A DNA stretch of 64,000 bases from Candidatus Sulfurimonas marisnigri (GTDB taxonomy: Bacteria; Campylobacterota; Campylobacteria; Campylobacterales; Sulfurimonadaceae), in the NCBI RefSeq assembly GCF_015265475.1, contig NZ_CP054493.1, forward strand, positions 1,178,001 to 1,242,000, written 5' to 3'. The position numbers and the translations under genes are program-made. The notes under the pieces were generated by a model. The model was given only the letters and a program-made list of their open reading frames with translations, was not told where the DNA came from and made no database searches. Shown here in pieces: positions 1 to 64,000 of this stretch (its first letter is position 1; every line of letters begins with the position of its first letter).

Positions 1-247
1 CAGTGTGAATCACATATTTTGCCTTCAAATTTCCTGCAGTTGTTACAGTAGCATCTCCGGTAGGCAAACCATCTGGATAGGTAGATGTTCTAAGCTTTTT
101 ACACTCACTAAGAATTTTCTCTCCACCTGCACGATGTATGGCACCATCCACACCACCTCCACCGAGAAGTGATCTGTTTGCCGCATTAACTACCGCACAT
201 ACATCCTCTTGTGTTATATCTGCTATTTTTATGTTTATATTTTTCAT
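1..247 (-). CDS. Macro-domain protein (ADP-ribose binding or O-acetyl-ADP-ribose deacetylase), 3' end cut off
   Basis: The visible N-terminal 82 residues carry the macro-domain signature: a short beta strand, then residues VNAAN, the glycine-rich [10 protein letters not shown] loop and further on PTGDATVT. This family binds ADP-ribose and many bacterial members (YmdB type) remove acetyl or ADP-ribosyl groups. The C-terminal half lies off the left edge. Two in-frame ATGs exist at 253 and 247; the AGAAGG at 255-260 is well spaced only for 247, so that start is preferred. It is divergent from the methyltransferase gene at 371. The exact substrate cannot be told from this fragment. Confidence 0.85.
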
Positions 248-310
248 TTTCATACCTTCTGGCGTTGGATAGCTTTGTAATTGTACAATATTTGACTTTA
301 TAGATTTGTG

Positions 311-316
311 TATAAT
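311..316 (+). promoter_or_regulatory. Probable -10 element for the methyltransferase gene
   Basis: TATAAT preceded by TGTG, about 55 bases before the start at 371 and inside the divergent intergenic region. There is no well-spaced -35 box, which fits vegetative promoters of Campylobacterota. Inferred from sequence only. Confidence 0.4.
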
Positions 317-370
317 AATTCAATGATATAATTATTTAATCTCTTGTTTATTACAAAAGGAAAACAACCA

Positions 371-940
371 ATGATACCGTTTAATCATCTAGGATTTGTC
401 TTTAAATATTTTGGCTCTGTTATATATCCAAAAAAGGTCTTAGAAGAACTCTGCATATTTTTAGAACCATTGTCTAATAAAGCATCAGTTTTAGATGTCG
501 GAGCAGGGACAGGTATGATGAGTGAGTTAGCATATAGATGCAATAGTGAGCTGAGATATGTAGCGGTAGACCCAGCGAATGGTATGCTCAAATATGCTGA
601 GGATTATGTAGAAATACATATAGCAACTGCAGAAGTACTCCCTTTTGATGATGATAGTTTTGATGCCATACTTATGGGAGAATCACTGCACCACTTTGAT
701 GACCCTGATGTTGCTATGAAAGAAGTTGTGCGAGTTTTGAAGAAAAATGGAAAACTATTTATTTATGATTTTGATAAGGGAACATTTATGGGCAAGAGCC
801 TCTGGGCTATGGAAAAACTATTGGGTGAGCCTGCTCATTTTTATGAAGTACATGTACTAAAAAAGATGCTAGAAGGGAATGGTTTTACCGTTGAAGTAAG
901 CAATCATAGTTGGCGTTATACTGTGAGTGCCACTTTATAA
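371..940 (+). CDS. Class I SAM-dependent methyltransferase (Methyltransf_11 type)
   Basis: 189 residues with the class I fold signatures: motif I DVGAGTG at residues 42-48, an acidic residue in AVDPANGM at the end of strand beta 2, the PFDDDSFDAI stretch before motif II, and ESLHHFDD followed by VVRVLKKNGKLFIYDF. Such small proteins methylate metabolites, quinones or other small molecules; the substrate is not visible here. A longer frame from a TTG at 344 exists, but the AAAAGG at 355-360 lies upstream of the ATG at 371, so the shorter start is used. It converges with acyP, ending 4 bases from it. Confidence 0.85.
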   Translation: MIPFNHLGFVFKYFGSVIYPKKVLEELCIFLEPLSNKASVLDVGAGTGMMSELAYRCNSELRYVAVDPANGMLKYAEDYVEIHIATAEVLPFDDDSFDAILMGESLHHFDDPDVAMKEVVRVLKKNGKLFIYDFDKGTFMGKSLWAMEKLLGEPAHFYEVHVLKKMLEGNGFTVEVSNHSWRYTVSATL

Positions 941-944
941 ATAT

Positions 945-1214
945 TTAATATCTTATTTCAAAATCACCGCTAAATGTCTCATCACATGGGTGTCTCTCTA
1001 TATTTTTTACGATACTTTTGGTCGAGCCTTTTTTGAGTATCTCGATAAATCTATTTATATCATTTTCATTACATGTAACGCAGGCTTCAACAGATCCGTT
1101 TGGCAGGTTTTTAACATATCCGCTAAAGTTTTCTTTGATGGATTTTTCATAAGTACTTTTTCTGTAAAAAACACCTTGTACTCTTCCATTTATAATAAAT
1201 TTATAATTTTTCAT
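945..1214 (-). CDS. acyP: Acylphosphatase
   Basis: An 89-residue protein of the usual acylphosphatase length. It shows the signature GRVQGVFYR (residues 10-18, with the phosphate-binding Arg18) and GYVKNLPNGSVE with the catalytic Asn36. The enzyme hydrolyses acyl phosphates such as acetyl phosphate or carbamoyl phosphate in the cytoplasm. It lies 86 bases downstream of the unknown gene at 1301-1627 on the same strand and may be cotranscribed with it. Nothing unusual is seen. Confidence 0.93.
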   Translation of the reverse strand: MKNYKFIINGRVQGVFYRKSTYEKSIKENFSGYVKNLPNGSVEACVTCNENDINRFIEILKKGSTKSIVKNIERHPCDETFSGDFEIRY

Positions 1215-1300
1215 GAAGATTCCTTCTGTATTAATGTATCAAAATTTTACTTATATTTTAGATATAGATTAAAGTGGAGATTCAGCCTCTGGGATATATC

Positions 1301-1627
1301 TTATAAAGTCTCAATATCAACCAGTTCTACACGCTCACAATCTTTCTTTAGTAACTTTTTAGTTGCTGCATCTTCTTCTGCTAGTACTAGAATATCTGCA
1401 AAGTCATCTTTAGTTACCTCAAATGAATGTAGCTCTTTGGTAGTTTTAATTTTTAAAGATGCGTCTGTACCAGTAGAGAGTAGTGCAATATTTCTAAAAC
1501 CTTTGGCAAATTCACTTTTTATAGCTTTAGCTACTTTTTCGTTCAAAAGTAACTCTTTTAGAGATATCTCTTTATTTAAATCCCCATTACACAGAATTTT
1601 ATATGTTACCATTATTGTCCCATTCAT
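1301..1627 (-). CDS. Small protein of unknown function
   Basis: 108 residues, not recognised. No signal peptide or membrane segment is visible; it is a mixed alpha/beta, lysine- and glutamate-rich, probably cytoplasmic protein with one cysteine (in KKDCERVE). AAAGG lies 6 bases or so before the ATG at 1627, supporting that start; a second Met six codons in is less well placed. The start faces ytoQ across a 126-base divergent intergenic region. The frame is a clean ORF with an RBS, and the overlapping plus-strand frame is the antisense of this gene and acyP, so I take this one as real. Confidence 0.7.
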   Translation of the reverse strand: MNGTIMVTYKILCNGDLNKEISLKELLLNEKVAKAIKSEFAKGFRNIALLSTGTDASLKIKTTKELHSFEVTKDDFADILVLAEEDAATKKLLKKDCERVELVDIETL

Positions 1628-1713
1628 TTCTAGCCTTTTAACCTATTATCGTTCACAATAATATCCTATTGTTTAGGAAAGAACTAAATTTATTGCATAA
1701 TGTCATTTTTTTA

Positions 1714-1724
1714 TATAATATAAT
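1714..1724 (+). promoter_or_regulatory. Probable -10 region for ytoQ
   Basis: Two overlapping TATAAT hexamers (1714-1719 and 1719-1724) lie 30-40 bases before the ytoQ start. TTGCAT at 1693-1698 could act as a weak -35. Inference from sequence only. Confidence 0.4.
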
Positions 1725-1753
1725 GGACTCTAAACTTATAATAAGGAATTAAT

Positions 1754-2185
1754 ATGTACACAGTATATCTTGCAGGAGAAATCCATTCTAACTGGAGAGA
1801 AGAAATTATAATAGGTTGCAAGGGTTGTGATATTAAATTTCTTACACCTGAGCACGACCATCAAAGTAGTGATGATATAGGTAAAAATGTAGTAGGAGAA
1901 CAAGATAGTAGTTTCTACAATGACCATGTTAGTGCAAAAATAAACTCTATGAGAAATCACACCTACATCAAACAATCAGATATAGTAGTTGTAAGGTTTG
2001 GTGAAAAGTATAAGCAATTCAATGCTGCCTTTGATGCTGGATACGCAAATGCACTAGACAAAAAGTTAATAGTTATTCATCCCCAAGAATTTATACATGC
2101 ACTCAAAGAAATTGACGCAGCAGCATCAGCAGTTGTAAACTCTCCATCTCAAGTTGTTGATATACTTAAACATTTAGTGAGATAA
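1754..2185 (+). CDS. ytoQ: YtoQ family protein
   Basis: 143 residues matching the YtoQ family from the start: VYLAGEIHSNWREE, then PEHDHQSSDDIG, the central AKINSMRNHTYIKQSDIVVVRFGEKYKQFNAAFDAGYA split over residues 60-100, and a C-terminal helix. The pattern resembles nucleoside 2-deoxyribosyltransferase-like folds, but the family function is not established. The RBS AAGGA at 1743-1747 fits the ATG at 1754. It converges with the flavoprotein gene ending at 2278. The family call is from memory of conserved motifs. Confidence 0.85.
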   Translation: MYTVYLAGEIHSNWREEIIIGCKGCDIKFLTPEHDHQSSDDIGKNVVGEQDSSFYNDHVSAKINSMRNHTYIKQSDIVVVRFGEKYKQFNAAFDAGYANALDKKLIVIHPQEFIHALKEIDAAASAVVNSPSQVVDILKHLVR

Positions 2186-2223
2186 ATAAACAGCTATTTT
2201 TCAGTTTTACTGGTTATGAATAT

Positions 2224-2237
2224 ATCTACATGTAGAT
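2224..2237. repeat. Perfect 14-bp palindrome between convergent genes
   Basis: ATCTACATGTAGAT reads the same on both strands. It sits in the 92-base gap between the convergent ends of ytoQ and the SQR-like gene and contains the recurrent word CTACATGTAG found at many other places in the window. With no loop it is a poor terminator hairpin. Its role is unknown. Confidence 0.5.
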
Positions 2238-2277
2238 TATATTAAAAGTGGAGATTCAACACAATGGGGCGTAGTCT

Positions 2278-3690
2278 TTACATCAAACCACGCATCATTA
2301 GATGTTTATACATGTGCTTAAGCATATATACATCAAAAACCCACCATGAATAACGTGGAACTGAAATATCTTTCCAAAAAGGTATAGAAGGCATTGGTCC
2401 ATCATAACCAAACTCTGCCATGATTATTTCACCATACCTTGGTTTTAATGGGCAAACTGTGTAGCCATCAAACTTTTCTTCTAATGGTTTGTTACCCATA
2501 ACTGAAATAATATTTTTTGCTACAATCGGTGCATGATGACGAGCAGAACCACCAGTTTTACCCATAGGAATTCCACACACATCACCTATTCCAAATATAT
2601 TTTTATAACGGCGATGTTGAAGAGTAAATTTATCTACTTCAAGCCAACCTTTTTCAGGTCCTTCTTCCCATACTAGATTTGACTCTCTAACAGCTTCAAC
2701 AGGACTCATAGGTGGAACAATATGTAGATAGTCATAATCTAAAACAACTTCCTCCTCCATAGATTCTATCCCCCACTCATCTTTATGCTCATAAATATAA
2801 TGAAAAGTAGCCTTCTTATTTTTTACATCTACTTTAATAAGGTTGTGCTTAAATTTTGTTGACATTCCTTCGTAGCTATCTTGCGCTTTTTGTAGCTCAT
2901 CTGCTATGTTTTTAAGACTAAAAAGTTTTCCCCCTGCAGTCGTGAAAATCATCTCAGTATGAAGTTTTTTCTGCTTTAAATAATCAGCACATAGACAAAG
3001 CATCTTCTGAGGAGCACCACCACATTTAATGGCCGTTCTTGGCTGAGTAAATATAACACGAGGCTTTTTGCCAGACTCTATCTCTTTAGTTATGTCCTTT
3101 AGCCATGTCCAACTTGTTGAACCACCGTCAGCTGTGCCTTTTTCAAAGTCTGAAAGATAAACAGATGAAAGTCCATTTGTTCCTATATCTTCTTTCTTCA
3201 GCCCTTCAATCCAGTCGTAGTTACACGCTGCACCCGTGGCTATAACAAGGTAGTCATAGCTAACATCTTCGCCGTTTCTAAGAGTTATTTTATTGCTATC
3301 AGCATCAATATTTTTAACTTCATCTTTAATCCAATTTACATCACTAGGTATAAAATCATTATTGTTCATGATAATATCTTCAGTCTGGTATACACCTGTT
3401 GCAATAAAAACTTGTCCTGGTTGATAAAGATGAGTTTCATTGGGAGCTATAATAGTGATATCTGGGTTAGAAATTTTTGACTTTAAGTGTGCCATTGCCA
3501 TGATTCCACCAGCGCCTGCACCAATAATTACAATTTTTCCCTTAACATCAGTTGCAGCTTCTGCTTCGCTTGACATTGACCCATTAGCTATTACCATAGC
3601 TGCTACAGGTGAAATTCCTATTAACTTAATGGCATCACGTCTTGATAAATTACTTTCTATATTTAAAGTCTTTTTTGGCTCTTGATTCAT
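2278..3690 (-). CDS. sqr: Tat-exported sulfide:quinone oxidoreductase-like flavoprotein
   Basis: 470 residues. The N-terminus has a twin-arginine signal (SRRDAIKLIG, Arg17-Arg18, then a hydrophobic stretch ending near AEA at 43-45). The FAD-binding GAGAGG motif follows at about 57-62, a second motif IATGA at about 150, and GIGDVCGIPMGKTGG near the C-terminus. Three cysteines sit where SQR and flavocytochrome c sulfide dehydrogenase enzymes have theirs: in GAACNYDW, KCGGAPQK and GDVCG. The C-terminus (YTVCPLKPRYGEIIMAEF onward) is SQR-like. The expected role is oxidation of periplasmic sulfide with electrons passed to quinone. The exact SQR type is not assigned. It is monocistronic by context. 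Confidence 0.8.
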   Translation of the reverse strand: MNQEPKKTLNIESNLSRRDAIKLIGISPVAAMVIANGSMSSEAEAATDVKGKIVIIGAGAGGIMAMAHLKSKISNPDITIIAPNETHLYQPGQVFIATGVYQTEDIIMNNNDFIPSDVNWIKDEVKNIDADSNKITLRNGEDVSYDYLVIATGAACNYDWIEGLKKEDIGTNGLSSVYLSDFEKGTADGGSTSWTWLKDITKEIESGKKPRVIFTQPRTAIKCGGAPQKMLCLCADYLKQKKLHTEMIFTTAGGKLFSLKNIADELQKAQDSYEGMSTKFKHNLIKVDVKNKKATFHYIYEHKDEWGIESMEEEVVLDYDYLHIVPPMSPVEAVRESNLVWEEGPEKGWLEVDKFTLQHRRYKNIFGIGDVCGIPMGKTGGSARHHAPIVAKNIISVMGNKPLEEKFDGYTVCPLKPRYGEIIMAEFGYDGPMPSIPFWKDISVPRYSWWVFDVYMLKHMYKHLMMRGLM

Positions 3691-3816
3691 TATATATCCT
3701 ACTTATTAAATTAATAAGAAAGTATAATGTTATATAACTAAAATAAATCTTAAATAGTAAAATATTTTTTACTTAAATATTATCTAGTTTATAGTGGATA
3801 TTCCATTTTTATTTTT

Positions 3817-6186
3817 TTACAACTCCACAACCCTCTCAAACATCTCTTTAATCTCCATCTCATGGCTAATCAAAAATATCTGCCTGTACTGCTCTTTAAT
3901 GGTGTGAAATGCTTCTAGTATCTCCATCCTTCTTGCTTCATCTTGACTTCCGAACACTTCATCAAACGCTAAGAAACCTATGGAACTAGCACCGCTTAGT
4001 TCTGTTAGAGTTTTTGAGATAGCTATGCGTAGAACTAAGTTTGCTAGGTCTATCTCTCCACCTGAAAATCTCTCTATCGGGTACTTTTTTCCCTCATCAT
4101 AGATGAAAAAGTCGAAGTCGTTGCTTACCTCTATGTGTTGGTATTTGCCTTTTGTTATTTGGGAGTACATCTCAGAGGCAACGCTTGAGATGCGAGGTGC
4201 TACTTTGGCATTTAGTTTTGTCTTAAACTCTGCAAGAGAGAGTTTGATTTTCTCGTAGTCCACTAAGTCATCTTTTTTAGTTTGCACTTTTTTGAGTTGA
4301 GTTTCGTTGTTCTCAAGTGAGTTTTGAATGTTTTTTATCTCGCCGTCTATCTTTGCAGTTTGTACTTTTAGCTCGTTTATAAATGCTGTTTTTGACTCTA
4401 TGGTTTTGAGAAGACCTTCGTGCTCATCAAGTGCGTGTTTATGCTTCACATCGTCATAAATCACGAGTTTAAACTCTGCTTCTTTATCGCTACATGTAGA
4501 GTCTAAAACCTCGATGTTTTTAGTTACGTTTGCTAGGTCGGATTTAACTAAGACAAATCTTTTCAGCTCTGTTTCAAGGCTAAGTAAATGTTTGTATTTT
4601 GGCTCTAACTCAGTAAAATTACTCAAAATAATGTAGTGTTGTTTCTCATCGTAGTTATACTGCTCAAGCTCTTTTAACGCTTCTTTATTTTTGAGACCTT
4701 TTTTCTCTACATGTACAAAATGTTCTTGTGCAGTTTTTAGGTCTTGAAGCTTACTTTGTATAAGATTCAGACTCTTTGAAAGCTCCAAGTGTTCCTTCTC
4801 TTTAGCTTTCTTCTGGGCTTCAAGTGTAGCTTTTTGAGTTTGCACATGTAGAAGTTGTTTTTTAAACTCGGTTATCTTTTTTTGGTGCGTGTTATTTACT
4901 ATATCTACTAGCGAGTTTATAACATTGTCGTACTCTTCTATAAGCGGTCTGGTACATGTAGGGCACTCAGATTCACTCCCTAGCTCTTTAAGTTTTGCTA
5001 TTTTTGAGTTTGTGACGTCTATCTGCTTTTGTTCTCCAGCCATCTCTGCTAGAAGCTCTTTTTCTATGGTGTGTTTAGCTTCTATGTCATCTTGTCTTAT
5101 ATGAAGGTCTTGATCTAAATTCTTTATGTCAAAAGTGTACTGCTCGTACATCTCACACGCTTTTTCTAGAGTGTGAATGTCGGACTTACTTTTAGTGTAC
5201 TGGTCTCTTAAGTTTACTTGCTCTTTTTGTAAACCCTCTTTTTTGAGGTGAAATTCTTTTAGCTTCTCTTGGTTTTTTAGTTGCTCTTGCAGGTTTATGT
5301 ACTCTGATTTTAGGTTGCCTAGCTTGTTTAGTTCTTCTTGTTTGTGCTCTAGCTCGTGAACCTCGGCCGATAGTTTTACTTGGTTCATAACCTCAGAAGA
5401 CTTGGAGTTTTTAGCAAGTTCAAGTTCTGAGAACAGCTTTTGTTTTTGCTCTTTTGTTTTAGCAAAAACCTCTAGTTCTTTTTTTACATGTAGCTCTCGA
5501 CTCTTAATACTCTCAAGCTCTTTTGTTTTACTTTTCTCATCTTCACTAATAGATTTTTTAGCATCTTCATTACTCTTTATTTGCTCTTGTTTTAGCTTTA
5601 TCTCATCTTCACCAAGAAGCACTTCTGCAAATGCACTTATCTCACGTTTTAGCTCTCTGCTTTTCTCAACCAGCTCTTTTTCCACGAAGTCTATCTTCTC
5701 AAGTCCGAGAAGTTTTCGTATCATCTTTTTACGGTCTTCATTTTTTAGAGTGCTTAGGCTTATCAGCTCTTTTTGAGAAGCGAAAAGCGTGTGCATAAAA
5801 GCATCTTTACTCATCTTTGTTAGGTTTACTATGGAAGTTGTAACCTCTTTTGCTCCCGTAGTTGTAAGCTCACCGTTTTTATAAAACTTTGCGTGTGCAC
5901 TTAGAGCTTTTCCACGGAACTCCCGCACCACTTTGTACTCCAAGCTTTCAAACTCAAACTCTAGTTCTACAACAACAGGGTCTTTCACAGATGCATTTGC
6001 ATTTCGAATTAGCTCTTTATTTCCTCTTGTTTTAGCTTCACCGTAAAGTGCAAAAAGTATAGCCTCAAATATGGTAGATTTCCCGCTTCCGTTCTTGCCG
6101 ATGATGCCCACAAGACCCTCGCCAAACTCTATCTCAAATTCGGTGTATTTTTTAAAGTTGGTAAGCTTTATATTAGATAGTATCAT
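3817..6186 (-). CDS. sbcC: SbcC/Rad50-like SMC-type ATPase of the SbcCD nuclease
   Basis: 789 residues from the ATG at 6186, whose N-terminus MILSNIKLTNFKKY is typical of SbcC; earlier in-frame Met codons lie inside sbcD and are not needed. Walker A GKNGSGKST is at 30-38. Long heptad coiled coils flank a zinc-hook CPTC near residue 408. The C-terminal half has the ABC signature RFSGGEIDLANLVLRIA and Walker B FLAFDEVFGSQD. With SbcD it forms the ATP-dependent nuclease that opens hairpins and processes DNA ends. Its start overlaps the end of sbcD by 14 bases, so translation is probably coupled. Confidence 0.93.
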   Translation of the reverse strand: MILSNIKLTNFKKYTEFEIEFGEGLVGIIGKNGSGKSTIFEAILFALYGEAKTRGNKELIRNANASVKDPVVVELEFEFESLEYKVVREFRGKALSAHAKFYKNGELTTTGAKEVTTSIVNLTKMSKDAFMHTLFASQKELISLSTLKNEDRKKMIRKLLGLEKIDFVEKELVEKSRELKREISAFAEVLLGEDEIKLKQEQIKSNEDAKKSISEDEKSKTKELESIKSRELHVKKELEVFAKTKEQKQKLFSELELAKNSKSSEVMNQVKLSAEVHELEHKQEELNKLGNLKSEYINLQEQLKNQEKLKEFHLKKEGLQKEQVNLRDQYTKSKSDIHTLEKACEMYEQYTFDIKNLDQDLHIRQDDIEAKHTIEKELLAEMAGEQKQIDVTNSKIAKLKELGSESECPTCTRPLIEEYDNVINSLVDIVNNTHQKKITEFKKQLLHVQTQKATLEAQKKAKEKEHLELSKSLNLIQSKLQDLKTAQEHFVHVEKKGLKNKEALKELEQYNYDEKQHYIILSNFTELEPKYKHLLSLETELKRFVLVKSDLANVTKNIEVLDSTCSDKEAEFKLVIYDDVKHKHALDEHEGLLKTIESKTAFINELKVQTAKIDGEIKNIQNSLENNETQLKKVQTKKDDLVDYEKIKLSLAEFKTKLNAKVAPRISSVASEMYSQITKGKYQHIEVSNDFDFFIYDEGKKYPIERFSGGEIDLANLVLRIAISKTLTELSGASSIGFLAFDEVFGSQDEARRMEILEAFHTIKEQYRQIFLISHEMEIKEMFERVVEL

Positions 6187-7291
6187 TCGATATATCCTCA
6201 TATTGTGCAAACAGTTCTTGAACTTTAAATTTTAGTCTTTCATACTCTTTTTCTTTCGTCTCTTCTTTGATATGCTCTAAGAAAAACTCCTCTAAAGAGA
6301 GTGCTTCTACGCCATCTATATTTGCCTCGTTTTGCTCATGTATAAACTCTCTTTTTACACTCACACTCATAGCATCAGGGAATAGATTTTTTATATCTGT
6401 GTTTTGAATATCAATAGATTGCAGAGCTGTTAAGTTTGTAAGTCTTACCTCCACAATCGCATCTTTTGTATCACTAGCGTCTAAAGTTTTTAGTGACTCT
6501 TCAAACTCTTCACAATCTATCTCTTTAAGAATTATAGGTCGTATTTTTATCTCTCGATAATCTACATGTAGAGTGTCGTTTAACTCTACATGTATAAAAC
6601 CTTTTGAGTTTCTTTTGTCGTTTAGTGATGTTCTCTCAGTTGAACCGCTGTAGTAAACATTTTCATGTTTGCCGACTTTTCCAAAGCCGTGCCAGTGACC
6701 AAGAGCAACATAGTCCATCATCTTAAATATATACTCTTTGTCGCTCGGGTAAACCCACTCTCCAAACTCTTGCATTAAGTACCAAGCACCAACTGAGCAG
6801 TGCATCATCATAACATTCTTCTTACATGTAGAGATGTTTTCCTCGCAAAGTTCTATCTGAGAGAGTGCCTTTGTATCATCGTTCATGTGGGGCAGGGTAT
6901 GAAACACTATGTCGTCAAACTCCACTTTTTTGTACTCTTGATTGTACGATACATGTAGATTTTTAAAACCCTCAAATATCCTTAAAATAGGGCTACTTAG
7001 ATTAGTTCTAGGAGTTGAGTGATTTCCAGCTATAAGGATAAATGGAATGTCAAGTGAGTCTATGATTTTAAACTGTTCAAGTGCAAAAGTTATAGCACGG
7101 TTTGAGGGGCTAGAGCGGTGAAACAAATCACCAGTGTGTATAATGTAGTCGGGTTTTATAAGTTTGATTTGCTCAACCACTTGAGAGAAAGCGTTATAAA
7201 AATCTGCTTCTCTTTGGTTGATGTTCTCTTCGTTTAAAATATCTAAGTCGTTATACCCTAAATGAGTATCGCTAAAGTGTATTATTTTCAA
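6173..7291 (-). CDS. sbcD: SbcD/Mre11-like exonuclease subunit
   Basis: 372 residues, the normal size for SbcD. Metallophosphoesterase motifs appear in order: HFSDTHLG (Asp8, His10), HTGDLFHR, AGNHST, MMHCSVG and LGHWHGFG. These ligate the two metal ions of the nuclease site. The C-terminal third is the capping and SbcC-binding part. It is the nuclease partner of the overlapping sbcC gene and lies 31 bases after the DUF4824-like gene, at the end of a run of minus-strand genes starting with glmU. Confidence 0.93.
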   Translation of the reverse strand: MKIIHFSDTHLGYNDLDILNEENINQREADFYNAFSQVVEQIKLIKPDYIIHTGDLFHRSSPSNRAITFALEQFKIIDSLDIPFILIAGNHSTPRTNLSSPILRIFEGFKNLHVSYNQEYKKVEFDDIVFHTLPHMNDDTKALSQIELCEENISTCKKNVMMMHCSVGAWYLMQEFGEWVYPSDKEYIFKMMDYVALGHWHGFGKVGKHENVYYSGSTERTSLNDKRNSKGFIHVELNDTLHVDYREIKIRPIILKEIDCEEFEESLKTLDASDTKDAIVEVRLTNLTALQSIDIQNTDIKNLFPDAMSVSVKREFIHEQNEANIDGVEALSLEEFFLEHIKEETKEKEYERLKFKVQELFAQYEDISNDTI

Positions 7292-7322
7292 ATATTTTCC
7301 TGATATAACAACAGCAGTCGTT

Positions 7323-8144
7323 TTATTTTTTATATATTCTTTGAACAGAATTTATCCAAGGCTCATATCTACTGCCATACTTTAACTCTACTTTATATTG
7401 TGGAGATATGCTTTGTCTATTTTTATAATTATTTGCTGTTTTGACATCTTTGAAGACTTGTTTAAATCTATAAGGTAGATAAACGTTTCGTATACTCAGT
7501 TGTTGTATGTAGCCATATATGCTCTTGTCTTTACTACTTTGACCTAGTTTAACAACTCCTTTAACTATTATATAACTAACTTTACTAGTATATTTTCGTC
7601 TCAATTTATCATAATCTAAACCTGCGTCGATAGCAAAAAGTCTTGACGCTGATAACTGTTCACTAGTTAAACTCTCTTTTGCGCGATTATAAGATCTTTC
7701 TCTACCTTTAGAATATTTATTCTCATTATATAAAATCTCATTTGCTACAAAATCTTCTTCTGCTAACTTTAAAGATTCTTTATATGCTTCACCGTCATAC
7801 TCTAGAACTATAAAAGCCTCTTTGCTTTCTTTTTCGTTATTTTTAGAATCTATATATTTATTTGTATCTAATCCTAGCTCTTTTAATTTAGTAGTGTCTA
7901 GCCAATCAACGCCAGGTGAGCGTTTTGTTTTCTTTAGAGTTCTGTAATTTATTCTAAGAGATATGTTGCTGATTTCTTCTTGCATTACATATGGCAGTTT
8001 CAGTTCCCTTTGTGTTAATGTCGTATCAGATGTTGTCTCGCCAGATCTATTGATATATACACCTGTAAGTACAACTAAGTTAGTCGTAATCAATAATATG
8101 AAAGCTGCTAAAAATAGTTTAGAAGAAGAGTTTAATTTTTTCAT
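7323..8144 (-). CDS. Membrane-anchored protein, DUF4824-like
   Basis: 273 residues: a single N-terminal membrane segment (about residues 9-30), then a lysine-rich extracytoplasmic domain with EEISNISLRINYRT, VVLEYDGEAYK-like and SRLFAIDAGLDYDKLRRKY stretches. Family recognition as DUF4824 is from memory and uncertain. It overlaps the end of the preceding membrane-protein gene by 4 bases (ATGA), so the two are almost certainly translated together and may form a functional pair. Function unknown. Confidence 0.7.
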   Translation of the reverse strand: MKKLNSSSKLFLAAFILLITTNLVVLTGVYINRSGETTSDTTLTQRELKLPYVMQEEISNISLRINYRTLKKTKRSPGVDWLDTTKLKELGLDTNKYIDSKNNEKESKEAFIVLEYDGEAYKESLKLAEEDFVANEILYNENKYSKGRERSYNRAKESLTSEQLSASRLFAIDAGLDYDKLRRKYTSKVSYIIVKGVVKLGQSSKDKSIYGYIQQLSIRNVYLPYRFKQVFKDVKTANNYKNRQSISPQYKVELKYGSRYEPWINSVQRIYKK

Positions 8145-9217
8145 GATACCTTCCCTTGTGTATTACTTAGTAGCTTTTCTCTAAATCTTTTTAGCACTAT
8201 AAGTATAAAAACAGCACTTAACCCTATAACTAAAAAGAAGATGTATTTTGGCATCCAAGCCCACCACCAGTTGTAAAACTTTGTATAAAGAAAAATAACA
8301 AAAAATACATTTCCCATATTTGTAACTTCTGCTAAGCCTTTTTTGATACCAATATATATGGCAAAAGCACTAAAGCCAAATCCTAGAAGCTGGTAAAAGC
8401 CCTCTATGAAATTTTTGTCCATATTTATATAGCTTATTACTCCATAATTTGAGAGTACAAGTACAGGCAAGAAGAACAAAAACATAGAAAAATACCTATA
8501 AATGACATCAAAATTTGAGTATTTACTATGGTTTATAAATGAGAGTAAAAATAGAATTAGTGCAATCGGAAAAAAGTTTTCGGGATTATCTGAAAAATTA
8601 ATCCAGTAAGCTCCACCCAAAACTCCAACCTTTACCGATAGAAAAAATGAAAAGAATATAATCCCTACACCTAAAAGTAGTCTTGCATTTAAAGCGTAAG
8701 CCAGTAAAAATGCAAAAAGTGACCATACAAAAAAAGCATTTGGAGATTCTGAGATATTAAATATTTGACCCAACATAGATAGATTTAAAATAAATGTAAC
8801 AAAGGTAAGAAGTCCTGAGATTTTTGTATAGTAATCTCTACTTTGCTGTTTTGATAGATAAGCAGTTAGAAAAAAGAAAACAGTTGGAGTTAAAATAAGT
8901 ATCATAACTTGAGTAGTCTCTACAAAATCACCCCAAAATTGCATGAAAAGAAAAAATATACTAAAAGCTAATCCTAAAGCCGCTAAAAATGAAGCTATCT
9001 TCATACCAAGGCTAATTTGTTTCTCATTTTTAGTTGTCTCTGTGTCAAATTTTAAATAGTAGTTAGATAAAAGTTTTTGATGGTATTGAGATATTTTTTC
9101 GTCTTGTTTGTCAGTAAGAGAAATGATATCTGCGTCTTTTAAAACCTCTAGTTCAGCTTGGAATGACTTTATCTGGTCGGTTCTTTGTTGTGCTGTTAGA
9201 GATGATTTATTTTGCAT
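8141..9217 (-). CDS. Multi-pass membrane protein, DUF2157/DUF4401-like
   Basis: 358 residues. A soluble N-terminal part of about 65 residues with acidic and lysine-rich helices precedes some ten hydrophobic segments, for example LAALGLAFSIFFLFMQF, VMILILTPTVFFFLTAYL and YIFFLVIGLSAVFILIVL. The layout fits the DUF2157/DUF4401 membrane family, whose role is not known. Its ATG directly follows the stop of glmU (TAA then ATG) and its end overlaps the next gene, so it belongs to the glmU transcript. A transport or cell-envelope role would be guesswork. Confidence 0.75.
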   Translation of the reverse strand: MQNKSSLTAQQRTDQIKSFQAELEVLKDADIISLTDKQDEKISQYHQKLLSNYYLKFDTETTKNEKQISLGMKIASFLAALGLAFSIFFLFMQFWGDFVETTQVMILILTPTVFFFLTAYLSKQQSRDYYTKISGLLTFVTFILNLSMLGQIFNISESPNAFFVWSLFAFLLAYALNARLLLGVGIIFFSFFLSVKVGVLGGAYWINFSDNPENFFPIALILFLLSFINHSKYSNFDVIYRYFSMFLFFLPVLVLSNYGVISYINMDKNFIEGFYQLLGFGFSAFAIYIGIKKGLAEVTNMGNVFFVIFLYTKFYNWWWAWMPKYIFFLVIGLSAVFILIVLKRFREKLLSNTQGKVS

Positions 9218-10522
9218 TTATTTTTTACCAAAAAACTTATAGTAAAAATCTTTTATTGTTCTTAGTTTTGCACTGCTTACTGCAAGATGACCACTCTCGA
9301 TTTTACCGCTTCTTACAGTTGTTCCCGCAGCTACCATAACATCATCTTCTATTGTAATTGGAGCTATCAGTTGGCTGTCACTTCCAACAAATACATTTTT
9401 GCCAATAATGGTCTTATGTTTATTGATGCCATCATAGTTACATGTAATGACTCCTGCACCAATATTTGTACCTTCGTCAATCTGAGCATCGCCAATGTAG
9501 CTTAAGTGGCCAGCTTTAACACCTTTTAGAGAACTCTTCTTAACCTCTACAAAGTTTCCTATATGAGTGTCTTCTATAAATGAAGCAGGGCGCAGATGTG
9601 CCAGTGGTCCGACATCTGAGTTTTTAACGATGCTATCTTCTATAACTGTTCCTGCCTTTATGTGAGAGTTTACTATTAGTGTTTTGCCAGTTATGCGGCA
9701 TCCGTTTTCTACTATACACTCGCCTTCAAATATTACTCCATCTTCAATGTATGTTGTTTGAGGAAGTTGCATAATAACGCCTGACTTCATTAATTCAGAT
9801 TTGATTCTATTTTGCATTATCTCTTCTGCAACTGCTAAATCTAGTTTTGAGTTAATCCCCTTAAAATACTCCTCTTCAACAAGTAGTGGAGAAATTCTAA
9901 GTCTGTCCTCTTTAGCCATTGCTATAACATCTGTTAAATAGTATTCTTTTTGTGCGTTGTCATTATTTAAAAGAGGAATATACTTCTCAATTACACTTTT
10001 TGAAAACGCGTAAACTCCAGCATTTACTGTTGTTACTTTTAGTTCATCTGCTGATGCATCTTTTTGCTCAACAATTTTTTGAACTTGAGTGTTCTCAATA
10101 ATAACACGACCATATCCATCTGGATTTACAAGGTTAAATATTGACATTATGATGTCGGCATCACTATCTAAAAAACCTTTTAACGAATCTGCAGTTATTA
10201 GTGGCATATCTCCGTTTAAAACTAAAACTTTCTCATTTTTAACTCTTACATCTCTCATGGCTCCACCGGTTCCAGGAAAGTTTTTGGCATCTTGAACAAC
10301 AAAAGTTATATTACTAAAGTAAGAGTTCATCTGCTCTTTTACACTCTCTTTTTGATGTGCGATTACCACTGTAACGTCATCACTTATTTCTACTGATGAT
10401 TTTATAATATGATAAAGCATAGGCTTGCCACTTATGGAGTGAAGGACTTTTGCCTTAGTTGATTTCATACGGCTACCTTGACCGGCAGCTAAAATGACTA
10501 TACTTATTTTATCTTTGTTCAT
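9218..10522 (-). CDS. glmU: Bifunctional GlmU: N-acetylglucosamine-1-phosphate uridyltransferase and glucosamine-1-phosphate acetyltransferase
   Basis: 434 residues, normal for the group. The N-terminal nucleotidyltransferase domain has LAAGQGSRM, the downstream KAKVLH and VLNGDMPLI. The C-terminal part is a left-handed beta helix of hexapeptide repeats with GHLSYIGDAQI, NIGAGVITCNYDG and FVGSDSQLIAP, the acetyl-CoA site. The enzyme makes UDP-GlcNAc for peptidoglycan and lipopolysaccharide in the cytoplasm. It is first in a minus-strand run with two membrane proteins and sbcDC, and is divergent from the stator genes. Confidence 0.96.
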   Translation of the reverse strand: MNKDKISIVILAAGQGSRMKSTKAKVLHSISGKPMLYHIIKSSVEISDDVTVVIAHQKESVKEQMNSYFSNITFVVQDAKNFPGTGGAMRDVRVKNEKVLVLNGDMPLITADSLKGFLDSDADIIMSIFNLVNPDGYGRVIIENTQVQKIVEQKDASADELKVTTVNAGVYAFSKSVIEKYIPLLNNDNAQKEYYLTDVIAMAKEDRLRISPLLVEEEYFKGINSKLDLAVAEEIMQNRIKSELMKSGVIMQLPQTTYIEDGVIFEGECIVENGCRITGKTLIVNSHIKAGTVIEDSIVKNSDVGPLAHLRPASFIEDTHIGNFVEVKKSSLKGVKAGHLSYIGDAQIDEGTNIGAGVITCNYDGINKHKTIIGKNVFVGSDSQLIAPITIEDDVMVAAGTTVRSGKIESGHLAVSSAKLRTIKDFYYKFFGKK

Positions 10523-10551
10523 AAATTTCTCTTGTTAATTAAATTGTTTGA

Positions 10552-10557
10552 ATTATA
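10552..10557 (-). promoter_or_regulatory. Probable -10 element of the glmU operon
   Basis: On the minus strand this reads TATAAT within GGGTATAATTC, 30 bases before the glmU start and in the divergent glmU/motA gap. Inference from sequence only. Confidence 0.45.
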
Positions 10558-10631
10558 CCCTTTTAGGTTATGTATATGAAATTAAATTGAGAAAATAACC
10601 ATTTTAGTGTTGAGCCTAATATATTTTGTGG

Positions 10632-10640
10632 TATTATAAG
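10632..10640 (+). promoter_or_regulatory. Probable -10 region for the stator operon
   Basis: TATTATAAG lies 28 bases before the stator A gene. No clear FliA (sigma 28) or sigma 54 motif was seen by eye in the 145-base gap, so a vegetative promoter is the simplest reading. Low certainty. Confidence 0.3.
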
Positions 10641-10667
10641 CCTAATATTTTGGTTTAAGGTTTGTGA

Positions 10668-11432
10668 ATGGATTTAGGTACGGTCATTGGTATTGTTTTA
10701 GTCATGGCGCTTCTAGCGGGCGCTATGTCAATGGGTGTTGGTGTAGGCGCTTATATCGATATTCCTTCTGTTTTAATCGTTATCGGTGGTAGTATTGGTG
10801 CCTTGATGATTTCATTTAAACCGTCTCAGATGAAGTCGTTTACAAAAATCTTCATGATAGCTGTTAAGCCGCCTGAAGAGGATAAAGCTGAGCTTATCAA
10901 AAAACTTATTGGATTTGCTACCAAAGCAAGAAAAGATGGTATTTTAGCACTGGAGAGTGAAGTTAATGGCGAGCCAAATGAATTTTTAAAAAAAGGTTTA
11001 TCAATGGCCATTGATGGAAATGAGCCTGATACTATACGTGACCTTTTAGAAATTGATATGGAGCAGACAAGTACCCGTCATAAAATTAATGGTTCTATGT
11101 TCTCTCAGTGGGCAGGACTTGCAGGGGCTATGGGTATGGTTGGTACTCTTATTGGTCTGGTTGCGATGCTTCTAAATATGGCTGACCCATCTGCGATTGG
11201 TCCGTCAATGGCAGTTGCATTACTTACAACCATGTATGGTGCCATAATCGGTAATGTTGTTGGTACACCTATTGCAATTATACTTGGAATTAGAAATGAT
11301 GACGAGACTTTAGTTAGAGAAATGATTATTTCAGGAATTATGTCAATTCAATCAGGAGATGCGCCAAGGGCCTTAGAAGCAAAACTTCTAAGTTTCTTAG
11401 CACCAATAGAACGCGTGAGTCAGTTTGACTAA
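10668..11432 (+). CDS. motA: Flagellar stator protein, MotA/PomA type
   Basis: 254 residues with four hydrophobic segments and the large cytoplasmic loop between the second and third. The N-terminus (MDLGTVIGIVLVMALL, then YIDIPSVLIVIGGSIGALMISF split over 25-50) and the segment GLAGAMGMVGTLIGLVAML are characteristic of the sodium-type PomA branch. It forms the ion-conducting stator around the motor with the B subunit. Its stop overlaps the ATG of the B gene by one base (TAATG), so the pair is translationally coupled. The ion specificity is inferred from sequence resemblance. Confidence 0.92.
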   Translation: MDLGTVIGIVLVMALLAGAMSMGVGVGAYIDIPSVLIVIGGSIGALMISFKPSQMKSFTKIFMIAVKPPEEDKAELIKKLIGFATKARKDGILALESEVNGEPNEFLKKGLSMAIDGNEPDTIRDLLEIDMEQTSTRHKINGSMFSQWAGLAGAMGMVGTLIGLVAMLLNMADPSAIGPSMAVALLTTMYGAIIGNVVGTPIAIILGIRNDDETLVREMIISGIMSIQSGDAPRALEAKLLSFLAPIERVSQFD

Positions 11433-12223
11433 TGGCTAGAAAAGTAAAATGTCCTGATTGTGAGAGATGTCTCCCCGGTTGGTTAGCAGCCTTTGGAGAT
11501 TTAATGTCTCTTCTTTTATGTTTTTTTGTTTTACTGCTCTCTATGTCAAGTATGGATGCGAAGAAAATATCTGAAGCTATAGGATCTCTCTCTGGTGCTA
11601 TGAGTGTTTTAGAGGGTGGTACAAAAACTGAAATTTCTAAACAACGAATACAAGAATCAACACCAATAGAATCAAGAGATGAAACATCTGAGCAGGTAAA
11701 CAGAATTACTGTGTCAGCTGCTCAAGCTGTTATTGATGCAAATGAAATGATTGAAAAAGGGCATGCGCCTTCAATTGTTTTAGAAGAGGCTCAGGATGGT
11801 TTTGTAATAGAGCTACCAGCTTCACTGCTGTTTAAATCAGGAAGTGCAACTATACAAAATGATGATGCAATACTTTTTTTAAAAAGAATAGCTCTTATTA
11901 TTGCAGAACTACCAAACGAGATAAAAGTGAGCGTTCAGGGGCATACAGATAGCCAAGGACCTGCCCAAAGCAGTATATTTAAAGACAATTGGGAACTCTC
12001 TTCGGCCAGAGCAATATCTGTTTTACAAGAACTTTTACTTGATGGAGTTGACCCAAAACGCATTAGTGCATCAGGGTATGCTGAGTTCTCACCAAAAGCA
12101 ACAAATGTAACAAAAAGCGGTAAAGAAAAGAACCGTAGAGTAGAGTTACATTTCTTTGGTGCAAAACCTAAAGATAAAGCTAAAGTTAGAGAAACTGTTT
12201 TAGATAAGGCAGCAAATAAATAA
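11432..12223 (+). CDS. motB: Flagellar stator protein, MotB/PomB type, with OmpA-like domain
   Basis: 263 residues. A short N-terminus carries three cysteines (CPDCERC, residues 7-13), followed by one membrane helix FGDLMSLLLCFFVLLLS with the essential Asp. The DLMSLLxCFFVLLLS pattern is close to Vibrio PomB as I remember it. The C-terminal half is an OmpA-like peptidoglycan-binding domain (LLFKSGSATI, VQGHTDSQG, NWELSSARA, GYAEFSP, NRRVEL). It anchors the stator to the wall. It overlaps fliP by one base (TAATG). Confidence 0.93.
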   Translation: MARKVKCPDCERCLPGWLAAFGDLMSLLLCFFVLLLSMSSMDAKKISEAIGSLSGAMSVLEGGTKTEISKQRIQESTPIESRDETSEQVNRITVSAAQAVIDANEMIEKGHAPSIVLEEAQDGFVIELPASLLFKSGSATIQNDDAILFLKRIALIIAELPNEIKVSVQGHTDSQGPAQSSIFKDNWELSSARAISVLQELLLDGVDPKRISASGYAEFSPKATNVTKSGKEKNRRVELHFFGAKPKDKAKVRETVLDKAANK

Positions 12224-12957
12224 TGCTTAAACTGTTTCTATTACTTTTGGGCGTAAGCACATTTTTGGGTGCTGAAGCTGTGCAGATTCCTACCATGAAT
12301 TTTCAGCTTTCTGCTCCCGACACTCCACAGCAACTAGTTAGTTCTCTAAATGTTTTAGTAGTTCTAACACTACTATTCTTGGCTCCTAGTATGGTTCTTG
12401 TTATGACAACGTTTACTCGCTTTGTTATAGTCTTTGGCTTTCTAAGACAAGCACTCGGTACTCAGCAAGTTCCACCTACTCAGCTTCTTGTAATGCTAGC
12501 TATGGTTCTAACATTTTTTGTAATGGAGCCAGTCGGCACCAAGGCCTATGAAGCAGGGATTAAACCATATATAGAAGAGAAAATTGGCTATGAAGAGGCC
12601 TTTGATAAAACTGCTTTGCCATTTAAAAACTTTATGATTAGAAATACACGAGAGAAAGATTTAGCTCTGTTTTTTAGAATAAGAAAAATGGATAATCCTC
12701 AAAGTGTAGCAGAAGTTCCTTTGTCTATAATAATTCCAGCTTTTGTTATTAGTGAGTTAAAAACAGCTTTTGAGATAGGTTTTTTACTCTTTTTGCCATT
12801 TCTTGTAATAGATATGGTTGTCGCATCTATATTGATGTCAATGGGTATGATGATGCTTCCACCGGTAATGATAGCTCTGCCCTTTAAGATACTTGTGTTT
12901 GTTCTTATAGATGGATGGAACTTGCTTATTGGTAATCTTATAGCCTCAATAAAGTAG
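12223..12957 (+). CDS. fliP: Flagellar type III export gate protein FliP
   Basis: 244 residues with a cleavable-looking signal (residues 1-17), the family signature SMVLVMTTFTRFVIVFGFLRQAL (given here as residues 59-81), LGTQQVPPTQLL, and the C-terminal FLLFLPFLVIDMVVASILMSMGMMMLPP region, also a FliP hallmark. FliP forms the core of the export gate with FliQ and FliR in the inner membrane. Here it is cotranscribed with the stator pair; fliQ and fliR are not adjacent. Confidence 0.96.
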   Translation: MLKLFLLLLGVSTFLGAEAVQIPTMNFQLSAPDTPQQLVSSLNVLVVLTLLFLAPSMVLVMTTFTRFVIVFGFLRQALGTQQVPPTQLLVMLAMVLTFFVMEPVGTKAYEAGIKPYIEEKIGYEEAFDKTALPFKNFMIRNTREKDLALFFRIRKMDNPQSVAEVPLSIIIPAFVISELKTAFEIGFLLFLPFLVIDMVVASILMSMGMMMLPPVMIALPFKILVFVLIDGWNLLIGNLIASIK

Positions 12958-12963
12958 TAATAG

Positions 12964-14082
12964 ATGGATTGTAAATATTTCGGAGTATGCGGAGCTTGTA
13001 GAATCTATGAAGATGGATATGCTGCTCAATTAAATGAGAAATTAGAATTAAATAGAGATAGATTTAAAAGTTTTTATAGTGGTGAAATATCTGTTTATGA
13101 TTCCCCCCAGCAAAACTACCGCTCAAGAAGTGAGTTTAAGATTTGGCATGATGGCGACATCCTTCGATATGCAATGAACCATGTGGATAAAAAAGGTGTT
13201 GTATTTGTTGATGAATGTCCGCAAGTCAATGAATTTATATTTGAATTAATGCCAAAACTTCTTTGTGAAATCACTGAGGAACAGATAGGTTTTAAGCTTT
13301 TTGGTGCTGATTTTTTAAGCTCAAGAAGTGGTGAGATAGTTGTTTCACTCCTTTACCATAGAAAGCTAGACGAGGAGTGGCAAGAGAAAGCTTCTGAGAT
13401 AGCAGGAAAACTTGGCATATATATAATAGGTAGAAGTCGCAAGCAAAAAGTTGTTATAGGGCAAGATTATATAACAGAAACTCTACATGTACAGACCAAA
13501 GAATATAAGTTTAACTATATTGAAAACAGTTTCACTCAGCCAAATACTAAAGTAAATGAGCAGATGATTTCATGGGCTTTGAAGAATTTATCTGATATTG
13601 ATGGAGATTTGCTTGAACTTTATTGTGGTGCAGGAAATTTCACTATACCTTTTGCAAAAAAATTCAATAAAGTATTAGCGACTGAAATATCTAAATCATC
13701 TATTAATGCAGCAAAAGCCAATATGCTTTTAAATGATGTAAGTAACATTGAGTTTGTACGAATGAGCGTAGAGGAGTTTGTTCAGGCTCTTGATGGTGTT
13801 AGAAGTTTTAGAAGAATGAATGAAATAGAGATAAGCTCATATAATATTGAGAGTATATTTGTAGATCCGCCAAGAAGTGGAATGGATGTGGCTTCATGTG
13901 AGTTTAGTTCAAGATATGAGCATATTTTATATATATCTTGTAATCCAGAGACATTGGTGAGAGATTTAGAGCTATTATGCCAAACACATGATGTTGTTGA
14001 TATGGCTCTATTTGATCAGTTTCCTTATACCCATCATGTTGAGATGGGTGTTAAATTAGTCAAAAAAGGTAGTAAGCAATGA
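12964..14082 (+). CDS. trmA: TrmA-family RNA (uracil-C5)-methyltransferase
   Basis: 372 residues, close to E. coli TrmA in length. Signatures: NSFTQPNTKVNEQM, the SAM motif ELYCGAGNFTIPFA, VDPPRSGMD, and the catalytic cysteine in YISCNPETL. Oddly for TrmA, the N-terminus has Cys3, Cys9 and Cys12 plus Cys85 in DECPQ, the spacing used for the [4Fe-4S] cluster in RlmC and RlmD as I recall it. So it may methylate U54 of tRNA or be bifunctional or rRNA directed. It begins 6 bases after fliP and overlaps the next gene by 4 bases. Confidence 0.85.
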   Translation: MDCKYFGVCGACRIYEDGYAAQLNEKLELNRDRFKSFYSGEISVYDSPQQNYRSRSEFKIWHDGDILRYAMNHVDKKGVVFVDECPQVNEFIFELMPKLLCEITEEQIGFKLFGADFLSSRSGEIVVSLLYHRKLDEEWQEKASEIAGKLGIYIIGRSRKQKVVIGQDYITETLHVQTKEYKFNYIENSFTQPNTKVNEQMISWALKNLSDIDGDLLELYCGAGNFTIPFAKKFNKVLATEISKSSINAAKANMLLNDVSNIEFVRMSVEEFVQALDGVRSFRRMNEIEISSYNIESIFVDPPRSGMDVASCEFSSRYEHILYISCNPETLVRDLELLCQTHDVVDMALFDQFPYTHHVEMGVKLVKKGSKQ

Positions 14083-14654
14083 AAAATATATTTGTAACTT
14101 TAGTTTTTTTATCGTTTTTAAATGCAGGTGAAATGCCAAACTTGGAAGCAGGTGAAGTAAAGAGAATAGGAGCTATCATAAAAGACATTGGTAAACTTCG
14201 TATTGATAATAATAAATGTCAAAGTCAACTGAATGAAGAGAAGCAAAAAAACGCTGTCTTAAGGGCTGAAAAAGACTTTGAAAATGATTTAGCAACTAGC
14301 AATAAGAGTTTGTCAAAAAAAGTTGCAGAGTTAGAAAAAATCATTATAACTCTAAGAAAAAAAAATAGCGGTGTTACTAAAGAAAACAATACTTTTCCTA
14401 AGTTGATGATGAAAGAAAAATATAAAGAAGAGGTTACTGCTTTTAAGGCTGCAGCATTTGTTTTATCAACTGATTCTATTATCTATAGCTCAATAAAAGG
14501 CAAAAAAATTGATAAGTGGGAAAAAGGGACATCTTTTACATCAAATAAAAAGAGTAAAAACTGGATTAAAATTACGGGCTATTTTGTAAATAAAAAATGG
14601 AAAATTAGCGAAGTTGATATGTGGGTAAAAATAGCACAGGTATCTAAGAAGTAG
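14079..14654 (+). CDS. Secreted coiled-coil protein with SH3-like C-terminus
   Basis: 191 residues, not assigned to a named family. Residues 1-17 form a signal peptide (hydrophobic LVFLSFLNAG). Residues about 25-110 are a lysine- and glutamate-rich coiled coil. The C-terminal 65 residues (TDSIIYSSIKGKKIDKWEKG, then SKNWIKITGYFVNKKW) look like a bacterial SH3 domain. A periplasmic role near the cell wall is plausible. The start overlaps the stop of trmA (ATGA), so the two are coupled. Confidence 0.75.
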   Translation: MKNIFVTLVFLSFLNAGEMPNLEAGEVKRIGAIIKDIGKLRIDNNKCQSQLNEEKQKNAVLRAEKDFENDLATSNKSLSKKVAELEKIIITLRKKNSGVTKENNTFPKLMMKEKYKEEVTAFKAAAFVLSTDSIIYSSIKGKKIDKWEKGTSFTSNKKSKNWIKITGYFVNKKWKISEVDMWVKIAQVSKK

Positions 14655-14726
14655 TTCTTTTTTCTCATATAGTTAAAAGTTATATAATTGTATGCTTTAT
14701 ACATGTAGATAGAAAAGGAGTCTATT

Positions 14727-14918
14727 ATGTGTATTCCTCATGGTGCAACTGGAGCAAAGGATAGTTCTTATATCAACACTAAGCCTAAGAAGCACGTAAA
14801 AAAAGTTGCTCAGCATATATTTGAAAAAGGTGACCCGAATTTCGTTGATGAAAGGCGGTTGGAAGAAGACAGCATAAAAGATAAAAAATCTTTTCTTAGC
14901 TCGCTTTTTGATGATTAG
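14727..14918 (+). CDS. Small hydrophilic protein of unknown function
   Basis: 63 residues, not recognised. It starts MCIPHGATGAKDSS and is rich in lysine, aspartate and serine with no membrane segment. A strong RBS, AAAAGGAG at 14714-14721, sits 5 bases before the ATG, which supports a real gene. It stands alone between trmA's partner and the chemotaxis cluster; the recurrent word ACATGTAG occurs just upstream at 14701-14708. Confidence 0.65.
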   Translation: MCIPHGATGAKDSSYINTKPKKHVKKVAQHIFEKGDPNFVDERRLEEDSIKDKKSFLSSLFDD

Positions 14919-14945
14919 TTTTTTAGTCACAACTAACATAAATAA

Positions 14946-14964
14946 ATTAAATATTATATTTAAT
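14946..14964. repeat. AT-only inverted repeat in front of chemotaxis copy 1
   Basis: Arms ATTAAATAT and ATATTTAAT separated by one base form a 9-bp stem. It lies 14 bases before the start of repeat A copy 1. A longer AT-only palindrome occupies the matching position before copy 2. It could end transcription of the 63-residue gene or mark a recombination boundary. Confidence 0.45.
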
Positions 14965-15017
14965 GTTATTTTAATAAAGTTCTTACATTCCTTCTAGTAC
15001 AATCATTATAAAATTTA

Positions 15018-15023
15018 TATAAT
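15018..15023 (+). promoter_or_regulatory. Probable -10 element upstream of cheY copy 1
   Basis: TATAAT 52 bases before the cheY ATG, inside repeat A, so the same element exists for copy 2. A further AT-rich stretch surrounds it, so the exact position is uncertain. Confidence 0.35.
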
Positions 15024-15075
15024 AAATATTTTGGGAAGTTAAATTTCTTGAATGAGTAATATAATGGAGAATAAT

Positions 15076-15462
15076 ATGAGTAAAAAAATTATAATAGTAG
15101 ATGATTCGAAGACTGTTCTGGCAACTGCAGAAATGGCTTTAGAAGGCTTAGTTAATGATGGAACAATTGTCTTAAAGACATACGTGAATCCAGCAGAGCT
15201 TCATGATGCATTAATTGGTGGAACTGAAGATTATGACCTGCTGATAAGTGATATAAATATGCCTCAGTTAAATGGTTTGGATTTAGCAGCAGAACTCAAG
15301 CAAATTGCTAATTTTAAAAGCAAGCCAATTCTTATTTTGACTACAGAGAGTTCAGCTGAAATGAAGACAAAAGGAAAAGAAATCGGTGTTACTGGATGGC
15401 TTGTTAAGCCTTTTAGTGATGAGAAGTTAGTTAAAGCCATTAAGATGGTATTGGGAATCTAA
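15076..15462 (+). CDS. cheY: CheY-like response regulator, copy 1
   Basis: 128 residues, a single receiver domain with Asp9, Asp10, phospho-acceptor Asp59 (in LISDINMP), Thr in LILTTESS and the conserved Lys in LVKPFSD. It would receive phosphate from the cluster's CheA. An earlier in-frame ATG at 15052 exists, but GGAG at 15066-15069 is spaced correctly for 15076. Five bases separate it from cheW. The protein is identical to copy 2. Confidence 0.93.
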   Translation: MSKKIIIVDDSKTVLATAEMALEGLVNDGTIVLKTYVNPAELHDALIGGTEDYDLLISDINMPQLNGLDLAAELKQIANFKSKPILILTTESSAEMKTKGKEIGVTGWLVKPFSDEKLVKAIKMVLGI

Positions 15463-15467
15463 ATTAT

Positions 15468-15974
15468 ATGGATAATAAGAAAAAAATAAAAGAGATTAGT
15501 ACAGCGCATAGGTACTTAACCTTTTTTGTTGATGATGAGCAGTATGGTATAGATATCTCTAGAATAAAAGAGATTATAGCTCCTATAGCAATAACACATA
15601 TACCAAAGACCCCACCATTTGTAAAAGGTGTTATTAATTTACGTGGTTCAATTATTCCCGTAGTTGATGTAAGACTGAAATTTGATATGCAAGAGCGTGA
15701 GATAGATATCAATACCGCAATTATAATCTATGAAGTAGATAAATCTTCCATAGGATTCATAGTTGATCAAGTAGAAGATGTTCTCTCTATAGAAGATAAG
15801 TATATTTCCGATGCCCCTCGATTTGGAGGAAATATTGACACAACTTTTATAGAAAATATAGCTGAAGTAGGTAATGATGTTATCATGCTTTTAAACCTAG
15901 AAAAAATATTTGAACCAGAAGAATTATTAGATATAACCAAACTAGAACATGAATATATAAATGAGGAAGAGTAA
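15468..15974 (+). CDS. cheW: CheW coupling protein, copy 1
   Basis: 168 residues with a single CheW domain: [22 protein letters not shown] near the N-terminus (residues 16-37), the [13 protein letters not shown] signature, [11 protein letters not shown] and [11 protein letters not shown]. It links CheA to the receptor. The stop overlaps the ATG of the first receptor by one base (TAATG), so adaptor and receptor are made together. Identical protein to copy 2. Confidence 0.95.
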
Positions 15975-17908
15975 TGAAAAAATTGACACTAACCACACGG
16001 ATTAACTTAGGATTTGCATTATTAGTGATAATAACATTAGCTTTAGGTGTTATTTCTATTGTAAATATGAAAAGTAGTGAAGTTGATTCTCATAAATTAG
16101 CAGAAATATATGTCCCTGAAGTAGAAATTGCTAACAATATAGAGCGCTATGCAATATTAGCAATGTATGATATTAAGAGTTATTCTTTAAGTGAAGATAA
16201 AAAATTTTTAGATTCGGGAAGAAAAACTATCAAAAAAGTAAAACATTACCTAGATGAAGCTAAAGAATTTGCTCAAAGATTCTCTTTAGCTGACTTAGTT
16301 AAGCAAGAAGCTGAAGCAAGAAAAAGTATAGATATATATGAAGAATTAGTAACTGAAATTGAAGAACTTAAGAATGCAACTGTTAACGCAAGAATTTTGA
16401 TGGATGAAAGTGCTGATGTATTTATGAAAAACGCTAATTTATATCTTTATAGCAGTAATAAAATACTTGAAAAAGAAATTTTAAATAAATCAGCTAATTA
16501 TAAGCTTAGTAGAAGTGTTCAAAAAATTACATTGATTAATGAAATAATTAATTTAGTGAATGATTCAGCGATAAAAAACTTCAAGTTTCAATCATCTGGT
16601 AAAGTAGAAATTTTAGATTCAGCTTTTGAAAACTTTATTAATATTGAAAATAGACTAAAATTAATTAGAAAAAGCACCTTCATAAAGGCAGATATAAATA
16701 AAATAGATGTATTAAGTAATAGTACCAATAATTATGAAAAAGCTATTAAAGGATATTTGTTCGCATGGAAAGAGATGAAATTTATTAATGTACAAATGGA
16801 TAATGCTGGGGGAATTGTCTTAAAATCCTCTCAAATTATCTCCAAAATCGCAATGGAGAATGCAAATAATATATCAAAAGAATCTGAAGAAAATTTATCA
16901 AAATCTTCTTACATTTTAATGGTAGGCTTAATTATTTCACTTATAGTTGGTGCTAGTATTTCTATATTTCTTGGATATTTCATAACAAAGCCAATTATAA
17001 ATGCTGTTAAATCTATTATTGAATCGAACGAGCAAGTGTTAAGTGCTTCTACAGAGATTGCAGATTCTGCTACAGCTCTTGCAGAAGGTGCGAGTGAGCA
17101 AGCTAGTAGTGTTGAGCAAGTTAGTGCTACAGTAGAAGAGTCTACAGCAATTAATAATCAAAATTCAACTAACTCTCGTGAAGCTGATATCCTAGCTAAA
17201 GATGCTAAAGCTTCTGCTGAGAATGGTTCTAAAAAAGGTGAAGAATTAATAGAATCGATGAATGAGATTAATAAATCAAGTGAGAGAATTTCTAAAATTA
17301 TCAAAACAATTGATGAGATTGCTTCACAAACAAAACTTCTGGCACTTAATGCTGCAGTAGAAGCTGCCCGTGCAGGTGAACATGGTCTAGGGTTTGCAGT
17401 TGTTGCAGATGAAGTTAAAAGTCTTGCTCAACGCTCCTCAGATGCTTCTACTGAGACAGCGGCTATTATCGAAGAGTCAATTGCTCAAACAAAAAAAGGT
17501 GCAGAGATAGCTAAACTTACTTCTCAATCATTTGAAGATATTCTAGACCGTATAAATAAAACATCTAACCTTATAAGTGAAATTTCTGTATCTGCAAAAG
17601 AACAGAGTGATGGAATGAATCAAATTGCTATAGCAATAAGCGAAATAGACCAAGTTACACAACAAAATGCAGCTACAAGCGAAGAGACAGCCGCATCTTC
17701 AGAAGAACTTAGTGCACAAGCAGTATCTATGAAAGAAACTGTAAATATTATTGCTGCCATGGTTGGTGAATCAACAACTATATCTGAAAATACACATACG
17801 ATAAATCAAGTAAAACGTTCTCCAAAAAAAGCTAAATCTGTAAGGTCGTATTCAAGAGGTTCTAAAGATATCTTTCCATTAGATGAAGAAGACCTTAAGG
17901 AGTTTTAG
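15974..17908 (+). CDS. Methyl-accepting chemotaxis protein 1, long helical (HBM-like) sensor
   Basis: 644 residues. TM1 is about 11-32 and TM2 about 313-336, enclosing a periplasmic domain of about 280 residues that is all helical and asparagine/lysine rich, fitting a helical bimodular (HBM) sensor. After TM2 comes [11 protein letters not shown] and then the signalling coiled coil with tip [22 protein letters not shown] see no room for a canonical HAMP domain. From base 16985 on, it is identical to the second receptor, while the first 337 codons are unrelated to it. Ligand unknown. Confidence 0.93.
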
Positions 17909-17935
17909 ATGACTATTGATGGTGATACTCTTGAA
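16985..17935 (+). repeat. Direct repeat B, copy 1 (receptor signalling domain plus STAS start; 951 bp)
   Basis: Matches 20051-21001 at an offset of 3066 bases with no difference that I could see. It begins just after TM2 of the receptor and runs through the receptor stop into the first nine codons of the STAS-like gene. Beyond 17935 the copies diverge at once. Confidence 0.97.
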
Positions 17936-17941
17936 GTTTAG
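17909..17941 (+). pseudogene. 10-codon remnant of the STAS-like gene after receptor 1
   Basis: ATG ACT ATT through CTT GAA matches the first nine codons of the intact gene at 20975, followed by GTT and a TAG stop. It directly follows the receptor 1 stop as the intact gene follows receptor 2. It is a duplication scar: the upstream unit was copied from an arrangement that continued into the STAS gene. Confidence 0.9.
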
Positions 17942-17958
17942 CTTGTGTAAATGTATAT

Positions 17959-17994
17959 AAATAATAAAAATTAATTAATTAATTTTTATTATTT
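17959..17994. repeat. 36-bp perfect AT-only palindrome at the duplication junction
   Basis: The sequence is its own reverse complement, centred on TTAATTAATTAA, with arms rich in A then T. It lies between the STAS remnant and the start of repeat A copy 2. It could form a hairpin acting as a terminator for the first unit, or an extruded structure that favours recombination. Confidence 0.85.
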
Positions 17995-18041
17995 TTAATA
18001 ATGTTCTTACATTCCTTCTAGTACAATCATTATAAAATTTA

Positions 18042-18047
18042 TATAAT
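18042..18047 (+). promoter_or_regulatory. Probable -10 element upstream of cheY copy 2
   Basis: Same TATAAT as at 15018-15023, carried within repeat A, so the second unit has its own copy of the putative promoter. Confidence 0.35.
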
Positions 18048-18099
18048 AAATATTTTGGGAAGTTAAATTTCTTGAATGAGTAATATAATGGAGAATAAT

Positions 18100-18486
18100 A
18101 TGAGTAAAAAAATTATAATAGTAGATGATTCGAAGACTGTTCTGGCAACTGCAGAAATGGCTTTAGAAGGCTTAGTTAATGATGGAACAATTGTCTTAAA
18201 GACATACGTGAATCCAGCAGAGCTTCATGATGCATTAATTGGTGGAACTGAAGATTATGACCTGCTGATTAGTGATATAAATATGCCTCAGTTAAATGGT
18301 TTGGATTTAGCAGCAGAACTCAAGCAAATTGCTAATTTTAAAAGCAAGCCAATTCTTATTTTGACTACAGAGAGTTCAGCTGAAATGAAGACAAAAGGAA
18401 AAGAAATCGGTGTTACTGGATGGCTTGTTAAGCCTTTTAGTGATGAGAAGTTAGTTAAAGCCATTAAGATGGTATTGGGAATCTAA
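18100..18486 (+). CDS. cheY: CheY-like response regulator, copy 2
   Basis: 128 residues, identical in protein sequence to copy 1; the only base change found (18270) is silent. The same phospho-acceptor Asp59 and RBS GGAG are present. This copy sits directly upstream of the cheW, receptor, STAS-like, cheA and cheR series, so it is the copy joined to the full operon. Confidence 0.93.
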   Translation: MSKKIIIVDDSKTVLATAEMALEGLVNDGTIVLKTYVNPAELHDALIGGTEDYDLLISDINMPQLNGLDLAAELKQIANFKSKPILILTTESSAEMKTKGKEIGVTGWLVKPFSDEKLVKAIKMVLGI

Positions 18487-18491
18487 ATTAT

Positions 18492-18998
18492 ATGGATAAT
18501 AAGAAAAAAATAAAAGAGATTAGTACAGCGCATAGGTACTTAACCTTTTTTGTTGATGATGAGCAGTATGGTATAGATATCTCTAGAATAAAAGAGATTA
18601 TAGCTCCTATAGCAATAACACATATACCAAAGACCCCACCATTTGTAAAAGGTGTTATTAATTTACGTGGTTCAATTATTCCCGTAGTTGATGTAAGACT
18701 GAAATTTGATATGCAAGAGCGTGAGATAGATATCAATACCGCAATTATAATCTATGAAGTAGATAAATCTTCCATAGGATTCATAGTTGATCAAGTAGAA
18801 GATGTTCTCTCTATAGAAGATAAGTATATTTCCGATGCCCCTCGATTTGGAGGAAATATTGACACAACTTTTATAGAAAATATAGCTGAAGTAGGTAATG
18901 ATGTTATCATGCTTTTAAACCTAGAAAAAATATTTGAACCAGAAGAATTATTAGATATAACCAAACTAGAACATGAATATATAAATGAGGAAGAGTAA
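18492..18998 (+). CDS. cheW: CheW coupling protein, copy 2
   Basis: 168 residues, identical to copy 1. Here the stop is followed by a 5-base gap before the receptor 2 ATG at 19004, whereas copy 1 overlaps its receptor by one base. The junction of the duplicated and the differing DNA is therefore at the cheW stop codon. Confidence 0.95.
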
Positions 18999-19003
18999 TA
19001 AAA

Positions 19004-20974
19004 ATGACAATTAAAAAACAGTTGACTACGGCACTATGGTTAGTAGGCTCGATACCATTTATAGTAATAGCACTTACATCTTATTATAAATCAAGTACAG
19101 CTCTATCTTTAGAAGCAGTTGATAAAATGGAGATGGCAAGAGATTTAAAGAAAAATCAGCTACTTGGTTATTTTGAAATGCTTAAAGGAAGTGTTGAGAG
19201 CTTTTCTGAAAACAGAAATCTTCATGTAATGTATGATGAATTAGTAGTACTGCATAATAAATATAATGTTACTCCAGATGGTCCATGGAATATAACTACT
19301 AACTCCGAAGTATTGGATGTTTATGCTAGGTATGATAATTATTTTAGAAAATATATGGATGATAATAATCTTGCTGACATTACTATTATGTGTGCAAAGC
19401 ATGGACATGTTATGTACTCGGTACAAAAAAACTCTGATCTTGGTCAAAACCTTATAACAGGAGAACTCCGCAATAGTCCTCTTGCGGAGGCATTTAATAT
19501 AGCTCTTAAAGATAAAGAGTCACATTTGACTGACATGAGTCCTTACTCGCCATTAAAAGGCTCACCAGTTATGTTTCTTGGAGCCCCTATATCTGAAGCT
19601 GGTAAAGTAGAGTCTGTGATTACGGTTCAGATTGATTCTAGATTAATTAATAAAATTATGCATGACCGTACAGGAATGGGCGAAACAGGAGAGACATATT
19701 TAGTTGGACAAGACTCTCTTATGAGAAGTGACAGCTTTATAGATCCGAAAAATCGCACAGTTTATGCTTCATTTAAAAACCCTTCAGTGGGGTCAGTAAA
19801 AACAAGTTCTGCGAAGAATGCTTTATCTGGAGAGACAGGCACAGATATTATTGTGGATTATGAGGGTGACTATGTTATGTCAGCTTATACCCCATTTGAA
19901 TTTCTTGATTTGAAATGGGCAGTTATTGCTGAAATTGAAAGAGATGAAATATTTGCAGCTGTTATAGAGCTTCGTAATTATACGTTAATAATGGCGGCTA
20001 TTTTTGCTATTCTTGTAATATCTGCTGCTTTGCTCCTAGGAAGTTTTATTACAAAGCCAATTATAAATGCTGTTAAATCTATTATTGAATCGAACGAGCA
20101 AGTGTTAAGTGCTTCTACAGAGATTGCAGATTCTGCTACAGCTCTTGCAGAAGGTGCGAGTGAGCAAGCTAGTAGTGTTGAGCAAGTTAGTGCTACAGTA
20201 GAAGAGTCTACAGCAATTAATAATCAAAATTCAACTAACTCTCGTGAAGCTGATATCCTAGCTAAAGATGCTAAAGCTTCTGCTGAGAATGGTTCTAAAA
20301 AAGGTGAAGAATTAATAGAATCGATGAATGAGATTAATAAATCAAGTGAGAGAATTTCTAAAATTATCAAAACAATTGATGAGATTGCTTCACAAACAAA
20401 ACTTCTGGCACTTAATGCTGCAGTAGAAGCTGCCCGTGCAGGTGAACATGGTCTAGGGTTTGCAGTTGTTGCAGATGAAGTTAAAAGTCTTGCTCAACGC
20501 TCCTCAGATGCTTCTACTGAGACAGCGGCTATTATCGAAGAGTCAATTGCTCAAACAAAAAAAGGTGCAGAGATAGCTAAACTTACTTCTCAATCATTTG
20601 AAGATATTCTAGACCGTATAAATAAAACATCTAACCTTATAAGTGAAATTTCTGTATCTGCAAAAGAACAGAGTGATGGAATGAATCAAATTGCTATAGC
20701 AATAAGCGAAATAGACCAAGTTACACAACAAAATGCAGCTACAAGCGAAGAGACAGCCGCATCTTCAGAAGAACTTAGTGCACAAGCAGTATCTATGAAA
20801 GAAACTGTAAATATTATTGCTGCCATGGTTGGTGAATCAACAACTATATCTGAAAATACACATACGATAAATCAAGTAAAACGTTCTCCAAAAAAAGCTA
20901 AATCTGTAAGGTCGTATTCAAGAGGTTCTAAAGATATCTTTCCATTAGATGAAGAAGACCTTAAGGAGTTTTAG
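19004..20974 (+). CDS. Methyl-accepting chemotaxis protein 2, dCache-like sensor
   Basis: 656 residues. TM1 is about 8-27 and TM2 about 326-348. The periplasmic part (about 290 residues) has dCache features: a long N-terminal helix, [47 protein letters not shown] and the membrane-distal to proximal [19 protein letters not shown] split over 215-245. The cytoplasmic part from base 20051 is identical to receptor 1. The cache type usually binds small metabolites such as amino acids; the ligand is not predictable here. Confidence 0.94.
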
Positions 20975-21001
20975 ATGACTATTGATGGTGATACTCTTGA
21001 A
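20051..21001 (+). repeat. Direct repeat B, copy 2 (951 bp)
   Basis: Second copy of the receptor signalling domain block; see 16985-17935. In this copy the DNA continues into an intact STAS-like gene. Confidence 0.97.
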
Positions 21002-21238
21002 ATTGAGCTTGATATGGATATTAAAGATGTACTTGAACTAAAAAACTTTATAGTTGATAGACTTGAGTATATTGAAGCTGTTTCACTTATAGGAGAGATG
21101 AATGAATTTTCTTCATCCTCACTATTGCAGTTGCTTTTTAGTATAAAAAAATCTAAACCATCAATTACAATAAATGCAATTGATACAGATTTAAAGTTAG
21201 AGAATTATGGTGTAATACATTGGGTAAATAATGACTAA
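20975..21238 (+). CDS. Small STAS-like domain protein
   Basis: 87 residues. The pattern LELKNFIVDRLEYIEAVSLIGEMNEFSSSSLLQLLFSIKKS (residues 20-60) with serines after a strand and followed by a helix is STAS-like, the fold of anti-anti-sigma factors. Such proteins occur in several chemotaxis operons, where their role is unclear. The ATG directly follows the receptor 2 stop, and the end overlaps cheA by 8 bases. A conserved phosphorylatable serine is possible, but which one is not certain. Confidence 0.7.
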   Translation: MTIDGDTLEIELDMDIKDVLELKNFIVDRLEYIEAVSLIGEMNEFSSSSLLQLLFSIKKSKPSITINAIDTDLKLENYGVIHWVNND

Positions 21239-23333
21239 AGAGCAGATACGAGATATATTCATTGAAGAAGCAACGGAGATTATTGAAAAGTTAGATGTTG
21301 ATATTATTAATTTTGAAGATAATCCGCAAGATAAAGATTTACTGAATGAACTATTTCGTGGCGTACATACTTTAAAAGGAAGTGCCAACTCTTTCGGATT
21401 TACTAGACTTGGTGAGTTTGTGCACCATTTTGAAGATGTGCTTGATTATTACCGAAATACAAATGATATTGTAAATCCACAAAACATTGATCTATTTTTA
21501 TCTTCTGTTGACATAATTAAAGATGTTATGTGGAGAGAAGTTGATGGTAACGAGGGTGTGCCAGATAATTTCAACAATATATTAGAAGGTATAAAATCTA
21601 TTTTATCACAAAGTACAGTAGGTTCAAAAGTTGAACATGCTGATTTAGCAATTGACTTTTCAGAACAAGCAAAAGTAATAAAAAGTAATTTCAGTGAAGA
21701 AGATATTATTAGAATGAAGAGTACACTAAATTATGGAGAAGAGTTATATCACATTTCTTTAACCCTTGACGATGATATATTTTTTCGTGGGTTTGATCAT
21801 GCACGACTCTTCAAGCTACTTAGTGATGAAGGTCAGATACTTGAATCTTGGTGGAATATGGATGATATTCCCACTCTTGATGAACTGAATCCGGAGAGAA
21901 GCAGTATTAAACATGTAGATGTTTTTTTCGCTTCTGATAAGCCATCAAGTGAAATTGAAGAGTTGTTTGAGTATATAGATGAACATGAATATAGTTTTGT
22001 ACATGTAGAAAAAGATGTAGAAAAAAAACCTGAACCTGAACCACTAAGAGATGAAGATATTAAGTTCGGACGCAGGGAAATTGATAATGAAGTAAAAACA
22101 TCTGGCCGTAGAGCAAACGATAGGGATGATACAAAAGCTGGAGTTGGTCGTAGAAAAAACGATGCACGCTCTTTTGTGAAAGTCGACACTACTAAGCTTG
22201 ATGAACTTTTTGATTCAATTGGAGAAATGGTAATTGCACAAAATTTTCTTGCCGAAAACGAAGAGATAAAAAAGATTAAAAGTGAGGGTATTACAAAAAC
22301 TATAAATGTCCTTTCAAAAATTACACGTTTAATTCAAAATAGAGTTATGTCACTACGAATGGTAGCCGTAAGTGATACTTTTGAGAAAATGAAACGGGTT
22401 GCTCGCGATGCAAGCAAAAAAGTAAATAAAGAGATATCTTTAGAAATTTATGGCGCTGATACTGAAATAGATAAAACAATGGTAGATGCTCTTTCTGATC
22501 CTCTTATCCATATCATGCGTAATGCAATTGACCATGGCCTGGAAGATTGCACAGAAGACAGGATTGCAGTAGATAAAACAGCTATAGGTATTATAGGACT
22601 AAGAGCATTTCACAGGGGTGGAAATATAGCCATTGAAGTTTCTGATGATGGACGAGGTATAAACCGTGATAAAGTCTTTTCTAAAGCAGTAGAGCGTGGA
22701 CTGATTGAAGAAGATGATGATTTAACTGACGCTCAGGTATTTTCACTAATTATGCAGGCTGGTTTTTCTACAGCAGATGTAATTAGTGATATATCTGGTC
22801 GCGGAGTTGGTCTTGATGTTGTACGCTCATCAATTGAAAAGTTGCATGGACGAGTTGAGATAGCTTCTGAGGTTGGAAAAGGTTCTACTTTTACTATTTT
22901 ACTTCCATTAACCTTAGCTATTATCGATGGTATGATTGTTAAAAGTGCCGGTGATACCTTTATTATTCCAACACTCTCTGTAGTCGAATCATTTATTCCC
23001 TCCAAAGAGATTGTTCACTCCATTAAACGAAAAGGTGAATTTGTTGATTTAAGAGGAGAGATGATTCCTGTAGTAAGATTAAATCATGTGCTTGAAATTG
23101 GTGAAGCTAAACCTAATATTTGGGAATCTACACTTATGTGCGTCGAGAGTGAAAAAGGCAAATATGCTATTTTGGTAGATGACCTTGTTGGAAGACAACA
23201 GGTAGTTATAAAATCACTTGGTTCAACGCTTTCAAGAATAAAGGAGCTATCAGGCAGTGCTATTATGGGTAGTGGAGAAATTGCTCTTATTCTAAATGTA
23301 GAAGAATTGCTTATTCAAGGATGCATAAAGTAG
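21231..23333 (+). CDS. cheA: CheA chemotaxis histidine kinase, no receiver domain
   Basis: 700 residues. P1/HPt with phospho-acceptor His46 (GVHTLKGSANSFGF), a middle domain with LDDDIFFRGFDHARLFKLL, a charged linker at about 278-312 with three GRRxxD units, the P3 dimerisation helices, the HATPase with HIMRNAIDHGLED, VSDDGRGI and SGRGVGLDVV, and a C-terminal CheW-like domain (P5). Unlike CheA of Campylobacter and Helicobacter there is no fused receiver. It phosphorylates CheY and CheB. It overlaps the STAS-like gene by 8 bases and cheR by 13. Confidence 0.97.
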   Translation: MTKEQIRDIFIEEATEIIEKLDVDIINFEDNPQDKDLLNELFRGVHTLKGSANSFGFTRLGEFVHHFEDVLDYYRNTNDIVNPQNIDLFLSSVDIIKDVMWREVDGNEGVPDNFNNILEGIKSILSQSTVGSKVEHADLAIDFSEQAKVIKSNFSEEDIIRMKSTLNYGEELYHISLTLDDDIFFRGFDHARLFKLLSDEGQILESWWNMDDIPTLDELNPERSSIKHVDVFFASDKPSSEIEELFEYIDEHEYSFVHVEKDVEKKPEPEPLRDEDIKFGRREIDNEVKTSGRRANDRDDTKAGVGRRKNDARSFVKVDTTKLDELFDSIGEMVIAQNFLAENEEIKKIKSEGITKTINVLSKITRLIQNRVMSLRMVAVSDTFEKMKRVARDASKKVNKEISLEIYGADTEIDKTMVDALSDPLIHIMRNAIDHGLEDCTEDRIAVDKTAIGIIGLRAFHRGGNIAIEVSDDGRGINRDKVFSKAVERGLIEEDDDLTDAQVFSLIMQAGFSTADVISDISGRGVGLDVVRSSIEKLHGRVEIASEVGKGSTFTILLPLTLAIIDGMIVKSAGDTFIIPTLSVVESFIPSKEIVHSIKRKGEFVDLRGEMIPVVRLNHVLEIGEAKPNIWESTLMCVESEKGKYAILVDDLVGRQQVVIKSLGSTLSRIKELSGSAIMGSGEIALILNVEELLIQGCIK

Positions 23334-24151
23334 TGAGTATAGAAGAAAATCTAAGTATTTCAGAATTCAAGATGTTCCAAAAACTTATTTATAATGATAT
23401 CGGAATTTCATTGGCGGATCATAAGCGTACACTTGTTCAATCACGACTTAGAAAATGGATAAGGGAGTTTGAACTAGCAAACTATCAAGAGCTTTATGAA
23501 AAAATAGCTAACGATAATAGTGGTCAAATGCTGATGATGCTAGTCAATGCGATTACAACAAATGTAACATCTTTTTTTCGCGAAGAGAGTCAGTGGATTT
23601 ATTTACAAAATAATTTAACTGAAATTTTCGACATAAAAAATAAACGTATTCGTATCTGGTCAGCAGCTTGTTCTAGTGGACAAGAGCCTTACAGTATCAT
23701 TATTTTTTTAAAAGAGCATTTGAAAAATTTTGATGAATGGGATATTAAAATTTTAGCAACAGATATATCTGAAGAAATTTTACTAAAAGCTACTAGTGGT
23801 ATTTATGTAAAAAAAGAGCTAGAAGGTATGCCAAAGAATATACTAATAAAGTATTTTAACGGTTATAAAGATGAATCATTTATGGTTAAAGATGAAATTA
23901 AACAATACGTAGTTTTTCGTACTTTCAATCTTGTTACAGGTGATTTTTCAATTTTTAAAAATAATTTTAATATTGTTTTTTGTCGTAATGTGATGATTTA
24001 TTTTGACCGTCAAACACAAAATCAACTTTTTGAACAGTTTGCAAAATTACTTGAAAAAAAATCACGACTATTTATTGGACATTCAGAATCAATACATCAA
24101 AAAAATTATACGTATAAATTAGTAGCACCATCAATATATAAACTTAATTAA
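23321..24151 (+). CDS. cheR: CheR protein-glutamate O-methyltransferase
   Basis: 276 residues. The N-terminal helical domain is followed by the SAM-dependent methyltransferase domain with TTNVTSFFREESQW, WSAACSSGQEPYSI, ILATDISEEIL and FCRNVMIYFD. It methylates receptor glutamates for adaptation, opposite to CheB. The start overlaps the end of cheA by 13 bases, so expression is coupled. Confidence 0.96.
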   Translation: MHKVVSIEENLSISEFKMFQKLIYNDIGISLADHKRTLVQSRLRKWIREFELANYQELYEKIANDNSGQMLMMLVNAITTNVTSFFREESQWIYLQNNLTEIFDIKNKRIRIWSAACSSGQEPYSIIIFLKEHLKNFDEWDIKILATDISEEILLKATSGIYVKKELEGMPKNILIKYFNGYKDESFMVKDEIKQYVVFRTFNLVTGDFSIFKNNFNIVFCRNVMIYFDRQTQNQLFEQFAKLLEKKSRLFIGHSESIHQKNYTYKLVAPSIYKLN

Positions 24152-24161
24152 GGAAGACATT

Positions 24162-25052
24162 ATGGAGATTTCAAGAATTACAGATAGCGAGCTACTTAAA
24201 GAGATTGGGCGCCGTTTTGAAGAGAAGAAAGCTTCTATTTCAGAGATGGAGTTTATGACAAAAAAACTTCTTGAGCTTAATGAAAAAAATAAAAATTCAC
24301 AAGAGGTTAAAAGTCAATTTTTATCTCTTATTAGAAATGAGTTTAATAACCCTATGTCGTCATTACTAAACATAACAAATATGATAGTAAAAAAAACAAC
24401 AGATCAAAAAATTGCTAATTTATCAGCTATGATGCAGAGTGAGTTGCTAAAATTAGATTTTAGCTTAAAAAATATTTTTGCTGCTTCAGAGATAGAAGCA
24501 GGAGAGACTGCTAATGACTACTCTTCTGTTAATATTGAAAGTATTTTTAACGAAAAGCTAGACTACTTTAGTTTTCTAATTGAAGAAAAATCTTTAAAAC
24601 TAAAATATATAGATGGATGCAAAGAAAAAGTTATTTCAGATTCTCAAAAGATAGATATTATTCTACTCAATTTAATATCAAATGCGTGTGAATACTCATA
24701 CAAGAACTCTGAAATCATAGTATCTGTTGAGTGTAATGACAAAAATTACATAATTAAAGTAGAAGATTCAGGAGAGGGTGTGTATGAAGAGCACACTAAA
24801 GAGATATATAATCGTTTTACGCACTTTGAAACAGGAAATACAAGAGCTACGGCTGGATTAGGCCTTGGACTTAGTGTTGCTCGAGGAATGGTAGAAGCTC
24901 TTGACGGTACGATTGATAATACCATAGAAAATGGGAAGACAGTTTTTACAGTTTTAATAAGTAAAATAGATGAAAGAGACATTGATATATCGACAGGAGT
25001 AGGTTCTAATGAGTTTATATTTGACCATGGTGACGGGATAGTGGAATTTTAG
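24162..25052 (+). CDS. Histidine kinase-like protein lacking the phospho-accepting histidine
   Basis: 296 residues, soluble. An N-terminal coiled coil (1-50) leads into a HisKA-like helix, but where the H-box should read HELRTP it reads NEFNNP (Asn59 at the His position). The ATPase domain looks intact: N box LISNACEYS, G1 EDSGEGV, G2 GLGLGLS and a GKTVFTVLI end. It may be a regulator that binds ATP or acts as a phosphatase or scaffold within the chemotaxis cluster. It lies 10 bases after cheR and 1 base before cheD. Confidence 0.8.
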   Translation: MEISRITDSELLKEIGRRFEEKKASISEMEFMTKKLLELNEKNKNSQEVKSQFLSLIRNEFNNPMSSLLNITNMIVKKTTDQKIANLSAMMQSELLKLDFSLKNIFAASEIEAGETANDYSSVNIESIFNEKLDYFSFLIEEKSLKLKYIDGCKEKVISDSQKIDIILLNLISNACEYSYKNSEIIVSVECNDKNYIIKVEDSGEGVYEEHTKEIYNRFTHFETGNTRATAGLGLGLSVARGMVEALDGTIDNTIENGKTVFTVLISKIDERDIDISTGVGSNEFIFDHGDGIVEF

Positions 25053-25053
25053 C

Positions 25054-25518
25054 ATGTACATAAAGAAATTTATCCATGTTGGAGAAATTCATATTGGTGC
25101 AAGAGAAACTGAAATTAGTACAATTTTAGGTTCTTGTATTTCAGTTTGTATTTATGATTATGTACGTTGCGTTGGTGGAATGAACCATTATTTAGTGCCT
25201 TTGTGGAATGAAAATGGCCTTCAAAGCCCAAAGTATGGAAATATATCAATTCCTCGCTTGATAGAAAGTATGGTAAACATTGGTTGTGACACCAAAAATA
25301 TGGAAGCTAAAATATTTGGTGGGGCAAATGTTATTGATGTTTCAAGCGTTGAGATGATGGTGGGACGAAAAAACATTTTAATTGCTAAAGAGATACTAAG
25401 AGAGTATGGTATTCCAATTGTAGCACAAGATGTGGGCGGTGAAAAAGGAAGACGAATTATGATGCGTAGTGATACTGGGAAAGTTTTTTTAAAATATACA
25501 AAAAGCAGTGATGAATAG
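25054..25518 (+). CDS. cheD: CheD receptor glutamine deamidase
   Basis: 154 residues with the CheD catalytic pair Cys28 (LGSCISVC) and His45 (GGMNHYL), and the later IFGGANVI, NILIAKEIL and DVGGEKGRRI segments. CheD deamidates receptor glutamines to glutamates, creating methylation sites. Neighbouring cheR and cheB complete an adaptation module. Confidence 0.95.
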   Translation: MYIKKFIHVGEIHIGARETEISTILGSCISVCIYDYVRCVGGMNHYLVPLWNENGLQSPKYGNISIPRLIESMVNIGCDTKNMEAKIFGGANVIDVSSVEMMVGRKNILIAKEILREYGIPIVAQDVGGEKGRRIMMRSDTGKVFLKYTKSSDE

Positions 25519-25520
25519 TT

Positions 25521-26564
25521 ATGGGGATAAAAGTCTTAGTAGTTGATGATAGTGCTACAGCAAGAGCTATTCTTACTGATATTTTAGAGAGTGATAGTGA
25601 GATTGAGAGTGTAATGACTGCTCCAGATGCTTATGTAGCTCGAGATAAAATACTAAAGTATAAACCAGATGTTATATGTTTAGATGTTGAGATGCCAAGA
25701 ATGGATGGAATAACATTCTTAAGAAAACTGATGAAATACATGCCTATTCCAGTTGTAATGGTATCTTCTATTACAAAAAAAGGTGCCAGAACAACACTAG
25801 ATGCTCTTGAAGCTGGTGCTGTTGATTTTGTTGCTAAGCCACACTCTAATATATATGAAAATTCTGATGAAATTCGAAGTGAACTTTTAGAAAAAGTAAA
25901 AAGTGCGGCTATGGCACAAGTAAATAAAGATATTAAAATAGATACAAATAGAAAAGTTTTTTATAAAGCATCTACTTTAGAGACTCCTCAAAAGCTTATT
26001 GTTCTTGGCTCATCGACAGGCGGTGTTGAGGCACTTAGGTTGTTTTTGGCTCAATTTCCAAGTAACAGTCCTGCTATATTATTAGTACAACATATGCCTG
26101 TAGATTTTACTAAACAATTTGCACAGAGACTTAACAGCACCTGTAAAATGGATGTTAAAGAAGCAAAAGATGGAGATACACTGGAAATAGGTCAAGTGTT
26201 GATTGCACCAGGTGATAAACATATGACATTAAAACGCTCAGGGCATAGGTATTACGTTCATATTGGTGGTAGAGAAAAAGTTTCAGGTCACTGCCCATCT
26301 GTTGATGTCATGTTTAACTCTGTGTCAAAAGTAGCAGGAGCAAATGCTGTTGGTGTTATTTTAACAGGTATGGGCTCTGATGGAGCAAAAGGACTTCTCA
26401 ATATGAGTAAATCAGGAGCTATGACTTTTGGGCAAGATAAGCAAAGCTCTACGGTTTATGGTATGCCCAAAGCAGCATATGAGTTGGGTGGCGTTAAAAA
26501 ACAAAATTCTTTAGATAAGCTCCCAAAAGATATTTTAGATTATTACAACCAGGATAATAAATGA
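25521..26564 (+). CDS. cheB: CheB protein-glutamate methylesterase with receiver domain
   Basis: 347 residues. The N-terminal receiver has Asp55 (CLDVEMPRMDG); the C-terminal esterase has the catalytic serine in LGSSTGGVEAL (Ser165), His in LLVQHMP and Asp in LTGMGSDGAKG. It demethylates receptors when phosphorylated by CheA. The receiver is absent from CheB of Campylobacter jejuni as I recall, so this cluster is of another class. It overlaps the next gene by 4 bases. Confidence 0.97.
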   Translation: MGIKVLVVDDSATARAILTDILESDSEIESVMTAPDAYVARDKILKYKPDVICLDVEMPRMDGITFLRKLMKYMPIPVVMVSSITKKGARTTLDALEAGAVDFVAKPHSNIYENSDEIRSELLEKVKSAAMAQVNKDIKIDTNRKVFYKASTLETPQKLIVLGSSTGGVEALRLFLAQFPSNSPAILLVQHMPVDFTKQFAQRLNSTCKMDVKEAKDGDTLEIGQVLIAPGDKHMTLKRSGHRYYVHIGGREKVSGHCPSVDVMFNSVSKVAGANAVGVILTGMGSDGAKGLLNMSKSGAMTFGQDKQSSTVYGMPKAAYELGGVKKQNSLDKLPKDILDYYNQDNK

Positions 26565-28090
26565 GTAACCACAATAATATTTCTGAATTAAAAAAGTTGA
26601 CAAAAGACTTAACAATTTTATATGTAGAAGATGATGATCAAATTAGAAAAAGTACAGCAGAAATTTTTTCGCACCTAGTACAAACAGTACATGTAGTGGT
26701 TGATGGGCAAGAGGGATTAGACCTTTATAAGGAGTATTTTTCAGATAATGGTAAATATTATGATATTGTAATAAGTGATATTCAGATGCCGCGTGTTGAT
26801 GGTATTTCTATGAGTAAAATGATTTTAGAATTAAATAAAAAACAAAAAATCATTTTAATATCTGCACATGATGAACATATGCTTGAAGCAATCAATATGG
26901 GCATTGAAGGTTTTATTCAAAAGCCTTTAAAAAGTCAACAAGTTTTTGACGTATTAAAAAAAGTATCTTTAAACTTTCATTCTGATGATATTCAATATTT
27001 TAATGTACTTACTGAGGCTTCGATTATATCGAAATCAGATACAAAAGGTGTAATTACTTATGTAAATGATAATTTTTGTAAAATTACTGGATATTTAAGA
27101 GAAGAGATGCTCGGTCATCCGCATAGTATTTTCAAGCATCCAAATAACTCTGATGAAATTTATAAAGACTTGTGGGACACTATCTCTTCTGGTAAAATAT
27201 GGAGAGACCGAATGGTAAATCTAAATAAAGATGGTTCTGAGTTTATTGCTGAAACTACGATAATACCACTCCTTGGCAGCAACGGAAGTATTAAAGAGTA
27301 TATGGCAATTAGAAATGATGTTACAGAAGTGGTTCACTTTAAGAGAAAAATCTTCTTAGAAGAGCAGGAAAAAGCAAAACGAATTAAAGTTGCAGAGGCA
27401 CAAAAATCTTTCCTTGTTGTGTTTACGCATGAACTTAAAACACCACTAAATGCTATTATTAATTTTACGAAATATGTAAAAAAACAGATAGAGTTGCCTA
27501 AAGAGTTAAATAAAGAAAAGCTCTCAAGCTTACTTGATTCTGTTTTGAGTAATGCAAACGATATGCTTGAAAATGTCACACAAATATTAGAGGTGTCTAA
27601 GTTAAATGCACATAAACTAACCTACAATTACTCAGTATTTAATGCAAAGGATATTGTTTCTGAAGTAATGAAAAGATATAATTCACTTATAACAGAAAAG
27701 AATATCAAAGTTGTATATGATATGCCAGATGATGTTCTAATAAGTAATGATATATTTCGCGTTAAACAGATTTTCTCAAATATAGTTTCAAACGCTATTA
27801 AGTACGGAAATAGTGAGATTAAAATTTCTATTTCAAATAAAGAACATTCAACAATTTCAGTAGAAGACAATGGGCCTGGAATAAAAGATAAAGATGCTAT
27901 ATTTAACCTTTATTCTCAAGAAGATGATGGACTATTAGAGAGAAAAAGTCAAGGTACTGGAGTTGGTCTATACTTTGTTAAACTTCTTTGTGCAGATTTA
28001 CATATTAGTTACAAAGTTGAAGATAGAGATGAAGGTTCTGGAACTAAATTCATTCTTATATTTAATGAAAAAAAAGAAAAAGGTGAATAA
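26561..28090 (+). CDS. Hybrid sensor histidine kinase: receiver, PAS, HisKA, HATPase
   Basis: 509 residues, soluble. Receiver at 15-135 with Asp73 (VISDIQMPRVDG), PAS at about 145-265 (ITYVNDNFCKITGY, GHPHSIFKHPN, ending in MAIRNDVTE), HisKA with His290 (FTHELKTPLNAI) and an ATPase with N box SNAIKYG and VEDNGPGI, GVGLYFVK. The order with the receiver first suggests it is controlled by phosphate from CheA or another kinase and senses a cytoplasmic signal through PAS. It starts within the stop of cheB. Confidence 0.92.
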   Translation: MSNHNNISELKKLTKDLTILYVEDDDQIRKSTAEIFSHLVQTVHVVVDGQEGLDLYKEYFSDNGKYYDIVISDIQMPRVDGISMSKMILELNKKQKIILISAHDEHMLEAINMGIEGFIQKPLKSQQVFDVLKKVSLNFHSDDIQYFNVLTEASIISKSDTKGVITYVNDNFCKITGYLREEMLGHPHSIFKHPNNSDEIYKDLWDTISSGKIWRDRMVNLNKDGSEFIAETTIIPLLGSNGSIKEYMAIRNDVTEVVHFKRKIFLEEQEKAKRIKVAEAQKSFLVVFTHELKTPLNAIINFTKYVKKQIELPKELNKEKLSSLLDSVLSNANDMLENVTQILEVSKLNAHKLTYNYSVFNAKDIVSEVMKRYNSLITEKNIKVVYDMPDDVLISNDIFRVKQIFSNIVSNAIKYGNSEIKISISNKEHSTISVEDNGPGIKDKDAIFNLYSQEDDGLLERKSQGTGVGLYFVKLLCADLHISYKVEDRDEGSGTKFILIFNEKKEKGE

Positions 28091-28092
28091 AG

Positions 28093-29385
28093 ATGAAAAT
28101 ATTAATTGTTGATGACAATAGAGATAATAGAATGACAGTTGAACTTCTATTGGAAGAGTTTGAGAATATAGAAACTTCTGAAGCCAAAGATGGTCAAGAA
28201 GCTGTTGATATGTGTAAAAATAAGCATTATGATATAATTTTCATGGATATTATGATGCCCAATGTTGACGGTATTAAGGCAACAAAAATTATAAAAGCGT
28301 TTGATAAAAAGGTGATGATACTAGCACTAAGTGCTTTAGATGATGATGAGTCAAAAAATCAAATGCTTTCTAATGGTGCGGAAGACTATATTGTTAAGCC
28401 CATAGAAAGTGGGCTTTTTCATCAAAGAATGAAAAATTACTTGCAAATTGTAGAGCTTCGTAAACGAAAGTTATACAACATAAATGCCACTAATGCTTTT
28501 ACTGAAGAAATCTACTCAAGAACTATGGTATTTAACATTTCAACATTACAGTCATTATCTGAATTATGGGACTATTATTTAAATAACTCTTATTATCAAA
28601 TAGAAAGCCTGGAAGATTGCATTAGAATGATATATGCTTATGGACAATTAATTTTAAAAAAAGACAATACGTTTACTATTGTCGCTGAAGAGAATGATGA
28701 TAATTTATATTTAACACTCACCCCTCTAGATGTTATAGGCGAATTGGTTATACAAAGAACATTAGTAAAAAACTATAGTTCTGCTGTTTTTATTCTTAAA
28801 GATAAAGAACTCTCTTTTCGTCTTCCAAAAGCAAAACCAATTACTATTGAGAAAGTTGAAAAGATTGAAGTTACTGATTATCAACAAGATATTTTAGCTA
28901 AGGTACATTTTGATAAAACTACAGCAGTAGAATATGTAGACAACACAGCAGTTTATGTTATTGACAAAATAGAAATTCTTGAGAACACACTACGAGAAGT
29001 TGAAGTCAAAGCAATTGACTTTGAGAAAGATGCCAAAAAGAATACTTTATTTGAGATTACAGAGTTATTTATGGAATATATACATGTTGTTGAAGAGCTG
29101 ATGGAGTTTGAACATTTTGCATATGCACTTAAAACACTTAATGAGTTTATGAGAAATTTAGATATTGAACATGTTGACCCTGCTGATCATAAAAAGTTTG
29201 CTCTTTTATTTATACTTCTTTTAGATGATATCGGAGAGTGGAGAAATAATATATTCATTAAGCAAGAAGCAAACGATGTTCATTATCTTGACTCTTCACT
29301 TTTAAGCTCTTGTCTGCAATTGCAGTCTATATTTGAGAAAAAAGAAGTTTCTCAGCAAGACGAAGATGATTTTGAGCTATTTTAA
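28093..29385 (+). CDS. Response regulator with a large C-terminal domain of unknown function
   Basis: 430 residues. The receiver (1-120) has Asp7, Asp8, Asp52 (FMDIMMPNVDG) and Lys in YIVKPIE. The remaining 300 residues are not recognised: an alpha/beta part (about 140-265) and a helical C-terminus with LFMEYIHVVEELMEFEHFAYAL that could be a dimerisation or four-helix module. It starts 2 bases after the hybrid kinase, its likely partner. No DNA-binding, GGDEF or HD motif is visible. Confidence 0.85.
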   Translation: MKILIVDDNRDNRMTVELLLEEFENIETSEAKDGQEAVDMCKNKHYDIIFMDIMMPNVDGIKATKIIKAFDKKVMILALSALDDDESKNQMLSNGAEDYIVKPIESGLFHQRMKNYLQIVELRKRKLYNINATNAFTEEIYSRTMVFNISTLQSLSELWDYYLNNSYYQIESLEDCIRMIYAYGQLILKKDNTFTIVAEENDDNLYLTLTPLDVIGELVIQRTLVKNYSSAVFILKDKELSFRLPKAKPITIEKVEKIEVTDYQQDILAKVHFDKTTAVEYVDNTAVYVIDKIEILENTLREVEVKAIDFEKDAKKNTLFEITELFMEYIHVVEELMEFEHFAYALKTLNEFMRNLDIEHVDPADHKKFALLFILLLDDIGEWRNNIFIKQEANDVHYLDSSLLSSCLQLQSIFEKKEVSQQDEDDFELF

Positions 29386-29407
29386 AGTATTTAGGTAATA
29401 ATTATAT

Positions 29408-30814
29408 ATGAAAAAAATTCTTATCATAAGTGATGGAGACATTGGGGATCATTTTATACATAGAACAATTGATACGTATTCAAGTGAAAATATCTACTAT
29501 GTAGTTCAGAGAAAAGCTAAAGAATACAAAGGTGCAAATCCAAAACGTTTTAAGTTTTATGAGTTTGATTCAACAAGTTTATACAAACTATCAAACCTTC
29601 TGAAAATGGACTTTATTCAAGTTGTTATAACTATGGAAAATCTACTTGATGTTGAAAATACGATTAAAAATATTAGAACTATAAAAAAACAACTTAGAGT
29701 TATTGTTCTAAGCAGATGGAATTTGATTAATAAGGATCCAAACGTTCTTTTAATAAACTCAAATGAAATTTTAGCATCAAGACTTCTTGATTATTTACCT
29801 AATGTTCCAGTTATTGCCCAGAATGTTGGGATGGGAGAGGGTGAAATAATGGAAGTGCTGGTTCCATTTGGAAGCTCATTTGTATATAGACACATAGGTG
29901 TAATTGAGCAAAAGAATTGGCGAATAGTAGCAATTTATAGAAACAGAGAATTAGTTATGCCAAATCGTCGCAGAATGATTCAGCCAAATGACTTACTCCT
30001 TTTAGTTGGAGACCCTACAGTTTTAAAATCAGTTTACCGTGCAATTAAAAGAGAACTTGGACAGTTTCCTGAGCCATTTGGGTCTAATCTTTACATCTAT
30101 ATTGATATGAATATTGTCAATTTGGAAACTATAGAAAATTTTGTAAAAATGGCAGTTTTTACATATAAAAAATTAAACCATAAACTATTTATAAAAATAG
30201 TAAACCCTAACAATATATCTATCATTTGGAAGATTAAAGAATATATGGATGATGATATCATGGTAGATATAGATTATAATAGTTTAAATTTAAAAGAGAG
30301 TTTTTTCAGTGATATTAAGACTCACCATATTGGATTAGTTATTGTATCTAGAGAGATGTTTAAAAATTATCATATGAGACAAACTCTCTATGAAGCACAT
30401 GTTCCTGTTCTTAAAATTGCTGATAAAACTTTCTCTTCAGTTAAGGATGCAGTTATAATTTTGAGTGATAACCGTGATATAGAAAAAATTTCATCTACAA
30501 TATTTGATATATCTGAGCAGATGAATTTTAATATAGAACTTTATAACTATACGAATGAACACCAAGATGCAAAAGAGCAGGTAATAGAACACTATTATAA
30601 TTTATCAACAATTTTTTCAAAAAATATAAAAGTTATTAAAGAGAGTGAAAATCCTATTAAAATTTTAAAACAAAAAGATGATTTTATTCAGCTTTTACCG
30701 TTTACAAGAAAGTTAACTAAAAGACGAATTTATTCTCTTCTCTCAACTGATAGTGAAAAACTATACCATAAACTTGATGATTATCATCAGATTTTTATTC
30801 CTGTGCAGATTTGA
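29408..30814 (+). CDS. TrkA/RCK-like protein (COG3400 type)
   Basis: 468 residues. The N-terminal third has an alpha/beta fold starting MKKILIISDGDIGDHFI, a variant of a nucleotide-binding start. Residues about 135-215 form a TrkA-C-like domain (EGEIMEVLVPFGSSFVYRHI, VAIYRNRELVMPNRRRMIQPND and LLLLVGDP, each segment in turn). The rest is a second alpha/beta region of unknown role. It may gate a potassium or other ion transporter, but no channel gene is adjacent. It follows the chemotaxis cluster by 22 bases. Confidence 0.75.
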   Translation: MKKILIISDGDIGDHFIHRTIDTYSSENIYYVVQRKAKEYKGANPKRFKFYEFDSTSLYKLSNLLKMDFIQVVITMENLLDVENTIKNIRTIKKQLRVIVLSRWNLINKDPNVLLINSNEILASRLLDYLPNVPVIAQNVGMGEGEIMEVLVPFGSSFVYRHIGVIEQKNWRIVAIYRNRELVMPNRRRMIQPNDLLLLVGDPTVLKSVYRAIKRELGQFPEPFGSNLYIYIDMNIVNLETIENFVKMAVFTYKKLNHKLFIKIVNPNNISIIWKIKEYMDDDIMVDIDYNSLNLKESFFSDIKTHHIGLVIVSREMFKNYHMRQTLYEAHVPVLKIADKTFSSVKDAVIILSDNRDIEKISSTIFDISEQMNFNIELYNYTNEHQDAKEQVIEHYYNLSTIFSKNIKVIKESENPIKILKQKDDFIQLLPFTRKLTKRRIYSLLSTDSEKLYHKLDDYHQIFIPVQI

Positions 30815-30866
30815 GATAGAAATTTATCAAAATATTAGTTTGTTTTAAGTATTATATATCCAATTA

Positions 30867-30872
30867 TATAAT
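30867..30872 (+). promoter_or_regulatory. Probable -10 element of the aroB operon
   Basis: TATAAT 20 bases before the aroB start in the 77-base gap after the RCK-like gene. Inference only; the gap is AT rich and other hexamers are possible. Confidence 0.4.
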
Positions 30873-30891
30873 ATACAAATCTGGATAAACA

Positions 30892-31941
30892 ATGCAAGTA
30901 AATATAGCTCTTAAAAAAGTTGTTGACAACTCATACGATATAACAATAAATACTCTCCCAACACTTCATCTTGACACTAAAGTAGCAATCGTAACTAATG
31001 AAACAGTCTCTGCTATTCATTTAGAATATTTACTAACAAAGGTTTCTGCAAAAGAGCTACATGTAGTAACTTTAAAAGATGGTGAAAAATATAAAAATCA
31101 AGAGAGTATAGATACAATTTTAGAGTCATTATTTGAAAATCGTTTTAATCGCAAATCTATCTTGATTGCTTTTGGCGGTGGTGTAATTGGAGATATGACT
31201 GGTTTTGCTGCAAGTATATATCAGAGAGGTATAGATTTTATTCAGATTCCAACAACTCTTCTTTCTCAAGTTGATGCTAGCGTTGGTGGGAAAACCGGAA
31301 TGAATAATAAGTATGGGAAAAACCTTGTTGGAGCATTTCATCAGCCCAAAGCTGTATATATTGACCCATATTTTTTAACAACACTTCCATCTCGCGAATT
31401 TAGTGCTGGTGTCGCTGAAATAGTGAAAATGGCAGTGACTTTTAATAAAGATTTTTTTGAATTTTTAGAGTGTTCTGATCTTAATAACCCTGAAGTTTTA
31501 CAAGAAGTTATAAAACAAGCAGTTTCAACAAAAGCAGATGTTGTGACTAAAGATGAAAAAGAGCACGGAATACGTGCAGCCCTTAACTATGGACATACTT
31601 TTGGACATGTAATAGAAAATGAAACAAAATATAAAAAATATCTACATGGTGAAGCTGTAGCTATTGGCATGGTTATGGCAAATGATGTAGCTGTAAAAAT
31701 GAATCTTATGAGTGAAAAAGAAGCTGCACGAGTAAAAGCACTGCTAGAAAAATATAATCTACCAACTTCATACAAAATAGAAAACTCTCGCAGTTTTTAT
31801 GAAGCATTTTTCTTAGATAAAAAAAGCTCTGATTCTGCGATAACATTCATTATTCCTATAGGAATTGGAAATGTAACAATTACAGACAAAGTAGACATAG
31901 GAACAATCATGTGTGTTTTAAACAAGTTTGGAGAATCTTAA
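30892..31941 (+). CDS. aroB: 3-dehydroquinate synthase
   Basis: 349 residues. NAD-binding FGGGVIGDMTGFAAS, then IPTTLLSQVDASVGGKTGMNN (in two steps around residues 120-140), NLVGAFHQP, and the metal ligands in ALNYGHTFGHVIE and LHGEAVAIGM. It converts DAHP to 3-dehydroquinate, the second step of the shikimate pathway, in the cytoplasm. Its stop overlaps the next ATG (TAATG). Confidence 0.97.
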   Translation: MQVNIALKKVVDNSYDITINTLPTLHLDTKVAIVTNETVSAIHLEYLLTKVSAKELHVVTLKDGEKYKNQESIDTILESLFENRFNRKSILIAFGGGVIGDMTGFAASIYQRGIDFIQIPTTLLSQVDASVGGKTGMNNKYGKNLVGAFHQPKAVYIDPYFLTTLPSREFSAGVAEIVKMAVTFNKDFFEFLECSDLNNPEVLQEVIKQAVSTKADVVTKDEKEHGIRAALNYGHTFGHVIENETKYKKYLHGEAVAIGMVMANDVAVKMNLMSEKEAARVKALLEKYNLPTSYKIENSRSFYEAFFLDKKSSDSAITFIIPIGIGNVTITDKVDIGTIMCVLNKFGES

Positions 31942-33584
31942 TGAAGATAATATTTTTATATTTTCTATTAACTTCATCTTTGTTACTTGCTGAGAGTGTA
32001 GATAAAAGTATTGTTACAGACAAGCAGGAGATTCTAAAACAAGAGCTTGAAAAAGAGGATCTTAAAAAAGAAAAAATAGCTGAATATGTTTTAGAATTGG
32101 AGAATCTTGAAGTAAATATAGAAAATAAAGATAGTGTTTGGACGAAAAGTTATGCCTCTTATTTAACATCTTTAGAAGTTAGAGAAAGTTTGGAGAAGAT
32201 TAAAAAAAGAATAGATTTTTTACAAAGAAAAAGAAAAAAATCTGTTACTCAAAAAGATGAGTTAGATGCACTTGTATCAAAAGAGAAAATTTTAACATCG
32301 CAAATAGAAAAACTAAAGAAAAAAGACAGCTCTCCTTTTGCAAATATTTTAACTCCACCTAGTATCGATGAAACTGTAGTAATTACAAACCCATTTGATA
32401 TATTTACTGGAATCTCTTTGATTAAAACAGTGGAAAAAGACTACAGTGAATATGTGCTGCAAAAAGATGAGTTAAGTGAACTGATATCATTATTAAGATT
32501 GCAGATATCTATCTATAAAGAGATAGAAGCTATAGATACTGATGGTAAATATAAAGAAGCAGCAAAGAGAAAATCAAAGCAACTAGAGAGATTTGAGACA
32601 GCACTTGATACTATGAGTGTTACCTCTGAGGTTTATCAAAAAAGATTAGAAATTGTAGAGATAAATATTAATAAAGCTATTGAAGTTCAAATGCTGAAAA
32701 TTGTAAGAATAGGTGTTATAGTTTTAGTTGTTTTTATTATATTTTTTCTCCTTAAATTGATTGTTAAAAAATATATAACTGACAATGAACGATTTTATAT
32801 GGCAAATAAAATTATTACATTTGCAAATTTTACGTTAATAATTTTAATTCTATTTTTTAATTATATTGAAAATGTCGCATACTTGGTTACAATACTTGGG
32901 TTCGCCTCAGCCGGTATCGCTATTGCTATGAAAGATTGGTTTATGAGCATCTTGGGATGGCTTGTAATAGTCTTTGGCGGGAGCATTCATGTTGGAGATA
33001 GAATTCGCGTAGATATGGACGGAATGAAGTATGTTGGTGATGTTATGGATATTTCACTTCTTCGAATGACGATACTTGAAGATATTACGCTGACATCTGT
33101 TATGCAAAATAGAAGAGCGGGAAGAATTATTTTTGTACCAAATAATTATGTCTTTACAAGAATGATTGCAAACTACACTCACAGCACACTTAAAACTGTT
33201 TGGGATGGTGTAAATATCACTATATCATTTGATTCAAATCATAAAAAAGCGATGCAAATCTGTAAAGAGATAACTAAAAAATACTCTAAAGGTTATACCG
33301 ATATAACTAGAAAACAGTTAAATAAACTGAGAAACCAGTATAGTCTTAAAAATACAAATGTTGAACCCAGGATTTTTTCATTTATTGAACAAAATGGTAT
33401 ATCAATTGATGCATGGTATTTGACGAACGCTTATGCAACTCTTACTTTAAGAAGTGTAATATCTGTTGAGATAGTTGATGCTTTTAATGCTGAAGATGAT
33501 ATTACTATTGCATACCCAACTCAAAAACTACATGTAGAAACAGTTAGAAAAAAACCACCTTTTGATGAAAATGAAGTTGTATAG
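31941..33584 (+). CDS. MscS-family mechanosensitive ion channel with periplasmic coiled coil
   Basis: 547 residues from the ATG at 31941, placed by GGAG in the end of aroB; a longer in-frame start inside aroB was discarded. Signal peptide 1-18, then a long coiled coil (20-230), three membrane segments (about 252-275, 290-310, 315-340) and the MscS pore and beta domain: GFASAGIAIAMKDWFMSIL, GGSIHVGDRIRV, then VPNNYVFTRMI. The large periplasmic coil sets it apart from short MscS. It is directly followed by mtaB. Confidence 0.9.
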   Translation: MKIIFLYFLLTSSLLLAESVDKSIVTDKQEILKQELEKEDLKKEKIAEYVLELENLEVNIENKDSVWTKSYASYLTSLEVRESLEKIKKRIDFLQRKRKKSVTQKDELDALVSKEKILTSQIEKLKKKDSSPFANILTPPSIDETVVITNPFDIFTGISLIKTVEKDYSEYVLQKDELSELISLLRLQISIYKEIEAIDTDGKYKEAAKRKSKQLERFETALDTMSVTSEVYQKRLEIVEININKAIEVQMLKIVRIGVIVLVVFIIFFLLKLIVKKYITDNERFYMANKIITFANFTLIILILFFNYIENVAYLVTILGFASAGIAIAMKDWFMSILGWLVIVFGGSIHVGDRIRVDMDGMKYVGDVMDISLLRMTILEDITLTSVMQNRRAGRIIFVPNNYVFTRMIANYTHSTLKTVWDGVNITISFDSNHKKAMQICKEITKKYSKGYTDITRKQLNKLRNQYSLKNTNVEPRIFSFIEQNGISIDAWYLTNAYATLTLRSVISVEIVDAFNAEDDITIAYPTQKLHVETVRKKPPFDENEVV

Positions 33585-34832
33585 ATGAAAAAAAAGGTTT
33601 ATTTTAAAACTTTTGGTTGCAGAACTAACCTTTATGACTCTCAGGTTATGATGGGTGCTATGCAAGATTATGATGTTACAGAGATTGAAAGTGAAGCCGA
33701 TGTTGTTGTAATAAATTCGTGCACTGTAACTAATGGAGCCGATTCTCATGTTCGTTCATATCTATCACATGTAGAAAAAAGCAGTGGTGCTAAAGTTTTC
33801 TTAACAGGTTGCGGAGCACATACAAAAGGTGAAAAACTACTTACTCAGGGAAGGGTTCAAGGGGTATTTGGTCAAAGTGAAAAATTGAAAATAGATTCAA
33901 TGTTGAGTAAAGATAAACCTTTTTACGAGCCTGGTGATTTAAACCATATTGATGAAGCAGTTGTTGATGATTTTGTCGGAATGAGCAGGGCGTTTATAAA
34001 AATTCAAGAGGGGTGTAGTTTTCGCTGTTCTTACTGCATTATCCCATTTGTACGTGGTGATGCAAGAAGTATGGATGAGGATAGAATTTTAGAGCAAATC
34101 AGAAGCCTAGCTCTAAACGGTTTTGGTGAATTTATCTTAACTGGCACTAATGTTGGAAGCTATGGTCAAAAAACAGATAGTTCTCTCGCACTACTTATGA
34201 AAAAAATATCACAAATTCGCGGTGTCAGACGCATACGATTAGGGAGTGTTGAGCCTATTCAAATAACAGATGAGTTTAAAGAGATACTTGGTGAGCCTTG
34301 GCTTGAAAGGCATCTTCACATAGCGCTTCAACACACTTCTCCACAAATGTTAAAACATATGAATAGAAGGAATATCTACAAACAAGATAGAGAACTCTTT
34401 GAACTTTTAGCATCCAAAGGCTTTGCTATTGGTACTGACTTTATTACCGGTCATCCAGGTGAGAGTCAAGAGCTTTGGAATGAGGCTATGATAAATGTAA
34501 AAGATTTACCTCTTACTCATCTGCATGCTTTTACATATTCAAAAAGAGACGGTACTCCATCTGCTACAATGAAGCTAGAAGTTAACGGTAAAGTAGCAAA
34601 AGAGCGATTACATGAATTAGAGTCTATTGTTAAAGCAAAAAACCTAGAATTTAGAAAAGCTTTTAATGGCGAACTGGAAGTTTTAATAGAGAATGAAAAA
34701 GATGGTCTATATATTGGTTATGACCAATATTTTAATAAAATATCAGTAGAGTCCGATGAAGACCTTGTTGGTAATTGGCTAAGTATTAAAGATTATAAAA
34801 TAAAAAAGGAGTTTAATTATGCTAGAGTCTAA
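33585..34832 (+). CDS. mtaB: tRNA methylthiotransferase MtaB (t6A37 to ms2t6A37)
   Basis: 415 residues. The N-terminal UPF0004 domain has three cluster cysteines (FKTFGCRTN, INSCTVT, LTGCGAH); the radical SAM motif is EGCSFRCSYCIIPFVRG; a C-terminal TRAM-like part follows. The GCRTNLYDS form of the first motif marks the MtaB branch rather than MiaB or RimO. The enzyme methylthiolates t6A37 in ANN-decoding tRNAs. It starts on the base after the mscS stop. Confidence 0.92.
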   Translation: MKKKVYFKTFGCRTNLYDSQVMMGAMQDYDVTEIESEADVVVINSCTVTNGADSHVRSYLSHVEKSSGAKVFLTGCGAHTKGEKLLTQGRVQGVFGQSEKLKIDSMLSKDKPFYEPGDLNHIDEAVVDDFVGMSRAFIKIQEGCSFRCSYCIIPFVRGDARSMDEDRILEQIRSLALNGFGEFILTGTNVGSYGQKTDSSLALLMKKISQIRGVRRIRLGSVEPIQITDEFKEILGEPWLERHLHIALQHTSPQMLKHMNRRNIYKQDRELFELLASKGFAIGTDFITGHPGESQELWNEAMINVKDLPLTHLHAFTYSKRDGTPSATMKLEVNGKVAKERLHELESIVKAKNLEFRKAFNGELEVLIENEKDGLYIGYDQYFNKISVESDEDLVGNWLSIKDYKIKKEFNYARV

Positions 34833-36462
34833 GTCAAACAGAGTAGCTCTTTATGCATCAGCTTTTTTAGTGATTATCTTAGTTCTATTTGCAATGCTTA
34901 GAGATAATGCAGATAAAATAACTCTTAACGATGCAACTGAAATCCTGGATAACCATTTAGTTAAAAAAGTAGTTGTTTCTAAAGATTATGTTTACCTTAA
35001 AACAGATAAAGATTTTTACAAAATAGCATCATCCCAAGTTACTCCTAAGATGTTTATAGACTATCAAGTTGAAGTTGACAGTGGTTCAAATATAATTGTA
35101 TATCTACTTTTTTTAGTTTTATTTTTAGGTATAGGGAGCCTTGTGTTTAGGTGGCTTCAAAAAAGTCCACTAAAAATAGGTAGAAGTATACAAAAAGATT
35201 TATCTATTTCTGCTTATGAGACAACAAGACCAATTGAATCAACAAAAAGTGATGTTACCTTCAATGATATTGGCGGAATAAGTGATGTTAAAATAGAGCT
35301 GGAAGAGATTATAGATTTTATGAAAAACCCAAAACGGTATAAAACTTTTGGTGCAAGAATGCCAAGAGGTGTCCTTTTAGTTGGCCCTCCTGGTGTAGGT
35401 AAAACTATGATTGCCAAAGCCGTTGCTAATGAGGCAGGTGTGCCTTTTTACTATCAAAGTGGTGCCTCATTTGTACAAATATATGTTGGGATGGGTGCAA
35501 AAAGAGTTCATGAACTTTTCAGCGCTGCCAAAAACAATTCCCCATCTATTATATTTATAGATGAAATAGATGCAGTTGGTAAAACAAGAGATGGGCAAAG
35601 AAATGACGAAAGAGAAGCAACTCTCAATCAGCTTCTAACAGAGATGGATGGTTTTGAAAATTCCAGTGGAGTGATAGTAATAGCTGCTACCAATAAGATA
35701 GATATATTGGACTCTGCACTTCTTCGCGCAGGTAGATTTGACAGAAGAGTTTTTGTTGAGCTTCCGACAAAAAGGGAGAGAGAATCTATTTTATCAAAAT
35801 ATTTAGCTCAAATTCCCCACGAGCTAGATGTTAAGGCAATAGCAAATATGACAGTTGGATTCAATGGTGCATCTTTGGCTGCATTGGTAAATGAAGCAGC
35901 TCTTCTTTCAATAAGACAACATGATTTTCAAGTTACTATTGATCATTTTCATCACGTAAAAGATAAGGTTATGTTTGGAAAGAAAAAGCTTCAGATGTTA
36001 AGTGATAAACAAAAGGAGTATAGAGTAACTTATCAAGCGGCTAAAGTTACATGTGCTACTTACTTTAACTTGCCGTTTGAGAAGTTGATGCTCTCAAGTG
36101 AGAAACTAACCCCAAGAACAGACGATCCATTAATTAAACATGAATTGGAATCAAGAGTTAAGATGTTGTTAGCTGGCATGGTAGCCTGTGGCATTAAATT
36201 TAATGAGCATGCCAGTAGTGCAAAAGTTGATTTAGACGAAGCAAAAGAGATAGTTAATAAAATGCTTCAAGAGTATGGCATGGGTGAATCATTATTAGCT
36301 AAAGATAAAGAGCAAGAAATCTTTATGAGTAGACTTTATGATGAGACTAGGATTTTGTTAGAATCTTTATTGGAAGTTATAAATAAAGTTGAGAATGTTC
36401 TCTATGAGAGAGAAAGTATTACAAAGGAAGATGTTAAAATATTTATAGATAAATATTTATAG
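34819..36462 (+). CDS. FtsH-like membrane AAA ATPase with the zinc protease motif lost
   Basis: 547 residues with the FtsH layout: TM1 at about 10-27, a short periplasmic domain, TM2 at about 93-112, then AAA with Walker A GPPGVGKT, Walker B IIFIDEID, and RAGRFDRRV. In the peptidase region HEAGH is replaced by QAAKV (residues 406-410), although the later metal-ligand Asp (VDLDEA, Asp471) is still in place. It should bind and hydrolyse ATP but not cut proteins by the zinc mechanism. RBS AAGGAG lies before the ATG, which overlaps mtaB by 14 bases. Confidence 0.9.
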   Translation: MLESKSNRVALYASAFLVIILVLFAMLRDNADKITLNDATEILDNHLVKKVVVSKDYVYLKTDKDFYKIASSQVTPKMFIDYQVEVDSGSNIIVYLLFLVLFLGIGSLVFRWLQKSPLKIGRSIQKDLSISAYETTRPIESTKSDVTFNDIGGISDVKIELEEIIDFMKNPKRYKTFGARMPRGVLLVGPPGVGKTMIAKAVANEAGVPFYYQSGASFVQIYVGMGAKRVHELFSAAKNNSPSIIFIDEIDAVGKTRDGQRNDEREATLNQLLTEMDGFENSSGVIVIAATNKIDILDSALLRAGRFDRRVFVELPTKRERESILSKYLAQIPHELDVKAIANMTVGFNGASLAALVNEAALLSIRQHDFQVTIDHFHHVKDKVMFGKKKLQMLSDKQKEYRVTYQAAKVTCATYFNLPFEKLMLSSEKLTPRTDDPLIKHELESRVKMLLAGMVACGIKFNEHASSAKVDLDEAKEIVNKMLQEYGMGESLLAKDKEQEIFMSRLYDETRILLESLLEVINKVENVLYERESITKEDVKIFIDKYL

Positions 36463-36510
36463 ATAAATTGTTTTTAAGCAGAAAAAAACTTGTTTATTTG
36501 GGGGTGTATT

Positions 36511-37926
36511 ATGAAAGTATTACTTACTGGTGCAAACGGTTATATTGGTAGAAGATTAAAAAGCCTGCTTATCTTAGAAAAAGATATTAACCTGAGGATA
36601 TTTGTTCGAAATAAAGAAAAATTATCTAAAAACATACTTGATAATTATGAAGTAATAGAAGGCGATACCTTTAATAAAGAAGCTTTGGCTGAAGCTTTGT
36701 CTGGAATTGATACTGCTTATTATTTAATTCACTCTCTAAATAAAGATAATTACAAAGTTCTTGATAATAAATCGGCTGAAAATTTTATACAAATTGCAAG
36801 CGACTGTGGTGTTAAAAGAGTAATTTACCTTGGTGGATTAGGTGTTAAGAATGATTTTACAAGTCAACATCTCTTAAGTCGTATTGAAACTGGTGAGATT
36901 TTAAGTTCATGTAGTAGTGTCCAAACTATATGGATAAGAGCTGGAGTAATTATAGGCTCTGGAAGTGCCAGTTTTGAAATTATTCGTAATCTTGTAGAGA
37001 AGTTACCGCTAATGATAACACCAAAGTGGGTTAATACTTACGCACAACCAATCGCAATAGATGATGTGATGAATTACCTTGTTTCGTCTTTATATTTAGA
37101 ATATAGAAAAAATATTATAGTTGATGTTGGTTCTACAAAAATGAGATATAAAGATATGCTGCTGAAAACGGCAACTGCGCTTGAGCTAAAAAGATATCTT
37201 ATAGCTGTACCATTTCTGAGTATAAATTTTTCTTCTTATTGGTTAAATTTAATCACACCGGTTCCTTATAAGGTTGCAAAAGTATTAATAGAGGGGCTTA
37301 AGTCAGAAGTAACAATACAAAATAACAATGCAAAAGAGTATTATCCACAAATAAAGCCTATTGGCTATATTGAGGCTGTAATAAAAGCTGTTATTGAGAT
37401 AGAGCAAAATCAAGTACTAAGCAGATGGAGTGATACAGATGATACTACTTGGGATGTTAACCATATAAATCAAATCAATGATGCTATATATGTTGACAGA
37501 AAAGAGGTTAATATTAGTTCTTTTGATAAATCGAAGATATTTAAATCCATTACTTCTATTGGTGGTGAAAATGGTTGGTTTAGTTACACTTTCTTATGGA
37601 AGATAAGAGGAGCAATTGATAAAGTATTTGGCGGAGTTGGACTAAGTAGAGGTAGAAGGGATCATAGTAATTTAAGACTTGGTGATTGTTTGGATTTTTG
37701 GAGAGTTGTAGATATAAAAGAAAATGAAAGACTATTGCTTTTTGCACAAATGAAATTACCTGGATTGGCATGGCTAGAGTTTAAAATAGATGGTGACAAA
37801 CTGATTCAATCGGCATACTTTTATCCTAAAGGTATCTTAGGCCGTATTTATTGGTATATTCTTATACCTCTTCACTATTTTATTTTTAAAAATATGATAA
37901 ATAGTATTCTTAAAAAAAGCAGTTGA
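36511..37926 (+). CDS. SDR-family NAD(P)-binding protein with C-terminal DUF2867
   Basis: 471 residues. The Rossmann start MKVLLTGANGYIGRRL is followed by an extended NAD(P)-binding domain like YbjT. The C-terminal part is DUF2867 with ENGWFSYTFLWKIRGAIDK, then GGVGLSRGRRD, GDCLDFWRVVD and LPGLAWLEFKI. Function of this fused family is not established. The start at 36511 has GGGGG eight bases upstream; a longer frame from 36490 lacks an RBS. The C-terminus has a hydrophobic stretch that may touch the membrane. Confidence 0.88.
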   Translation: MKVLLTGANGYIGRRLKSLLILEKDINLRIFVRNKEKLSKNILDNYEVIEGDTFNKEALAEALSGIDTAYYLIHSLNKDNYKVLDNKSAENFIQIASDCGVKRVIYLGGLGVKNDFTSQHLLSRIETGEILSSCSSVQTIWIRAGVIIGSGSASFEIIRNLVEKLPLMITPKWVNTYAQPIAIDDVMNYLVSSLYLEYRKNIIVDVGSTKMRYKDMLLKTATALELKRYLIAVPFLSINFSSYWLNLITPVPYKVAKVLIEGLKSEVTIQNNNAKEYYPQIKPIGYIEAVIKAVIEIEQNQVLSRWSDTDDTTWDVNHINQINDAIYVDRKEVNISSFDKSKIFKSITSIGGENGWFSYTFLWKIRGAIDKVFGGVGLSRGRRDHSNLRLGDCLDFWRVVDIKENERLLLFAQMKLPGLAWLEFKIDGDKLIQSAYFYPKGILGRIYWYILIPLHYFIFKNMINSILKKSS

Positions 37927-38078
37927 TTTAGATTTTTTCACCAAACAGATTATTAAATATACATTATGGTTAATCCAATCTCTTCTCTTGTGCAGTATTT
38001 TACAGAATATTAATGATTGCAAAGTATAATTCATGTACAAAACCTTTTAGGAGTTCATAGTGATATATAAGAGTTTTA

Positions 38079-38600
38079 ATGAAGTTTTTTAGCGGTTTTT
38101 CACTGAATAATGAAATGTATCTTTTTAAGAGTTTTATAAACACATCTGAATACTCAATATGTGGATTTAGTTATGGTTCAATTAAAGCATTAGAACATGT
38201 TAAACAACAGCTGGAATGTTCAAGCAGAGTAGATACGCTTCAGTTGTTTTCCCCAGCTTTTTTTCAAACAAAAAATGAGAAGTTTAAAAGGTTACAACTA
38301 CTCTCTTACAGTAAAAACACAGATCAATACATAAGACAATTTATTGATTTGTGCTTCTCTCCACATGAGAAGAAAATAGTAGAACTTATAAACAGTAAAA
38401 AAGAAGAGCTTGAGGAGTTGTTGAAGTATGAGTGGGACTTACAAGAGTTAAAAAACATATCTCAAAAAGGTGTAAAAATAGAGGTATATCTTGGTAGTGA
38501 AGATAAAATTATAGATGTATGCGGAGCAAGAGAGTTTTTCTTGCAAATAGCTACTGTAACCTATATTAAAAGTGCAAACCATTTTTTACAAATAAATTAA
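38079..38600 (+). CDS. bioV: Pimeloyl-ACP methyl ester esterase BioV
   Basis: 173 residues, matching Helicobacter BioV as I remember it from the first residues: MKFFSGFSLNNEMYLF, the nucleophile elbow CGFSYGSIKALEH with the catalytic serine, LQLFSPAFFQTKN, KRLQLLSYSKN, VKIEVYLGSEDKIID with the Asp, and the terminal NHFLQ with the His. It removes the methyl group from pimeloyl-ACP ester to end the synthesis of the pimelate moiety of biotin, in place of BioH. It is followed 11 bases later by mog. Confidence 0.88.
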   Translation: MKFFSGFSLNNEMYLFKSFINTSEYSICGFSYGSIKALEHVKQQLECSSRVDTLQLFSPAFFQTKNEKFKRLQLLSYSKNTDQYIRQFIDLCFSPHEKKIVELINSKKEELEELLKYEWDLQELKNISQKGVKIEVYLGSEDKIIDVCGAREFFLQIATVTYIKSANHFLQIN

Positions 38601-38611
38601 TAGGAAAAGAT

Positions 38612-39145
38612 ATGAGTGAAATCAAAATAGGTGTAATAACGGCAAGTGATAGGGCAAGTAAGGGAATATATGAGGATATATCTGGTGTTGCAATACAAGA
38701 TACTATGAAAGATTATTTATCCAGTGAATTTGAGATAGTTTATAGATGTATTCCTGATGAGCAAGATATACTTGAAGAGACTATGAAAGAGTTGTGTGAC
38801 GAAGCAGGGTGCTGTTTAGTTGTTACTACTGGCGGAACAGGCCCTGCGCTTCGTGATGTTACACCTGAGGCTACTGAGAATGTTTGTCAGAAGATGATGC
38901 CAGGCTTTGGTGAGCTTATGAGACAAGTTAGCTTGAAGTATGTACCAACAGCAATTTTGTCCCGTCAAACAGCTGGAATTAGAGGAAAAAGTCTAATTAT
39001 AAATCTGCCAGGAAAACCAAAGTCAATTCGTGAGTGTTTGGATGCAGTATTTCCGGCGGTTCCATACTGTATAGATCTTATAGAAGGTCCGTTTATTGAA
39101 ACTAACGAGAGTGTTATTAAGGCTTTTAGACCTAAAGCTAAATAG
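38612..39145 (+). CDS. mog: Molybdopterin adenylyltransferase (MogA/Cnx1G type)
   Basis: 177 residues. It starts IKIGVITASDRASKGIYED and has TTGGTGPALRDVTPEAT and LPGKPKSIRECLDAVFPAVP, the MoCF-biosynthesis domain pattern. It adenylates molybdopterin before Mo insertion. Molybdoenzymes of anaerobic respiration would need it. The 3' end overlaps the convergent CDF gene by 8 bases. Confidence 0.93.
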   Translation: MSEIKIGVITASDRASKGIYEDISGVAIQDTMKDYLSSEFEIVYRCIPDEQDILEETMKELCDEAGCCLVVTTGGTGPALRDVTPEATENVCQKMMPGFGELMRQVSLKYVPTAILSRQTAGIRGKSLIINLPGKPKSIRECLDAVFPAVPYCIDLIEGPFIETNESVIKAFRPKAK

Positions 39146-40082
39146 CCACTCCATTATAATTACAATGTATTTGATTTTTAATATGCTTGCTTGAATCAAC
39201 TTGAATCAATATGTGATTAAAGCCAATGTGTTCTAGTTTATATTTTATATTATCTGTAATTTTTTCTACATTCAAGAGATTTAACTTATCATCATTTAAT
39301 ACTATGTGAAATGATATAAAGTTAAACTTTGAATTTGGTCTAGAGATATGAAGGTCATTATATTCCAAGATTGCCTCATCGCTATTTATGATTTCATCTA
39401 ATTTTTCCTGAGAAATATCAGTTGTATTTACATCCATAAGTGATAAGAAACTTTTTTTAAGCAGTGGATATGAGTGTTTTAAAATGTAAATAGAGAATAT
39501 TATAGTCAGTATTGAATCTATATAATAAATTTTAAAATAATATATAAATATACCTGCAACAACAACACCAACAGATATTAGAGCATCACTTAGCATATGC
39601 AAGTAGGCAGATTGAATATTTGCATCTCCATGGTGGTGGTGATTATGTGTCTCATCATGTGAGTGTTCATGACCATGACTGTGTTCCACACCAAGAGAGT
39701 GCAAGATATAAGCACTGACTCCATTTGCTATTACAGCGATTATTCCAACAACTATCATATATATTGGTTCTATAACTTCAGGATTATATACTCTATTGAC
39801 CGCTTCATAAATCATATAAATCATGGTTACAAATAGAAATAATGTGTTTGTAAATGCTGCCATCATTTCAGCTTTTATAAAACCAAATGTATATTTAAAC
39901 GTTGTTTTTTTAGCCCCTAGCTTTAGTGCCATATACGTTATAGCTATAGCTAAAACATCGCCCGTATTATGCAAGGCATCAGCAATTAGAGCAAAAGAGT
40001 TTGAAATAATTCCAAAAAATATTTCAGAAATTACAATTAATGAGTTAAATATTATTATCCAAAATATTTTTCTTTCTTTCAT
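39138..40082 (-). CDS. Cation diffusion facilitator (zinc/cobalt-type efflux)
   Basis: 314 residues with six membrane helices. Metal-site residues are seen in ALIADALHNTGDV (TM2) and HMLSDALISVGV (TM5); the loop between TM4 and TM5 is histidine rich (HSHGHEHSHDETHNHHHHGD). The C-terminal cytoplasmic domain ends near residue 300. It exports divalent metal, most likely zinc, by proton exchange. It follows frdB by 17 bases and may be on the frd transcript. Confidence 0.93.
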   Translation of the reverse strand: MKERKIFWIIIFNSLIVISEIFFGIISNSFALIADALHNTGDVLAIAITYMALKLGAKKTTFKYTFGFIKAEMMAAFTNTLFLFVTMIYMIYEAVNRVYNPEVIEPIYMIVVGIIAVIANGVSAYILHSLGVEHSHGHEHSHDETHNHHHHGDANIQSAYLHMLSDALISVGVVVAGIFIYYFKIYYIDSILTIIFSIYILKHSYPLLKKSFLSLMDVNTTDISQEKLDEIINSDEAILEYNDLHISRPNSKFNFISFHIVLNDDKLNLLNVEKITDNIKYKLEHIGFNHILIQVDSSKHIKNQIHCNYNGVAI

Positions 40083-40099
40083 TGCTGCTCTTCTTTGTT

Positions 40100-40837
40100 T
40101 TACTTCATTGAAGTTTTAATCATCATTCTTCTAAGATAAGCAATTTTCGTTTGTAAAGGTAAGCTCTTAGGGCAAACATCTTCACACCCTAGAAGTGTCA
40201 TACATCCAAATACACCATCTTCATTACCAATAAGCTTATAAAACTCTTCATCACTTCGCATATCTCTTGGGTCTAAGTGGTATCTTGCTATTTTGTTTAA
40301 GCCAACAGCTCCAACAAACTCTTGTCTCATCTGAATAGTACCACAGCCTGCCACACAGCACCCACACTCTATACAACGCTCAAGTTCATAAATTTCATCA
40401 GCTAGTTCTGGTTCCATTCTCTCTTCAAGCTTATCAACATTTAATTCTTTTTCTTTATTGTGTATCCAAGTTTCTAAATGCTGATTTAAGTAACGCATCC
40501 ATTTTCCAGTATATATAGATAAATCACCAATTAGTTCAAAAAGAGGAAGAGGGGCTAAGGATATGTTAACTCCTAGTTTTGAAGTTAGAGTTTTACATGC
40601 CAAAGTAGGAGTTCCATTTACAAGCATAGAGCAACTTCCGCAAATTCCTGCACGACAAACAAAATCAAATTTTAGTGAATTGTCGTGATGCTCTCTAATC
40701 TCATTAAGTGCAATAAAGAGTGTCATGCCATCTGCTTCTTCAACTTCAAAAGTTTGCATATGAGGAAAATCTTCTGGATCATTTGGATCAAATCTTAAAA
40801 TACTTATTTTTAAAATTCTATTGTTTTCTTCACTCAT
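40100..40837 (-). CDS. frdB: Fumarate reductase iron-sulfur subunit FrdB
   Basis: 245 residues. The N-terminal [2Fe-2S] site has CRAGICGSC plus a later Cys in LACKT. The C-terminal domain has [11 protein letters not shown] for [4Fe-4S] and [13 protein letters not shown] for [3Fe-4S]. It passes electrons from the FrdC haems to FrdA. The start overlaps the stop of frdA by 4 bases (ATGA). Confidence 0.96.
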
Positions 40838-42822
40838 ACATTTTCTCCTAATCTTTCATTAATTCCCTGATATTTTTTTGGAAGTTTATCAATAAAGGGC
40901 ATTAGAGCATTTTGAATATCAAAGCGAGATGCTCCTTTTGCCTCAAGTTTTTCTGTTATGTCGTCAACAATTTTTTGTCTCTCTTGTGAATCTGGATGAG
41001 TGTTTGTTAAATCTTTTCCATAACCGCGGAAGCCAGGAGGTATCTCCATTTTTGATATATCTATATCTTCATAGCTTACTGTTGGGAGCACTTGCTCTTT
41101 ACTCTCCCAGCTTGTTATAGTTCTTTTTAGCCAGTTTTCATCATCACGTTCAAGATAGTCTTCTCTGGAGTGTGCCCCACGACTCTCTTTTCTTAGTAGT
41201 GCTCCATAAGCTACACAAAGAGCTACTTTTAGCATTTTTTGAGTTCTATATGCATTGACTAAAGCTGGGTTTGCTGCTTTACTTTTAGAGCGAAAAACTT
41301 CTATATTTTCACTTCTTTTTAGAAGTTCTGATAGTTCATTTACAGCATCTTGAAGGTCATCTCCATTTCTGAATATTCCAACTTTTTCCATCATAATCTC
41401 TTCCATTCTACGACGAAGAATATATGCATCTTCACCATTCTCTTTTTTAAGAAGAGCTTCTAGTTTATCAGCCTCAGTTTTTAATGCTTCTTCAACAACG
41501 GCAGTATTTATTTTTATATCGCTATCATCACTATCAAGATAATCAGAAATGTACTCTCCAACTAACATACCAGCTACAACTGTTTCACTAACAGAGTTTC
41601 CTCCAAGTCTATTAAAGCCGTGCATATCCCAGCAAGCTGCCTCGCCACATGAGTATAAACCTTTTAGTGTTTGTGATTCACCTGTGAATTTTGTACGAAT
41701 TCCACCCATTGAGTAGTGTTGAGTAGGGCGAACGGGTATCCAGTCTACTGCAGGGTCTATACCTAGAAAATTTTCACAAATCTCTTTTACTTCTCTAAGG
41801 TTTTTTTCAATGTGTGCACGTCCAAGTATAGTTATATCTAACCATAGATGATCACCATAGCGAGACTTGACACCTTTTCCTTTTCTGATATGCTCAGTCA
41901 TTCTACGACTAACAACATCACGAGACGCAAGCTCTTTTTTTTCTGGTTCATAATCTGGCATAAATCTATAGCCATCTTTGTCAAGAAGCAGTCCGCCATC
42001 GCCACGACAACCCTCTGTAGTTAAAATTCCTACAGGAACAATAGCTGTTGGATGAAACTGTATAGCTTCCATATTACCAAGTGTCGCAACACCTGTTTCT
42101 AATGCTATAGCTTGTCCTATGCCTTGACAAATAACAGCGTTAGTAGACACACTATAAATTCTGCCATATCCACCTGTAGCAATGGTTGTTGCTTTTGATA
42201 CATAAGCAACTAATTCACCATTCATTAGGTTTCTAGCAACTGCCCCGTAACATCGACCATTCTCATGAATAAGCGATATAGCCTCAAGCCTTTCGTGCAT
42301 CTCTATTTTATCTTCATGAGCTTTGTTGTCCATAGCGTACAGCATACTATGTCCTGTCCCGTCAGACGTGTAGCAGGTTCTCCACTTTTTAGTACCACCA
42401 AAATCTCTGGCAGTAATAAGACCATGCGCCTCATCTCTTTCTGTGATAGTGACTTTTTTTGCATTTATCACAGACTGTCTGTCACCTCTTTGAACTCTAG
42501 TCCAAGGAACTCCCCATTGAGCTAATTCTCGTATAGCTTTTGGAGCACAGTGTGTAAACATTCTAGCAACTTCTTGATCAGCTCCCCAGTCACTACCTTT
42601 GATAGTGTCACTAAAGTGTACATCTTCGTTGTCACCTTCACCCATTTTAGAGTTCGCTAAAGATGCTTGCATTCCACCTTGTGCTGCTGCAGAGTGTGAA
42701 CGCTTTGGTGGCACTAGTGTTAATACAATTACATCATGCCCACGTTCTTTAACTCCTGTTGCAACTCTCAAGCCTGCAAGTCCTCCACCAATGATTAGCG
42801 AATCCGTATAAATTATTTTCAT
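40834..42822 (-). CDS. frdA: Fumarate reductase flavoprotein subunit FrdA
   Basis: 662 residues, the length of Wolinella-type FrdA. FAD-binding [10 protein letters not shown] near the start, His43 in [12 protein letters not shown] for the covalent flavin, [11 protein letters not shown], the dicarboxylate-binding HYSMGGIRT, and the capping part with [12 protein letters not shown]. It reduces fumarate to succinate on the cytoplasmic side. No Tat signal is present. It is coupled to frdC and frdB by ATGA overlaps on both sides. Confidence 0.97.
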
Positions 42823-43556
42823 TGTTGTGTCCCTTGAATAGTCTTGGTTACTTTATGATATCTCTCTCCAGCCTTACTTTTATGCTCAATGCCTATTTTA
42901 ATATAAGCTGCTAAAGTTATAAATCCTAGGGTAAGAAAAAATATTGTGATAGCATATTTTAGTTTACGTAGATTACTTCTACTTTTTTTAGTGTCACTGC
43001 CTTCAAACCATCCCCACTTAAGTGCAAGACGATATAAGCCTATAGAGCCATGTAGTTCTACTGCCAATAACAGTAGTATGTATAACGGCCACATCCACTC
43101 AGTTACAACGCGATCAGCTGAAGCATATGGGCCAATTTCTGAAGGATTAGTCATAATAATATAGAGGTGAATAGAGCCTAAGAAGAACATTGCAAAACCA
43201 GTGAATATTTGCCAAAACCAAAGTGTCGTGTCAGTATGATTAAACGACTTTATATGATTTTTCATAATTTTATATTTTTTATAGTTTGATGGAAATTTAC
43301 GTAATGCAACTAAAGCATGCGCTATAAATATTATGAAAATAGCACCCGCTGCAATTGTTACAATAATTGGATATGACTCTCCAAAAAAATATTCCCCTTC
43401 AAAAAACTTTGTTACGTTATACATAACCTCTTTACCAAGTAATATTGTGGATACGAAAAACATGTGTGCCCACATAAAAAGTGCAAGTATTAGTCCACTC
43501 GCACTCTGTATGAAGTCTAGCCTAGCCGGTATTTTATCTATTTTTATCTGTTTCAT
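42819..43556 (-). CDS. frdC: Fumarate reductase dihaem cytochrome b subunit FrdC
   Basis: 245 residues, five membrane helices, Wolinella type. Candidate haem-ligand histidines lie in [28 protein letters not shown] and [12 protein letters not shown]. It oxidises menaquinol. It is first in frdCAB and its stop overlaps the frdA start. Confidence 0.95.
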
Positions 43557-43600
43557 ATTACCTCATATAATTAATTACGAGGATTATATTATTTTTTTTA

Positions 43601-44377
43601 TTAAATACTAATTATTATGCCAACAGGACAGTGGTCAGAGCCGTTAATTTCATCAAGTATAAAAGCATCTTCTAGGTTTTCGCATAAATCTTCACTGATA
43701 AAGAAATAGTCAATTCTCCAACCTACATTTTTTAGTCTTGCACCTGAGCGGTAAGACCACCAGCTATATCTATCTGCTTCATCCCCATTTACATATCTAA
43801 ACGTATCTACATAACCATGTTCTATCAGTTTATCTATCCACGCTCTCTCAGCTGGCAAAAAACCAGATGTTTTAGAGTTTGCTTTTGGATTTTTAAGATC
43901 AATCTCTTTGTGGGCGGTATTTACATCTCCGCAAATAATTATAGATTTTCCATCTTCTCTTAGTTGTTCACTGTAAGATAAAAAGTCATCATAGAATTTC
44001 ATCTTATGTGCCAACCGCTCATCATCTTTTTGACCATTTGGAAAGTAAATATTAAAAAGAACTATATCTCCATAGTGAGTCTCAACAATTCTCCCCTCGC
44101 TTAGAGTGTCAATATTGTTACATGTAGAGTTGTAATCACTTTGAATTGAACTATAAGTCATAGTTCCGCTATATCCTTTTTTACTTGCAGAATTAATTAA
44201 TGTATCTACATACCTTTTATCAAATAAATTATCAGGGATTTGGCTTGGGAGTGCTTTTATCTCTTGAAGACATAATATATCTGGATTTCGTCCATCAATC
44301 CATTTAAGAGCCTCTTTATTGCCTACAGCTCGTATACCATTAACGTTCCATGAGATTATTTCAATTGAGTTTGACAT
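43601..44377 (-). CDS. xth: Exodeoxyribonuclease III (AP endonuclease)
   Basis: 258 residues of the exonuclease III family. Metal and catalytic motifs: WNVNGIRA, LQEIKA, NIYFPNGQKD, GDVNTAHKEIDL, WSYRSGARLKNVGWRIDYF (within residues 200-220) and NGSDHCPVGI at the end. It cuts at abasic sites in base-excision repair. It sits between the frd and sdh operons with about 45 bases to frdC and 140 bases to sdhE. Confidence 0.94.
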   Translation of the reverse strand: MSNSIEIISWNVNGIRAVGNKEALKWIDGRNPDILCLQEIKALPSQIPDNLFDKRYVDTLINSASKKGYSGTMTYSSIQSDYNSTCNNIDTLSEGRIVETHYGDIVLFNIYFPNGQKDDERLAHKMKFYDDFLSYSEQLREDGKSIIICGDVNTAHKEIDLKNPKANSKTSGFLPAERAWIDKLIEHGYVDTFRYVNGDEADRYSWWSYRSGARLKNVGWRIDYFFISEDLCENLEDAFILDEINGSDHCPVGIIISI

Positions 44378-44420
44378 TATGCATTCTTTTTTAGTGTATT
44401 TGTTTGTAAGTAAAAAGCAG

Positions 44421-44472
44421 TAAAGTGCGCGAGCCTTCTGATAAAAAAAGTTTTTTTATCAGTAGCACTTTA
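44421..44472 (-). terminator. Nested hairpin after sdhE, probable terminator
   Basis: The outer arms TAAAGTGC (44421-44428) and GCACTTTA (44465-44472) pair perfectly; inside, 44438-44449 and 44451-44462 form a perfect 12-bp inverted repeat around one base. On the minus strand the outer stem is followed by CTGCTTTTT, a U-tract. It lies 46 bases past the sdhE stop. Confidence 0.55.
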
Positions 44473-44517
44473 ATACAGAGGCGTAACTAAAGGAAAGAAT
44501 ACCCTTAGTATGATAAA

Positions 44518-45399
44518 TTATATAAAATTTACTTCAGCAATGTGATGCTTAAGTCCAAGTTCTTCAGTGCTACATCCAAGTGCAAGACCAACCATTTGTT
44601 GCATGTGTAAAACTGGAAGCTCTACATCGCGACCTATAGCTTTTGAAGCATGATCTGCTTGAGTATCTAACTTTAGGTGACAAAGTGGACATGGAGTTAC
44701 CATCCAATCAGCATTTTGATCAACTGCACCAGCAATTGCATTACCAGTTAAAACAGCAGCAGTATGAGGAGCTTGAAGCTCTACATGGAAACCACAGCAT
44801 TTGTTTTTTTGTTCATAATCAACATTCTTACCACCACAAGCGATTATTAAATCATCAAGTGAAGTAGGATTGTATGGATTCTCTTTTGTTCTATGAGTCT
44901 CATTTTGAAGCTCAGAAGGGCGAATATTATGACAACCATAAAATGGTGCAATATTGAATTGACTTAAAGGTTTAACAACCATCTCTTTTAGTTTATCAAG
45001 ACCAAAGTCATCAATTATTGCATAAAGAAAGTGAGTTACTAGAGATGTACCTTTGTACTCTAGACCTACTTCGTTTAATTTTTCATTCACTTCTGCTTTT
45101 AGCTCTGCATTGTTATCTAGGCGGTGCTTAGTCATTGCAGTATTAAGCTGACATGTATTACAAATAGTAACCATAGTTAGTCCGTGCTTTTCTGCATAAG
45201 CTATATTTCTGGCATTTAAAACTAGAGATAAAAAGTCATCATAGTCTTGAAGGTGAGAAGCCCCACAACATGAAGCTTCAGTTAGTTCTATAAGTTCTAT
45301 TTCAAGTTTATTTGCAACAGCATATGTAGACATTAATTGCTCTGGAGTACTTTGTTTTGCTGTACAACCAGTAAAAAGTGCGTATTTTAATTTTTCCAT
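44518..45399 (-). CDS. sdhE: SdhE/MfrE: HdrB-like subunit of the type E succinate:quinone (or fumarate) oxidoreductase
   Basis: 293 residues with two CCG domains: ASCCGASHLQ with TGCTAKQST and TICNTCQLN in the first, and NKCCGFHVEL with FYGCHNIRPS and TPCPLCHLK in the second. CCG domains bind [4Fe-4S] clusters and are found in HdrB of heterodisulfide reductase. In this enzyme type it replaces the membrane cytochrome. It follows sdhB by 10 bases. The C-terminal half is also recognisable in the divergent protein at 48294. Confidence 0.92.
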   Translation of the reverse strand: MEKLKYALFTGCTAKQSTPEQLMSTYAVANKLEIELIELTEASCCGASHLQDYDDFLSLVLNARNIAYAEKHGLTMVTICNTCQLNTAMTKHRLDNNAELKAEVNEKLNEVGLEYKGTSLVTHFLYAIIDDFGLDKLKEMVVKPLSQFNIAPFYGCHNIRPSELQNETHRTKENPYNPTSLDDLIIACGGKNVDYEQKNKCCGFHVELQAPHTAAVLTGNAIAGAVDQNADWMVTPCPLCHLKLDTQADHASKAIGRDVELPVLHMQQMVGLALGCSTEELGLKHHIAEVNFI

Positions 45400-45409
45400 C
45401 TATAACTCC

Positions 45410-46390
45410 TTAAAACTTAACAGTTGATGATGATTTAATAAGTTTTTGTATCTCATCTAGATTGTCAGATTTTGGTATTGCCCACGGCATAACTATCTTA
45501 CCTTTTCTAAGCATCTTAAGTGCAACAGGGATATGTTTAACTATAGCTGGCCCTTCACTATAAAGAACTAATCCACCTTCATCCAGTACACCATGTTTAG
45601 CAATTGAGTGCTTAAAGCCTACAGCATGACGAGTAGCAACATTACTAGTTGCAACACCTTCTTTAAATAACATTTGGTGAAGTTTAGTTATTTTATCTAT
45701 TGGGTTTACATCTTTAGGACAAGCTTCAGCACACTCAAAACATTTTACACAGTCCCAAAGACCTTGCTTCTCTTCGTGCAGCTCAGTAAGTCTTGTAACA
45801 TGGGCATCATCACGAACATCTGCCTCAAAACGGTAGGCTTTTGCAAATGCAGCAGGACCGAAAAAGTCTTCATTTATCTCGACTACAGGACAAGCATAGT
45901 GGCAAGCACCACATTGAATACATAGATCAGCATCATTTAGCTCATCTGCTTGTGCTGGAGTAACAGCACACTCCATATCTGGATGTTCATCTATATTTGA
46001 GATAAGGAATGGATGAATAGCATCGTGTTTTTCCCAAAAATCACCTTTATCAATGATTAAGTCTTTAACAGCTCTTTTTATACTTAATGGCTCAATTGTT
46101 AAATCAGTGCCAAATATGTTTATTATAGTACTCATACTCTCTTTACATGCAAGAGTTGCACGACCATTTACTTTAATAGCACATGCCCCACAAATACCAT
46201 GGCGACAGCTACGACGATATGAAAAACTGCCGTCTAAATCCCATTTTATTCTATTTAATATGTCTAAAACAACTTCTTCTGAAGTTACTTCCATACTGTA
46301 ATCTTCATAGTATGGAAGGTAATCATCACCAGCATTGAAACGAAATACTTTGAAGTTTACTTTTTGTGTAGTTATTGAATGTGTACTCAT
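45410..46390 (-). CDS. sdhB: SdhB/MfrB iron-sulfur subunit, type E enzyme
   Basis: 326 residues, longer than FrdB. [2Fe-2S] site CRHGICGAC with a later LACKES; then two four-cysteine motifs, CIQCGACHYACP and CVKCFECAEACPK, so two [4Fe-4S] clusters rather than one [3Fe-4S]. That pattern marks the SdhABE type. It links SdhA to SdhE. It lies 9 bases after sdhA. Its N-terminus (VFRFNAGDDYLPYYEDYSME) and LTIEPLSIKRAVKDLIIDKG recur in the gene at 48294. Confidence 0.93.
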   Translation of the reverse strand: MSTHSITTQKVNFKVFRFNAGDDYLPYYEDYSMEVTSEEVVLDILNRIKWDLDGSFSYRRSCRHGICGACAIKVNGRATLACKESMSTIINIFGTDLTIEPLSIKRAVKDLIIDKGDFWEKHDAIHPFLISNIDEHPDMECAVTPAQADELNDADLCIQCGACHYACPVVEINEDFFGPAAFAKAYRFEADVRDDAHVTRLTELHEEKQGLWDCVKCFECAEACPKDVNPIDKITKLHQMLFKEGVATSNVATRHAVGFKHSIAKHGVLDEGGLVLYSEGPAIVKHIPVALKMLRKGKIVMPWAIPKSDNLDEIQKLIKSSSTVKF

Positions 46391-46399
46391 AAGTTCTCC

Positions 46400-48112
46400 T
46401 TAGTATGTTCTTGCTTTAAGTTCATGTTTGCCAAGTACAACATCCATGTAGTCAAGTGTAATATCGCCATTTTCAGACATATAAGCCATTGTGTGTTTTA
46501 AAAACTCTTCATCATTTCTAGTGTCAAAGTCTTCTCTAAAATGAGCACCACGACTCTCATTCCTAGCTATTGCACTCTCTACAATAAAAGCAGAATAGTC
46601 AATCATATGACCAAATTCTATAGCTTCTTGAAGCTCAGTATTAAACACCTTTGATTTATCTTTTATTCTTATATCTTTAAATCTTCCTCTAAGCTCTTTA
46701 ACTTTTGCTACTGCTATCTCTAAAGTACCTTTTGTTCTGAATGCACCGGCATTAGCCGTCATGCACTGCTGTAACTCTTCTCTTAAATTTGTAATTGTTT
46801 CTTTGCCATTATTGTTTAAAATAAAATCTATCTCTGCAAGTGCTGTTTTTGCATCTTCTTGTGTCGCAACACGAAGTTCAATATTGTCAACTTCTGCAGC
46901 CATTGTTTTACCAACATAGCGACCAAAAAGAAGAGCTTCGAGTACAGAGTTTGCACCTAAGCGATTGGCACCATGAACTGAAACACAAGCACACTCACCA
47001 GCTGCATAAAAACCTTCAATAAATTCATTGTTATTTTTACGAACATTTCCAGCTATATTTACCGGAATTCCACCCATGGAGTAGTGAGCAGTTGCCGAGA
47101 TAAGAATAGGCTCTTTAATCATATCAAGACCTAAAAATGTGATTGCTAAATCACGTAGTTCAGGTAGTCTCTCCATAATTAAATCTCTACCAAGATGAGT
47201 TACATCTATATAAACTGCATCTTTTCTTGGTCCAACACCACGACCTTCTCTGATTTCATTAAGAATCGCTCGACTTACAACATCACGAGATGCAAGTTCC
47301 ATAGCGTTAGGAGCATATTTCTCCATAAATCTTTCACCTAGAGAGTTTAAGAGTTTACCACCTTCACCACGTGCAGCTTCTGAAATCAAAACACCATTTC
47401 CAGATAATCCAGATGGATGAAACTGAACAAACTCCATATCTTCTAAAGGAAGACCATGGCGAGCAACAATAGATAGTCCATCGCCGGTATTTGCATGTGC
47501 ATTTGAATTGATTTTATACGAACGAGCATATCCACCAGTTGCAAACATTACAGATTTTGAGTTAAAGATAGCCATTTGCATATCTCTTATATTAAATGCA
47601 ATAACACCTGAAACCTTCCCATCTTTATATATAACGTCAGCTGCATACCACTCATCCCAAAACTTTACACCTGCACGATGAGCCTGCTCATATATAGTTT
47701 GGAGTAGTGTTAAACCAGTCCTGTCTTTTGCGTAACAAGCACGAGGTGAAGATTGCCCTCCAAAAGGTCTTTGAGCAATTTTTCCATCAGGAGTACGGCT
47801 AAATGCTGCACCCATTCTTTCAATCCAGCGAATAGTACCAGGAGCTTTTTCACACATAAAAGCTACTGCATCTTGATCTGCTAGATAATCCGATCCCTTA
47901 ACTGTGTCAAATTCATGAAGTTCAATACTATCCTCATCACTAAATGCTGCGTTTACACCACCTTGAGCCGCTCCAGAGTGGCTTCTAAGAGGGTGAAGTT
48001 TAGTTATAACAGCAACTTTTTTTCCTGCATTTTGTAGTTCTCTTGCTGCAGCACAGCCAGCAAGACCAGCTCCAACAACAATTGCATCGTAAGTATAAAT
48101 AGGAATACTCAT
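46400..48112 (-). CDS. sdhA: SdhA/MfrA flavoprotein, type E succinate or fumarate oxidoreductase
   Basis: 570 residues. FAD-binding AIVVGAGLAGCAAAREL, His45 in LRSHSGAAQGG for covalent flavin, FVQFHPSG, HYSMGGIPV and HGANRLGANSVLEALL. The N-terminus starts directly with the Rossmann fold, without a Tat signal; the periplasmic methylmenaquinol:fumarate reductases of Campylobacter and Wolinella carry one as I recall. So this enzyme is cytoplasmic and could run as succinate dehydrogenase or fumarate reductase. RBS AAAGGAAAG precedes the ATG. It is first in sdhABE. Confidence 0.94.
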   Translation of the reverse strand: MSIPIYTYDAIVVGAGLAGCAAARELQNAGKKVAVITKLHPLRSHSGAAQGGVNAAFSDEDSIELHEFDTVKGSDYLADQDAVAFMCEKAPGTIRWIERMGAAFSRTPDGKIAQRPFGGQSSPRACYAKDRTGLTLLQTIYEQAHRAGVKFWDEWYAADVIYKDGKVSGVIAFNIRDMQMAIFNSKSVMFATGGYARSYKINSNAHANTGDGLSIVARHGLPLEDMEFVQFHPSGLSGNGVLISEAARGEGGKLLNSLGERFMEKYAPNAMELASRDVVSRAILNEIREGRGVGPRKDAVYIDVTHLGRDLIMERLPELRDLAITFLGLDMIKEPILISATAHYSMGGIPVNIAGNVRKNNNEFIEGFYAAGECACVSVHGANRLGANSVLEALLFGRYVGKTMAAEVDNIELRVATQEDAKTALAEIDFILNNNGKETITNLREELQQCMTANAGAFRTKGTLEIAVAKVKELRGRFKDIRIKDKSKVFNTELQEAIEFGHMIDYSAFIVESAIARNESRGAHFREDFDTRNDEEFLKHTMAYMSENGDITLDYMDVVLGKHELKARTY

Positions 48113-48293
48113 CTAGCTTTCCTTTGTTAAATAAAATATTTTGGATTGTACAATCATTACCCTTTGTAACGCATAAAAAGATATCATATAGTCCTGTTTG
48201 TTACCTTTTGGGACATGGTTCTTTATATACTGTTGTTATTATTTTCTGATATACTCATCTCTTATTTTTAATATAAATATTAGAAGGAATATT

Positions 48294-49370
48294 ATGATTA
48301 AAGAACTACAAGTTGAACTTTTTAGATTTGATTCTAAAGTTGATTACCTGCCTTATTATAAAACATATACTATAGAGTATAAGCAAAGAGACACCGTATT
48401 GAGTCTTCTCAACAAGATAAACAGTATTGATAAATTTGGATTTGAGGCTACTGTTGATTTTAATATAAAAATAAATAATCTTTATATGAATGTGAACGAA
48501 TTAATAGTAAACATAGTAGATGCAACATCAAATGAATTTAAAATTGAGCCTATTAGCATATATAGAGCCACACAAGACCTAATAATAGATAAAAAAGATT
48601 TCTTAGAGAAGATAGTTACATTTAAAGAGTATATAACTCCTATGGATATGGATGAATATGCTAAAAATTATGAATTAGACTATTATGCATCCAACACATA
48701 CGATATCAACAGAGATTATATCGGAGATCATTCACTGCTCATAGCTAGTGATGTAATTGAGCAAAACCCTAAGTTGAAGGAAGATGTTTTAAAATTTATT
48801 TCTAACGTAGATAACGGAATTTGGTACCATACATCACTTCAAAATAGAGTTTTTAACTATGACACAAGCAAAGAGCATAAAATAAAATCACTTTTATCAA
48901 TGCTACCAAAAGTTACTTATTCTGGAATTTCAGCCTCTACAAATATTAAAACACATCATGCAGATATTTCTCAATTTTTTGAAGGTTTTAATATTGCTTC
49001 ATTCGATGGTTTAAATAAAAATTCTTCAAGTTCTATGATAAAAGAATCAAAAGCTAATTATGTTGATATAAGCCTTAAATATGAAGATCTGGCGCCATAT
49101 TCAACGTTGGTTAGCAAAAATTTTTCACTTAAAATAGCGGGTAATATTTTAATTCAAGCCAAAGACGAAAATGCTGACTTTATTGTTGTTAGAGGCAAAA
49201 GCGATGTTATGTTATTTGATGGTGAGCAAAAAAGAATAGAAAAAGCAGTAGGACGAGAGATTAATCTTCCAGTTATATCTCAAGAGCAGTTTGTTAAGTT
49301 ACTAGAGGGAGAAAAAAACAGTTCACTCCTTGGCTTTGATAAACATAAGGTTAAAATCTCTTTTTTATAA
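48294..49370 (+). CDS. Cysteine-free SdhB/SdhE-like fusion protein
   Basis: 358 residues from the ATG at 48294, placed by AGAAGGA just before it; a longer frame from 48198 lacks an RBS. The N-terminal half aligns with SdhB (LFRFDSKVDYLPYYKTYTIE, then FKIEPISIYRATQDLIIDKK, and SNVDNGIW against EEKQGLWD). The C-terminal half aligns with SdhE (FNIASFDG, DENADFIVV, KAVGREINLPVISQEQFVKLL, KVKISFL). No cysteine occurs anywhere, so no cluster can be bound. It is divergent from sdhA. A scaffold or regulatory role is possible; redox catalysis is excluded. Domain families of this kind may exist in Campylobacterota, but I could not check. Confidence 0.85.
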   Translation: MIKELQVELFRFDSKVDYLPYYKTYTIEYKQRDTVLSLLNKINSIDKFGFEATVDFNIKINNLYMNVNELIVNIVDATSNEFKIEPISIYRATQDLIIDKKDFLEKIVTFKEYITPMDMDEYAKNYELDYYASNTYDINRDYIGDHSLLIASDVIEQNPKLKEDVLKFISNVDNGIWYHTSLQNRVFNYDTSKEHKIKSLLSMLPKVTYSGISASTNIKTHHADISQFFEGFNIASFDGLNKNSSSSMIKESKANYVDISLKYEDLAPYSTLVSKNFSLKIAGNILIQAKDENADFIVVRGKSDVMLFDGEQKRIEKAVGREINLPVISQEQFVKLLEGEKNSSLLGFDKHKVKISFL

Positions 49371-49379
49371 AAGATTTAT

Positions 49380-50564
49380 CTAGAGCTCACTTTTAGCCAA
49401 ATCTTTTATTTGACATATGCTACAAGTACCTTGCTCTTTAGAAAAATTTAAAACTTTTTTTGCTTCTACTATAGAGTTTTCAAGAGATACATTGTTCGGT
49501 TTAACAACAAATCCTCCATTTATAGTTATCTTTACTGCGCCATCAGCTTGTGATTTTAATCTTAGTTCAGAAATACTTTGACGAATAGTCTCAATATCTT
49601 TAAATGACTGCTCTTTGCTCTCACGAGAAAGAATTACAGTAAATTGGTTATAGTCAGTTCTTGCTATTACATCCAATGCTTGTTCATGTAGAGATATGGT
49701 AAATGCAACTTTTTTAAGTATAGTTTGTGTAAATTCTTGTGAATAGGCTCTGTTAGATTTTGAAAAATTATTAATCTCGAGAATAGTTACAGTTGTAAAG
49801 TTTCCATCCTTTAACCCTTTTTTTTCTGAGAATGAATTTACCATACCTCTGTGATTATTAATACCTGTTACAGGGTCTATCATTGATGGATTGTCAGATG
49901 TAACCGGCTTTCTAACCATTCTTAGTGCAATAGCATCAACTTCTTCTGAAAATATCACGTAATCTTTTTTATTCACATTGTATAAAAATAGTAAATCTTC
50001 ATATATTGCATTAAGCTTTTTTCTATAAAAAATTAATGCAAGCAGAATTATAAAAAATGAACCGTAAGTGATATTTTTATATATATAAAATTTTTCTTTG
50101 GAGTATTTTATGCTTTTGAATATAATTGAGTCAATTTTATTATAGAGCAGATTAAAGTTTTGATTTAGCTCATCTTTTTTAGCGTTAGTTGTGTAGTAAT
50201 GACGAGCTTTTATGTTAAATGAAGTTGTTAAACTACTAAGTTCATCCAAATCTGCAAGATACTCATCTTTATTTGATAGTACGTACTGTTCTGTATAATT
50301 ATATTTATACAAGTTACGTAGTTTCTCTATCTCGTAGTGTAGCTTTGTGCTTTTGCCATTGAATTGGATAAGTGCTAATTCTATGTCATCTTTAGGAAAA
50401 GTTGTCAAAGTTGATATAATTTGCTTTTGGTTATTTAAATTGTCTATCTTTGTAAAAGTACTACTATGGTCTATAGCAACCAACACGCCACCAGCAGCAA
50501 GTATGGTTATTAAAAAAAGAAATAATATTAAGTTATTAAAAATATTTTTTATAGATTGTTTCAT
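49380..50564 (-). CDS. Membrane protein with degenerate GGDEF domain
   Basis: 394 residues. TM1 at about 10-31 and TM2 at about 167-181 enclose a helical periplasmic domain (35-165), then a GGDEF-type domain from about 230 (DPVTGINNHRGM). Where GGDEF is expected the residues are DYNQF (304-308), and the first metal-ligand position reads EINNF instead of DxDxF. It should not make c-di-GMP. It may bind nucleotide or act as a sensor. It converges with the gene ending at 49370 and is divergent from thiL. Confidence 0.85.
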   Translation of the reverse strand: MKQSIKNIFNNLILFLFLITILAAGGVLVAIDHSSTFTKIDNLNNQKQIISTLTTFPKDDIELALIQFNGKSTKLHYEIEKLRNLYKYNYTEQYVLSNKDEYLADLDELSSLTTSFNIKARHYYTTNAKKDELNQNFNLLYNKIDSIIFKSIKYSKEKFYIYKNITYGSFFIILLALIFYRKKLNAIYEDLLFLYNVNKKDYVIFSEEVDAIALRMVRKPVTSDNPSMIDPVTGINNHRGMVNSFSEKKGLKDGNFTTVTILEINNFSKSNRAYSQEFTQTILKKVAFTISLHEQALDVIARTDYNQFTVILSRESKEQSFKDIETIRQSISELRLKSQADGAVKITINGGFVVKPNNVSLENSIVEAKKVLNFSKEQGTCSICQIKDLAKSEL

Positions 50565-50584
50565 GAAGTTTTCCTAAAAAATGG

Positions 50585-50590
50585 TATAAT
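50585..50590 (+). promoter_or_regulatory. Probable -10 element for thiL
   Basis: TATAAT in the context GGTATAATGTACGCT, about 60 bases before the thiL start in the 86-base divergent gap. Inference only. Confidence 0.5.
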
Positions 50591-50650
50591 GTACGCTATT
50601 TTATATCTATTGGCTTTAATACTAACTTAAAGCCACTGCAAGAAGTTTTA

Positions 50651-51469
50651 TTGAATTTAGAAAATTATTTTATATCACAATTTAAGAGTGAACATATTGG
50701 TGATGATGGGGCTTTGATAAAACAAAATGTTTATTCAAAAGATGCATTCTTTGAAAATGTACACTTCAAGCATGAATGGATGAGTTATTATCAAATTGCT
50801 TCCAAGGCAATGATGATAAATATTTCAGATGCAGTTGCCATGAATGCAAAACCAAAATATGCACTTTTGAGCGTTTCTATGCCTCCTCGTATAACTAAGA
50901 AGCAGATGAAAGAATTGGCATCAGGCTTTAAAGATGTTGCAGACAAATATGGGATTGATATAATAGGTGGGGATACTATAAGTAATGTAAAATTGGATAT
51001 TACTATAACAATTGTCTCGCAAACAAAAAAGCCACTTTTAAGAAGTAATATTAAAAAAGGATATTTAATAGCTTTCACTGGTGAACTTGGTAGAAGTAAA
51101 AAAGATTTAAAAAAGCTTATGAATTTAGGCAAAATACACAAAAAATCTAAGTTTATAGATATAAAACTTAGAGATAAATTTTTATCAAATGCAGAGCGAT
51201 TTTTAAGTTCAGGAATGGATATATCAGATGGTCTATTTAGTGATTTAGATAAGCTTTCATCAGTGAACAGAGTAGGCTTTAAGTTTAATACAAAGATATT
51301 AAAATCTATTGGATGTAGCGGAGAAGAGTATGAAATGTTGGTTGCGTTTGATAAAAGACACAAAAAAGCTGTTTTAAGACGGGCAAAGCAGAGCAGAACA
51401 CCACTTAATATTTTTGCTAAAAGTGTTAGAAAGAGATATGTAAATTGCTGTAAAGCGAATCATTTTTAA
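50651..51469 (+). CDS. thiL: Thiamine-monophosphate kinase
   Basis: 272 residues, slightly short for ThiL (about 300). Metal-binding IGDDGALI near the start, ASKAMMINISDAVAMNAKPKY (split at residue 60), GGDTISN, FTGELGRS and MDISDGLFSDL, GCSGEEYEMLVA. It makes thiamine diphosphate from the monophosphate. The best start is a TTG at 50651 with AGAAG upstream, because the next Met falls inside the domain. The C-terminus is reduced and basic. It is first in thiL-truD-psd. Confidence 0.9.
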   Translation: MNLENYFISQFKSEHIGDDGALIKQNVYSKDAFFENVHFKHEWMSYYQIASKAMMINISDAVAMNAKPKYALLSVSMPPRITKKQMKELASGFKDVADKYGIDIIGGDTISNVKLDITITIVSQTKKPLLRSNIKKGYLIAFTGELGRSKKDLKKLMNLGKIHKKSKFIDIKLRDKFLSNAERFLSSGMDISDGLFSDLDKLSSVNRVGFKFNTKILKSIGCSGEEYEMLVAFDKRHKKAVLRRAKQSRTPLNIFAKSVRKRYVNCCKANHF

Positions 51470-51487
51470 AATAAGGATTATAAAAGT

Positions 51488-52576
51488 ATGGATAGATTTT
51501 ATTCATTAAACCACTCTAGTATTGATTTTCTTTTTAAACAGACTCCCAGAGATTTTGTTGTTGAAGAGTTGCCTCTTTATGAGTTTTCAGGGGAGGGTGA
51601 GCATCTTGTTCTTTTTGTTAGAAAAAAGAGTTTATCAACACTTGAATTAGTTAGCATAATTGCCAGATATCTTGGCATTCAAAACAAAGAGATTGGTTAT
51701 GCCGGTCTAAAAGATAAACATGCCATGACTAAGCAGTATATATCTATTCACAAAAAACATGAAGAAGCTATGGATAAGTTTGAACATGAAGGTATTAAAA
51801 TACTTTCAAAAGCTTATCATAACAACAAAATAAAAACTGGTCACTTAAAGGGAAATAGGTTTTATATTAAACTTAAAAAAGTAAATCCAACAAGTGCTCA
51901 AAAGCTAGATGAAGCTTTAAAGAATATTTCTAAATTTGGTATGCCTAACTTTTTTGGTTTTCAACGTTTTGGAAATGATGGTGATAATCACATTGAAGGT
52001 GAGAAAATTGCCAAAGGTGAGAAAAAAGAACGTAACCCAAAGATAAAAAAACTTCTTATAAATGCATATCAAAGTCATCTTTTTAATCTATGGCTAAGTA
52101 GAAGACTTGAAATTAATACACTTATAGAAAATTTTAAACCAGAAGAGTTAGAATCACTTCTGAATATGCCAAACAGTGAACTTGTTAATCTCAAGGCGCA
52201 AAAGCATCCATTTAAGCTGTTTAATGGCGACATAATGGAACATTATCCTCATGGTAGGCTTTTTGATTTTAATGGACAAGAAGATGATTTAAATAGGTTT
52301 AATGATAGAGGAATATCACCAACAGGTCTCTTGTGTGGGACAAAGGTAAAAATGTCTTCAGATAGTGCAGGCGTTATAGAAAAAGATTATGATGATGAAA
52401 TTAATGCTGAGGGTGCTAGAAGGTATGCTTGGGTTTTCCCTGAAGGTGTAGAGGGCAGGTTTAAACCAGAAGAGGCTCAGTATGAACTAAACTTCTCTCT
52501 TCCAAAAGGCTCTTATGCAACTGTGCTTATAGAAGAGCTGGCAAAACGTAATATTAATGAAAAAAATAAAAAATAA
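51488..52576 (+). CDS. truD: tRNA pseudouridine(13) synthase TruD
   Basis: 362 residues. Motif FKQTPRDFVVEELPLYEFSG near the start, catalytic Asp76 in YAGLKDKHAMTKQ, FFGFQRFG, and the C-terminal AEGARRYAWVFPE. It makes pseudouridine at position 13 of tRNA. It is 18 bases after thiL and 17 before psd. Confidence 0.96.
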   Translation: MDRFYSLNHSSIDFLFKQTPRDFVVEELPLYEFSGEGEHLVLFVRKKSLSTLELVSIIARYLGIQNKEIGYAGLKDKHAMTKQYISIHKKHEEAMDKFEHEGIKILSKAYHNNKIKTGHLKGNRFYIKLKKVNPTSAQKLDEALKNISKFGMPNFFGFQRFGNDGDNHIEGEKIAKGEKKERNPKIKKLLINAYQSHLFNLWLSRRLEINTLIENFKPEELESLLNMPNSELVNLKAQKHPFKLFNGDIMEHYPHGRLFDFNGQEDDLNRFNDRGISPTGLLCGTKVKMSSDSAGVIEKDYDDEINAEGARRYAWVFPEGVEGRFKPEEAQYELNFSLPKGSYATVLIEELAKRNINEKNKK

Positions 52577-52593
52577 GTAGGATATAGTTAAAA

Positions 52594-53412
52594 ATGAGCA
52601 GACATATAACTTCAGCAGTTTCACAAAGTTTTGCAAAATTTGCAAATAAAAAGTTTTCAAAACCAATTCAAAATTTTGTTAATAACTCTTATGTAAATTT
52701 AATGGGCTTAGATATGAGTGAATTTCATTCTCCAAACACTTACAGCAGTTTAAATGCCCTTTTTACGAGAAAGTTAAGAGAAGATAGAATGTATTCACTT
52801 GATGCAGATGATTTTATATCACCGTGCGATTCTCTTATATCTGAGTGTGGAGAACTACAAGAAGAGTATGCGCTTCAAATTAAAGGTATGAGATACAAAA
52901 GTGATGAGCTTTTAGGTGATAATTTTTCCCAAGAAGAGAAAAGTATAGTCAACAATGGAACTTTTGTAAACTTTTATCTTTCACCAAAAGACTACCATCG
53001 TTACCATATACCAACAAATCTAAAAGTTATTAAAGCTGTACACATCCCAGGTAAATTTTACCCTGTAAATATACCATCTCTTAAAAAAAGAGTTAATCTA
53101 TTTATAGAAAACGAGAGAGTTGTTTTGCTTTGTGAAACGACTAATAAAAAGAGATTTTATATGGTTCTTGTAAGTGCCTTAAATGTAGGTGTTATGCAAG
53201 TTTCTTTTGAGCCAAAGATAAAGACTAACGCTGATGCATTTAATAGCAGTGTTTACAGCTATGCTGATTTACACCTAAACAAAGGTGATGATTTTGGCTG
53301 TTTTGAGATGGGCTCAACAATAGTTATATTAGCTGAAAAAGGGATGTTGGAATTAGATATTAAAGCTGGCGACAATGTCAAATACTCAGACACAATCGCG
53401 AAAATTATTTAG
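52594..53412 (+). CDS. psd: Phosphatidylserine decarboxylase proenzyme
   Basis: 272 residues. Motifs: FISPCDSLISECGE, YLSPKDYHRYHIP with the catalytic His, HIPGKFYPVN and the self-cleavage site FEMGSTIVIL near residue 242, where the pyruvoyl group is formed. The enzyme makes phosphatidylethanolamine at the membrane. Ends overlap the convergent unknown gene by 4 bases. Confidence 0.96.
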   Translation: MSRHITSAVSQSFAKFANKKFSKPIQNFVNNSYVNLMGLDMSEFHSPNTYSSLNALFTRKLREDRMYSLDADDFISPCDSLISECGELQEEYALQIKGMRYKSDELLGDNFSQEEKSIVNNGTFVNFYLSPKDYHRYHIPTNLKVIKAVHIPGKFYPVNIPSLKKRVNLFIENERVVLLCETTNKKRFYMVLVSALNVGVMQVSFEPKIKTNADAFNSSVYSYADLHLNKGDDFGCFEMGSTIVILAEKGMLELDIKAGDNVKYSDTIAKII

Positions 53413-54005
53413 TTATTTATAATAAGTTTTGCTAAAAGTTTTCCATCTTCTTGATAAATTTCTAGTTTGGAGTCTATTGGATTTTTCTGTTTTCTTAGAC
53501 TACCTTGAACTGAATGAAGTACATGTGCAAATTTTTGAAACATAGGCACAACAATAAATCCAATATTCTCATTTTTAACAAGCTCCGCCAATACATCAAC
53601 AGCACAATAATAAGCACTCTTGTTTTTTGATCTTTGGATTAGGTAATCACTCATAATGTTTATATTGTTTTCAAGAGTTATTTTATCTTCACTCTTTATA
53701 ATGTTATTTTCATGCGCTCTTTTTAAATTATGATTAATTTCATTCTGAACATCGTGACTTTTTTCTTCAATTAGTGAGCTTAACTTAGGACAATACTTTT
53801 TTAATTCCTGATATATTTCATCATTTGATAATCTGGAACTGTCGGTCTGATATGTATATATCTTGTCTTTAATGTAGCTGTGATTAAGTGATTTTAGTAG
53901 TTGGACAACAATATTCAGATAAACAAACTTATCCTCTTTGTTGTTGTCAAATTCTATGCCCGTGTGTGAAATAATTGGTTTGGGACCAACATACTTTAAC
54001 TCCAT
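53409..54005 (-). CDS. Conserved-looking protein of unknown function
   Basis: 198 residues, not recognised. It begins MELKYVGPKPIISHTGIEFD and is mostly helical with an acidic, lysine-rich middle and a C-terminal strand part (KLEIYQEDGKLLAKLII). No signal or membrane segment. It lies 49 bases downstream of ychF on the same strand. It has 2 cysteines. I recall similar proteins in Campylobacterota but have no functional lead. Confidence 0.75.
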   Translation of the reverse strand: MELKYVGPKPIISHTGIEFDNNKEDKFVYLNIVVQLLKSLNHSYIKDKIYTYQTDSSRLSNDEIYQELKKYCPKLSSLIEEKSHDVQNEINHNLKRAHENNIIKSEDKITLENNINIMSDYLIQRSKNKSAYYCAVDVLAELVKNENIGFIVVPMFQKFAHVLHSVQGSLRKQKNPIDSKLEIYQEDGKLLAKLIINN

Positions 54006-54054
54006 ACTAACTCCCTTTTAAATCGTTTAGTATGCGATAAATCGGCAGTTGTGC

Positions 54055-55155
54055 CTAAATGTTAAATCTAAAGTGCATAACATCACCATCATTAACAATA
54101 TACTCTTTACCTTCTAGTCTCATCTTTCCAGCTTCTTTTGCTTTGGATTCCCCACCACACTCTATATAGTCATTGTAAGCTATAACTTCTGCACGGATAA
54201 AACCTTTTTCAAAATCGTTATGTATAGCTGCTGCTGCTTTTGGTGCAGTAGTATTTTTACGAATAGTCCAAGCACGCACTTCTTTAACACCGGCAGTAAA
54301 GTAACTCATAAGTCCCAGTTTATCAAATCCTTTGTGGATAATTTGCTCTAATCCAGACTCTTTAACGCCTAAGTCAGTTAAAAATTCTTGTGCTTCATCA
54401 TCATCTAAGCCAATTAGTTCTTCTTCTATCTTTGCACATAGCTTAATAATCTCACAGTTGTTTTTAGAAGCGTGCTCTCTAAGTCTAATAACATAGTCGT
54501 TATCCTCAAGTAATCCGTCTTCATCAACATTAGCACCATACATAATCTCTTTGTTTGTTAAAAGTCTGATTTCATGATTAAGTAGAATGTATTCTTCTGT
54601 ATCATTTTTTTCGAAGTTTCTTGCTAAATTACCATCAGCTAAAAACTCTAAAAGTTCTTCTGCAATAGTTAAAACAGCTTGAACATTTTTATCAAATTTT
54701 GCTTGTTTTTTCAGTCTATCTATTCTATTTTGTAATACTTCTATATCTGCAAGTATAAGCTCACCCTCAATTATATCAACATCTCTCAATGGGTCAATAT
54801 TGCCTTCATTGTGAACGATGTTATCATCATCAAAACATCTAACAATTTGAAGTATAACTTCTGTCTCACGGATATTTGATAAAAACTTATTTCCTAGTCC
54901 TTCACCCTTACTAGCACCCTTAACAAGACCTGCAATATCAACAAAATCAAGTGTTGAATATTGAATTTTCTCAGGATTAACAATCTTAGCCAGCTCTGCC
55001 AATCTTTTGTCTGGAACAGGAACAACTGCTTTGTTTGGTTCTATTGTACAAAAAGGATAGTTAGCTGCTTCTGCATTTTGTGCTTTTGTTAGTGCGTTGA
55101 ATGTTGTTGATTTACCTACGTTTGGAAGTCCTACTAGACCTATGCTTAATCCCAT
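54055..55155 (-). CDS. ychF: Redox-regulated OBG-like ATPase YchF
   Basis: 366 residues. G1 GLPNVGKSTTFNALT, G3 DIAGLVKGASKGEGLGNKFL (residues 70-90), a coiled-coil insert at about 130-160 and the C-terminal TGS domain (WTIRKNTTAPKAAAAIH, ending MHFRFNI). YchF prefers ATP and binds ribosomes in stress response. It is divergent from the GGCT-like gene. Confidence 0.97.
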   Translation of the reverse strand: MGLSIGLVGLPNVGKSTTFNALTKAQNAEAANYPFCTIEPNKAVVPVPDKRLAELAKIVNPEKIQYSTLDFVDIAGLVKGASKGEGLGNKFLSNIRETEVILQIVRCFDDDNIVHNEGNIDPLRDVDIIEGELILADIEVLQNRIDRLKKQAKFDKNVQAVLTIAEELLEFLADGNLARNFEKNDTEEYILLNHEIRLLTNKEIMYGANVDEDGLLEDNDYVIRLREHASKNNCEIIKLCAKIEEELIGLDDDEAQEFLTDLGVKESGLEQIIHKGFDKLGLMSYFTAGVKEVRAWTIRKNTTAPKAAAAIHNDFEKGFIRAEVIAYNDYIECGGESKAKEAGKMRLEGKEYIVNDGDVMHFRFNI

Positions 55156-55288
55156 TTAAACCCTTTTGATACTTATAAAATAATTTTGTAATAATAACTA
55201 AAGTATGCAAAAATAACTCTTATTAGATAAAATATATAAATCAAGTAGAAATACTCTATTATGCTACTCCTTTGCTATGCAAATTAGG

Positions 55289-55294
55289 TATAAT
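55289..55294 (+). promoter_or_regulatory. Probable -10 element for the GGCT-like gene
   Basis: TATAAT in GGTATAATATTTT, about 28 bases before the start at 55322. Inference only. Confidence 0.45.
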
Positions 55295-55321
55295 ATTTTA
55301 ATTATATTTAAAGGTTGTAAT

Positions 55322-55627
55322 ATGAGAAATATTAAAATATTTAGTTATGGAACACTACAAAAGAGTAAATTTAGTAGGAATAGAGAGAAAAAAGAAGCAA
55401 CACTTACTGGTATGTATGAGATTATGGAAGGTGATTTTCCATTATTAGTAGATACACATAGAGGAAAAAATATAATAAATGGTGTTTTATTTGAAGTTAC
55501 ACAAGATGAGATAAATGAAATAGATGATTATGAAAGTTTACCACATCTATTTAAAAGAGAAGAAAAAACGATTATATTGACAGACGGTACTAAAGAAACA
55601 GCATGGGTTTATTTGCTAAATGATTAA
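55322..55627 (+). CDS. Gamma-glutamylcyclotransferase-like (AIG2/GGCT) protein
   Basis: 101 residues. The FSYGTLQKSKFSR start is the phosphate or substrate-binding YGxL motif of the GGCT fold; DFPLLVD and GVLFEVTQDEINEIDDYES with the likely catalytic Glu follow. Members cleave gamma-glutamyl peptides or amines; the substrate here is unknown. The ATG at 55322 follows AAAGG; an earlier frame start at 55277 overlaps the promoter region. Confidence 0.85.
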   Translation: MRNIKIFSYGTLQKSKFSRNREKKEATLTGMYEIMEGDFPLLVDTHRGKNIINGVLFEVTQDEINEIDDYESLPHLFKREEKTIILTDGTKETAWVYLLND

Positions 55628-55674
55628 GTAAAAATTAAATACTGCCAGTAAGGTACGAAGCCTGATTAACTAAT

Positions 55675-56610
55675 TTAAATTCCTTGAATTAACTTAGCTT
55701 CTATCTTGCTTGCTTCTTCGTATTGTTTATATATGTAAACAAAATCAGCTTTTCCATGTAGAATATTGCTATATTCTTTGCGTTGAGGAAGTAGTGTTAC
55801 AAAAGGTATTTTAGACTCTCTTGCAAAGCGTAAGTTTACACCAATATTATTAATTAGGTGCATTTCCCCTGCAAAAACAATAAGTTTGTCCCTATTAGTT
55901 CGTAACACATCATTAGCAAGTTTGGCACTCTCTTTAGCCATCTTTGTATCCCAAGCAACCTGAACGCTGTACATTCTGTTTATGCACTCTTGATTACTTT
56001 CTCCATTTTTTGCTTTATGACAATGGCTAAAAAATGGTGAAAGAAATGTTTTATGAACTAATACATCTACATCTAGAGTGTTGAAAAATATTTTTTCATT
56101 CCTGTTCATACCAGTAGTGTTTACAGTTGAAATAAGTTTACGTTGTTTTTTTGATAGATTAATACCATAAAGTTTTCCTTTAGTATCTATAACTGCATGA
56201 TATATAGGTGAGAAAAGGTCAAATTGAAAATATTTTCTTGTTTTCCAGTTTATTTTTTTGGTAAACTCTTCATCGTTTAGTGATCCATTTGCATATTTAT
56301 CTAAGATATTATTATCTTCTGGTGTGAACCACTCATTTGCAAGATGAATACGATATCCTTTTTTAGATAAACTGTATATGATGTCCGCAACGTTCTCATG
56401 GTGTTTTTTACTACTATGATGATCTCCTATAAATATAACTTTATAAGATTCAAGTGTCTCAATAAACTCTTCATGATTTATGCATTCGGCACTTTTTAAT
56501 GAATAGATACTTTCTTTGCAATTTAGAGAATGATAAAGTTGCTTTGGAGTGCTTGGTTCAGTACAGCCGAAAAATACTATAGATAAAAATAATGTTAAAA
56601 TTAATTGCAT
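55675..56610 (-). CDS. ChaN-like haem-binding lipoprotein (Tiki superfamily)
   Basis: 311 residues from the ATG at 56610, chosen because AAGG is correctly spaced for it; longer frames would run into the cytochrome gene. Residues 1-16 form a signal with cysteine at FFGCTEP, a near-canonical lipobox. Motifs VIFIGDHHSSKKHHE, HLANEWF and FAGEMHLINN fit ChaN, which binds haem in Campylobacter as I recall. It follows the multihaem cytochrome gene by 16 bases, so haem handling is a reasonable link. Confidence 0.8.
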   Translation of the reverse strand: MQLILTLFLSIVFFGCTEPSTPKQLYHSLNCKESIYSLKSAECINHEEFIETLESYKVIFIGDHHSSKKHHENVADIIYSLSKKGYRIHLANEWFTPEDNNILDKYANGSLNDEEFTKKINWKTRKYFQFDLFSPIYHAVIDTKGKLYGINLSKKQRKLISTVNTTGMNRNEKIFFNTLDVDVLVHKTFLSPFFSHCHKAKNGESNQECINRMYSVQVAWDTKMAKESAKLANDVLRTNRDKLIVFAGEMHLINNIGVNLRFARESKIPFVTLLPQRKEYSNILHGKADFVYIYKQYEEASKIEAKLIQGI

Positions 56611-56626
56611 ATTCATCCTTGGATAA

Positions 56627-57712
56627 CTATTTTCTAGCCTCAATCCCTCTTTTATATTCTCTTTTATTGTGGCAAATTGGGTTGCATGAACCGCCATCTA
56701 TATTTTTTATATAGTTTAAAGAAAATTTTGTTCCTGCAAATGTTGTTTTCTCTTTAAGTAGAGGTATTTGCTTTTTTACAGCATGAAACTCATGACAGGT
56801 TCCACATACAATTGAGGATTTCTTTACATGTATGGTATGAAGGTTCTTATCATTTCTTCTAAAATTTGTAAATGTTGTAGTAGAGGCTTGAGTTATCTTT
56901 TCACTATCATGACAAATAAAACAGAAATAACTCTCAGGTTTAAATTTTGCTATGCTTTTAGAGGGGTAAGGACCCTTTAGCATCCTATGATTGTTAGAAC
57001 CATGTGGATTGTGACATCCTACGCAATTTCCAGTAATAATTGGACCGTGCCACTTAGAGTTGTTATCCAAATGCTCTTTCATATTTAGAAGCATTTTACC
57101 ATCTTCGTCTCTTTTTAGTGGCTTGTTATGACATGAAAGGCATAAATCTTTTGATGTTGGAGCTTTTAACATCTTTGGTCTATTTGTGCCATGTGGATCG
57201 TGACAAAAGAAACATCCGCCATCTTCTAAAAATATTGCACCATGTTTATTTTTAACACTGCTAATCCACTCTTTTTTTTCTGTATGACAACTAAGGCATA
57301 GATCTTTTCTTTTATCATGTTTTAGTCTAAATTTACGTTCACCAGAATGTGGATCGTGACAGCCTGTGCAGCCTTTTTGTTTAATGGCGGGGTGCTGATA
57401 TTTGTCTTTGTAATAAGTAGCTCTTTTAGCGGAATGACATAATATGCACATTTCAGGAGATTCTTTTATTCTAAGTAGGTCTTTTGTATCAGTGTTAACA
57501 TTATGGCATGCAGTACAAGTTCCTATTTTTACAGGCATATGGAAGTACTTATTTCCTTCACGCATATCATGACATGTATCACACTTGTTTTTTAGTTCCT
57601 CTTTTGAATGTTTGTAAACATTTTGAATACTTTGGGCTTGTTTATTTTCAGCTTGTAAATAATTACAAGCCATTAAAATTACAATTGGTATCACTAATAT
57701 TGAAGGTTTCAT
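56627..57712 (-). CDS. Periplasmic multihaem cytochrome c (ten CxxCH plus one CxxxCH)
   Basis: 361 residues. A signal peptide of about 22 residues contains LMAC, so lipid attachment is possible. Ten CxxCH sites are visible: CDTCH, CTACH, CILCH, CTGCH, CLSCH, CFFCH, CLSCH, CVGCH, CFICH and CGTCH. An eleventh, CNPICH, has three residues between the cysteines. Several are followed by DPHG or NPHG as in NrfB- and DmsE-like cytochromes. It probably carries electrons in the periplasm; the partner reductase is not in view. It follows pepA by 31 bases. Confidence 0.9.
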   Translation of the reverse strand: MKPSILVIPIVILMACNYLQAENKQAQSIQNVYKHSKEELKNKCDTCHDMREGNKYFHMPVKIGTCTACHNVNTDTKDLLRIKESPEMCILCHSAKRATYYKDKYQHPAIKQKGCTGCHDPHSGERKFRLKHDKRKDLCLSCHTEKKEWISSVKNKHGAIFLEDGGCFFCHDPHGTNRPKMLKAPTSKDLCLSCHNKPLKRDEDGKMLLNMKEHLDNNSKWHGPIITGNCVGCHNPHGSNNHRMLKGPYPSKSIAKFKPESYFCFICHDSEKITQASTTTFTNFRRNDKNLHTIHVKKSSIVCGTCHEFHAVKKQIPLLKEKTTFAGTKFSLNYIKNIDGGSCNPICHNKREYKRGIEARK

Positions 57713-57743
57713 TTTCTCTCTAAATTCTATTTTTATTGTGAAG

Positions 57744-59156
57744 TTAAATATTTTTTAAATAGTGACTCACCATACGCACGCCAGCACCAGTTGCCCCATG
57801 TACATTACAGTCCCATGGAGCTTCTGTGTATGCTGATCCAGCTATGTCAAAATGCATCCATTTATCTTTCATGTCATCTTGTATAAACTTATCTAAAAAA
57901 AGACCGGCTGTTATAGCTCCGCCATAAGGTTTTGAAGAAACATTTGAAATATCTGCTATTTCACTTTTTAGAAGTTTTTTAAGATGTCTGTTGAATGGAA
58001 GAGAACCAACTAATTCACCAGATTTAGTTCCAGCTTTTAAAAAGTCATGTTTTACTTTTTTAGAGTGTCCCATTATGCCGGTTGTATACTGGCCAAGAGC
58101 AACCATACATGCACCTGTAAGTGTTGCAAAATCAAATATATAGTCAGCTTTGACTTTATCTTGAGCATAAGTTAAAACATCTGCTAAAACTAATCGACCC
58201 TCAGCATCAGTGTTTCTAACTTCTATTGTGGTTCCGCTACGTGAAACTAATATATCATCAGGTTTGTATGCGTTTCCGCCAACCATATTCTCAACTGCTC
58301 CAATAAAAGCATGAATCTCAACATCAAGTTTTAATTCGCTTGCTGCTTTTATCATCCCCATAACTGCACATGCTCCAGCTTTATCCATTTTCATAGTTAC
58401 CATTGATGTTGCAGGCTTAAGACTTAATCCGCCACTATCATAAGTTAGACCCTTACCAACAAGAGAGATTATTTTTTTAGGATTAGCAGGCTTATATGAC
58501 AGATGTATTAATGCACTTCCATGAACAGAGGCACGACCAACTGCTAGCATAGCACCCATATCCTCTTCTTCTAGCTCTTTTTCCTGAAGAATATCACACT
58601 CTAGTGAATTGTCAGATGCTAATTTTTTAGCTAGTTCAACCATGGATTGTGGATGCATCTCTTGTGGTGCTGTATTTACTATATCACGAGTAAAGCATGT
58701 AGCGTTGGCAACAATTAGTGCTTCTTTAAAAGTTTTTTGCATTATTTCAAAATTTGAGTCATTGCAACACAAAGATATATTTTCTAAAGTTGTCTTTTTT
58801 GGCTTAGATTTATATTGATTAAACTCATACCCACCTAAAACTACGCCTTCAACGATTGCAGTTATGGTAGCAATAGAAACAACATCTAATTTAGCACTTG
58901 TGTAGTTTGATGCTTTTAGTGCTTTAATCATCACTGCACTTGCACTTCTTACATCATCGCTGTTTTTACTATCAATTCCGCAATATATGGTAGCCTTCTC
59001 ATATAAAAAACATTTGGAATCCTGCTCCGCTGTAAACCCTGCATTATTTAATAGTGTAAATTCTTTATGCTCTTTTAACTCATCTTTTGTTAAAAATGTA
59101 ACTATTACTTGAGCTTCAATATCAGTAATATTTTTGTTTAATAATTGAATATTCAT
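57744..59156 (-). CDS. pepA: Leucyl aminopeptidase (M17)
   Basis: 470 residues. Metal-ligand motifs in the C-terminal domain: GKGLTYDSGGLSLKP, MKMDKAGACAVMG, and the family signature NTDAEGRLVLADVL. The N-terminal domain is less conserved. It trims N-terminal residues of peptides in the cytoplasm and needs two metals. It follows trpB by 39 bases. Confidence 0.96.
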   Translation of the reverse strand: MNIQLLNKNITDIEAQVIVTFLTKDELKEHKEFTLLNNAGFTAEQDSKCFLYEKATIYCGIDSKNSDDVRSASAVMIKALKASNYTSAKLDVVSIATITAIVEGVVLGGYEFNQYKSKPKKTTLENISLCCNDSNFEIMQKTFKEALIVANATCFTRDIVNTAPQEMHPQSMVELAKKLASDNSLECDILQEKELEEEDMGAMLAVGRASVHGSALIHLSYKPANPKKIISLVGKGLTYDSGGLSLKPATSMVTMKMDKAGACAVMGMIKAASELKLDVEIHAFIGAVENMVGGNAYKPDDILVSRSGTTIEVRNTDAEGRLVLADVLTYAQDKVKADYIFDFATLTGACMVALGQYTTGIMGHSKKVKHDFLKAGTKSGELVGSLPFNRHLKKLLKSEIADISNVSSKPYGGAITAGLFLDKFIQDDMKDKWMHFDIAGSAYTEAPWDCNVHGATGAGVRMVSHYLKNI

Positions 59157-59195
59157 TTTTGTTCCTATAGTTGTTAATATTATTTTTTTAAGATA

Positions 59196-60395
59196 TTAAT
59201 CAAAGTGAAGAATATCTTTAGCTTGAATCATATCTTTATCACCACGGCCGGAAAGGTTTAAGATGATTAGTTTATCTTTTATATTTGGTAGTTTTTTAAG
59301 ATAAGCTACAGCATGAGCACTTTCAAATGCCGGAATAATTCCCTCTTTTCTAGATAACCATACAAAAGCATCAAGTGCTTCTTGGTCGGTTACATTATCA
59401 TAGCTTACAGATTTATTGTCACTATGAAAAGAGTGCTCAGGTCCAATACCTGGATAGTCAAGCCCAGCTGATATAGAGTGCGCTTCTAATATTTGACCAT
59501 CTTCATCTTGGAGTGTATAGCTCATTTGACCATGTAAAACACCTGGACGACCTTTTTTAAGTGAGCAACCATGTTTATCTGTTTCTATCCCAAGCCCACC
59601 GGCTTCAATACCTATACATTCAACTTCTTCATCTTCTAAAAAATGCTGAAACATCCCTATTGCATTAGAACCACCGCCAATACAAGCTATTACATGATCT
59701 GGCAGACGATTCTCTTTTTCAAGTATCTGTGCTCTTGCTTCATAACCTATAATAGCTTGAAAATCTCTAACCATCATCGGGTATGGATGAGGACCGGCTA
59801 CGGTTCCAATAATGTAAAAAGTGTCTCTTGCATTTGTTACCCAATGACGGATTGCTTCATTCATTGCGTCTTTTAGTGTACGCGAGCCACTCTCAACAGA
59901 GTTTACTTTAGCGCCAAGAAGTTTCATTCTAAAAACATTAAGCTCTTGTCTTTGCACATCTTTTGCACCCATAAAAACTTCACACTCTAAATCCAAGAGT
60001 GCACAAATGGTTGCAGTTGCAACGCCATGTTGTCCAGCACCAGTTTCGGCTATAATTTTTTTATAACCGAGTCTTTTTGCCATTAGCCCCTGAGCTATTA
60101 CATTGTTTACTTTATGTGCACCGGTATGGTTTAAATCTTCTCTTTTAATATAGATTTTTGCACCAAGTTCATTTGAAATATTTTCAGCAAAATATAGTGG
60201 GGAAGGGCGACCTACATAATCTTTTAGATAGTAGTCTACTTCACCCCAAAACTTTTTATCAAAGCGTATAGATTCATACTCACCTTTAAGCTTTAATAGT
60301 GATGGCATAAGCGTTTCAGGAACATATCTACCACCAAAGATACCAAAATGTCCATTTTCATCTGGGTCGTATTTAGAAGCCGATGGTATATACAT
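59196..60395 (-). CDS. trpB: Tryptophan synthase beta subunit
   Basis: 399 residues, TrpB1 type. PLP lysine Lys95 in [36 protein letters not shown] for the phosphate and the GRGDKD end. It joins indole and serine. No trpA lies next to it. The ATG overlaps the stop of apt (TAATG), so the two are coupled, which is unusual company for trpB. Confidence 0.97.
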
Positions 60396-60943
60396 TAGTT
60401 AACCTCTATCAGTGAGTAAACATCAGTTTTACTTTCTAGGTTTTCCACTCCATCTAAGAAACTTAGAGCAATTATAAAACAAGCTTCAATGCACTGCGCA
60501 CCTGCTTGTTTAACAAGCGTAGCAGCAGCATTTGCAGTTCCTCCGGTAGCTATTAGGTCATCAATAAGAAGAACTCTTGCATTTTCTATACTACTAAAAG
60601 CATCAATATGTATTTCAACTTCATCTACTCCATACTCTAATGAATACTTCTCACTGATTGTAGTGTATGGTAGTTTTCCTTTTTTACGAATAGGTACAAA
60701 ACCAACTCTAAGCATCTGTGCGAGTGCTGCACCAAATATAAAACCTCTTGCATCAATACCAGCAATATAGTCTAAGTTGTACTCTTTATATCTTTGATAA
60801 AGATGGTTCATTAAGACACCGTAAGCTTCTTTGTCATTTAACAAAGTTGTGATATCCTTAAAAACAATTCCAGGTTTTGGAAAGTCCTTTATATCCCTTA
60901 TGGAGTTTTCAATTATTTTTCTCTCAATATTGCTTAGTGTCAT
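60395..60943 (-). CDS. apt: Adenine phosphoribosyltransferase
   Basis: 182 residues. [25 protein letters not shown] and the PRPP motif [17 protein letters not shown]. It salvages adenine to AMP. It begins 11 bases after the coiled-coil gene and overlaps trpB by one base. Confidence 0.96.
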
Positions 60944-60954
60944 GATTTATTCCT

Positions 60955-61287
60955 TTATAATAGAGCGTCAATACGATTCTCTAGTGCTTTAATTTTACTA
61001 TTTAAACGGTCTGTCTCTTGTCTATGTTTCGTGTTTCTCTGCTTTAGTATTTTAAGTTCATTTCTTAGTTTTGTTAACTCATCGCTTAAAATATCCACAT
61101 TGCCTAAAGCACGCTGAAGCTGAATTTGATACTTTCTAATAAGTATCTCAGCTTCTTTAAGAGTTAATTTCATCAACTCATTGCTTCTTTGTTCTTTGTT
61201 TGTAATGCTTTTGAAGTAAAACATTTTAACAAACAAATATATAGAAAGAATTGATAATATTGTTAAAAGTGACCATTCCCAAAACAT
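60955..61287 (-). CDS. Small membrane-anchored coiled-coil protein
   Basis: 110 residues. An N-terminal membrane segment (about 4-24) is followed by a heptad coiled coil over the rest (LIRKYQIQLQRALGNVDILS, LKQRNTKHRQETDRLNSKIK). Not recognised as a named family; the shape resembles small division or envelope proteins but nothing specific is shown. It lies 9 bases after rpiB and 11 before apt. Confidence 0.75.
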   Translation of the reverse strand: MFWEWSLLTILSILSIYLFVKMFYFKSITNKEQRSNELMKLTLKEAEILIRKYQIQLQRALGNVDILSDELTKLRNELKILKQRNTKHRQETDRLNSKIKALENRIDALL

Positions 61288-61296
61288 AGCTTTCCT

Positions 61297-61734
61297 TTAA
61301 GAGTTTATTGCTTCTATTTTTTCTACTCGACCAGAGTGTCTACCACCATCAAAACTACTAGCTATCCAAGCATCAAGGATAGACTCACACACACCGCGAC
61401 CTATAATTCTTTCGCCAAAGCAGAGAATATTTGCATCATTGTGTCCACGAGCAACAGTTGCAGTGTAAGCATCGTGGCAAAGAGCCGCTCGTATTCCTGA
61501 GTGTCTATTCGCCGCCATACTCATACCGATACCTGAGCCACATATAAGAATCCCTTGTGAATCACTCTCTGCCAACACAGCTTCTGAGACTTTAACTGCA
61601 TAGTCAGGATAGTCAACTCTATCTTTTGAGAAAGGACCTAAGTCTGCAACTTCGTGCCCTTTTTCTTTAAGCAGTTCAACTGTGTAATCTTTTAAATCAA
61701 TTCCAGCGTGGTCTGTAGCGATATAAAATTTCAT
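61297..61734 (-). CDS. rpiB: Ribose-5-phosphate isomerase B
   Basis: 145 residues. Begins YIATDHAGIDLKDY, then DYPDYA, the active-site LICGSGIGMSMAANR with the catalytic Cys, and the His in HNDANILCFGERII. It interconverts ribose 5-phosphate and ribulose 5-phosphate. It lies 9 bases after the M50 protease gene. Confidence 0.96.
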   Translation of the reverse strand: MKFYIATDHAGIDLKDYTVELLKEKGHEVADLGPFSKDRVDYPDYAVKVSEAVLAESDSQGILICGSGIGMSMAANRHSGIRAALCHDAYTATVARGHNDANILCFGERIIGRGVCESILDAWIASSFDGGRHSGRVEKIEAINS

Positions 61735-61743
61735 TTTCTTCCT

Positions 61744-62427
61744 TTATGTTAGTAGTAGGTTTAAAACTGTTTGAACAGGTATCAGCAACAGATAATTTTT
61801 TAAAGGGGTCATAAGAACAATAAGCACTATTATTATCCCATACCTCTCGTTCTTGTAAAAGAATTCCGCAATTGCATTTAGTTTGTATTTTAGAGACAAG
61901 TGCATAATAAAATGAGCACCATCAAACTGAGGAATAGGAAGCAGATTAAAGACACCTAAAACAACGTTTATAATCAATAGTTGAAATACAAATATATATG
62001 CAAATATATAAACCAAGCTATCAGCATTAGTTGGTTTACTCATGGAAACAATCGCTATAGACGCAAAAACTGCCAATGTGAAATTATATACAATCCCAGC
62101 TAAATCAACCTGCATAGCTCCATTGTATCCAGCTCTTTTAATAACGGTTGCTGTATTTATAGGAACCGGCTTTGCCCAACCAAATAAAAAGCCACTTTCT
62201 CCACCTAGAAGCATTGGTAAAAAGTACAAACTTAACGGAACTATGATTGTTCCAACCAAATCTATATGAGATAGAGGATTTATAGTTAATCTGCCTGCAT
62301 TTTTTGCAGTTGAATCGCCGTACATGTAAGCAACCCAGCCGTGCATTATTTCATGTCCTATAATTGCTACTGCAAGCGCCAATACGGCTGCTAGTATTTT
62401 AAGTAAATCAATAGATTCCATGGTCAT
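61744..62427 (-). CDS. Site-2 protease family membrane peptidase (M50)
   Basis: 227 residues with about six membrane helices. Zinc motif GHEIMHGW (His25, Glu26, His29) and the later LLPIPQFDGAH with the Asp ligand. This short rhomboid-unrelated type (as in FtsH-free S2P group 3) has no PDZ domain. The substrate is unknown. The start overlaps the lepB end by 20 bases; a second ATG at 62421 is also possible. Confidence 0.92.
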   Translation of the reverse strand: MTMESIDLLKILAAVLALAVAIIGHEIMHGWVAYMYGDSTAKNAGRLTINPLSHIDLVGTIIVPLSLYFLPMLLGGESGFLFGWAKPVPINTATVIKRAGYNGAMQVDLAGIVYNFTLAVFASIAIVSMSKPTNADSLVYIFAYIFVFQLLIINVVLGVFNLLPIPQFDGAHFIMHLSLKYKLNAIAEFFYKNERYGIIIVLIVLMTPLKNYLLLIPVQTVLNLLLT

Positions 62428-63217
62428 CTTTGTCTTTTTTTATTCGTTCTGCTATTGCTTTTTCTAAGTGTTCAGGTGATTCCAAGTCTGTAGGAGTTTT
62501 ACCGATTCTATCCCATCTGATTTCCCAATGTTCATCAACGCTGAAGTAGATAAACCAAGGAGTTCCTTCAATGTTATCATAAGGCACTGCTCCCCAAAAA
62601 CGGCTGTCATTAGAATGGTCACGATTATCACCCATCATAAAGTAGTTATCTTCTTCAATTTTAATAGGTGCAAAGTTAAACAGCTGAGAATGATATTTAC
62701 CATTATCAACTATTTTAGTGTCATTATGAATACCAGGATGTTGTTTTCTGTAAGGATTTTTAACCCACAGTCTTCCTGCAAATACTACTATCTCAAAGCC
62801 TTTAAAATTCTCTTTTATCCACTCATCACCTTCACTGAAATGAATAAATAAATTTTTCTCATGTAAAAACAGCTCATCACCAGGAGTTGCAACACATCTC
62901 TTTACAAAATGCTGTTTAGTGTTGTTTGGCGGTCTGAAAATCACTATATCGCCTCTTTTTGGCTTGTCTCCGTCCATCAGGCGAAGCTTGTCACTCCACG
63001 GCATAATGGACATTTCCAAGAATGGTATATGAGGCATGGAGATACCGTAGGCGAATTTTTTGGCAAAAAGGTGGTCACCAATAAGAAGTGAGTCTTTCAT
63101 TGAACCACTAGGAATTCTAAATGCTTGAGCTATAAAAAATATTACAAATAAAACTATGATTATAGTTCCTGTCCATGAGTTTGAGAATCTATAAGTTTTG
63201 TGCAAAATCTCCTTCAT
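62408..63217 (-). CDS. lepB: Signal peptidase I
   Basis: 269 residues. One N-terminal membrane segment (18-31), catalytic Ser39 in RIPSGSMKDSLL, the Lys box KQHFVKRCVATPGD, and the C-terminal FMMGDNRDHSNDSRFWGAVP. It removes signal peptides on the outer face of the membrane. It starts on the base after folD and overlaps the M50 gene. Confidence 0.96.
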   Translation of the reverse strand: MKEILHKTYRFSNSWTGTIIIVLFVIFFIAQAFRIPSGSMKDSLLIGDHLFAKKFAYGISMPHIPFLEMSIMPWSDKLRLMDGDKPKRGDIVIFRPPNNTKQHFVKRCVATPGDELFLHEKNLFIHFSEGDEWIKENFKGFEIVVFAGRLWVKNPYRKQHPGIHNDTKIVDNGKYHSQLFNFAPIKIEEDNYFMMGDNRDHSNDSRFWGAVPYDNIEGTPWFIYFSVDEHWEIRWDRIGKTPTDLESPEHLEKAIAERIKKDKDDHGIY

Positions 63218-64000
63218 CTATACTCTCCTAAGCGCATTGGCATTTGCAGCTTTTAGAGTATTGCTAAGTAGCATAGCTATTGTCATAGGACCAACTCCAC
63301 CTGGAACTGGAGTTATGTAAGAGCATTTTTTGCTAACATTTTCAAAGTCAACATCACCAACAAGTTTTCCATTATCAGCTCTGTTTATTCCAATATCAAT
63401 TATTATTGCATCTTGCTTTACCATATCTTCTTTTATAAGATTTATTACACCGACACCAACTAAAAGAATATCAGCATTTAGTGTATGTTTTTTCAAATCA
63501 TCAGTAAATATATGGCAGATTTCAACAGTTGCATCAGCATTTAAAAGTAGGGCAGCCATAGGTTTTCCTACTATATTAGAAGCGCCTACTACAACGCAGT
63601 TTTTCCCCTTAATATCAATATTGTACTCTGCTAAAAGTTCCATAACTCCAAGTGGAGTACATGGAACAAATCCATCAAGTCCAGTTGTTAAACGACCGAC
63701 ATTATATGGGTGAAAACCATCTACATCCTTACTTGGATCTACTAATTCAAGTATTTTTGTTGTATCAATTTGAGGAGGAAGCGGAAGTTGAATTAATATC
63801 CCATCAATATTTGGATTGTTATTCATCATTGTAATTGTATTTTCTATTGCTTCTTGAGAAATATCTTCTGGCATTTCATGCGTAACAGAATAAAAGCCAA
63901 CTCTATCACACGCCTTTTTTTTCATGCTAACATAAGCAGCACTAGCAGGGTCATGGCCTACTAGTACTACGGCTAATCCTGGAACTGAGCCAGAAATTTT
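63218..64000 (-). CDS. folD: FolD: methylenetetrahydrofolate dehydrogenase/cyclohydrolase, 5' end cut off
   Basis: The frame is open through the right edge, so the N-terminus is missing. The visible 260 residues start within VPGLAVVLVGHDPAS and have AYVSMKKKACDRVG with the catalytic Lys, GILIQLPLP, PSKDVDGFHP, the NADP site GASNIVGKPMA and the end TPVPGGVGPMTIAMLL. It makes 10-formyl-THF. It is upstream of and adjacent to lepB. Confidence 0.97.
   Translation of the reverse strand, partial: KISGSVPGLAVVLVGHDPASAAYVSMKKKACDRVGFYSVTHEMPEDISQEAIENTITMMNNNPNIDGILIQLPLPPQIDTTKILELVDPSKDVDGFHPYNVGRLTTGLDGFVPCTPLGVMELLAEYNIDIKGKNCVVVGASNIVGKPMAALLLNADATVEICHIFTDDLKKHTLNADILLVGVGVINLIKEDMVKQDAIIIDIGINRADNGKLVGDVDFENVSKKCSYITPVPGGVGPMTIAMLLSNTLKAANANALRRV

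What the first reader, a model, noticed from the sequence alone, without database searches (positions are those of the whole stretch)
14979..21001. Tandem cheY-cheW-receptor units with identical flanks and swapped sensor domains
Two near-identical direct repeats bracket different sensors: repeat A (cheY, cheW; 997 bp, one silent difference found) then a 1,009-bp HBM-like sensor part or a 1,051-bp dCache-like sensor part, then repeat B (signalling domain; 951 bp, no difference found). A crossover between B copies would delete 3,066 bp and join the HBM sensor to the full cheA operon; one between A copies would delete 3,024 bp and leave only the dCache receptor. Near-perfect identity beside unrelated sensors means recent duplication or ongoing gene conversion. 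It looks like a cassette for exchanging chemoreceptor inputs, which I do not know as a described system.
Basis: partly seen in the sequence, partly recalled or inferred. Interest (0 to 1): 0.88.

Follow-up and report, generated by a model that had tools for sequence, protein, structure and literature searches.

The report
Chemoreceptor pair sharing one recycled half
A Campylobacterota bacterium carries two back-to-back copies of a chemotaxis gene set whose receptors sense through unrelated outer halves but share letter for letter the same inner half; comparison with relatives suggests that recombination re-pairs outer halves with inner halves and keeps the inner halves alike, somewhat as in a known Campylobacter receptor family.

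Summary
In detail: repeat A (997 bp, one silent difference) and repeat B (951 bp, none) flank an HBM and a dCache sensor in a closed 2.49-Mb Campylobacterota genome. The locus is the front of an auxiliary che operon, probably of the published F7 type. Among 135 genus genomes, 30 have this cheW; only the window genome shows two near-identical copies (most others are drafts, where identical copies could collapse). Of ten near relatives read, closed G054 and G061 have one unit with dCache, G040 and G068 one unit with HBM, and G002 and G133 both sensors, with the dCache receptor behind cheB. In G002 and G133 the two signalling halves are shared in part or whole; contigs break inside them, and in G133 the match is a mosaic, identical then 9% diverged. 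Sensor and signalling trees conflict strongly. So recombination has re-paired old sensor lineages with locally homogenised signalling halves; in the window this left a recent heteroallelic tandem duplication. Switching within a strain is not shown, and no further A or B copies were found. Identical signalling domains under different sensors are known in Campylobacter Tlp2/3/4. New variant of a known kind.

The parts
14979..15975 (+). Repeat A, copy 1: upstream stretch (promoter-like by eye), cheY (likely 15076-15462), cheW (15468-15974), first bases of receptor
   Evidence: exact repeat; Response_reg, CheW; upstream block conserved in G054
15974..17908 (+). Receptor 1: HBM sensor (to about 16984) + shared signalling half
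16985..17935 (+). Repeat B, copy 1: signalling half and first 27 bp of the 87-aa gene
17909..17945 (+). 5' remnant of the 87-aa gene, with a stop after 10 codons; last 10 bases match copy 2 at 8 of 10
17960..17993 (.). Perfect 34-bp AT palindrome in the junction between the units (67-bp junction, 9% G+C)
18003..18999 (+). Repeat A, copy 2: upstream stretch, cheY (likely 18100-18486), cheW (18492-18998)
   Evidence: same sequence as copy 1
19004..20974 (+). Receptor 2: dCache sensor (to about 20050) + shared signalling half
20051..21001 (+). Repeat B, copy 2
20975..21238 (+). Intact 87-aa conserved small gene between receptor and cheA, overlapping the cheA start (no meaningful Pfam match; the label STAS in my scripts is recalled, from no call)
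21231..26564 (+). cheA, cheR, histidine kinase, cheD, cheB of the same operon
   Evidence: cheA and the kinase by Pfam; cheR, cheD, cheB named by reading the sequences, not by a family search
26561..29385 (+). Hybrid kinase and response regulator that follow cheB also in G054 and several Sulfurospirillum-type loci; in G133 the dCache receptor lies between cheB and these

Best explanation
This is the input end of an auxiliary che operon whose receptor position is remodelled by homologous recombination. Two old sensor lineages (HBM, the usual one in outgroups, and a che-specific dCache) are kept on a signalling half that is repeatedly homogenised, by gene conversion or by allelic recombination, so that the receptors of the operon present the same inner half to the one CheA/CheW set. 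In the window, a unit promoter-cheY-cheW-HBM receptor ending in a fragment of the 87-aa gene stands directly before the resident unit promoter-cheY-cheW-dCache receptor-87-aa gene-cheA: a recent heteroallelic tandem duplication. Shown: anatomy, identity, absence in the sister genome, tree conflict, mosaic in the G133 assembly. Inferred: that conversion rather than a single recent allelic insertion made the window copies alike, that both receptors signal through the same kinase, and that single-unit segregants arise.
For: (1) The sister genome G054 (closed; CheA 91%) has the same flanking genes and one unit with dCache; no HBM match was found in its genome. A and B of both window copies are equally far from G054 (82.3-82.4% DNA), so they were probably made alike after the split. 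(2) Both sensors are old at this locus: HBM-like receptors (25-32%) stand in the same operon in 8 of 13 outgroup loci annotated, plus one broken one, and nine che-linked dCache sensors of the genus form one group (100/100) against 25 other dCache sensors plus one Arcobacteraceae che-linked one. (3) Signalling halves group by lineage, not by sensor: one clade for the seven dCache signalling halves of the genus is rejected (delta lnL 137, p-AU 3e-41, or 8e-53 without the duplicate row; the group was defined by sensor, but tested after the first tree was seen). (4) Other pairs: in G002 the two receptors share 137 identical bp at the start of the signalling half and 141 before the stop. In G133 they share 53 bp at the start; further on, both read identically for 149 bp and then carry 24 differences in 262 bp, a mosaic expected of conversion. 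(5) Identity fades rather than stops at window boundaries: same residues with silent codon differences just before B, 8/10 matches just after it.
Against: The window copies alone do not separate conversion from one recent insertion of an allele from the same species. G002, G133 and G094 are drafts: the shared middles are inferred from contig breaks and the lack of a second copy, and the identical stretches (53 to 149 bp) are of the size of assembler overlaps, where a consensus could hide small differences. Not every pair is homogenised: an Arcobacteraceae locus (L201) has a second receptor after cheB only 55% alike (119 aa), G016 a receptor-like ORF 53% alike (75 aa), and in G133 the dCache receptor lacks the last 41 residues. 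The trees would also conflict if a dCache sensor had been captured independently on local signalling halves. No expression, signalling or population data.
Confidence: 0.7

Rival explanations
1. A single recent event: DNA of another strain of the same species, carrying the HBM allele of this locus, was added beside the resident dCache allele by unequal recombination; the flanks are alike simply because they are recent alleles, with no continuing conversion. (Overlaps with the best explanation, which leaves this step open.)
For: G054 has the arrangement without the HBM unit; the HBM unit carries a cut-off start of the 87-aa gene as if it came from a complete operon; the HBM sensor has lower G+C than cheA (26.0 v 34.7%).
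Against: Pairs with shared signalling halves recur in G002 and G133 in another gene order, and G133 shows a mosaic; third-position G+C of the HBM sensor is not odd (0.169 v 0.156 in B), and HBM sensors are lower in G+C than cheA in five of five other loci compared, by 1 to 5 points.
Confidence: 0.4
2. An active exchange cassette: units are lost, gained or converted at high frequency so that a population holds cells with HBM only, dCache only and both.
For: About 1-kb identical direct repeats 3 kb apart; both predicted single-unit products exist as states of relatives.
Against: No other copies of A or B found in the genome as donors; no tandem form seen in 29 other genomes with this cheW; no reads available; relatives are different species, so they show evolution, not switching.
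Confidence: 0.12
3. Assembly artefact: two alleles of a mixed sample placed in tandem.
For: Repeats longer than short reads; listed contamination 1.94%.
Against: Single contig; a distinct 67-bp junction with a gene remnant and palindrome between the units; one mismatch between copies. How the genome was sequenced is not known to me.
Confidence: 0.06
4. Plain tandem duplication with later loss of similarity in the sensor by selection.
For: Tandem order.
Against: HBM (all helical) and dCache have separate orthologues in relatives; divergence would not stop at sharp edges while flanks stay identical.
Confidence: 0.02

Closest known systems
Campylobacter jejuni Tlp2/Tlp3/Tlp4 (and CcrG/Tlp11) receptors
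   Same: Several receptors in one genome with identical (CcrG to CcmL: 90% identical) signalling domains and divergent sensors; duplication or domain swap proposed; extensive recombination among Tlps reported, and recombination between conserved Tlp 3' ends proposed to invert about 92 kb (passages of PMC9769880 and PMC5080441; passages and section 28 of PMC6433261).
   Different: Those receptors are spread over the genome (some adjacent or one gene apart) and Tlp2/3/4 all have dCache_1 sensors; here the receptors belong to one che operon, the sensors are of two folds, cheY and cheW are duplicated with them in direct tandem, and separate pairs with a mosaic occur in relatives.
F7 chemosensory class of Sulfurospirillum/Sulfuricurvum/Sulfurimonas (gene order F7_Sulfurospirillum)
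   Same: Extra che cluster beside the F3 system with one or two cognate receptors in the cluster (section 6 and passages of PMC9321776; the gene-order figure was not seen).
   Different: In the parts read the paper does not report sensor exchange, shared signalling halves or tandem cheY-cheW-receptor units.
McpS-type HBM receptors
   Same: Predicted fold of sensor 1 matches the McpS ligand-binding domain.
   Different: 12-13% sequence identity; Pfam HBM model does not match the window protein; ligand unknown.

Membership tests
F7-class che operon | gene order with cheY, cheA, cheR, cheD, cheB in one cluster (PMC9321776 gives cheYARDB for Arcobacter) beside another che system | tested here: inconclusive
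   order matches with cheW, receptor and kinase in between; three further CheW-type matches elsewhere in G000; the paper's figure for the Sulfurospirillum order was not seen
F7-class che operon | 36-heptad signalling domain and placement of CheA in the F7 tree | not tested
   class taken from PMC9321776 for these genera; heptads not counted here
HBM sensor | two stacked helical bundles like McpS | tested here: met
   (pLDDT 89.4; TM to 2yfa_A 0.83 by target)
HBM sensor | match to Pfam HBM PF16591 | tested here: not met
   no match in window protein; weak in L189 (E 0.0012, under cut-off); relative L188 matches 4HB_MCP_1 over its first 95 residues instead
dCache sensor | Pfam dCache_1 over cut-off | tested here: inconclusive
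   window 35.6 bits under 45, none for the sensor part alone; four of four orthologues over it; structure model failed (pLDDT 38.7)
Tlp2/3/4-like set (identical signalling domain, different sensors) | identical signalling domains within a genome | tested here: met
Tlp2/3/4-like set (identical signalling domain, different sensors) | common descent with C. jejuni Tlp2/3/4 | not tested
   Tlp sequences not compared
Recombinational expression cassette (silent donors plus expression site) | silent donor copies elsewhere in genome | tested here: not met
   no further A or B copies found (40 of 134 candidates scored)
Recombinational expression cassette (silent donors plus expression site) | variants within a clonal population | not testable with these tools
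   no reads

The most novel reading that the evidence does not exclude
The front of this che operon is a natural sensor-exchange site: a signalling half kept uniform by conversion acts as a landing pad on which sensor halves are swapped between strains and species, and the tandem window form is an unstable intermediate that sheds either sensor, so that populations hedge between two chemotactic inputs wired to one kinase.
Probability: 0.2. Interest if true: 0.72.

Novelty: new variant of a known kind. Interest (0 to 1): 0.48.

Why it matters
It gives a clean natural example of how bacteria may acquire new chemotactic inputs without breaking the receptor-kinase interface: one old sensor lineage replaces or joins another while recombination keeps the signalling half the same. 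The tandem form makes this testable, since it predicts measurable RecA-dependent segregation into two defined single-receptor strains.

Tried and rejected
Plasmid search gave 361 records, none covering most of the query; the 20 listed match 4-7% of it, in the conserved receptor hairpin; no sign of a mobile origin. The dCache structure model failed, so its fold rests on Pfam and orthologues. The 87-aa gene has only weak, unrelated Pfam matches and the small ORF at 14727-14915 none. The promoter scan was uninformative: 25 sites, 33 expected. A foreign origin of the HBM sensor by G+C is not supported by third positions. G094 was kept apart as a weak case: two dCache receptors, draft 74% complete, C355 may be an assembly chimera. 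G130 and G105 were read but hold HBM-like receptors in other gene settings and were not counted. One search was a first sensor tree with only 8 of 23 other dCache loci, because it read one strand; one search replaces it with all 23 plus two of the window genome's own.

Rows not covered: the receptor is off-contig in G036 and partial in G066 and G057; G106, G117, G119 and G134 (with this cheW) were not read. In one search two of 38 rows are receptor tails (178 and 137 aa), L187 was labelled HBM without a BLAST match to the window sensor, and long branches were flagged; one search repeats the test on 20 HBM/dCache rows without L201.
Full report
Observation. The repeats are exactly as described. 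Repeat A (14979-15975 / 18003-18999) has one silent difference in 997 bp, and repeat B (16985-17935 / 20051-21001) has none in 951 bp. No other long match was found in the 2,488,728-bp single-contig genome. Eleven further rows share only 89-120 bp with B, at 74-81%, although the genome has 20 receptor-type signalling domains (21 rows, one being the second half of a split match). No 25-mer but those of A and B is directly repeated in the window.

What the parts are. cheY and cheW are ordinary. Sensor 1 is predicted to fold as a helical bimodular (HBM) domain (pLDDT 89.4) whose four best solved matches are McpS chains. Sensor 2 is taken as a dCache domain: it is under the Pfam cut-off in the window protein and unmatched when the sensor part is scanned alone, and over the cut-off in four of four orthologues scanned; its own structure model failed. 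By inspection B begins at about the inner end of the second membrane helix. It encodes the signalling half and runs 27 bp into an 87-aa gene, which in the second copy is intact and overlaps the cheA start; in the first copy that gene is a stub with an early stop. A relative of the 87-aa gene stands between receptor or cheW and cheA in 9 of the 12 loci that hold cheA; it was not detected in L199, L201 and L202.

The organism and operon. The gene order fits what PMC9321776 (section 6 and passages read) calls the F7 cluster of Sulfurospirillum/Sulfuricurvum/Sulfurimonas, additional to F3 and with one or two cognate receptors. I did not count heptads or place CheA in a tree.

Relatives. In one search, 30 of 135 genomes of the genus have this cheW at E <= 1e-30. 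Only G000 has two near-identical copies. G133 has two from two different operons, and 28 have one. Four of the 29 others are single contigs (G054, G060, G061, G134); in the drafts identical copies could have collapsed. I read the operon in 25 of the 29 others plus G057. Ten have the closely related signalling half (65% or more; G057 by cheY, 75%). One unit with dCache: G054 and G061, G090 (frame broken), G057 (contig ends in the sensor). One unit with HBM: G040, G068. A distant HBM-like sensor: G025 (27%). Both sensors: G002, with HBM before cheA and dCache after cheB, and G133, with dCache after cheB and two further genes. Two dCache receptors in a fragmented draft: G094. The other 16 have one receptor of another lineage between cheW and cheA where it is on the contig (off-contig in G036); G016 has a further receptor-like ORF after cheB. 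Two of two of these receptors scanned are four-helix-bundle sensors. HBM-like receptors lie in the same operon in outgroup loci (BLAST match to the window HBM in 8 intact loci, 25-32%, and in two pieces in L192; none in L187, L199, L201, L202), so HBM is probably the older state.

Shared halves recur. In G002 the contig with the HBM receptor ends in the signalling half with 137 bp identical to the dCache receptor's, preceded by diverged homologous codons. The next contig begins with the last 141 bp of a receptor, identical to its own other end. No second full signalling half of this kind was found in that genome. In G133 the two receptors share 53 bp from the sensor edge to the contig end. Further on, both read identically for 149 bp and then differ at 24 of 262 positions (10 synonymous and 10 non-synonymous codons), and the dCache receptor ends 41 residues earlier. 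A simple recent duplication does not give such a mosaic; conversion does. In G094 two dCache receptors are identical over the last 127 bp before the contig break near the start of the signalling half. These lengths are of the size of assembler overlaps; the collapsed middles were not read. Two other clusters have a second receptor that is not alike: L201 (55% over 119 aa, 76% DNA over 187 bp) and G016 (53% over 75 aa).

Trees. Nine che-linked dCache sensors of the genus form one group (100/100) against 25 other dCache sensors and one Arcobacteraceae che-linked sensor. Signalling halves instead group by lineage: G040/G068/G133/G094 regardless of sensor (100/99), and G000/G054/G002/G025/G061/G090 regardless of sensor (100/99) (G133 by its two tails). 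Holding the seven dCache signalling halves of the genus together is rejected. The G094 C355 receptor has a sensor of one lineage on a signalling half of the other, with the caution that this contig may be chimeric.

The window event. G054 has the same flanks with a single dCache unit, and its A and B are 82.3-82.4% identical to both window copies. The window copies therefore probably became alike after that split. At the edges identity fades into older homology: silent codon differences before B, 8 of 10 matches after B, and a diverged stretch of about 20 bp before A (by eye). The HBM unit's stub of the 87-aa gene suggests that it once stood directly before a complete operon. The simplest account is a heteroallelic tandem duplication with homogenised flanks. 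Whether conversion followed or the donor was simply a recent allele is open.

What is not shown. There are no data on signalling, on ligands or on the population. No donor copies were found elsewhere in the genome, so it does not look like a silent-cassette system; whether a recombinase gene is near was not searched for. Seven literature searches in the held library found the Campylobacter precedents, seen as passages and one section, and the Campylobacterota survey PMC9321776, seen as one section and passages. None of the listings showed a paper describing this locus or gene conversion between chemoreceptor signalling halves; in PMC9769880 'gene conversion' is used for turning into a pseudogene.

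Noticed in passing
window 20975-21238: Conserved 87-aa gene before cheA, with relatives in 9 of 12 cheA-bearing loci; no meaningful Pfam match.
   Followed up: partly
window 17960-17993: Perfect 34-bp AT-only palindrome in the 67-bp junction between units; by eye a weaker one stands before the first unit.
   Followed up: no
window 14727-14915: 63-codon ORF between the gene at 14079 and the first unit, absent at that place in G054; no Pfam match.
   Followed up: partly
L073 (G025): The operon lacks cheR, the kinase, cheD and cheB between cheA and the hybrid kinase.
   Followed up: no
L181 and L137 (G133): One genome holds two different operons of this kind, one with a 547-aa receptor and one with the HBM receptor.
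   Followed up: partly
L139 (G094 C355): A dCache sensor of one lineage sits on a signalling half of the other lineage and is followed by the hybrid kinase instead of cheA; real deletion or assembly chimera.
   Followed up: partly
L201 (Arcobacteraceae RS_7_4): A che operon of another family also has a che-linked dCache receptor before cheA and a second, unlike receptor after cheB.
   Followed up: partly
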